32,780 nucleotides of DNA from Polyangiaceae bacterium. Its GTDB lineage: Bacteria; Myxococcota_A; Polyangia; Polyangiales; Polyangiaceae. The position numbers and the translations under genes were made by a program. The stretch covers positions 1 to 32,780 of the forward strand of contig JAPYTK010000039.1 in the NCBI GenBank assembly GCA_029941785.1. Direction: 5' to 3'. Positions within the stretch are counted from its first letter, which is position 1; every line of letters begins with the position of its first letter. The notes beneath the pieces are model-generated. The model was not told the DNA's origin and made no database searches. It saw nothing but the letters and a program-made list of their open reading frames with translations. Positions 1 through 32,780 of the stretch are shown in pieces.

Positions 1-69
<69 letters not shown>

Positions 70-93
70 AAACGATTCGCTTATGCGAACGAG

Positions 94-124
94 AGGCGGG
101 GCCCACGGGCTCCGCCTTTGTTTT
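94..124 (+). terminator. Rho-independent terminator after the glycine-rich gene
   Basis: A GC-rich inverted repeat (94-103 against 108-117, about 10 bp with one G-T pair and a CACG loop) is followed directly by a T-rich tract (TTTGTTTT). It lies 25 bp after the stop codon at 67-69 and faces a convergent gene that ends at 223. This is a classic intrinsic terminator arrangement. Confidence 0.75.
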
Positions 125-222
125 GTCTGGCGTCTTCTTTGTCCGGCGGGCGGCGCAAGAACCCCCTGCCATCACTCGATGCGCCACGAGCGAACCGGAG
201 CCCGGCATACCCATCCGATCCG

Positions 223-894
223 TCAGAGCAGCGCCTCTATCATGCGGTGATGAAACTCTGCGTCGCGCGTAAAGTCGTTAAAGCGGATGACCCCCATCCT
301 ATCGATGATCACCGTCCACGGCGTCCCACCCGTACGGTAGTCACGCATCGTATTCGGTCGGCTCCGGGGATCGTTAGCGTCACTCGGTACGTCGTGACCA
401 ACAGGCCCCGCGATCTTCCACTTTCGCTGCTCCCTCTTCGCGCGCTCGAAGTCGTTGCTCGAGAATCCCTCGAAGGTGGTCTGCACGTAGATGAACGCGA
501 CCTGCCGACCGGAAAACGTTCGCTGTAGTTTCTTCGTCACGGGGAACCCCCGCTTTTGACATCCTGGTCACCAACCTTGAAAGGCGTACAGAACGACGAC
601 CTGACCCCGCAAAGCAGCCAACGATGCGGGAGCCCGATCACCGGAAGTCCAGCGAGCGATTCGTAGTTCCGGAGCGGGCCTTCCAACGAGCCGGTGCGCT
701 CCGCTGCGGCGCGCCCCTGTCGATGGCCCGTAACGCAAGCCAACTTCTTTCCGAGCTGAGATCACAGGCGGAAGCGGCATCGGTACAGCGGTCGCACGAC
801 CACCGCGCGACTGGCCCCGGCGGTCGTGGCAACCCGTTGTCGCCATAGATGCCAACACAAGAAAGCCGAGAGCCGCCACCGGGTGATGAGTCAT
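223..894 (-). CDS. Thioredoxin/TlpA-like protein with in-frame TGA at the active site: probable selenoprotein (Sec-Pro-Gly-Cys)
   Basis: On the minus strand an ORF from ATG 894 meets TGA at 570-568 and continues in the same frame to TGA 225-223. Reading the first TGA as Sec gives a 223-residue protein. Residues about 5-20 are hydrophobic (signal peptide or anchor; Cys22 has a non-canonical lipobox). Residues 70-223 have the TlpA/thioredoxin layout: VGRPAPEL, then strand VVVLYAFQGW, then U109-P-G-C112, then GFP, and the cis-Pro segment GGTPWTVIIDR near the C terminus. Family members have CPGC at the active site, so the TGA replaces exactly the nucleophilic Cys while Cys112 is kept. A hairpin with bacterial SECIS spacing follows. 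The expected role is an extracytoplasmic thiol/selenol oxidoreductase. The alternative is a TGC/TGT to TGA nonsense mutation; conservation of the second half and the exact position argue against it. The start is uncertain, because there is no strong Shine-Dalgarno and the frame is open back to 981. No sel genes lie in the window. Confidence 0.7.
535..561 (-). promoter_or_regulatory. SECIS-like hairpin just downstream of the in-frame TGA
   Basis: Reading the minus strand, the TGA at 570-568 is followed by a stem-loop. Lower stem: 561-558 with 538-535 (4 bp, one U-G). Then a 4-nt A bulge at 557-554 on the 5' side. Upper stem: 553-548 with 544-539 (6 bp, one G-U). The loop is GUU (547-545). The loop guanine is the 21st nucleotide after the TGA. 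Known bacterial SECIS elements lie within the coding region, place the apical loop about 16-37 nt after UGA, and have a G in the first two loop positions; all three hold here. The fold was made by eye, and SelB binding is inferred. Confidence 0.6.
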
Positions 895-1128
895 GGCTCG
901 TCCAAGGTATCGCAATCGCGACCAGCCAAGGCGTATTTTCGTTCCCGCGCAGCCAGGCTCCGGCGAGCCACACCAAGCCATTCAGGTGGCTCCTCCAAGA
1001 AAACGGTCGCTATCCGCCAGCGTCAAAATCTTCGAGTCACGTCATCCGAAGGGCCGCCGCTCGCATGGCTTCCACCGTCATTGGGCTGGATTTCTCGAAA
1101 ATTTTCTGCCAGAGATAACCCACGCCTC

Positions 1129-2436
1129 ATGCTTCATTACCATCGATTTTCTTTCCCGCTGCTCTCAGCCTGCTTCGTATTCGGATGCACAATACAAGAG
1201 GTGCCAGCGGACGACGACGACAACGGGCCTGCGCCCAAGACGCTCTGCGCGTCGAACGACGAGTGCGTCGTCGATACGCCGGAGTCACCCTTGTGCGACT
1301 TCGACACGGGCGAGTGCTTGCCGCTACCAGCAGGTCATCCGCTCGGTTGGCGAGACGGTAGCCCCGAGTCCGTGTCGATCCCGGCCATCTACAGTCCGGA
1401 GAAACCGCTCGAAGCCACCGATCTCGCGTTTCATACCGATCCCGCTCGCACCGGCGAACTGTGGGTGCTGCGCCGTGAGTTCGAGCCGAACGGCCCCTGC
1501 CTCCAGAGCAACACCTCGAGCGGGACATGCTCGGCCCTCGAGGGAAGCATCGGAGTCGTCTTCAACGCAGGCACCAATCAGGTGACCGCTCAAAGCTACA
1601 AGGACCCCAACGCCTGGCACTTCATGCGTCGGCCCACCGCCTTGGCCTTCGGCGACAACGGTAACTTCGCGACGATCCACGAAGCACGAACGGGGAACTT
1701 CAGCGACGACCCCATCGACTTCATTGGCCCGTCGCTTTGGACGAGCGCATTGCCAGGGATCACGCCCGGCTGTGAGACCTCGCCCACGGGCTGCTTCAGC
1801 GTGCAACCCCCAGGCAAGAACGGCTCGCACCTGGACATGCTGCACTGCACGCCATTTGGCATGGGGATCGCCCACGAACAAGGAAACATCTACTGGGTGT
1901 TCAACGGAAACATCGGCGCGCTGGAGCGTAACGATTTTCGCGCGGATCATGGGCCAGGCAACGATGACCACAAGGACGGCGAGGTGCGCCGCTACGTCAC
2001 CGGCCAGCTGACGCGGGTTGCAAACATTCCCAGCCATCTCGTGTTCAACAAGGAAGACGGCCACGTCTACGTCGCCGACACGGGCGCCGGACGCATCGTC
2101 AAACTGAACCCGGCTACCGGAGCGGTGGCCACTGGGCTCACGCCGAACTACGAGGGCCTCGATGCGAAAGTCGTCGATGGTGCCGTGCTCACGGTGGTGG
2201 TTCCGCCTGGGATCCTGACATCACCCAGCGGAATCGAGCTGTACGAAGGCCATCTGTACGTCACGGACAATGCGACCAGTCGCATCCACGCCTTCGATCT
2301 GCAGGGCCAGGAAGTACGCCACCTCCAGACGAACTTCGCCCCGGGCAGCTTGGCTGGGCTCACGATCGGGCCCGACGGCAAGCTGTATTTCGTCGAGAAA
2401 CCAACCGGTTGGGTCCACCGCATCGATCCGATGTAA
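1129..2436 (+). CDS. Secreted lipoprotein with NHL/SMP-30-like beta-propeller
   Basis: 435 residues. The start ATG at 1129 gives a hydrophobic signal followed by FVFGC (Cys20), a plausible lipobox; upstream in-frame codons have no such character and no better ribosome site was seen. After an acidic linker (PADDDDN) comes a short Cys-rich segment (residues about 39-64) with the spacing common in secreted myxobacterial proteins, then a region with repeated blades. The clearest blades are at the C terminus: HVYVADTGAGRIVKLNP, HLYVTDNATSRIHAFDL and KLYFVEKPTGWVHRIDP, which match the NHL/gluconolactonase-like propeller pattern. Function is unknown; such proteins bind ligands or partners at the cell surface. 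It is divergent from the thioredoxin-like gene with 234 bp between the two starts; that gap holds a 7-bp inverted repeat (965-971 with 986-992) but no promoter I could call. Confidence 0.8.
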   Translation: MLHYHRFSFPLLSACFVFGCTIQEVPADDDDNGPAPKTLCASNDECVVDTPESPLCDFDTGECLPLPAGHPLGWRDGSPESVSIPAIYSPEKPLEATDLAFHTDPARTGELWVLRREFEPNGPCLQSNTSSGTCSALEGSIGVVFNAGTNQVTAQSYKDPNAWHFMRRPTALAFGDNGNFATIHEARTGNFSDDPIDFIGPSLWTSALPGITPGCETSPTGCFSVQPPGKNGSHLDMLHCTPFGMGIAHEQGNIYWVFNGNIGALERNDFRADHGPGNDDHKDGEVRRYVTGQLTRVANIPSHLVFNKEDGHVYVADTGAGRIVKLNPATGAVATGLTPNYEGLDAKVVDGAVLTVVVPPGILTSPSGIELYEGHLYVTDNATSRIHAFDLQGQEVRHLQTNFAPGSLAGLTIGPDGKLYFVEKPTGWVHRIDPM

Positions 2437-2569
2437 GAGGGCGGGTCCCTGACCCATCGGTGCAGCGACGAGCCGGCTCCGGCGCGCGATCAGACGCGCA
2501 CTGCAGTTCGAGGTGCGGCAGACCGTCCGACTTGTGCGACTAGGATCCCAGGCCTACTTTGTCTCAGGG

Positions 2570-3010
2570 ATGGACGAGTTAGCCCCCAACGTGTGGATTT
2601 GCGATGGCGCGACCATCCCGTTTTACGCGCCACCCTTCCCCATTCCGTTTCCCTACCAGCTTCGTATGGTGGTGATCCGGCTGATGGACGGCTCTCTTTT
2701 CGTTCACTCGCCTGTGCAACTCAGCGACGCCATCCGAGCGAAGGTCGATGAACACGGTATTGAAAATCACGATCCGAACATCATGTCGGCCACACAACGG
2801 ACGGCAGCACGACTCAACCGCATGCTCGCCCCACACGGAGAGACGCCGCTCAATTTTCGTCTGTCCTTTCTCAAGCGCCGAGCCGCACGCCGGTCCTTGC
2901 GGACGATCATGGATTGGAAGGCCGAGCGAGTCCTGCTCATGCACGGGCCCTGCGTCACCAAAGGGGCGCAGGCCTTTCTAGAGAACGGATTTGCGTGGCT
3001 CGCTCCGTAG
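2570..3010 (+). CDS. DUF4336 family protein with large internal deletion (probable remnant)
   Basis: 146 residues from ATG 2570; the frame is open further upstream from a GTG at 2513, but family members begin with the ELAPNVWICDG segment seen just after this ATG. The N-terminal half (MVVIRLMDGSLFVHSPV) and the C-terminal end (RRAARRSLRTIMDWKAERVL, then MHGP and FAWL) match the two ends of DUF4336 proteins, which are metallo-beta-lactamase-fold proteins of roughly 230-280 residues. The middle, roughly 85-100 residues including the HH-containing metal-binding part, is absent, and the join near residues 65-70 keeps the frame. It is therefore likely inactive. A translated but repurposed short protein is possible. 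It ends 48 bp from the convergent lolA stop. Confidence 0.6.
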   Translation: MDELAPNVWICDGATIPFYAPPFPIPFPYQLRMVVIRLMDGSLFVHSPVQLSDAIRAKVDEHGIENHDPNIMSATQRTAARLNRMLAPHGETPLNFRLSFLKRRAARRSLRTIMDWKAERVLLMHGPCVTKGAQAFLENGFAWLAP

Positions 3011-3058
3011 ATCACGCCACGATGCCAGCGAGAGGAGCGCCGGCGAGCATCCCACCCA

Positions 3059-3730
3059 TCAGGGCTTGATGATGTTCGTCCCCTTCGGCGCCGTGAACGT
3101 GAACTCCTTGGCGTCGAGCTTCTTGTTGACCACAGGTCGAATGAAATCAAAACGGTTTCGATTGCCTTGGGCGTCGAGCACCAGCACCCGCCGAACCTGC
3201 GCAGTCGGTCCGTCAATGTACAGCAGGATTTTCTTGTAGGCGGGCGTCCCTTTTCGCGGCACCGCCGACAACACGTAACCGTTTTCGACTTTCATCCGGG
3301 CCGCATCGAGAAGCTTGAGATCGAAGTCGCGAATGAGTTTTCCCTCGCCCAACAAGAAGGCCAGCGCGGCAGGGTACTGCGATTTGCTGACCTTCGAGAC
3401 GAACATCTGCTGGTCCTGCTTCTGGTAGATCTTGATCGTCTTGCCATCCGACACGACGCGGTTGCCTTCGGGCTTCGCGTAGCGAAAGCTGATCTTGCCC
3501 GGCTTGGCGAAGGCGAGCTGCCCCTTGGACACCTTCTTGACGTTCTGCACCTTGACCCGGTAGGTCTGTTTGAACTCAGCTTGGAAGGTCGTCGTCTTGT
3601 CGTACACCCGCTGAACCCGCTGAGCGACACTGTTCGCCGTTGGCGTCGCCGCCTCGCCGGGCAGGTGGCTGAGCAAAAAAACCACCGCCGCGATCGCCAC
3701 CAGAGCGGTTCGAAGTCGTTCGTTGTTCAC
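3059..3730 (-). CDS. lolA: Outer-membrane lipoprotein carrier protein LolA
   Basis: 223 residues with a GTG start at 3730. The N terminus has a signal peptide (hydrophobic core AIAAVVFLLSHL, cleavage near GEA-A). The mature part has the LolA pattern: an amphipathic first helix (VAQRVQRVYDKTTTFQAEF), then KQTY, GQLAFAKPGKISFRY, DGKTIKIY and the barrel strands to FDFIRPVVNKKLDAKEFTF. LolA carries lipoproteins across the periplasm from LolCDE to the outer membrane. The window encodes several predicted lipoproteins that could be clients. It lies 61 bp downstream of ruvC on the same strand, possibly co-transcribed. No strong Shine-Dalgarno was seen, so a slightly different start is possible. Confidence 0.88.
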   Translation of the reverse strand: MNNERLRTALVAIAAVVFLLSHLPGEAATPTANSVAQRVQRVYDKTTTFQAEFKQTYRVKVQNVKKVSKGQLAFAKPGKISFRYAKPEGNRVVSDGKTIKIYQKQDQQMFVSKVSKSQYPAALAFLLGEGKLIRDFDLKLLDAARMKVENGYVLSAVPRKGTPAYKKILLYIDGPTAQVRRVLVLDAQGNRNRFDFIRPVVNKKLDAKEFTFTAPKGTNIIKP

Positions 3731-3791
3731 GCCACGTCAATAGCACAAACGGGCGGCATCCTCGCGGTCTGGGCACAAGATCGACGGCTCG

Positions 3792-4274
3792 TCAGCGGAC
3801 GAGCGCCGCGAACCTCGAAGCGTTGGCGTGCGTAATCGCTACCGCCAGAGCGTCCGCCGCGTCTTCCGGCGGGGGGTTGGGCAAACGCAACAAGGCCGTC
3901 ACGAGTCGCGCGAGTTGTTCTTTCGATGCCCTCCCTGCGCCGACCACCGCGCGCTTGACGAGGGTGGGTTGGTATTCCCCGATGGTGAGGCCCGCCCGGG
4001 CGAGCACGACCATCGCCGCGCCACGAGCATGGCCGAGCTTCACGGCGCTTTGAGCGTTCTTGCCAAAGAAGATCGTCTCCATGGCCGCACAGCTCGGCGC
4101 GTGAGCCGATACCGCCTCGGTCAACTCCCGGTCGATGGTCAGCAAGCGCCCGGGCAGTTCGCCCGTTCCAGCCACGATGACACCGTGAGCCACGTGCTCG
4201 AGGCGCGTGCCGACCCGTTCGACCACGCCCCACCCCATTCGCCGAGACCCAGGATCGATACCGATCACCCGCAT
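3792..4274 (-). CDS. ruvC: Holliday junction resolvase RuvC
   Basis: 160 residues. RuvC is the dimeric endonuclease that cuts four-way junctions with RuvAB. The acidic catalytic residues are visible at D7 (IGIDPGS), E66 (AAMETIFFGKN), D138 and D141 (EDAADALAVAITH), the same positions as in the Escherichia coli enzyme. I chose ATG 4274 because a GGAG motif lies about 8 nt upstream; a TTG four codons earlier is in frame but has no such site. The gene starts 13 bp after the stop of the FAD oxidase. No ruvA or ruvB is adjacent. Confidence 0.93.
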   Translation of the reverse strand: MRVIGIDPGSRRMGWGVVERVGTRLEHVAHGVIVAGTGELPGRLLTIDRELTEAVSAHAPSCAAMETIFFGKNAQSAVKLGHARGAAMVVLARAGLTIGEYQPTLVKRAVVGAGRASKEQLARLVTALLRLPNPPPEDAADALAVAITHANASRFAALVR

Positions 4275-4287
4275 CGCTGACTCCAAT

Positions 4288-5715
4288 TCAACATGACCCG
4301 TGACCGCGGCGGGGAAAGATCTTGCCTGGATTGAGGATCCCCTTCGGGTCGAACAGCGTCTTGATGCGGCGCTGCATGTCGATCACCGCCTCGCTTTGCT
4401 CGAGCGGTAGGAACTCGGCCTTCGAACTGCCGATCCCGTGCTCTCCCGTCAGCGTGCCATCGAGTTCGATAACTCGCCGAAAGAGCTTGTCGAGCGCCGC
4501 GCTCACCTGGGGTTCATCGTCCGGATCGTCCCACAAGAGGTTGACGTGCAAATTGCCATCGCCGGCGTGCCCGTAATTCAACATGCGGACCCCGGTGTGC
4601 TCGCTGATCCGAGCGACGGACTCGATGAGTTCGACCATGTGCCGCCGGGGCACCACCACGTCCTCGGATATCTTGCAGCGGGCCATTCGGCGGGTCGTAT
4701 GCGACAGCTCGCGGCGGACCTCCCAGAGGCGTGAGCGCTGGGTGCCATCTTGGGCGACGAGAACATCGAGCGCACCGGCATCGATGGCCCGCTGACCGAG
4801 ATCCTCCATGGCTTTTTCGCAGCTCTGAGGGGTCCCATCGACCTCCATGATCAACAAGGACGAGGCCCGAGAATCGACCGCCACGCCTTGCTCGCGCATC
4901 GCCGTGAGGCACGCCTCGTCAAGCAACTCGAGGCAACGGGGCACGAGGCCCGCGGCGATGATGGCCTCCACGACCCTACCGGTGCTCGCCACGCTGTCGA
5001 ACAGACCGAGCAAGGTGATGATCTTCTCGGGCTTGCGGATGAGACGCAAGGTTGCCTCGAGGGTGATCGCTAGCGTGCCTTCGCTGCCCGTCAAGAGCGC
5101 CGTGAGATCGTAACCAGTGACGCCCTTGGCCGTTCGACGCCCCGTGCGCATGCGCTGTCCTGAAGCCGTGAGTACATCCAAACCGAGAACATAATTGCGG
5201 GTCACGCCGTATTTTAGCGCCCGTGGTCCGGCGGCGTTCGTGGCGATGGTGCCGCCGATCGCGCAGCTCGCGTGCGAGTTGGGGTCCGGGGGGTAGAGCA
5301 GACCTTCGGCCTCCACCGCGGCATACAAGTCAGCGACCCGAACCCCCGGCTGAACCACCGCTATCTGTTCTGCTCGATCGATCTCCTTGATATCGTTCAT
5401 GCCCAAGGTGCACAGCGCGATCCCCCCGCACACGGGCACCGCACCTCCCGCTTTGCCAGTGGCTGCGGCTCGCGGCGTGAGCGGTACGCCCAGATCGTTG
5501 GCGACAGCCAGAGCGTGCTGGATATCCTCGATCGACTCCGCCAGCACGACCGCATCGGGCACCACCGGCGCCTGATCCGACTCGTCCCCGGCGTGGCGTG
5601 CGCAGGCCTCTTCAGACGTGAGCAGCTTGCTTGGTCCCAACACCCGCCCGAGCGCCAAGCGCATCTTGTCGACGGTGGCCGCGGAGGGCCGCGAAAAAGG
5701 CTCGCGCTTCAGCAT
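4288..5715 (-). CDS. FAD-binding oxidase, GlcD/D-lactate dehydrogenase type
   Basis: 475 residues, the usual length for GlcD-like flavoproteins of the vanillyl-alcohol oxidase superfamily. The N-terminal half is the PCMH-type FAD-binding domain (PDAVVLAESIEDIQHAL, PRAAATGKAGGAVP, NSHASCAIGGTIATNAAGP). The C-terminal half carries the substrate and metal motifs GHAGDGNLHVNL and LTGEHGIGSSK, and ends with LFDPKGILNPGKIF. Such enzymes oxidise 2-hydroxy acids (glycolate, D-lactate, D-2-hydroxyglutarate); the substrate cannot be read from the sequence. No GlcE or GlcF partner is adjacent, so it may act alone. ATG 5715 lies only 28 bp from the divergent methyltransferase start. Confidence 0.88.
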   Translation of the reverse strand: MLKREPFSRPSAATVDKMRLALGRVLGPSKLLTSEEACARHAGDESDQAPVVPDAVVLAESIEDIQHALAVANDLGVPLTPRAAATGKAGGAVPVCGGIALCTLGMNDIKEIDRAEQIAVVQPGVRVADLYAAVEAEGLLYPPDPNSHASCAIGGTIATNAAGPRALKYGVTRNYVLGLDVLTASGQRMRTGRRTAKGVTGYDLTALLTGSEGTLAITLEATLRLIRKPEKIITLLGLFDSVASTGRVVEAIIAAGLVPRCLELLDEACLTAMREQGVAVDSRASSLLIMEVDGTPQSCEKAMEDLGQRAIDAGALDVLVAQDGTQRSRLWEVRRELSHTTRRMARCKISEDVVVPRRHMVELIESVARISEHTGVRMLNYGHAGDGNLHVNLLWDDPDDEPQVSAALDKLFRRVIELDGTLTGEHGIGSSKAEFLPLEQSEAVIDMQRRIKTLFDPKGILNPGKIFPRRGHGSC

Positions 5716-5743
5716 CGGCTAGATGTTAAGTAACCCATGATCG

Positions 5744-6505
5744 ATGGGGCGGTCCAATCTATCTCGCGAACTCGAGTTCACTCTGAAGCATTGGCTCAGG
5801 TGGTCAGCCTCGGTGCGCAAGCGCGCCGTTGGCTCCTTTGACTCGCTCACGAAACAATTCAGCCAAGCTCAAGACGAGCGTTACCAGGTGCTCGCCTCCT
5901 CCTACGAGCTCGGCACATGGCCCGAGCTCTGCTCCGCCCGTGAACTCCGGGGCAATTTGCACATGCTCGACCTGCTCGACCGCGCACTGGGCACCGAGCG
6001 GCCGCGCGGCCCTTCACTCGACGTCGGCTCCTTGAACTGGTGGTACCTACCCGCCCAAGCAGCCGCCGTGCCAGGCCCATGGGACGGCGTCGAAATCGAC
6101 GCGCATCAACGTTACGCTTCCCTCACCACTCGCCGGGGCCACGCCGAATGGCTTTGCCGCCACCACCAAGAAGCGCGCTACCATGCCGGTTGCCTGACCG
6201 ACATGAGCGGCCCCTACGGTTTCGTTTGTTGGTTCTTGCCCTACGTGGTTCCATCGCCGCTCGTTTCCGCTGGCCTGCCTGATCGCTTCTTCGAACCTGA
6301 GCGTCTGCTCGGTCATGCCTGGTCCGTCCTCGAGCCCGGCGGACGACTCCTGATCGTGAACCAGAGCGCACGAGAATCCGAAGCGCAAGCCGAGCTTTTC
6401 GACCACCTCGACATCGACGGCCACGATCTCGGCCCCACGCCCAGCGTCTTCGCGACCGAAGGGGACGATGAACGACACAGCTGGCTCGCAACGAAGCCCG
6501 TTTGA
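5744..6505 (+). CDS. SAM-dependent methyltransferase-like protein
   Basis: 253 residues. Residues about 90-125 resemble motif I and the following acidic residue of class I methyltransferases (PSLDVGSLNWWYLPAQ, then WDGVEIDAHQRY), and VLEPGGRLLIVNQ matches the post-motif strand typical of the fold. Motif I lacks the usual GxGxG glycines, so the cofactor site is atypical and the substrate is unknown. The first 85 residues are basic and helical. The start ATG 5744 leaves just 28 bp to the divergent oxidase gene, very little room for two promoters, so the true start may be further downstream. The next gene begins 15 bp after the stop, suggesting co-transcription. Confidence 0.6.
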   Translation: MGRSNLSRELEFTLKHWLRWSASVRKRAVGSFDSLTKQFSQAQDERYQVLASSYELGTWPELCSARELRGNLHMLDLLDRALGTERPRGPSLDVGSLNWWYLPAQAAAVPGPWDGVEIDAHQRYASLTTRRGHAEWLCRHHQEARYHAGCLTDMSGPYGFVCWFLPYVVPSPLVSAGLPDRFFEPERLLGHAWSVLEPGGRLLIVNQSARESEAQAELFDHLDIDGHDLGPTPSVFATEGDDERHSWLATKPV

Positions 6506-6520
6506 GCTATAGCAAGAGCC

Positions 6521-8221
6521 GTGAATCACTCCAGTCGACAGCTGCTCTTGATTTTCTTCTCAACGGCCCTGCTACTGGGATGTAGCGGTGATGATGAATC
6601 AGGCGGCACGACGCCCACGGTCACGCCTCGGCATGACCCCGTCACCTACGAACTGACCGCACAGCCCTACACGGCCTTGCAGTGGGTATGGGAACCGCTC
6701 GCGCCGAGCGCCGAGATTGTTGCCGCCATCGAAAACGAGAAACTCAAGGTCACCGATCACGAGGCCTTCGAGCCCAGCGGCTTGGGCATCAAATTGGCCG
6801 ACGGACGACCATGGATCGACCACGTCGAACTGGCCCCCGACTTCGAGGAAGGGCTCGAGGGTGAGCGCCGAAGCGTGGCCTACATTTGGCAATCGGCCGA
6901 TCCGCAGCTCATCGATGAGGAGTCGCCGATCCGCTTCGAGGCATTCGAGCCCCTGTACCGACCTCAAGGTCACCTCACGACGCAGGTGTTCGAAGCCCAC
7001 GTACGAAGCGCCCGCCGGATCAGCGAGGCGAGCGGCCGGCCATTCGACTTCGCCGTGCTCGCTGGCGATCTGACCGACGGCAGTCAACTCAACGAGCTGA
7101 AGTGGTTGATCACCTCCTTGGCCGGCGGCACCATCGACCCCGACTCGGGTCGAGACGACGATCCGATCGAGGGCCCGGGCAACGACTACAACGACCCCTT
7201 CACCGCGATCGGGCTCGATACTCCCTGGTACGCCACGATCGGCAACCACGAGACGCTCTACAACGGCGGCTTCGGTCGCGTCAGCGACGAGCTACGAGAA
7301 GCTGCCGCCGGTACTGAAGTCTACAACTTCCCTGTCATCCCCAACGGGTTTTGCGACGGCGCGACAAAGAACGCCAAGGTCGTCACCGAAGGGCCCACGC
7401 CAGCCGACGAGGAGCGGGTCCCGCAACGACTCGAAGAAGTACTGGAGTTGCTCCACGCGGCACCTGGAGAGCCTGCCGGACACGGCCTGGACGGCATCGA
7501 GATCGCCAAGGGGATCGGCTACTTCAGCGTCAAGCCCATCCCCGACCGCCCGCTGCGACTCATCTCGATCAATTCTGTCAACTCGAGCCCCGCGAACATC
7601 GCCGTCGGAGCCTTCGGCTGGATGGAACAACCGCAATTCACCTGGCTCAAGGGCGAGCTCGCCGCAGCCGAAGCCAACAATGAACTCGTCATCATTCTCA
7701 GTCACCACCGGAGCGGAGATTTCAGTGACTCCAGCCCCATCAGTGGCGAAACGCTCGCCGCCACCTTGGGCGCGTCGCCCAACGTCATCCTGCACATTAG
7801 CGGCCACGGCCACGCCAACCGCAAAGAAGCTATCCCTGGTGCCTCAGCCGCGCCGGGCTACTGGGAACTGATGCTCGCCTCAACCGTCGATTTTCCCATG
7901 CAGAGCCGGATCATCGAACTCGTCGACGAACAAAACGGCTTCATGACGATCTACGTGACAAATCTTGGTCACAATAGTCCCGAGGACAGCCTCGCGCACG
8001 AAGGTCGCTCACTCGCCGCCGCCAAACTCGCATTCGGAACGGTCGATGGTCCGGGAGATGTCAGCGCATCTTGGGCCAAGGACATCGAGGCACAAAATCT
8101 CACGCTGCGCGTCGAGTTACCCAGCACGGTCGAGACCGAACTCAAGAAACACACCTGGCCGAGTCGCATCGAATCGCAAGAAACGCTCTCCGCATTCGAT
8201 GGCAACGATGCGGGAAACTGA
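6521..8221 (+). CDS. Calcineurin-like metallophosphoesterase lipoprotein
   Basis: 566 residues, GTG start. The N terminus is a lipoprotein signal (hydrophobic run to LLLGC, Cys21). Metallophosphoesterase motifs are clear: AGDLTDG (residues 181-187), IGNHE (240-244), SHH (near 395) and SGHGHAN (near 425). The usual first DxH motif is not obvious; the segment YRPQGHLTTQVF may take its place. The arrangement fits a family of large secreted metallophosphoesterases annotated in actinobacteria and proteobacteria. It would hydrolyse a phosphoester at the cell surface with a two-metal site; the substrate is unknown. The small membrane protein gene starts 3 bp after its stop. Confidence 0.82.
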   Translation: MNHSSRQLLLIFFSTALLLGCSGDDESGGTTPTVTPRHDPVTYELTAQPYTALQWVWEPLAPSAEIVAAIENEKLKVTDHEAFEPSGLGIKLADGRPWIDHVELAPDFEEGLEGERRSVAYIWQSADPQLIDEESPIRFEAFEPLYRPQGHLTTQVFEAHVRSARRISEASGRPFDFAVLAGDLTDGSQLNELKWLITSLAGGTIDPDSGRDDDPIEGPGNDYNDPFTAIGLDTPWYATIGNHETLYNGGFGRVSDELREAAAGTEVYNFPVIPNGFCDGATKNAKVVTEGPTPADEERVPQRLEEVLELLHAAPGEPAGHGLDGIEIAKGIGYFSVKPIPDRPLRLISINSVNSSPANIAVGAFGWMEQPQFTWLKGELAAAEANNELVIILSHHRSGDFSDSSPISGETLAATLGASPNVILHISGHGHANRKEAIPGASAAPGYWELMLASTVDFPMQSRIIELVDEQNGFMTIYVTNLGHNSPEDSLAHEGRSLAAAKLAFGTVDGPGDVSASWAKDIEAQNLTLRVELPSTVETELKKHTWPSRIESQETLSAFDGNDAGN

Positions 8222-8224
8222 GCC

Positions 8225-8551
8225 GTGCAGCGAGACACTCCGCTCGCCGTGATGGCCATCACCCAAGGGCTCACCTCGGCGACCGCCCTCGGATTTCACT
8301 TCGTGGTCCGACCGACGGCCTTGCAAGAGTACGAGCGCGCCGGACGCGATCTTCCCTATCTCGCGGTACTATTTTTCGGCGGCATGCCCCTGCTCGCCTG
8401 GGTGGCGTCCGCGGGATTGCTCGGCGCTGTGATCGTCACACTCAGCCCCATGAGCCGCGGCAAGAAACTCCGGCTCCTCGGCGCACTGATCGTCATTACG
8501 GGCTTCGCGTTCGTCGCTGCCGCCCTCGGCACGCTCGGCCCTTTGCTCTGA
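8225..8551 (+). CDS. Small integral membrane protein, function unknown
   Basis: 108 residues from a GTG only 3 bp after the metallophosphoesterase stop, so translation is probably coupled. Three hydrophobic segments are visible: about residues 7-27, 44-74 (including LAVLFFGGMPLLAWVASAG and LLGAVIVTL) and 83-107 (LLGALIVITGFAFVAAALG). A basic SRGKKLR loop between the last two would be cytoplasmic by the positive-inside rule. I do not recognise the family. Its tight linkage suggests it works with, or is merely co-expressed with, the secreted phosphoesterase. Confidence 0.7.
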   Translation: MQRDTPLAVMAITQGLTSATALGFHFVVRPTALQEYERAGRDLPYLAVLFFGGMPLLAWVASAGLLGAVIVTLSPMSRGKKLRLLGALIVITGFAFVAAALGTLGPLL

Positions 8552-8579
8552 GGAACCTCTCTCGCCGCACCCCTGACCG

Positions 8580-9332
8580 CTAGTCGTCGCACAGAAATTC
8601 GCGGACAGCCCCAGCCAATTTCGGGTCTCGGAGCGCCGTGCGTCCGCGGCGAAGTTCGTTCAGCAGCGCGGCCTCCAAGCTCGGCTGCTCCCACTGTTCG
8701 TAGGTCGAGAGGCGGTCGGTGCGAAGGCAGGTTTGCGGATGCGCCGCGATGCTTTCCGCCAGTTCGATAGCGGAACTCAGGGCCTCCCCCGGTTTTGCCA
8801 AACGATTGACCAGGCCGATCAAGAAAGCCTCCTCGGCCACGATCTGGCGGCCCGTCAAAATGAGATCGAGCGCACGGCTGTGGCCGATCAATCGAGGCAA
8901 TCGCACCGTCCCGCCATCGATCAAGGGAACGCCAAATCGGCGACAGAGCACACCGAGTATCGCGTCACGCGCCGCCACCCGCAAGTCACACCAAATCGCC
9001 AACTCGAGTCCGCCAGCGACCGCGTGCCCTTCAATCGCCGCGATCACGGGCTTGCCGAGCATCATGCGGGTTGGCCCAAGAGGCCCATCTCCCTCAGCCT
9101 CGACGCGATTCGGCTTCCCGTCTGCGATGGCCTTCAAGTCAGCGCCCGCACAAAAACTCGGGCCCTCACCCGTCAACACGGCCACGTCGTACCCCTCATC
9201 AGCGTCAAAGCGCCGAAACGCGTCGGCCAAGCTTTCGGACATCGTGCGATCGATCGCGTTACGGCACTCCGGGCGGGTCATCGTAATGACCGCCACCCTA
9301 TCCTCAGCTTCAAAACGAACCGTGCTCGTCAC
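8580..9332 (-). CDS. Enoyl-CoA hydratase/isomerase (crotonase) family protein
   Basis: 250 residues. GTG 9332 is chosen because an AGGGGGG Shine-Dalgarno lies about 5 nt upstream; the open frame continues to 9371. Crotonase landmarks are present: RPECRNAID near residue 22, the oxyanion-hole segment GPSFCAGADLKAI, AIEGHAVAGGLELAIWCDLR and GGTVRLPRLIG, then an LTGRQIVAEEA segment. The two glutamates used by classical hydratases are not at their usual places (RRFGVPLIDGG instead of a Glu-bearing segment), as in the crotonase subgroup with this FCRR/GVPLIDGG signature, so hydration activity is uncertain. It begins 54 bp after pheT on the same strand. Confidence 0.85.
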   Translation of the reverse strand: MTSTVRFEAEDRVAVITMTRPECRNAIDRTMSESLADAFRRFDADEGYDVAVLTGEGPSFCAGADLKAIADGKPNRVEAEGDGPLGPTRMMLGKPVIAAIEGHAVAGGLELAIWCDLRVAARDAILGVLCRRFGVPLIDGGTVRLPRLIGHSRALDLILTGRQIVAEEAFLIGLVNRLAKPGEALSSAIELAESIAAHPQTCLRTDRLSTYEQWEQPSLEAALLNELRRGRTALRDPKLAGAVREFLCDD

Positions 9333-9386
9333 TTTCCCCCCTTTCGCTCGCCAGCCGTGGCGCGGCAGCACGAGCGAATTGAGAGT

Positions 9387-11846
9387 CTAGGCGCGAACGG
9401 TGGCCGCGTAACGGTCTTTCGCCATACCCACGATGGCGTCAGCGAGCTTGTCGACCTCTTGATCGGTCAAGGTGCGCGCAGACTCGGGCGCCGTCGCTGC
9501 TTTCGGATCGCGAAACACCAAGTGGTAGGCCAACGACTGCTGGCCGTCGGGCACCCCCTTGCCCGCATAGCGGTCGAACAACTCGACCGATTCGCACAGT
9601 TCGCCGCCGGCCCCACGAATGGCAGTCGCGAGGTCGCCCGCTGGAACGTCGTCGCTTACGACAAAAGCAAGATCGCGCGCTACTGCGGGAAGCACAGGAA
9701 TGGGCCGATACCGGGCCGTCTGCTGTTCGAGTTGGCCGAGCGCGAGCAGGTCGATCTCGACGATCATGCACGCGTGCTCGATTTCGAAATGGTCGGCCAC
9801 GTCAGGATGAATGGGACCAAAGCGACCAATATCAGCAGCGGCCACCTGGATGATCCCGGTGCCACGAGGGTGCAGATGACTCACCTGAGAGGCCGCGACG
9901 GTCACGGGCTGTCCGCTGACACGCGACACGACCGCCTCCGCCACGCCCTTGGCATCGTAAACATCGACCGGCTCGGCCTTCGCCAAGGCCCGGCGCCGAG
10001 AGCCCGCGATCACCGCTGCGAACACCGGGTGCTCCTTGGGTAGCTCGTCGTCCCCACTGTCCGGTTGCACGAAAATCGAACCGCTGGCGAACAAGCGCAC
10101 GTCGGCGACTCCACGCCGCTGCGCCCGGCTCACTGCGTCGAGCAACCCTGGCAGCAGAGAGGTGCGCATCACGCTCCGGTCCTCCGTCAGAGGGTTCTTC
10201 AGACGGACCACCGGTTTGGGAGCGCCCACAGCCGCCAGGTCGCGCGGCGCGACGAAGCCGTAACACAGAGCCTCGTTCAAACCGATCTCCGCCGCAACCC
10301 GCCGCACCTGATCATCGATGCTGAGATCGGAGCGACCAGTCCGGGGCAAAACTTCGCGCAATGCGGTAGGCACCTGAGCGAGGCCGTGGATGCGCATCAC
10401 CTCTTCGATGAGATCCGCCTCGATACGAAGGTCGGGACGGTAACTCGGAACGACGACATCGATCTCATCCGGCCGTGCCTCGCTCTGCAGTACCTCGCAG
10501 CCAAGCCGCGCGAGAATCGCACCCGGATCCTCGATCGCTACGCCCAACAGGCTCTGCATGCGGCTCTTGCGCATCATCACCCTCGCCCGTGCCGCCGGGG
10601 CAACACCGGCCATGATCGAGCCCGGAACCGCCGAAGCACCGCACAAGTGCGTCACGAGAGACGCTGCATGAGCCAACACATCGGGCACCGCCTCAGGATC
10701 GCAGCCACGCTCGAAACGATAACTCGAATCACTCGACAGGGCGTGCCGTCGCGAGGTCCGACGAACGCCTCGTGGCGTAAAGTGAGCACACTCGAGCAAG
10801 ACTCGCGTCGCTTGCTCGCCAATTTCGGTGTTGGCCCCTCCCATCACGCCCGCGAGTGCCACGGGCCGCTCACCGTCCGTGATCACGAGATCATCCTCGC
10901 ACAGAGTTCGCTCGGTCTCGTCGAGGGTAACGATCTTCTCGCCGTTCGTCGCGCGTCGCACCACGATGCGGCCTTCGCGCAACTTGTCGAGGTCAAAGGC
11001 ATGCAGCGGCTGCCCGAACTCGAGCAGAATCAGGTTGGTCACGTCGACCACATTATTGATGGCCCGGATCCCCAAGCTCTCGAGCCGGTAGCGTAACCAA
11101 TCCGGTGAGCGGCGCACCTTCACATCGACGAGCACCGCCGCGCCGTAGTGCGGACAGCGTTCGGTATCGGCGATCTCGACCGACGCGAGCGAGCCAATTT
11201 GCAATGCCGTCTCCACCCGCGCCGGACTATCCGCCGCGGGAGACTCGAAGTGCAGGCCGTACACGGCAGCCAGATCCCGGGCCAAGCCGTGATGACCGAG
11301 AGCGTCAGGTCGGTTCGGTGTGATCCCGATCTCGAAAACCCAATCGTGCGTTCCGTCGATCGCGTCACAGAGCAGGGTTCCCGGGGTCGCCTTCTTTTCC
11401 TTAGGCAACACCAAGATCCCCTCGCCTTTGCCACCGCCACCAAGGAGGCCGAGTTCCTGCTCGGAGCAGAGCATGCCTTCGCTCGTGATCCCACCGATCG
11501 CACGCGAAGCAACCGTGATCCCGATCTCCGGCAGGTAGGTTCCCAGAGGGGCGAGAACGACTTTGCGGCCGGGCTCAGGCACATTCGGTGCACCGCACAC
11601 GACCACCTGCTCGGCTCCACCACGGTCCACCGTCACGAGCGTAAGACGCTCGCGATCCGGATGGCGCTCGACCCGAACGACCTCAGCGACGACACAAACG
11701 CGTGACGGGGCCCCGTACTCGATCAGCTCCTCAACCTCGAGACCGACGCTCGTCAAGCTGGCCGCCACCTCTTGCGGTCCGGCCTCCAGATGAGGGCCGT
11801 CGCCGGACGTGAGGAGCGACTTGAGCCAAGCGTATGAGGCGCGCAT
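9387..11846 (-). CDS. pheT: Phenylalanyl-tRNA synthetase beta subunit
   Basis: 819 residues, standard length for bacterial PheT. The protein forms an alpha2-beta2 enzyme with PheS that charges tRNA-Phe. Domains in order: tRNA-binding OB fold (about 40-155, with VVCGAPNV and GITSEGMLCSEQELG), B3/B4 editing domain (about 210-380), B5 domain (about 405-475), catalytic-like core (VVRLKNPLTEDRSVMRTSLL) and the C-terminal ferredoxin-like anticodon-binding domain (RPIPVLPAVARDLAFVV). Its ATG shares bases with the TAA of the DUF4340 gene (TAATG), so it is translationally coupled to that gene. pheS, normally immediately upstream, is not here. Confidence 0.96.
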   Translation of the reverse strand: MRASYAWLKSLLTSGDGPHLEAGPQEVAASLTSVGLEVEELIEYGAPSRVCVVAEVVRVERHPDRERLTLVTVDRGGAEQVVVCGAPNVPEPGRKVVLAPLGTYLPEIGITVASRAIGGITSEGMLCSEQELGLLGGGGKGEGILVLPKEKKATPGTLLCDAIDGTHDWVFEIGITPNRPDALGHHGLARDLAAVYGLHFESPAADSPARVETALQIGSLASVEIADTERCPHYGAAVLVDVKVRRSPDWLRYRLESLGIRAINNVVDVTNLILLEFGQPLHAFDLDKLREGRIVVRRATNGEKIVTLDETERTLCEDDLVITDGERPVALAGVMGGANTEIGEQATRVLLECAHFTPRGVRRTSRRHALSSDSSYRFERGCDPEAVPDVLAHAASLVTHLCGASAVPGSIMAGVAPAARARVMMRKSRMQSLLGVAIEDPGAILARLGCEVLQSEARPDEIDVVVPSYRPDLRIEADLIEEVMRIHGLAQVPTALREVLPRTGRSDLSIDDQVRRVAAEIGLNEALCYGFVAPRDLAAVGAPKPVVRLKNPLTEDRSVMRTSLLPGLLDAVSRAQRRGVADVRLFASGSIFVQPDSGDDELPKEHPVFAAVIAGSRRRALAKAEPVDVYDAKGVAEAVVSRVSGQPVTVAASQVSHLHPRGTGIIQVAAADIGRFGPIHPDVADHFEIEHACMIVEIDLLALGQLEQQTARYRPIPVLPAVARDLAFVVSDDVPAGDLATAIRGAGGELCESVELFDRYAGKGVPDGQQSLAYHLVFRDPKAATAPESARTLTDQEVDKLADAIVGMAKDRYAATVRA

Positions 11847-12949
11847 TACTTCTTGCCGGCGGGACGCGGTGGGATCTTGCCCGCGAGACCGGGGGGCAGG
11901 CCCGCAAGACCGGGGGGCAAACCGGCAGGACCCGCCGTCTTGCCGCCCTCTTTCTTTTCGGTCTTTTCGAACTTCGCAGGCTCGGCCGTCGCCCAGTCGG
12001 AGGCCCAGCTGCTGATCACGTAGATCGTGTCCGCTCCGTCCTTTGCCAGGTAGCGGTTGCTGCCTTCCTGCGCCTTGCCGACGCGCAAGGTGTAGTCGCC
12101 GGCGTCATCCTTGAGCTTGATGCGCACGACACCACCGGTCTTTGGCGCATCGCCCGTACCGGTATCTGCGCCCTTGGTGGCAAAGTCGGTCGCCCGAAGG
12201 TTCTTGTATGCGCGCAGCATGTCCTTGACCTTCGCCGCCTCAAACTTCGGCCACTTCTTGGCTCTTGCAGCGATTTTTCCCGTCTTGCCGCGCGGGTAGA
12301 GCGATGCCGCCCAGTCCTCGCCGTTCTTGCTGAAGCTGTACTTGGCGTGCTCGTTCTCGATTTCGACCGACACGGCGTTCGCGTCCTCGAATTTGAGCAC
12401 GTCGGTGTCCCGCCAGTTCTTCATGTCGCGACCGTAGAGATAGCTCGAGTAGCCGTCGACGAGGTACACCCCATCTTGACCGCCGATCCGCATCATCTGC
12501 CCACGGCCACCGCGCTTGCCAAAATACGCATCGAGCGCCTTTTCTTCGCCCTTGAAAACCGTCACGTGAACCGCCTTCGCGTCCTCGAGTTCGTACTTTG
12601 GATACGACTTGGCATCCTTCGCTATTTGCGATTTGACAACCAGCTTGTCGAGGTTCTTGATCAGATCCTCCACGTTCTTTTGATTGGCCGACGCCGCCAA
12701 GGGCTTGGACAAGGACCAGGTCTTGTCCTTCTTCTCGAGGGTCACCTCTCCCTTGTCCTTGTTCGCGATGACGATCTTGGTGACCTTGTCCGCGGCGTCC
12801 TTGGCAACCTTGATTTGAGGCAAGTCACTTGGACCTGCCGCGGAGTGTGTGGCGGCGTCCTGAGCGGCCTTCTGTCCCGTGACGTACACGCCGACGCCAA
12901 GGGCGACGAGGACCGCCACACCGGCGATGAGTTTCTGCTCTTGTTTCAT
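11846..12949 (-). CDS. DUF4340 domain protein of the Gld-type ABC module
   Basis: 367 residues. A single N-terminal anchor (LIAGVAVLVALGVGVYV) is followed by a periplasmic region with two DUF4340-like units: WSLSKPLAASANQKNVEDLI, YPKYELEDAKAVHVTV and FGKR, then a second set with YSFSKNGEDWAASLY and DMLRAYKNLRATDF. DUF4340 proteins are commonly encoded next to GldG-like auxiliary proteins and ABC-2 permeases, as here. The tail is low complexity, with GLPPGLA repeated (two 21-bp DNA copies around 11879-11920) and a Lys/Pro end. The exact role is unknown; it is probably an envelope partner of the transporter. It starts 32 bp after the GldG-like gene and overlaps pheT by one base. Confidence 0.82.
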   Translation of the reverse strand: MKQEQKLIAGVAVLVALGVGVYVTGQKAAQDAATHSAAGPSDLPQIKVAKDAADKVTKIVIANKDKGEVTLEKKDKTWSLSKPLAASANQKNVEDLIKNLDKLVVKSQIAKDAKSYPKYELEDAKAVHVTVFKGEEKALDAYFGKRGGRGQMMRIGGQDGVYLVDGYSSYLYGRDMKNWRDTDVLKFEDANAVSVEIENEHAKYSFSKNGEDWAASLYPRGKTGKIAARAKKWPKFEAAKVKDMLRAYKNLRATDFATKGADTGTGDAPKTGGVVRIKLKDDAGDYTLRVGKAQEGSNRYLAKDGADTIYVISSWASDWATAEPAKFEKTEKKEGGKTAGPAGLPPGLAGLPPGLAGKIPPRPAGKK

Positions 12950-12981
12950 GACAGTTTCGTTTGATTTAGCGGTGGCAGGTT

Positions 12982-14814
12982 TCAGTTGAACGAGATCGTG
13001 TCGCGCCCGTCCTCACGACGGCGCCACCGGATGAAGCCGAACAAGGCAAAGAACAACGGCGGAACAGCGGTAAGCGACCACTGCACTTTGCGTTGTAGGT
13101 TGACGCGCTCCAGTCGATAGTCCTCTTGCATCTTGGCGACGTCCTCTTCGCTGTGCTTCGACAGATCGACCTGCGGTTTGTCCACATTCGAGTACGTCAA
13201 GTTCGGATCGCTGCCAAACTTCGCACTCGCGGCCAAGAGATCGGTGTCGTTGACCATCCAATCGAGCAGGTTCTTGAACACCAAGATGGTGGTCGTGAGG
13301 TACTTCTGTGCGTACGGCATGCTGAGTGCCTGCAAGTTCTGATCACCACCCATTCGCCCCATCATGGCCATCTGCGGCGGCATCGGCGGCGGATTGCCGG
13401 CCCGGGAGAAGGGGTTGCACAGGAACTGCGCCGAGGAGATGACGAGCACCCGGCTACCGTTCGTCGTTTTGTCCGGATAGTCCTTCACGCCCTCAGGTCG
13501 TTTGTCTTTCGCGAAGGCGCTCGTGAGCTGACCTTCGAGTTCGATCGCGATCACGCGCTGACCAAATTCGCCCTGGGGACGACGTTGGGCCGCCAGGGAG
13601 TTGTCTTGCGTGGCCGCGGCATCGACGGTCGTGCGTTCGGTCGAGCGGGCCACGGCCTTCATCTTCGCGCCCGGCTGCTTCTCGGGATGCATCGCCAAGA
13701 CCGAAGGGAATGGAAACGCCACCTCGGGCTGCCGGAAGAAGCCGGCGAAGGCCGTATCGAGGATCTGCTCGGTCTCTTCGGCTGAACTATCGTGCTGCAA
13801 CTGCAAAACACCTGGCGCGATCAGCCAAGACAAGCCGCCCGTCTGGGTCTGCACCGGGATCCTCATCGAGCTCCCCCAGTCGAGCACGCTCTCCTTCTTC
13901 ATTTCGATGCCGTAGCCGCTGAGCAACTTGTCGAGATTGCGAGTCGAGATCTCGACCTTCATCTTCGCGTCGGACGGCTTCATGTTCACCGCACCGGCAA
14001 TCACCAGCAGCGACTTGTCCCCGTGCATCAAGAACTCGTCGATGCGCGCCAACTCCTTGTCGTTCCAATCCTTGTCGGCTTGGAGCACGATCACGCCCCG
14101 CAGGTCCTTGTTGATCGCGGCTTCCCCGTCCTTCAAGTCGACATCCTCGAACTTGTAGAAGGGAAAGTTGTTCGTCATGATCGTCTGAATGGTGTAACGG
14201 CCCGACGCCTCGAGGGTCTTGTCCGTCAGCTTGATGCCATCTTTGATAATGACACCCACCTTGTTGGGCTTGTCGTCAGCCTTGTCTCGGACCTCGCGAA
14301 TCTTGTTCGTGATCCAGAACTCGAGGCCCTGAGTTTGCTCGGGGTGCATGATCGGAATCGCCACCGTCTCACTGCCGTATTCGAACACGATCCCCATGAA
14401 TCCCCGGGCGATGGTCGCTTTGTCGGCCGTCTCGCTTCCCTCGCCAAAGGCGGCTTCGCGAAGTCCGGCCTTCTTGGCATCTTCCTTCTGCTCGTCGGTC
14501 TTCGCCTGCAAGACTTGGTAATTGAGCTTGCCGTTGGAAGCCTGCTCGTACTCGCCTAGCAGGTTCGACACGTCCTCGATGAACAGCTCCTGCTTGGCCA
14601 AGCCACGTGTCACGTAAAACTTGATGAGTAGGTTGTCCTCGAGACCTTGGCTAACGAGACGAGCCGAGCCCTGGCTCAGGGTGAAGCGCTCGTTCTCGGT
14701 CAGGTCGAAACGTTTGTTGACCCGGTAGGCCAGAATGTTGGCGGCGATGAGTACCCCCGCCACGATGAGAAGGAAGACTCCTGAGAGTCGTGCTGCACGT
14801 GTTTTGCGTTCCAT
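12982..14814 (-). CDS. GldG-like ABC transporter auxiliary membrane protein
   Basis: 610 residues. An N-terminal transmembrane segment (VFLLIVAGVLIAANILAY) is followed by the family landmark FDLTENERFTLS, then a large periplasmic domain with KFYVTRG, a glutamine-amidotransferase-like region (RGVIVLQADKDWNDKELARI, DEFLMHGDKSLLVIAG) and a C-terminal transmembrane helix (SLTAVPPLFFALFGFIRW) before a basic end. This is the architecture of the GldG/ABC_transp_aux family, which pairs with the GldA ATPase and GldF permease. In Bacteroidetes these affect gliding; in other phyla the cargo is unknown. It starts 18 bp after the permease stop, with a purine-rich ribosome site upstream. Confidence 0.86.
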   Translation of the reverse strand: MERKTRAARLSGVFLLIVAGVLIAANILAYRVNKRFDLTENERFTLSQGSARLVSQGLEDNLLIKFYVTRGLAKQELFIEDVSNLLGEYEQASNGKLNYQVLQAKTDEQKEDAKKAGLREAAFGEGSETADKATIARGFMGIVFEYGSETVAIPIMHPEQTQGLEFWITNKIREVRDKADDKPNKVGVIIKDGIKLTDKTLEASGRYTIQTIMTNNFPFYKFEDVDLKDGEAAINKDLRGVIVLQADKDWNDKELARIDEFLMHGDKSLLVIAGAVNMKPSDAKMKVEISTRNLDKLLSGYGIEMKKESVLDWGSSMRIPVQTQTGGLSWLIAPGVLQLQHDSSAEETEQILDTAFAGFFRQPEVAFPFPSVLAMHPEKQPGAKMKAVARSTERTTVDAAATQDNSLAAQRRPQGEFGQRVIAIELEGQLTSAFAKDKRPEGVKDYPDKTTNGSRVLVISSAQFLCNPFSRAGNPPPMPPQMAMMGRMGGDQNLQALSMPYAQKYLTTTILVFKNLLDWMVNDTDLLAASAKFGSDPNLTYSNVDKPQVDLSKHSEEDVAKMQEDYRLERVNLQRKVQWSLTAVPPLFFALFGFIRWRRREDGRDTISFN

Positions 14815-14832
14815 GGTCTTACTTTTCCTTCC

Positions 14833-15573
14833 TCAGAGCCACTTGCGACGCTCGAGCGCCCAGAAGGAGCCAAATAGACAGCCGATTGTGATCGTCATGA
14901 AATAGACGACGTCCCGGCTGTTGATCATGCCCCGGTTGAACGAATCGAGCCGCGTGTCGAAACTAATGAAGCTCAGCACAAACTCGGCTTTCTCGGGGAG
15001 CACGCTGAGCGTGATCGAGTTGCCCAAGAAGTGGAGCATGAACAACACCAGGAAGGTGATGAAGAAGGCGATCATCTGGTGGTCGGTCAGGGAGGAAATG
15101 AACAAGCCCACCGACACCGCGGCACCGCTGTACAAGACGAGCCCGACATAACCCGAAACAACCGGACCGAAGTCGAGCACGCCCAGATCCCATGGCCAAC
15201 CAAACATCGCCACCGGGTAGATGGCGGTGGCGCCGATGAGGACGACGATCAGGCCCCAGGCTCCCAGGAATTTCCCGAGGATGACCTCGTGATCTTTGAC
15301 GGGCAATGTGATCAACATTTCCAGCGTGCCGCTGCGTTTCTCTTCGGCCAGAAGACGCATCGTCACGACCGGAATGACCAGCCAGCTCAGCCCGCGCGGG
15401 AGCTGCACGAACATCTGCCGCAAGCTCGCCCGATCGACCTGCCAAAAGCCGCCGCCGTAGTTGAAGAACACCAGGCCGAGAGCCGCCAATCCCAGGCAGA
15501 TCACGACGTAGGCGACCGGTGAATCGAAATAGGAGCGAAACTCTCGTTTCGCGATGCTCATCGTCGTCGTCAT
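14833..15573 (-). CDS. ABC-2 type permease, GldF-like
   Basis: 246 residues with six hydrophobic segments: near 20-40 (AYVVICLGLAALGLVFF), 60-75, 105-125 (GLIVVLIGATAIYPVAMF), 138-160, 167-190 (MIAFFITFLVLFMLHFLG) and 225-240. MRLLAEEKRSGTLEMLITLP is the hallmark of the ABC-2 permease family and contacts the ATPase. It forms the membrane part of the transporter with the upstream ATPase, whose stop is 6 bp away, and the downstream GldG-like protein. The ATG lies 2 nt after a GAGGG motif; an in-frame ATG four codons later may be the better start. Confidence 0.88.
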   Translation of the reverse strand: MTTTMSIAKREFRSYFDSPVAYVVICLGLAALGLVFFNYGGGFWQVDRASLRQMFVQLPRGLSWLVIPVVTMRLLAEEKRSGTLEMLITLPVKDHEVILGKFLGAWGLIVVLIGATAIYPVAMFGWPWDLGVLDFGPVVSGYVGLVLYSGAAVSVGLFISSLTDHQMIAFFITFLVLFMLHFLGNSITLSVLPEKAEFVLSFISFDTRLDSFNRGMINSRDVVYFMTITIGCLFGSFWALERRKWL

Positions 15574-15579
15574 CGCCCT

Positions 15580-16773
15580 CTACTCCTCTTCCTTTTTGTC
15601 GGCATCTGCTTTGTCGGCATCTGCTCCGTCGGCGTCGTCCTCATCGGCGTCGTCCTCATCGGCGTCGTCCTCATCGGCGTCGTCCGCCTCATCGGCGTCG
15701 TCTTGGTCCGCTTCCTCATCGTCGAGATCCTCATCGTCGAGATCCTCATCGTCGAAGTCCTCGTCATCTTCGAGTTCGTCGTCGCCCGCGAGCAAGTCGC
15801 GGCCGCGATCGGATCTCTCGTCGCCGCGAGTAAGCTGCTTGAACACGTCCTCGAGCTTCTGCACGTCGCGCCGCAGTTCGAGCATGAGCCAGCCCTTGTC
15901 CACGCAGAGCCGGTAGATTTCCGCCCGGAGATCCGTGCTCTTGGTCCCGAGCATGGTGAAGGCGTGAGCTCTCTCGTCGGTCGGCGTCTCTTTGACGCTC
16001 GAAATCCCCTCGAGCACAGCGAGCGCTTCCGCGACTTCCGCCAGCGCGGGAGCACCGTTCGTGAGGCCTTCCTGCTCATCGACCATGAGGTTGTACCGGA
16101 CCCGGCCACCGCGGGCGCGCACGTCCTCGATGTTGCCGTCCGCGACCACCCGCCCCTTGCTGATGATGATGGCGCGCGCGCAAGCCTCTTCGACCTCGTT
16201 CAGGTTGTGCGTGGAGAGCACAACCGTTCGCTTCTCACCGACCTGACGAATGTAGCGAAGCACCTCCGCCTTCTCGTTCGGATCCAGGTCGCTGGTCGGT
16301 TCGTCCAAGATGAGGATTGGCGGATCGTGGATCAACGCTTGGCCCAAGCCGACGCGCTGGCGATAACCGTGAGACAAGGTGCGGATGTCCTTGCCGAGCA
16401 CACCCGCCAAACCGCACACCTCGACGACCTCTTTCATGCTCTTTTTGAAGGTCGACTTGTCGAGCTGTCGGACATCGGCGACGAATTTGAGGTAGTCCAG
16501 CACGCTCATGTCGCCGTACAGCGGCGCGCGCTGCGGCAGGTAACCCACACGTTGACGAACCGCCAGAGGGTCGTCGAACACGTCGTGGCCATGCACGCGG
16601 GCCGAGCCCTCGGAGGCCGAAATGAAACAAGTCAGGATGCGCATAGCGGTCGACTTGCCGGCACCATTTGGTCCCAGAAAGCCAACGACTTCGCCTTGGC
16701 GCACCTCGAAGCTAATTTTGTCGAGGGCCCGCGTCGCGCCGAAGCGCTTGCTCAGACCCTTGGCCTCGATCAT
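15580..16773 (-). CDS. ABC transporter ATP-binding protein (GldA-like) with long acidic tail
   Basis: 397 residues from ATG 16773. The ATPase core holds Walker A GPNGAGKST (34-42), signature LSHGYRQRVGLGQAL, Walker B ILILDEPTSDLDPN and H-loop LSTHNLNE. It energises the downstream permease and GldG-like pair. Residues 331-397 are an almost uninterrupted Asp/Glu/Ala tail with no counterpart in ordinary GldA proteins, ending in KKEEE. The tail is still in frame with the core and the next gene begins 6 bp later. An upstream TTG (16788) with an AGGAAG site about 6 nt before it is an alternative start. The first gene of a long minus-strand run, it lies behind a 341-bp region shared with lysC. Confidence 0.88.
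   Translation of the reverse strand: MIEAKGLSKRFGATRALDKISFEVRQGEVVGFLGPNGAGKSTAMRILTCFISASEGSARVHGHDVFDDPLAVRQRVGYLPQRAPLYGDMSVLDYLKFVADVRQLDKSTFKKSMKEVVEVCGLAGVLGKDIRTLSHGYRQRVGLGQALIHDPPILILDEPTSDLDPNEKAEVLRYIRQVGEKRTVVLSTHNLNEVEEACARAIIISKGRVVADGNIEDVRARGGRVRYNLMVDEQEGLTNGAPALAEVAEALAVLEGISSVKETPTDERAHAFTMLGTKSTDLRAEIYRLCVDKGWLMLELRRDVQKLEDVFKQLTRGDERSDRGRDLLAGDDELEDDEDFDDEDLDDEDLDDEEADQDDADEADDADEDDADEDDADEDDADGADADKADADKKEEE
15583..15783. repeat. Low-complexity tandem repeat coding an Asp/Glu/Ala-rich tail
   Basis: The plus strand shows short imperfect repeats. Three perfect 15-bp copies lie at 15631-15675, each coding Asp-Glu-Asp-Asp-Ala on the minus strand, followed by a diverged copy and then CTCATCGTCGAGATC units. 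Replication slippage is likely to change its length between strains. Confidence 0.85.
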
Positions 16774-16894
16774 CACGTCACTAGACAAGGTAAACTTCCT
16801 CCACAAAGAGTGGCAATGGTTGCTCCGTGTGGTCGTCGAGCGACGGCCACGAGCCGCGAAATAACAAATTCAGAGTAAGAAGGGGAGTCCCCAT

Positions 16895-16920
16895 GTCGTG
16901 GATCGTGAACGATCCATGAC
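16895..16920. promoter_or_regulatory. Near-perfect 12-bp inverted repeat, possible operator
   Basis: Arms 16895-16906 and 16909-16920 are complementary at 11 of 12 positions with a 2-bp spacer. No T run follows, so it is unlikely to be a terminator. The symmetry suits a dimeric DNA-binding regulator acting on lysC, the ABC operon, or both. Confidence 0.4.
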
Positions 16921-17047
16921 GGGCGCATCCTATTCGGGCCTGGCGCCATGTCAAATGGCCAGTGGCTTGATTGCGTGGATTCCAAAGCGGAGGCGGACCG
17001 TCAGAACGGTGTGGAGGGGATTTGACGACACGGCAACGCCCGAGGAG

Positions 17048-17060
17048 AGGAATTATTCCT
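17048..17060. promoter_or_regulatory. Perfect 13-bp palindrome upstream of aspartate kinase
   Basis: AGGAATTATTCCT is a perfect dyad around T17054 and is unusually AT-rich for this region. It lies 55 bp before the lysC start. It could be an operator or overlap a promoter; no specific regulator can be named. Confidence 0.3.
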
Positions 17061-17114
17061 TTGGGGCCGTTGTTTGTTTCCCGCCCGGCCAGATGGAGCT
17101 AAATCCGCGGCGTC

Positions 17115-18356
17115 TTGGCCCTTATCGTACAAAAATACGGCGGCACGTCCGTCGGGTCCGTCGAGCGGATCCACAACGTCGCCCGCCGGGCTCTCGCGAC
17201 GCAATCGCAAGGGGATCAGGTCGTGGTCATCGTGAGCGCCATGGCCGGGGAGACCAACCGCTTGCTGACGCTGGCCGGCGAAATCACCCCTGCGCCGGAT
17301 CGCCGCGAGATGGACGTCATCGCAGCCACCGGCGAACAAGTCTCCTCCGCGCTGACGGCACTCGCCATCCAAGCGCAAGGCGGACAGGCCCGAAGTTTCC
17401 TCGGTCACCAAATCAAGATGAAGACCGACAACGCCTACAGCAACGCACGGATCCTGGGCATCGACGCCAAAGGCCTGAGAAAACAGCTCGACGATGGGGG
17501 CATCGCGGTCGTCGCTGGCTACCAAGGTGTCGATGAGCAGGGCAACATCACGACCCTGGGGCGTGGCGGCAGCGACACCAGCGCGGTGGCCATCGCAGCC
17601 GCCATTGGCGCCGACTGCTGCGAAATCTACACGGACGTCGACGGCGTCTACACCACCGATCCCAACGTGTGCCCGCGCGCACGCAAGATCGGGCGAATCA
17701 GTTACGAAGAGATGCTCGAGCTTGCTTCACTCGGTGCGAAAGTGCTGCAGCGACGAAGCGTGGAGGTTGCGATGAAGTACGGAGTTCCCTTACATGTGCG
17801 TTCGTCCTTGTCGGATCTGCCCGGCACGTGGGTGGTCGGCGAAGACACCGGACTCGAGAGCGTCGTGGTCACGGGTGTGACCTACGACAAGAGTGAAGCG
17901 AGGGTCATGCTCGTTTCCGTCGACGACAAACCCGGCGTCGTGGCGACCATCTTCGGAGAGCTGGCCACCGAGCATATCTCCGTGGACATGATCATCCAAA
18001 ACGCCGCGTCCGACGCCCAAGGCCGGACCGACGTCACCTTCACGGTCGCGAAGAGCGATCTGGACAAGGTCGAACCGATGATGACCTCCCTGAGCGAGAA
18101 GCTTGGCGCGCGAGACGTGCAATACGACGAGCGGGTTGCGAAAGTGTCGATCGTCGGCCTCGGCATGCGCTCGCACGCGGGTGTAGCCGCAAGGATGTTC
18201 GAGATCCTCGCCAAAGAAGGGATCAACGTTCAAGCGATCTCCACGAGCGAAATCAAAGTGAGCTGCTTGGTCGCAGCCAAATACGCCGAGCTTGCGGTCC
18301 GCGCGCTTCACGATGGCTTCGAGCTCGACGTCGAGCCCAAGCGCAGGGGCGACTAG
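17115..18356 (+). CDS. lysC: Aspartate kinase
   Basis: 413 residues with a TTG start, the normal length for a monofunctional, ACT-regulated aspartokinase. It phosphorylates L-aspartate, the first step to lysine, threonine, methionine and diaminopimelate. The kinase domain shows KYGGTSVGS (residues 7-15), [13 protein letters not shown], the [20 protein letters not shown] loop and [13 protein letters not shown]. Two C-terminal ACT domains (about 265-335 and 345-410; [17 protein letters not shown] and [20 protein letters not shown]) predict feedback control by end products. No strong Shine-Dalgarno lies in front of the TTG, but the family N terminus begins here. It converges with the MotB-like gene, the two stops 3 bp apart. 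Confidence 0.94.
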
Positions 18357-18359
18357 GTC

Positions 18360-19286
18360 TCACCGAGGATTTTCGCGGCCAGGTTGATTGGCTTCGCGCC
18401 GGTCCCCGGCATCGGACTCGCGAACGGCACCGCCATCTTTCTTGAACGCAACCGGATCGCCGATCGGAGCACGTCGACGGATCCCTCGAATCTCCTCGCG
18501 AACCGACTTGGCAGAGAAGTCGAACATCTTCGCCCGCTTCACACCCCCCTGCCCGTCCGACGTCATGTGTGGATACTGAAACAAGAACTCCACGCGACGG
18601 TTTCGTCCGCGCCCACTTGCGTTCGTGTTGGGGACCAGAGGCCGCGTGTCAGCGTAGCCAGCAATCTGCATGCGCTCTTGACCGATCTCGAGCTCGCCCG
18701 TGAAGTACCGAAGCACCGCGATCGAGCGCGCGGCGGAAAGCTCCCAGTTGCTCTTGAATTCCGACGAATGGATCGGGACATCGTCCGTGTGGCCTTCGAT
18801 CGTCATTTGGCCTCGGAAAGCCGCAAAGATTTCTTCGATGATTTTCAACGCCTCTCGTCCGCCAGGTTTGAGCTCCGCCCGACCGCGGTCGAACAACACC
18901 GCATCACGCATCCGCACGACCAGCCCTCGCGGCGTACCTTTGACGTCGACCGCCTTGCTCTTACCGGCTTTCTTCACAGCCCTCGTTACCTGTTTCTCCG
19001 CCTTCCGGACGACGTCCATCATCGCGATCTTGTTGTGGCTCTGCCGCGGCGCAAACTCTATCGGTGTGGTGTTCTGAGCCTCAAATTTCCCCTTGACCTC
19101 ATACTGAACGCCCATGGCCTTCCGAATGGACCCGAGCGCAACTTGGAAGTTCACGACGTCCATGTTGGCGAAAGACAACATCAGGACGAAGAAGGTGAGT
19201 AGCAAGGTCGCAAGATCTGAGTAGGTGGCCATCCATAACGGAGCACCTTCCTCGACCTCGTCCTCTACCTCTTCGAATTCCGCCAT
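18360..19286 (-). CDS. motB: MotB-type stator protein, OmpA-like C-terminal domain
   Basis: 308 residues. ATG 19286 has an AGGA site about 6 nt upstream; the open frame runs further back but loses similarity. The N terminus has the plug and single transmembrane segment WMATYSDLATLLLTFFVLML with the ion-carrying Asp at residue 24, the same number as in PomB. The C-terminal half is an OmpA/MotB peptidoglycan-binding domain (DAVLFDRGRAELKPGG, IEGHTDDVPIHSSEFKSNWE, LSAARS and NRRVEFLF). It anchors the torque-generating stator to the cell wall. An unusual basic and charged tail of about 70 residues follows the OmpA domain. It lies 25 bp after the MotA-like gene. Confidence 0.9.
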   Translation of the reverse strand: MAEFEEVEDEVEEGAPLWMATYSDLATLLLTFFVLMLSFANMDVVNFQVALGSIRKAMGVQYEVKGKFEAQNTTPIEFAPRQSHNKIAMMDVVRKAEKQVTRAVKKAGKSKAVDVKGTPRGLVVRMRDAVLFDRGRAELKPGGREALKIIEEIFAAFRGQMTIEGHTDDVPIHSSEFKSNWELSAARSIAVLRYFTGELEIGQERMQIAGYADTRPLVPNTNASGRGRNRRVEFLFQYPHMTSDGQGGVKRAKMFDFSAKSVREEIRGIRRRAPIGDPVAFKKDGGAVRESDAGDRREANQPGRENPR

Positions 19287-19311
19287 CTCGTCCTTCTCGG
19301 GCCCAAGCGTC

Positions 19312-20076
19312 TCAACGACCGGGCCGCTTGATCCCCCGCTGCTTGGGCGCGAGGTGCGCCTCGAGTTTTTCCTGGATGAGGGCGGGGTTCTGCCCCGTGA
19401 TGATGCCGCCCACACCGTCGATCACGATGCGCATTCTCGCTGTCTCGTCTTTGGTCCGCTGCTCCAACTTTGCTGCGATGGGATTGAAAAACACAAACGC
19501 CATCACCGCGCCGTAGAACGTCGTGAGAAGCGCAATGGCCATCGAGGGGCCAATGGTGGAGGGGTCGTCGAGTGTGCGGAGCATCTTCACGAGCCCGATG
19601 AGCGTACCGATCATCCCCATCGCTGGTGCGGTCGTGCCCATGAATTTGAACAGTTTTTGGCCTCGCACATGGCGCTCGCGCAACGCGAGCATTTCAACAC
19701 CGAGTACCTCATGCACCTGCTCTTTTGTCATCCCATCAACGGCCATCCGGACGCCTTTACTCAGGAACTCGTCCGTTATCTTCGCCTTCTCGAGTTCGAG
19801 CAAACCCTCCCGCCGTGCCGTGGCCGCCAACTTCAGTACCAGCTGAATCGTGGAGATGACGTCGATGTCCTTCTGCATGATCGCGTTCTTGGCCACCCTG
19901 AACGAACCGATGACGTTGTCCATGCGCTCCATCGTGAATGTGCACGCGATCGTCCCGCCGAACACGATGAGGACGCTCGGCAAATCGACGAAAGCCTCGA
20001 GAGCGCCGCCGAGCGCGATCGATCCAACGAGGAGCAAGACTCCTGCGATCATTCCGGCGAGCGTTGCGAAGTCCAC
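19312..20076 (-). CDS. motA: MotA/PomA-type stator protein
   Basis: 254 residues, GTG start at 20076. Four hydrophobic segments: about 5-25 (LAGMIAGVLLLVGSIALGG), 30-48 (LPSVLIVFGGTIACTF), 147-167 (GTTAPAMGMIGTLIGLVKML) and 180-202 (MAIALLTTFYGAVMAFVFF). The cytoplasmic loop between the second and third carries the charged residues typical of motor contacts (LELEKAKITDEFLSKG). The sequence resembles the sodium-type PomA branch by eye, but the ion cannot be assigned. With the following MotB it forms the stator of a flagellar or related motor. The GTG shares a base with the TAG of a short upstream frame (TAGTG). Confidence 0.9.
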   Translation of the reverse strand: MDFATLAGMIAGVLLLVGSIALGGALEAFVDLPSVLIVFGGTIACTFTMERMDNVIGSFRVAKNAIMQKDIDVISTIQLVLKLAATARREGLLELEKAKITDEFLSKGVRMAVDGMTKEQVHEVLGVEMLALRERHVRGQKLFKFMGTTAPAMGMIGTLIGLVKMLRTLDDPSTIGPSMAIALLTTFYGAVMAFVFFNPIAAKLEQRTKDETARMRIVIDGVGGIITGQNPALIQEKLEAHLAPKQRGIKRPGR

Positions 20077-20207
20077 TAATTCAGGTCCGGATCACCCCCC
20101 AAGAATCGCGTCAGCTTGATAAGCAATGACGCCAGCCCAAGAGAATAGGTGGCCAACTGGCCGAAGATCAAGTGAGTTTTGTCGTAAACCGCGCGCTCAG
20201 CGGCCAT
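20076..20207 (-). CDS. Possible 43-residue micro-ORF coupled to motA
   Basis: An ATG at 20207 opens 43 codons ending in TAG 20078-20076, overlapping the motA GTG by one base. The peptide has a hydrophobic or amphipathic middle (LIFGQLATYSLGLASLLIKL) and an acidic, polar end (FLGGDPDLN). The overlap is the same type used by confirmed genes in this window, suggesting translational coupling. Against it: no clear Shine-Dalgarno precedes the ATG, and I recognise no family. It could simply be an open leader frame. Confidence 0.35.
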   Translation of the reverse strand: MAAERAVYDKTHLIFGQLATYSLGLASLLIKLTRFLGGDPDLN

Positions 20208-20313
20208 ATGTCGCAGAAGACAGCGCCCACAGCGGGCCTGCGCGAACGTAGGACCTTGTGACCGGTAGCGGACCAACCGCCCCCAATGACAAGATTTAGA
20301 CAAGTGGTAGGTC

Positions 20314-20868
20314 TCAGAATCCCCACGTATACGCGAGTGTTCCGACGATCATCACGTTGTGTGATGGCAACGACTTGTTCGGAAGAGGCAACAGACGATA
20401 ACGACCTTCGATGCCCAACATGACCGCCCGGGATAATTGGTAGCCCACGCCGATGGGAAACTCGATGAGCAGAGCGGGATGATGGCCCACATCCTGAATG
20501 ATGACGTCCGCCGCACCGATGCTCGCTCCGACGTAAGGCACCCACTGCAGGATGTCGAAAACGTACTCCGCGCCAACCGCGCCCCCGAGAATAAAAGCTG
20601 CGGAGCCCGGCTCGGGAAGGTCGAAGGCACTAAAATCCACTGATGCGCGGAGATTGAAGGCGTCGCTGATCCCGTAGCTCAGGTGCGTCCCTGCCCCAAA
20701 ACCACTGGCCGTATGATCGGCAAAGCCAGCCAGTGCGTATCCAACGTCGGCACTGAGCCGCCACTGCCGCTCGTAAGCGTCGGCACGCGACGCAACGGAA
20801 AGCGACGCGACGGACAGCAGCACGACCGTAAGAGCCGTAGCGAAGAGACGCCAACTGCGACCGTGCAT
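20314..20868 (-). CDS. Outer-membrane beta-barrel protein
   Basis: 184 residues from ATG 20868. A signal peptide (ALTVVLLSVASLSVASRADA) is followed by alternating strands of a small barrel, probably eight: WRLSADVGYALAGF, GAGTHLSYGISDAFNLRASV, FILGGAVGAEYVFDI, YVGASIGAADVII, LLIEFPIGVGYQLS, VMLGIEGRYRLL and the final strand VMIVGTLAYTWGF. The C-terminal Phe and alternating aromatic pattern are the usual BAM recognition signal. Function is unknown; similar proteins serve as structural or adhesive surface barrels. It has its own 54-bp gap to the upstream gene on the same strand. Confidence 0.8.
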   Translation of the reverse strand: MHGRSWRLFATALTVVLLSVASLSVASRADAYERQWRLSADVGYALAGFADHTASGFGAGTHLSYGISDAFNLRASVDFSAFDLPEPGSAAFILGGAVGAEYVFDILQWVPYVGASIGAADVIIQDVGHHPALLIEFPIGVGYQLSRAVMLGIEGRYRLLPLPNKSLPSHNVMIVGTLAYTWGF

Positions 20869-20922
20869 GCCTTAGGGATACCGCGCATCTTGGGCGACGT
20901 CACCACCCACGCCGCGAAACAC

Positions 20923-22545
20923 TCACAAGCCCAAGAAAAGATAGAGCTCGGCCGTTGCTGGCCTCCGGGCGAGCGCGACGAGCCCCCGGTACCGATTCCA
21001 CCAGACGGTCGCGGCCGCGCGATCTCCCCGGCGCTTGGCCGCCGCGGCTCGAGCGAAGGCCCAAGAGCGCAAGGAATGGCGCCGCATGTCTGACCCCGTG
21101 AGCGCATCGAGCCACGGCTCAAGCTCCGCGGACGACGACGCCAACAGGCTCGCCGCAGCGATGAGACTGTCGGGCGACGCCGGCTGGTGTTCGCTTCGAT
21201 AAAATAGCTCGTAACGGCGTTGGCGACGATTCACCGGGGCGGCCTTCTTGGTCGAGGCCTCTCGACGACGCGCAGCCAGCTTCTCGGGCACCACCGAAGC
21301 GGCCCACCATTTGTCAGCAGATGGCAACCCATCCGCCGAAAGGAGGCGCCAGGCGTAGTAGCGCTGCGCCGAGCGAAGGGGCCTGCCGCCGCCCGAGTCG
21401 GCTTCGACAATGAGCGAGGTGATGTGGCGGTGAGCGGCTCGGTAGCGCTCGACGGGGACCACCGGACGGTCCAGCAAGGCAGCCCGGAGGGTCGCTCGCT
21501 CGGGCACAGACGCCGGTGAAGGCTCCTCGCCCGGGCGTAGGCGAAGCAACGTGATCACGTCGTCGAGTGAGGAGACTTCATCGATGAACAGCGCCGCGAG
21601 ATCGTAACGGTACGGGGTCGGCTCACGGCGTCCGAGAAACGCCTCAATGGCATGGCGAGCCGCTAGCCGTGCTGCGCCATCACCACGTTCGTGGGCCAAA
21701 CGCCAGCGATAGGCAAGCAATTGCTCGTGGTGATCCAGCCGGCCCGCGTGTCCGGCGAACGGCTGTTTGGGCGGTGCCTCGCCAAGCGCCACAGCACACG
21801 ACTCGACGACCATCCGAGCAGAGCCAAAGTCCCGCGCAAAATCGGCGTTGCGCTTCGTGGCCCGCGCTTCCATCACATCGATGGCATGTTGATATGCTTG
21901 TTTGACAACGGCCCGCTTCCCTTCGGGCATGCCGGCGCAAAGCATCGCCGCCACACGCAAGCGCAGGTCCGTGTTTGGCCGGCCACGATAATGTTCAGCG
22001 AGGCGCACAGCCCGCGCGACCTTGCCCTCGAGCAAGGCCCCCTCGATCGCAGCGGTCGCAACGTGCCACTGGTTCCAATGGAGCCCTCGTTCGATCAAGG
22101 CACGCCGGTCGCCCACCAGCTGAGCCAGGCGCCCTGGCTCCGCAACCGGGATCGCCTTCCCCAGCAGGTCGAGCTTGAGCGTGCCGCTGCCACCGTCGGT
22201 AAGCAACCAGGCGCCACGAAGTGCGGCAAAGCGGTCCTTCAGCGCGACCGCGGACGGCTCCCCGACCGCGGCATCGAGATACGCGGTAATCGCCGTCCGT
22301 GCGGTCAACTCCTCCCTCACGCGGAGGCTGAAATCGTGCGTCCACGGTACCCTCGTCGTCACCGCAAGCCCCACGGCGCACGTCTCGCAATCAGGAAGCG
22401 CCGCTTGCTGCCGCGACTCCACGCTCGCAAAACACGCGCGTGCACAATTCACGACGCGGTTCTGCAAAGCAATCGGTGTGGCGTACGCGAGCGTAACGAC
22501 GATCGCTGACAACCACCAGCCGTGACGCTTGAGAGACGTCGTCAT
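20923..22545 (-). CDS. Membrane-anchored helical protein of unknown function, coupled to a Ugp-like operon
   Basis: 540 residues from ATG 22545, whose ATGA overlaps the permease stop, so it is the sixth gene of the operon. One N-terminal transmembrane or signal segment (WWLSAIVVTLAYATPIAL) is followed by a Cys-containing stretch (CARACF, DCETC) and then a long Ala/Arg/Leu-rich helical region resembling degenerate TPR-type repeats (RAVRLAEHYRGRPNTDLRLR, RAAAAKRRGDRAAATVWWNR). No catalytic motif was recognised. If the first segment is an anchor, most of the protein is periplasmic. Its position suggests an accessory role to the transporter, but this is inferred from linkage only. Confidence 0.7.
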   Translation of the reverse strand: MTTSLKRHGWWLSAIVVTLAYATPIALQNRVVNCARACFASVESRQQAALPDCETCAVGLAVTTRVPWTHDFSLRVREELTARTAITAYLDAAVGEPSAVALKDRFAALRGAWLLTDGGSGTLKLDLLGKAIPVAEPGRLAQLVGDRRALIERGLHWNQWHVATAAIEGALLEGKVARAVRLAEHYRGRPNTDLRLRVAAMLCAGMPEGKRAVVKQAYQHAIDVMEARATKRNADFARDFGSARMVVESCAVALGEAPPKQPFAGHAGRLDHHEQLLAYRWRLAHERGDGAARLAARHAIEAFLGRREPTPYRYDLAALFIDEVSSLDDVITLLRLRPGEEPSPASVPERATLRAALLDRPVVPVERYRAAHRHITSLIVEADSGGGRPLRSAQRYYAWRLLSADGLPSADKWWAASVVPEKLAARRREASTKKAAPVNRRQRRYELFYRSEHQPASPDSLIAAASLLASSSAELEPWLDALTGSDMRRHSLRSWAFARAAAAKRRGDRAAATVWWNRYRGLVALARRPATAELYLFLGL

Positions 22546-23363
22546 GACAGCGCGCGCGCCGTGACCGCTTGCATGATACGTCGCTGCGTCACCGCAAACA
22601 GAGCCAAGATGGGAAGACTCAACACGACATTGCCAGCCATCACGATGTGCCAACGGACGCCTGTTCCTTGCTCGCGCAGAAGGGCCACCGCGAGAGGCAT
22701 CGTGCGAACGTCATCGCTCGTCGTCATCATCAGCGGCCAGAAGTAGTCGCTGTAATGGAAGACGAAGCTGAACAAAAACAACGCGGCCAGTGTGGGCTGA
22801 ACGATCGGGGCGAGCACCCGGTACACGATGGTGAATTCGCTGGCGCCGTCGAGTCGAGCGGCCTCGATGATCTCGTCTGGAATCGCAAGCATGGCTTGGC
22901 GCACGAGGAAGGTGCCAAAGGCGCTCACGGCAAAGGGCAACACCAAGGCAGCCATCGTGTCGATGAGACCCAGCGGTCCGAGCATCGTGAATACGGGCAC
23001 GAAGGTCACCTGGGCGGGAATGATCAGACAGGCGAGCACCGACAGGAAGGCCGCTCGGCGACCACAGAAGCGCAGTTTTGCGAGCGCGTAGCCAGCTGGC
23101 AGGGCGAGCGCAATTTGTAGGGTGGCGATGGCCGTAGCCATGACCAAGGTGTTGAGCAGATAGCGCCCAACAGCGATGGTCGAGAACACTTCTTCGTAGG
23201 CACCCCACTGCAGGGACGAAGGAAGAGGATAGGCCGGAGCCGCCACGATCTCGGGTAGGGTCTTGAAAGAGGTCGACACCATCCAGAGATAGGGCGCGAG
23301 CCACACCAGCGCCGCCGCGAAGAGCAAGCCCTTCCCCCCCACTCGCCACCACGATCGGCGCAT
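22542..23363 (-). CDS. ugpE: ABC sugar/glycerol-phosphate transporter permease, UgpE/MalG-like
   Basis: 273 residues from ATG 23363. It belongs to the binding-protein-dependent MalG/UgpE permease class, with about six membrane segments (LLFAAALVWLAPYLWMVSTS through SLPILALFAVTQ). The EAA-loop that docks to the ATPase reads EAARLDGASEFTIVYRVLAP. Its ATG overlaps the stop of the partner permease (TGATG), so the two are made together and form the channel. The open frame upstream of 23363 lies inside the partner gene and is a shadow. Confidence 0.88.
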   Translation of the reverse strand: MRRSWWRVGGKGLLFAAALVWLAPYLWMVSTSFKTLPEIVAAPAYPLPSSLQWGAYEEVFSTIAVGRYLLNTLVMATAIATLQIALALPAGYALAKLRFCGRRAAFLSVLACLIIPAQVTFVPVFTMLGPLGLIDTMAALVLPFAVSAFGTFLVRQAMLAIPDEIIEAARLDGASEFTIVYRVLAPIVQPTLAALFLFSFVFHYSDYFWPLMMTTSDDVRTMPLAVALLREQGTGVRWHIVMAGNVVLSLPILALFAVTQRRIMQAVTARALS

Positions 23364-24262
23364 CACGATCCCCCCATCGTTCTTCGACCGGAGAATCGCC
23401 GCCAGAGCCAGAGTTGAAACGCCGTCAACACCAAGAGAAACACGAAGAAAACCATCGTGAGTGCACTCGCCCGCCCGACACGCAAGTTCATGAACACCTG
23501 CTCGTAGATCGCGTAGACAAAGACGGTGGTCGATTCGATCGGCCCCCCCTGGGTCATGACGCGGACAATGTCGAAAGCCTGAAAGGACATAATGAGGGAC
23601 GTGGTGCCGACAAAAACGGTCGTTGGCCGCAGAAGGGGCCACGTCACGTGCCAGAAACGACGCCATGCTGTCGCCCCATCGAGAGCCGCGGCTTCGAGAA
23701 CGCTCTTGGGAATGTCTTGTAAGCCCGCGAGGAAGATCACCATGGCGTAGCCTGTGATCTTCCACACGCTGACGCCCGCGAGAGAGTACAGCGCGAGATC
23801 GGGATCGCCGAGCCAATCGATCCGGCCTAGCCCAAGCCCCGTCGCGGCGCGCGAGAGAACGCCGGCATCGGGATCGAGGATCCAGAGCCACAGCAGGGCG
23901 ACGGCGACCCAGGAAACGATGTAGGCGCTGAAAATGCTGCCGCGCACGAATGCGTAGAGCCGTCCTGGACGATTGAGCAAGACCGCGAGGAGGAGACCCA
24001 GCGAGCCAGCTCCCAGGACAACCACGAGACTATAAGCCAGGGTCCGACTCACCAGTCCTGCCACCGCCCCTTGTGCGAGGAGTCGAGAATAGTGGGCCGT
24101 TCCGACGAATTGCGGGTCGGTCAACAAGTCCCAAGCAAAAAAGCTGCGGTACAAGGCGACAGCGACCGGATAGATGAAGAAGACGCCCAGCACGAGAGCC
24201 GTCGGCAGGAGCAAGAGGTAGGGGTGTCGGGCGCGAACCGGCGCCAAGCTCGCCTCGCTCAT
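23363..24262 (-). CDS. ugpA: ABC sugar/glycerol-phosphate transporter permease, UgpA/MalF-like
   Basis: 299 residues, UgpA size without the large MalF periplasmic loop. Six membrane segments are visible, from PYLLLLPTALVLGVFFIYPV to LTMVFFVFLLVLTAFQLWLW. The EAA-loop is EAAALDGATAWRRFWHVTWP and the family segment FDIVRVMTQGGPIESTTV is present. ATG 24262 overlaps the stop of the binding-protein gene (ATGA). It pairs with the downstream permease. Confidence 0.88.
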   Translation of the reverse strand: MSEASLAPVRARHPYLLLLPTALVLGVFFIYPVAVALYRSFFAWDLLTDPQFVGTAHYSRLLAQGAVAGLVSRTLAYSLVVVLGAGSLGLLLAVLLNRPGRLYAFVRGSIFSAYIVSWVAVALLWLWILDPDAGVLSRAATGLGLGRIDWLGDPDLALYSLAGVSVWKITGYAMVIFLAGLQDIPKSVLEAAALDGATAWRRFWHVTWPLLRPTTVFVGTTSLIMSFQAFDIVRVMTQGGPIESTTVFVYAIYEQVFMNLRVGRASALTMVFFVFLLVLTAFQLWLWRRFSGRRTMGGS

Positions 24263-25524
24263 ACGCCCTCCAAACTCTTTCGGGCCTCGTCGAGAACGGT
24301 GGCCGCATCACGCCTTGCCAATACGGCTGCCTCGAGTCGCGGCTGCACCGCCTCTCGTTGAATCCTGAGCAACTGCGTCGCCCAGGGCCATGGGCGCGCA
24401 TGCTTGAGCTGGTCGACGGTGACTCGATCGTTGGGATGTTGGGCAAAAAAACCATCTTGCGCAAGCTTCGCCCGGCCGCGTTTGGACACCGTCATGTACC
24501 CAGTGCGGGTCGCCCACGCATTCGCCTGCGCCGGCGCCATCATCCAGCGAAGAAAGGTCATCGCGGCCGTGCGCTCTTCAGGGCGCGCGCCCTTGGGGAC
24601 AACGAAAAACGTGCCCCCGGTCGGCACGGCGGCCCGCTGTTGTGAGGGCAGAGGCGCTGTTCCGACCGCAAAGGGCGCGTTGTCCTCGAGGTACCGAAGA
24701 AACGCCGTAGAGGTCCAAATCATCGCCACGCGGCCGGCGAGAAAGTCGTTGTTGGCCGCCTCCCACGCGTTGTAATCGCGTCCCGGAGGCGGCTTCATGC
24801 TCCGCTCGTCATGAACCATGGTCTGCCACAGCCGCAGCGCGCGCACGCCCGCCTGGTCGCCAAGAGTCACTTCGCCGTTCGGTGCGACGACCTCGCCGCC
24901 GGCTTGGCCCACCATCGCTACCCAAAACCACCAGTCGACCGGGCAGGAAAACCCGAAGCGGGTCGTTCGTTCGCTATCTCTCAGGCACGCGCTTCGAGCT
25001 GCCGATCGTAGTTCCGCCCACGTCTTGGGCGGTCGTAGTCCGAGTTGTCGAAAGATCGACTTGTTGTAATAGGCGACCGGCGTCGAACGGTTGAACGGCA
25101 ATCCGACGAGTGGGCGATCGCCACCGCCAACAAAAGTCCCTGCCTGCGAGAGCGCCGGCACGAGGTCGTCGATCACCTCCGAGCCGATGTCCTCGAGTGG
25201 CTCGAGAACCTGGGCCTCGGCGAGATACGGCAAAGCCTCACCGATGACATGGGTGACCGTGGGTGCTTGCTCGACGTACAGACCGGTTCGAAGCTTCGTC
25301 AGGCCCTCGAAATAATCTCCCTGGAAGGTGGGGACGACCCGAACCGCGTGCTGCTCGCGATGAAACTGCTTCACCAGCTCGAGTAAGACCTTGCGATTGC
25401 GTCCGCCGTAGCTGAACCACAAGCTGATGTGGCCGGGTGGCAGGCGCTTCCGGTTGCAGCCGCCGACAGCAGCTGCGCCCAGCGCGCCAGCAATCAACCC
25501 CGAGAGCGTCCGTCGCGTGAGCAT
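24259..25524 (-). CDS. ugpB: Extracellular solute-binding lipoprotein, UgpB-like
   Basis: 421 residues. The N terminus carries twin arginines (TRRTLSGLI) and a lipobox-like VGGC at about residues 20-23, so it may be a Tat- or Sec-exported lipoprotein. The body matches the glycerol-3-phosphate-binding UgpB branch: PFNRSTPVAYYNKSIFRQLG, PPKTWAEL, a Trp-rich DWWFWVAMVGQAGGE region, TGGTFFVVP and ATRTGYMTVSKRGRAKLAQD with the long C-terminal helices. The likely ligand is sn-glycerol-3-phosphate or a phosphodiester, but a sugar cannot be excluded. ATG 25524 shares a base with the ugpC stop (TGATG). Confidence 0.85.
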   Translation of the reverse strand: MLTRRTLSGLIAGALGAAAVGGCNRKRLPPGHISLWFSYGGRNRKVLLELVKQFHREQHAVRVVPTFQGDYFEGLTKLRTGLYVEQAPTVTHVIGEALPYLAEAQVLEPLEDIGSEVIDDLVPALSQAGTFVGGGDRPLVGLPFNRSTPVAYYNKSIFRQLGLRPPKTWAELRSAARSACLRDSERTTRFGFSCPVDWWFWVAMVGQAGGEVVAPNGEVTLGDQAGVRALRLWQTMVHDERSMKPPPGRDYNAWEAANNDFLAGRVAMIWTSTAFLRYLEDNAPFAVGTAPLPSQQRAAVPTGGTFFVVPKGARPEERTAAMTFLRWMMAPAQANAWATRTGYMTVSKRGRAKLAQDGFFAQHPNDRVTVDQLKHARPWPWATQLLRIQREAVQPRLEAAVLARRDAATVLDEARKSLEGV

Positions 25525-26603
25525 CAGCCTTCGTCGTCAATACGTTGGCCACTGGTCGCGTCAAACCAGTGAAGATGGTGCGGATCGAGAGCCATGTCGA
25601 TGCGCTCGCCGACGCCGGCGTCAAAGAAACCGGTGTGACGAGCGCGGATCGAGGTGCCCTCCACATCGAGATGGAGAACGCTGTGCGCGCCGTGCGGTTC
25701 GCTCGCGACAATGTTCGCCGTCATCTTCGCGATCCCTGAGGCCGCGGCCTCCCCTAGCAAGACGTGCTCCGGGCGCACCCCGAGCTGGACCTCTTGCTCG
25801 GTGTCCACACATGAAGGCAGGGGCACCTCCGCACGAAAGAGCTTTCCTTGGGCCACCCGGAGAAGATTGATCTCGGGGGTGCCAATGAACTGGGCGACGA
25901 AACGGTTGCATGGGCGCTCGTAGATCATCCGTGGCGTGTCGACCTGTGCCAGTCGTCCGCGATCCATGACCGCCATACGGTCGGCCATCGTCATCGCCTC
26001 AGCTTGGTCGTGTGTGACGTAGACCGCGGTCGTACCAATCCGGCGCACGAGCGCAGTGAGCTCAACCCTGAGCTTCGTGCGTAGTTTCGCATCGAGGTTG
26101 CTCAGGGGCTCGTCGAAAAGGAACACCTTTGGCGAGCGAACGATCGCACGGCCCATCGCCACGCGCTGTCGTTCGCCGCCACTTAGCTCTTGAGGCAATC
26201 GATCCAGTAAGGGGAGCAAACCGAGTCGCTCCGCAGCCTCTTTGACGCGCCGGGTCCGCTCGGCCTGCTTCACGCCCCTCATCTTCAGCGAGAACCCAAT
26301 ATTGTCCGCTACGCACAAGTGCGGATACAGCGCGTAACCCTGAAACACCATCGCCACATCGCGCTCGGCTGGCGCGACGCCTCGAAGGGGCACATCGCCG
26401 AGCTGGACCGTTCCGTCGGTCGGCTCTTCGAGGCCCGCGATCAGACGCAAGGTCGTCGACTTGCCGCAGCCCGACGGCCCGACGAGCACGAGCAGTTCAC
26501 CATCGGCGACGTCGAGGTCGAGATCGCACAAGGCCGGATGGCTCGGCGCGGCCTTTCGGCCAGGATAGCGTTTCGTTAGTCCGCGAAGGGTAAGAGAAGC
26601 CAC
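25524..26603 (-). CDS. ugpC: ABC transporter ATP-binding protein, UgpC/MalK-like
   Basis: 359 residues. I chose GTG 26603 because a GGAG motif lies about 6 nt upstream; a TTG at 26618 overlapping the previous stop is also in frame. The domain shows Walker A VGPSGCGKST (41-50), Q-loop FQGYALYPH, signature LSGGERQRVAMGRA, Walker B VFLFDEPLSNLD and H-loop VTHDQAEA, then the C-terminal TOBE/MalK-type regulatory domain (LGVRPEHVLLG). It powers the two downstream permeases. MalK/UgpC tails can sense regulators, but no regulator is visible here. Confidence 0.9.
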   Translation of the reverse strand: MASLTLRGLTKRYPGRKAAPSHPALCDLDLDVADGELLVLVGPSGCGKSTTLRLIAGLEEPTDGTVQLGDVPLRGVAPAERDVAMVFQGYALYPHLCVADNIGFSLKMRGVKQAERTRRVKEAAERLGLLPLLDRLPQELSGGERQRVAMGRAIVRSPKVFLFDEPLSNLDAKLRTKLRVELTALVRRIGTTAVYVTHDQAEAMTMADRMAVMDRGRLAQVDTPRMIYERPCNRFVAQFIGTPEINLLRVAQGKLFRAEVPLPSCVDTEQEVQLGVRPEHVLLGEAAASGIAKMTANIVASEPHGAHSVLHLDVEGTSIRARHTGFFDAGVGERIDMALDPHHLHWFDATSGQRIDDEG

Positions 26604-26614
26604 GCGTGTCTCCG

Positions 26615-27418
26615 TCAATCCGTGGGCGAATCGTTATCACAGCCCAATACCCACGCGCCATCGATCGACGGCAATAGCTCTTTCAAGCTCGGCGCAGGAT
26701 ACACCGCAACAGGAATCTCGGCGGCGCGCAACATCGCCCCGTCATAACTGCTGTCGCCGAAGGCAGCCAAGATGGGTTGGTCGTTCGTCGCCGCGGACAG
26801 ACGCGTCATCTTGCCCGGACCGTAGGTGGCGGGCTTGGCGAGCCCCGCCTCGAGCACGCCGCCCGAGCGATTGGGCTCCATCGACAAGGTGCGCTCGGAC
26901 GGAATATTGAGCACCTCGGCCGCCGCGAGCACCCCACACTGCGGAGATGCCGATACGAGCCAGACGGGCACCGCCTTCTCGGCGGCCCATTGCAACACGA
27001 CTTTGAGCTCCTCCCGCAGGGCATTTTCAAAACCAAAGTCATGCAGTACGCGGCGAGAGAACACGGCGAGCTCCTCCTCGGTCCAGCCAGCGAAGGACCA
27101 CGCCATCATGGCGAACGCCCGATCCTCGGCGTAACCGCCGGTGCGATACGATTCGAGCAATGTAGCGGCCACCTCGGTGGGGGTTGCCTGGTCGCTGACC
27201 GCCAAGCCGAAGCGCTGCGCCTCTTCGCGGAGCATCCCTGCCGCCTGCTGCCGTACGCCCCGCTCCGCCAATAGCGTCTCGAACAAGGCGTCGCCGATGT
27301 CGCCAGCCCACAACGTGCCGTCACCATCGGTCGCAATGATCGCGTTCGCCCCCATCCGCTGACGCGCAACATCGAGCCGCAGCAAGAGAGCCTCCGTTTG
27401 GATCGCTCGGCCTTCCAT
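26615..27418 (-). CDS. HAD-superfamily phosphatase, phosphoserine-phosphatase-like
   Basis: 267 residues. HAD motifs in order: ATDGDGTLW with nucleophile D31 and acid D33, WLVSASP (motif II Ser), a conserved Lys in the GPGKMTRL segment, and LAAFGDSSYDGAM (motif IV aspartates). The helical cap between the first two motifs places it in the SerB-like subclass I. It would dephosphorylate a small phosphate ester; the substrate is not readable. It is the first gene of the Ugp-like operon, with the ugpC start 11 bp beyond its stop, so removing phosphate from an imported glycerol phosphate is a reasonable but untested role. ATG 27418 has only a weak ribosome site. Confidence 0.82.
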   Translation of the reverse strand: MEGRAIQTEALLLRLDVARQRMGANAIIATDGDGTLWAGDIGDALFETLLAERGVRQQAAGMLREEAQRFGLAVSDQATPTEVAATLLESYRTGGYAEDRAFAMMAWSFAGWTEEELAVFSRRVLHDFGFENALREELKVVLQWAAEKAVPVWLVSASPQCGVLAAAEVLNIPSERTLSMEPNRSGGVLEAGLAKPATYGPGKMTRLSAATNDQPILAAFGDSSYDGAMLRAAEIPVAVYPAPSLKELLPSIDGAWVLGCDNDSPTD

Positions 27419-27619
27419 TCGCTGCTTTCGTCGCCCAGTCCTGCCCCCGGGTCAACCATGGCACGATCTCGCTCTCCGGCTCCGCGATACGGGCGCCGCA
27501 AGCATGCCGCAACGCGTCAAGAAAACATCGCAAACGGAAGTGCTTGAAGCGTAGCCAGACGCAACCAGCTCGTGTAACGGGTCTAGGCGAACAACGTTCA
27601 CGAAGGACACGAGGACGGG

Positions 27620-28606
27620 ATGCTCTACCTCCACGGCATAGGACACTTTCACCCTGACAACGTCATCGACAACGCCTTTCTCGAGTCGCTCGACATCGGC
27701 ACGAACGACGAGTGGATCGTCTCACGAGTCGGGATCCGCGAGCGGCGAACCTGCCTCCCGCTCGACTACATCCGCGAGACGAAGAACCAAGATGTCCGCG
27801 CGAGCCAAGAGGCCTCGACGCTGACCAACGCCGAATGTGGCGCCCGTGCCGCCAAGCTCGCGCTGCAGCGTGCAGGCTTGAGCCTCGAGGACATCGGCAT
27901 GGTCATCGCCGGTAGCTGCGCGCCCGATACCTGCATTCCCGCCGAGGCCTCGGCCGTCGCCTGCGAGCTGGGGCTCGACGTGCCTGCCTTTGACATGCAT
28001 TCGGCGTGCTCGACCTTCGGCATGCACATGCACTTCTTGTCACACATGAGCACCGCCCTGCCCGAATACGTGCTCACCATCATCGTCGAGAACATCTCGC
28101 GCGTCACCGACTACAGCGATCGCTCGAGTTCCGTCCTGTTCGGCGACTGCGCCACGGCCGCGGTGATTTCGACCAAGCACCCATCACGCTGCCGGATCGC
28201 TCACTCGAGCTTCGGCGGGGCCCCGGCGGGCGCGCTCGACGTGGTCATCCCGCGGGCCGGCTTCTTTGCTCAGAACGGCTCCAAGGTGCAGAAATTCGCC
28301 ATCAAGCGCATGGCCCAGCTTTACCGTGAATGCCGAGAAGCGGCGGGCCCGGAGCGCGCACCAGACACCGTCTACCTCGGCCACCAGGCCAACTTCACCA
28401 TGCTCAAGAGCGTCGCGAAGCGCTGCGACGTCCCAGCCGACAAGCACTGGTTCAACATCGACATGTTCGGCAACGTCGGAGCCGCTGGCGCACCATCGGT
28501 CTTGTCCCAACATTGGGACGGACTTTCGACGGGCGACGCCATCGGCATGGTCGTCGTCGGCTCGGGCCTCAGCTGGTCGAGCGCCCTGATCGATGTGGGA
28601 GACTGA
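27620..28606 (+). CDS. 3-oxoacyl-ACP synthase III (FabH-like ketosynthase)
   Basis: 328 residues, normal FabH size, with an AGGA ribosome site 7 nt before the ATG. The thiolase-fold catalytic triad is visible: Cys130 (DMHSACSTFG), His255 (YLGHQANF) and Asn285 (MFGNVGAAG). Such enzymes condense an acyl-CoA with malonyl-ACP to start fatty acid or polyketide synthesis. Differences from housekeeping FabH include SACST in place of AACSG, and FGDCATAAVI where FGDG is usual, so it may use an unusual starter or serve a secondary pathway. No other fatty-acid or polyketide genes are adjacent. It is transcribed alone, divergent from the HAD operon across 201 bp. Confidence 0.85.
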   Translation: MLYLHGIGHFHPDNVIDNAFLESLDIGTNDEWIVSRVGIRERRTCLPLDYIRETKNQDVRASQEASTLTNAECGARAAKLALQRAGLSLEDIGMVIAGSCAPDTCIPAEASAVACELGLDVPAFDMHSACSTFGMHMHFLSHMSTALPEYVLTIIVENISRVTDYSDRSSSVLFGDCATAAVISTKHPSRCRIAHSSFGGAPAGALDVVIPRAGFFAQNGSKVQKFAIKRMAQLYRECREAAGPERAPDTVYLGHQANFTMLKSVAKRCDVPADKHWFNIDMFGNVGAAGAPSVLSQHWDGLSTGDAIGMVVVGSGLSWSSALIDVGD

Positions 28607-28611
28607 CGCGA

Positions 28612-28644
28612 GCGGCCGAGGCGCCTGCTAGGAACCTCAGCCGC
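28612..28644. terminator. Possible bidirectional hairpin between convergent genes
   Basis: Arms 28612-28621 and 28635-28644 pair at 9 of 10 positions around a 13-nt loop. It lies just after the ketosynthase stop and before the end of the convergent lipoprotein gene. No clear T tract follows on either strand, so it is a weak candidate. Confidence 0.35.
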
Positions 28645-28664
28645 CGGCGATCAAACGCGCAGCC

Positions 28665-29132
28665 CTAGCTGCAGGGCCCCTTGCCTGCCGCGTGCGGGCA
28701 GTGGGTTCCAGCATTGCCCTTGGCCAGCCCCAGGTGCGTCTTCACGCAGTCACGCCGACCCTTGTCGTACTTGTTCACGTAGGTGTCGACGCAGGCGGCC
28801 TCATCCGCGTAGGTATCTCCGCTGAATTGACAGGTCTTTCCGAAGTCGGCGCAAAAGGCCTCGGCGTCTTTGGTGACGTCCGGTCCGCTGCCACCCGCAC
28901 CGCTGGTCGTGGCCGGTCCTGAACCGCCTGAGCCGCTCGCCGTCGTGGCTGGTCCTGAACCGCCTGAGCCGCTCGTCGTCGTGGCGCCCGAACCACCCAC
29001 CCCACTCGTGGTCGTCGAAGAGGTCGCGCTCGTGTCCGGCGCGCCGGACGTACTCGTCGTCTCGTCTCCGCATGCCAGCAACAAAGCCGCCGAACAAACC
29101 AATACCGTTGTGAGCCATCCCATCTGCTTCAT
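28665..29132 (-). CDS. Secreted lipoprotein with Gly-Ser-Gly/Thr repeats and Cys-rich C-terminal domain
   Basis: 155 residues from ATG 29132, preceded by GAGAGG about 6 nt upstream; an earlier in-frame start lacks this. The signal peptide ends in LLLACG (lipobox Cys). A Ser/Thr/Gly linker follows with repeated GGSGPATT blocks, then a C-terminal domain of about 65 residues with six cysteines (AFCADFGKTCQF, ACVDTYVNKY, DCVKTHLGLAK, HCPHAAG and GPCS), likely three disulfides. This lipobox, flexible linker and small Cys-rich domain layout is common among secreted proteins of large-genome myxobacteria. Function is unknown. It is divergent from rpsL. Confidence 0.75.
   Translation of the reverse strand: MKQMGWLTTVLVCSAALLLACGDETTSTSGAPDTSATSSTTTSGVGGSGATTTSGSGGSGPATTASGSGGSGPATTSGAGGSGPDVTKDAEAFCADFGKTCQFSGDTYADEAACVDTYVNKYDKGRRDCVKTHLGLAKGNAGTHCPHAAGKGPCS
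28915..28986. repeat. Two tandem 36-bp repeats inside the lipoprotein linker
   Basis: Units 28915-28950 and 28951-28986 differ at only a few bases and encode 12-residue Gly-Ser-Gly-Pro-Ala-Thr blocks. Further diverged copies flank them. Confidence 0.85.
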
Positions 29133-29280
29133 GATTAACCTCTCGAAAAGAATATTGAACTTGGCGTGGCCCACGCAATGTCACGCGCGCGCCTTCCTAG
29201 CGACCGCGAGTTTCCGTCGCATCGCCACATAAGGCAATGGAAGTTTGTGGGAAAGACCCGGCGCAAGGTGCTGGATCTGC

Positions 29281-29308
29281 TTGACATACGGCCTAGCGCG
29301 AGTACCAT
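29281..29308 (+). promoter_or_regulatory. Sigma-70-type promoter for the str operon
   Basis: A consensus -35 TTGACA (29281-29286) is followed after 16 bp by TACCAT (29303-29308, 4 of 6 to TATAAT). It sits 78 bp before the rpsL start, in the correct strand and place for the ribosomal protein operon. By-eye call; the -10 is imperfect. Confidence 0.5.
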
Positions 29309-29386
29309 CCGCGCTCCCGGCAGGCCTACGTGCGTCTGCAGGATGCTCGGCCGAAATTGGCCTCCACTTCCAAGAAATAGCCTCAA

Positions 29387-29785
29387 ATGCCCACGATCAG
29401 TCAGCTTATTCGTCACGGCCGCAAGGACAAGGTCTACAAGACCGCGTCGCCGGCCCTCAAGTCGTGCCCCCAACGGCGCGGCGTATGCGTCCGCGTCTAC
29501 ACGACGACCCCTAAGAAGCCCAACTCGGCCCTCCGCAAGGTTTGCCGCGTTCGCCTGACCAACGGCATGGAAGTCACGAGCTACATCCCCGGCGAAGGTC
29601 ACAACCTTCAGGAGCACTCCGTGGTGCTCATCCGCGGTGGCCGCGTGAAGGACCTGCCCGGCGTGCGCTACCACGTGGTGCGCGGCACGCTCGATGCAGC
29701 TGGCGCCATCGGCCCCAGCGCCACCAACAAAAAAGATCGCACACGCAAGCGCTCGAAGTACGGCGTCAAGCGGCCAAAGAAATAA
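29387..29785 (+). CDS. rpsL: 30S ribosomal protein S12
   Basis: 132 residues. S12 sits at the decoding site of the small subunit. The diagnostic core is intact: [20 protein letters not shown] with the Lys that is mutated in streptomycin resistance, then [30 protein letters not shown] and KYGVKRPKK at the end. Between the TLD segment and KYGVKRPKK there are about eight extra residues (including GPSATNKK) compared with Escherichia coli S12. No strong Shine-Dalgarno precedes the ATG. First gene of the str operon, with rpsG 21 bp downstream. Confidence 0.97.
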
Positions 29786-29806
29786 CCGGGATAAGGAAAC
29801 ACAACG

Positions 29807-30277
29807 ATGCCCCGCCGAAGAGAAGTACCCAAGCGCCCGATCGTCCCCGATCCCATTTACCAGGACAAGCTGGTCGCCAAATTCGTCAACCAGATCATGC
29901 AGCACGGCAAGAAGTCAACCGCCGAGCGCGCACTGTACGGCAGCTTCGATATCATCCGTGACCGCTTCAAGCAGGATCCGATCGAAGTTTTTCGTCAGGC
30001 TCTCGACAACGTGAAGCCCAAGCTTGAGGTGAAGAGCCGCCGCGTTGGTGGTGCCACCTATCAGGTGCCGATGGAGGTTCGGCCCGAGCGTCGTATGGCG
30101 CTCGCGATGCGCTGGCTCGTCAGCCACTCCCGCAAACGGGGCGAGAAGACGATGCGCGAGCGTCTCGCCGCCGAGCTGGCCGATGCGGCCAACAACCGAG
30201 GCTCAGCCGTCAAGAAGCGTGAAGACACGCACAAGATGGCCGAGGCCAACCGCGCCTTCGCTCATTACAGGTGGTAA
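29807..30277 (+). CDS. rpsG: 30S ribosomal protein S7
   Basis: 156 residues, standard length. S7 starts assembly of the 30S head and contacts E-site tRNA. Landmarks: [10 protein letters not shown] at the start, [58 protein letters not shown] and the [18 protein letters not shown] end. An AAGGA ribosome site lies about 10 nt before the ATG. In Escherichia coli S7 represses its own operon through the rpsL-rpsG junction; here that junction is only 21 bp, whereas a large hairpin stands after rpsG. Confidence 0.97.
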
Positions 30278-30400
30278 TCCGCCTGTCCCTTTGCTTCCCA
30301 TCCGGAGTCGATCACAGCCAAATGTTTCATCTGACATAAGGACCGAGTGCTAACTGACAAACAGCGCCTCGCATGACGCGCTGACAGCTCTTTCCCTCGG

Positions 30401-30459
30401 CACCCTCTCCAGAGTCTCAATCGTTCACCAAAACGGGGTGAACAGGGCTGGAGAGGGTG
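30401..30459 (+). promoter_or_regulatory. Strong two-part hairpin between rpsG and fusA
   Basis: The outer stem pairs 30401-30412 perfectly with 30448-30459 (12 bp). The inner stem pairs 30423-30429 perfectly with 30437-30443 (7 bp) around a 7-nt loop, separated from the outer stem by an asymmetric internal loop (10 and 4 nt). No U tract follows, so it is not a standard terminator. It ends 52 nt before the fusA start in the 234-bp rpsG-fusA gap. Upstream of it CTGACA occurs three times (30331, 30354, 30381). Likely a regulatory RNA structure, processing site or protein-binding site. Confidence 0.55.
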
Positions 30460-30511
30460 TTGTGCATTCAGACCCCAAAAACGATATCTCTTCTCCCCTC
30501 ACCTCTTCACC

Positions 30512-32644
30512 ATGGCCCGCGAATACTCTCTCGAGCGTACCCGAAACATCGGGATCATGGCGCACATCGACGCGGGCAAGACCACGTGCACGGAGCGCAT
30601 CCTGTACTACACAGGCGTGAACCACAACGTGGGCGAGGTGCACGACGGCGCCGCGACGATGGACTGGATGGTGCAGGAGCAGGAGCGGGGGATCACGATC
30701 ACCTCCGCCGCGACGAACTGTTTCTGGCAGCCGGACCGTGGACCCCACAAGAACCACGATCACCGCATCAACATAATCGACACCCCCGGACACGTCGACT
30801 TCACGATCGAGGTCGAGCGCTCCCTGCGCGTGCTCGACGGTGCGGTGGCGGTGTTCGACGGCGGCAACGGCGTCGAGCCACAGAGCGAAACGGTGTGGCG
30901 GCAGGCCGATCGTTACGAGGTGCCGCGCATCTGTTTCATCAACAAGATGGACAAGCTTGGCGCAGACTTTGAGATGTGCCTCGAATCGATCCGCACCCGT
31001 CTGGGAGCGTCACCGGTAGCCATTCAGTGGCCTATCGGCGCTGAAGACGAGTTCGCTGGCGTCGTGGACCTGATCGCCAAGAAAGCCGCCGTCAACTTCG
31101 ACGCCGCCTCGCTCGGCTCCACCTATGATTGGGTCGAATGGAACTCGCTCGACAAGGAGTTGCTCGCGGTGTGCAAGGATCGACGCGGCGTGCTGATCGA
31201 AGCGTGCGCCGATGTGAGCGACACCGTGATGGAGAAATACATCGGCGAGCGGGCCGATGAGATCACCGAAGCAGAGCTACACGAGGCGGTACGCCGAGCC
31301 ACGCTGCACTTCAGTTTCGTTCCCGTCTTCTGTGGATCCGCTTTTCGCAACAAGGGCATTCAGATGCTGCTCGACGCGATCCTGAATTACCTCCCCTCCC
31401 CCGTGGATGTGAAGCCAATGGAAGGGCGCGACCCGGACGACGAGCAAAAGACACTGACGCGAGCAGCCTCTGACGATGCGCCTTTCTCTGCCCTCGCGTT
31501 CAAAATCATGAACGATTCCTTCGTCGGGAACCTCACCTACTTCCGCGTCTATTCAGGCACGCTCGACTCTGGCACCGCCATCCTCAACCCCGCCCGCAAG
31601 AAGCGCGAGCGCATCGGCCGTATCCTACGCATGCACGCCAACAAGCGAGAAGACGTCAAGACCTGCTATGCCGGCAACATCTACGCCGCGGTCGGGCTGC
31701 GGGCGACTCGGACCGGGGACACCTTGTGTGCGCAAAAGCACCCTATCGTGCTCGAACAGATGACCTTCCCCGATCCGGTCATCTCGGTCGCCATCGAGCC
31801 AAAGACCAAGGCCGACCTCGACAAGCTGGCCACGACGCTCGGCAAGCTCAGCTACGAAGACCCCTCCTTCAAGTTTTACACGGACGAAGAAACCAACCAG
31901 ACGATCATCGCTGGCATGGGCGAACTCCACCTCGAGATCATCGTCGACCGCTTGCGCCGCGAATTCAAAGTACAGGCGAACGTTGGCACACCCCAAGTTG
32001 CCTACCGTGAGAAGATCAGCCAAGCCGTCACCAAGGTCGTAGGCCGTTTCGTGCGCCAGTCAGGCGGCCACGGCCAATACGGCCACGTCGTGATCGATGT
32101 CGAGCCAGGCGAGCCAGGCAGCGGTTTCGTATTCGAGAACGACATCAGCGGTGGAACGATTCCGCGTGAGTTCATCTCATCGATCGAAAAGGGCATTGCC
32201 GGCGCGATGGATCGCGGTCACCTCGCCGGCTTCCCCATCGTCGATTGCAAGGCACGCCTCTTCGACGGCAGCTACCACGAGGTCGACTCCTCTGGCCCTG
32301 CCTTCGAGGTGGCCGGCTCGATGGCCTTTCAGGCTGCAGCGGACAAAGCGGGCGTCCACCTCCTCGAGCCTGTCATGGCCGTCGAAATCGTCACCCCCGA
32401 AGATTACCTCGGAGATGTCATTGGCGACATCAACTCGCGACGGGGGAAGGTCAGCGACATGACACAGCGCCAGGCCCTTCGCGTCCTCCAAGCCGATGTC
32501 CCGCTCGCTCAAATGTTCGGTTACGCCACGGACTTGCGCAGCAAGACCCAGGGCCGCGCCGACCACAGCATGCAGTTTTCACATTACGCATCAGTCCCCC
32601 AACAAATCCAGGAACAGATCATCGTCAAGACCCGAGGGTTTTAA
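30512..32644 (+). CDS. fusA: Elongation factor G
   Basis: 710 residues, full length. EF-G is the GTPase that drives ribosomal translocation. G motifs: G1 AHIDAGKTT (17-25), G3 DTPGHVDF and G4 [19 protein letters not shown] is the switch I segment. Later domains follow in order: domain II ([19 protein letters not shown]), domain III ([17 protein letters not shown]), domain IV ([29 protein letters not shown]) and domain V ([26 protein letters not shown]). The 30 bases before the ATG are almost all pyrimidine with A, and contain no Shine-Dalgarno, unlike rpsG and tuf. Confidence 0.97.
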
Positions 32645-32725
32645 GCACAATCGTCAAGTGCACCGGAAGGTCTTCGACATTGGCTCGACAGCACAATCGC
32701 TCGACAGCCAGGAGAAAAAGAGAAA

Positions 32726-32780
32726 ATGGCCAAACAGAAATTCGTCCGCAACAAGCCCCACGTCAACGTCGGCACCATCG
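32726..32780 (+). CDS. tuf: Elongation factor Tu, N-terminal fragment (runs off the window)
   Basis: The first 18 codons read MAKQKFVRNKPHVNVGTI, the conserved EF-Tu N terminus leading into the G1 loop, which lies beyond the window. An AGGAG ribosome site lies 11 nt upstream. Its position 81 bp after fusA is the classic str-operon arrangement rpsL-rpsG-fusA-tuf. Confidence 0.93.
   Translation, partial: MAKQKFVRNKPHVNVGTI

Follow-up and report, generated by a model that had tools for sequence, protein, structure and literature searches.

The window, by which we mean the whole 32,780-nucleotide stretch of Polyangiaceae DNA analyzed here, carries on its minus strand a gene for a TlpA/AhpC-TSA-type redoxin whose reading frame is interrupted by one TGA codon (Table 1). 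From position 894 to 223 the frame contains this single internal stop, at 570-568, and reading through it gives a product of 223 residues in which residue 109 stands in the context YAFQGWUPGCQKRGFP. The read-through product matched the Pfam families AhpC-TSA (PF00578, 7.5e-9; 36 bits against a gathering cut-off of 26) and Redoxin (PF08534, 1.1e-7; 32.2 bits against 26.6) over residues 70-205, with the TGA inside the matched region and no frameshift. The TGA takes the place of the nucleophilic cysteine, the first Cys of the CPGC motif of AhpC-TSA/TlpA-type proteins, and this alignment column is Cys in relatives. An earlier note on this DNA had described a frame running through the TGA with similarity on both sides and a stop falling precisely on the active-site Cys, and both descriptions held. 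The residues that are invariant in the homologue alignment are all kept in the window protein, its downstream half included. Codon usage after the TGA favored the proposed frame (+0.185 bits per codon, with all five other frames negative), and the codon-usage signal before the TGA was weak (-0.183 bits per codon).

The start of the gene may be either ATG 981, which would give a protein of 252 amino acids, or ATG 894, which would give 223. Since a GGAGGAG sequence (996-990) precedes ATG 981 by 8 nt, position 981 is a serious candidate and the start at 894 is uncertain. Mechanical prediction broke the gene into two open reading frames, one at 568-981 and one, GTG-started, at 223-540. Thus, the earlier expectation that standard gene calling would split the gene was right about the 3' fragment, whereas the upstream fragment reaches ATG 981 rather than 894. 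A scan for sigma-70-type promoters found none. The contig start (window positions 1-60) contains a run of GCC/GGC repeats that reads as alanine- or glycine-rich in open frames.

Table 1. Features of the TGA-interrupted redoxin gene, in window coordinates.
Feature	Position	Strand	Basis or remark
Predicted selenoprotein gene, TlpA/AhpC-TSA-type redoxin	223..981	minus	ORF, translation and Pfam; terminator TGA 225-223
In-frame TGA, proposed to be read as selenocysteine	568..570	minus	residue 109 when numbered from ATG 894; opens the UPGC motif
Thioredoxin-fold domain (AhpC-TSA / Redoxin) that includes the TGA	280..687	minus	Pfam
Candidate SECIS-type hairpin, GCGGGG-GUU-CCCCGU	539..553	minus	GUU apical loop 547-545, 20 nt after UGA
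Shine-Dalgarno-like GGAGGAG upstream of ATG 981	990..996	minus	sequence; inferred
Hydrophobic, signal-like stretch with a terminal Cys (VLASMATTGC); a probable lipoprotein signal	829..894	minus	sequence; inferred
GTG-started mechanical ORF, what a standard caller might report for the 3' half	223..540	minus	start lies within the hairpin

Downstream of the TGA lies a hairpin with the geometry of a bacterial selenocysteine insertion element. The published bSECIS rules call for a loop of 3-9 nt with a G in its first two positions, a stem of 4-16 bp, a distance of 16-37 nt between the UGA and the loop, and a minimum free energy of -7.5 kcal/mol or lower (PMC13188914). The window hairpin passed every one of these rules, with a GUU loop, 6 bp, a spacing of 20 nt, and -8.9 kcal/mol. 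When the gene was recoded synonymously 1,000 times, 0.8% of the recodings equalled the hairpin, and none of 80 Cys-containing relatives reached -8.9. Its z-score against dinucleotide shuffles was an unremarkable -0.8; because shuffling ignores the coding constraint, we set this value aside in favor of the synonymous recoding and the Cys-relative control. Scanned against Rfam, the window's first 2 kb gave no match, as would be expected given that bacterial SECIS elements vary.

The genome from which the window comes, a 415-contig draft of 6.03 Mb and 98.8% completeness, encodes the machinery for selenocysteine (Sec) incorporation. A selB gene scoring above its family cut-off lies on contig C55, adjoined by a tRNA-Sec with a UCA anticodon; selA lies on C14, and selD lies at the edge of C100, where the contig end truncates it at its 5' side. 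The earlier note had proposed looking for selA, selB, selC, and selD in this genome, and all four are therefore present, selD in 5'-truncated form.

The same genome contains other redox genes built in the same way. Eight of its 21 PF00578 matches contain a stop, each of them exactly one TGA at the catalytic Cys, and no internal TAA or TAG occurred among the 21. The eight motifs are the UPGC of the window gene together with TPGUT, UPYC, UPVC, UPFC, UPPC, UAGC, and USTC, the TPGUT gene being a canonical peroxiredoxin. The seven further genes lie on other contigs (L176, L178, L182, L185, L188, L189, and L190); several of them have lipoprotein-like N-termini, and L182 is a 646-residue frame in which a long N-terminal part is joined to the UPVC domain. 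Combined over the eight genes, hairpin strength exceeded that of recoded controls (p = 4.5e-6), and an (A)GUU loop was present in four of the eight (the window gene, L176, L178, and L182) versus 65 of 2,400 recoded controls. L178, L182, and L190 fell short of -7.5 kcal/mol when the energy of the hairpin alone was counted, and the simple scan gave no convincing hairpin for L188 (UPPC), so that its SECIS is unproven. As this count covers PF00578 matches, it gives at least eight selenoprotein candidates rather than a whole selenoproteome.

Relatives of the window protein with Cys and with TGA at residue 109, both of which the earlier note had suggested seeking, were found. All 80 loci returned by a scan of GTDB genomes, from many phyla, carry [FY]QSWCPGC at the site; the scan pattern demanded Cys, so this result demonstrates a strong Cys family rather than the frequency of Sec, and Sec forms were invisible to it. 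Three Cys relatives in the same phylum also align their Cys to the TGA column. Searches that allowed read-through recovered three further TGA forms (L034, L035, and L168) with the motif QKWUPGC. Within the class as searched, TGA occupied the site in four of five strong matches. These relatives belong to three genomes (G241, G366, and G501) of one genus in another family of the same class; in the two that were tested for Sec machinery, G241 and G366, a tRNA-Sec and selA were each present, selA being partial in G241. Their hairpin, GCGUUGG-AGUU-CCGACGC, also lies at a spacing of 20 nt, and the recoding test was weaker for these three genes alone (9-16%). In pairwise comparisons of the three, differences after the TGA fell at first, second, and third codon positions in the numbers 4/5/21, 4/6/20, and 1/1/13, and this excess at third positions indicates a translated protein under purifying selection. 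A quick tree separated the window protein from the remaining Sec forms and placed it, with weak support, close to a group on long branches. A tree constrained to keep the four Sec forms together scored a better likelihood, and the test did not reject it (p-AU 0.934). Sec may thus have arisen in these four forms once or twice, as judged from the sequences.

Taken together, the Sec machinery, the hairpin of SECIS geometry, and the TGA conserved in three relatives argue that the window gene, for which the earlier note had proposed a probable selenoprotein, is very probably a genuine one. The alternative that it is a recent pseudogene, in which a nonsense mutation would have made the TGA and left a relic downstream, draws on congeners without the gene (neither of the other two genomes in its genus gave a family member above threshold) and on a genome of the window's own family, G112, in which a Cys relative (L051, ~4800-5300) is decaying through a frameshift and upstream stops, indicating that the gene can be dispensable; selA and tRNA-Sec are both still present in G112. 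We nevertheless consider a pseudogene very improbable, as the stop coincides exactly with the catalytic Cys, three other species share the TGA and show purifying selection after it, the SECIS hairpin and the invariant residues are kept, and seven additional genes in the genome repeat the pattern. Decay after the TGA, which the earlier note had named as a result that would count against its reading, was looked for, and the downstream half proved conserved without a frameshift. A sequencing or assembly error, with TGC or TGT as the true codon and an ordinary Cys protein as the product, would take only a single base, and the assembly is a draft in 415 contigs. Its probability is slimmer still, however, in that independent assemblies carry the same TGA, eight such sites occur in one genome and all of them at the catalytic residue, and a SECIS hairpin absent in Cys relatives stands at the right distance. 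Across 17 other genes of the window, comprising 6,978 codons, internal TGA occurred 0 times, and TGA closes most of these genes; the codon is therefore a genuine stop in this genome, and its presence at residue 109 exceeds chance. These counts contradict a reassigned code in which TGA would be read as Trp or another residue throughout the organism, a reading that has the open frame and nothing else in its favor, has against it a complete Sec system and a TGA placed where relatives have Cys rather than Trp, and is rejected here as next to impossible.

If the gene is a selenoprotein gene, as we conclude, SelB carrying Sec-tRNA(Sec) would recognize the hairpin downstream of the UGA, and Sec would be inserted at codon 109 in place of termination. 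The product would be an oxidoreductase of the thioredoxin fold, similar to TlpA and redoxins, with UPGC as its active site. By the mechanism of the family, Sec109 would attack a disulfide, a sulfenic acid, or a similarly oxidized target, and Cys112 would resolve the resulting selenenylsulfide. In an AlphaFold2 model, the thioredoxin-fold core was of high confidence, and residue 109 lay immediately before a helix formed by residues 110-126. The solved structures nearest to the model were SPOA0173 (3eyt) and a Corynebacterium glutamicum thiol-disulfide isomerase (3lor), with TM values to the target of 0.85-0.89 and CPGC in the same place, followed by a Geobacter thioredoxin, DipZ, and ResA-type proteins. 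Both 3eyt and 3lor differ from the window protein in belonging to an FQMLCPGC-like subgroup with Cys. A related gene of the QMLCPGC type in another genome (L032, 51-455, G059) is broken by an in-frame TAG.

These structural neighbors also bear on whether the selenoprotein might instead act as a peroxiredoxin-like peroxidase, a possibility that concerns its function and leaves the selenoprotein reading as it is. In Pfam, the product is matched best by AhpC-TSA and Redoxin, and the genome's other PF00578 selenoprotein candidates include the TPGUT peroxiredoxin. However, the PxxxTxxU peroxidase motif of Sec peroxiredoxins (PxxxTxxC in the Cys form) is absent from the window protein, whose motif is QGWUPGC, and the nearest structures are 3eyt and 3lor and then thioredoxin, DipZ, and ResA-type proteins. 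On this evidence a peroxidase is unlikely, and a thiol-disulfide role is the one that we think probable.

The earlier note had also suggested a secreted or membrane-anchored product. The N-terminus of the window protein has a hydrophobic stretch followed by TTGC, and the corresponding segments are clearer in the TGA relatives (LLITSAC and LLITGAC); the product would probably be exported and may be lipid-anchored. The suggestion therefore stands as likely from the signal-like N-terminus, and the unsettled start codon qualifies it.

The genes that surround Cys relatives offer a lead to the physiological role. Among the neighborhoods of the 80 Cys relatives, raw counts gave MsrA in 11, MsrB in nine, and SelO in five, often directly next to the relative and spread over three phyla or more. 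L170, a Cys relative from the class to which the window belongs, also lies near SelO. A gene for MsrA, MsrB, SelO, or a glutaredoxin-like protein was seen near L116, L099, L089, L095, L104, L111, L114, L117, L120, L130, and L170. DUF3179 genes lie near four Cys relatives, identified by a Pfam match at L064 and by similarity at L088, L071, and L106, and DUF3179 is itself on a published list of selenoprotein families. The window gene lies close to the contig end with no redox neighbor seen; the Msr and SelO neighborhoods come from Cys relatives only. Because of these neighborhoods, oxidative-damage repair, for example the re-reduction of methionine sulfoxide reductases or their targets, would be the best lead to function, and a link to the repair of methionine oxidation is a tentative reading of them. 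Overall, the gene is well supported and its function modestly so.

Selenoproteins of related kinds have been catalogued. Prx-like thiol:disulfide oxidoreductase and Redoxin selenoproteins with a UxxC motif and PF00578 or PF08534 domains are known (PMC13188914; also PMC1794560), a related set has been described from ocean metagenomes (PMC2398784), and 11 selenoproteins were reported from Anaeromyxobacter dehalogenans in 2006 (PMC1794560). The window protein shares with the UxxC proteins their Pfam domains, Sec as the first residue of UxxC, and Deltaproteobacteria among the hosts, but it belongs to a subgroup with the pattern FQxWCPGCxxxGFPT...TxFEGxxxN, a distinction drawn from the published descriptions. 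Its identity to members of the FQSWCPGC redoxin family, a Cys family of many phyla (L052-L131), is 33-46%, with the same invariant residues; that family differs in having Cys for Sec and no hairpin of comparable strength in 80 members. A further ResA-like thioredoxin-fold family, NF041054 (WAxxUGC_long), carries U in its motif name, and the window protein scored 26.5 bits against its cut-off of 300, which places it outside that family. No Sec form of the FQxWCPGC subgroup was found in the literature searched, and the open-access literature, outside of which most subscription papers lie, held nothing relevant on selenoproteins of Myxococcota or Sorangium or on myxobacterial selenocysteine. The earlier view that this lineage is under-described is thus upheld for the subgroup, on which we found no paper, but not more widely, as selenoproteins with a UxxC motif in this domain (PMC13188914) and those of Anaeromyxobacter dehalogenans (PMC1794560) are known. 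It is conceivable, if somewhat doubtful, that at least eight of 21 AhpC-TSA/TlpA proteins, several of them lipoprotein-like, have been converted to Sec in this lineage and that FQxWUPGC forms a Sec subgroup, so far unlisted, within a family linked to Msr and SelO.

The use of Sec by myxobacteria is as such already on record. Standard annotation would miss or split the window gene and at least seven others, and the redox equipment of this myxobacterium would be misread. To a widespread family of Cys proteins, in which we came across no tested function, the gene would contribute a Sec member. The resulting natural Cys/Sec pair would let one ask what Sec brings to an oxidoreductase that appears to be exported, and the role of the family is made testable by the Msr/SelO neighborhood. 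If both the conversion to Sec and the Msr/SelO link are true, the repair of oxidized proteins in the cell envelope would draw on selenium-based chemistry.
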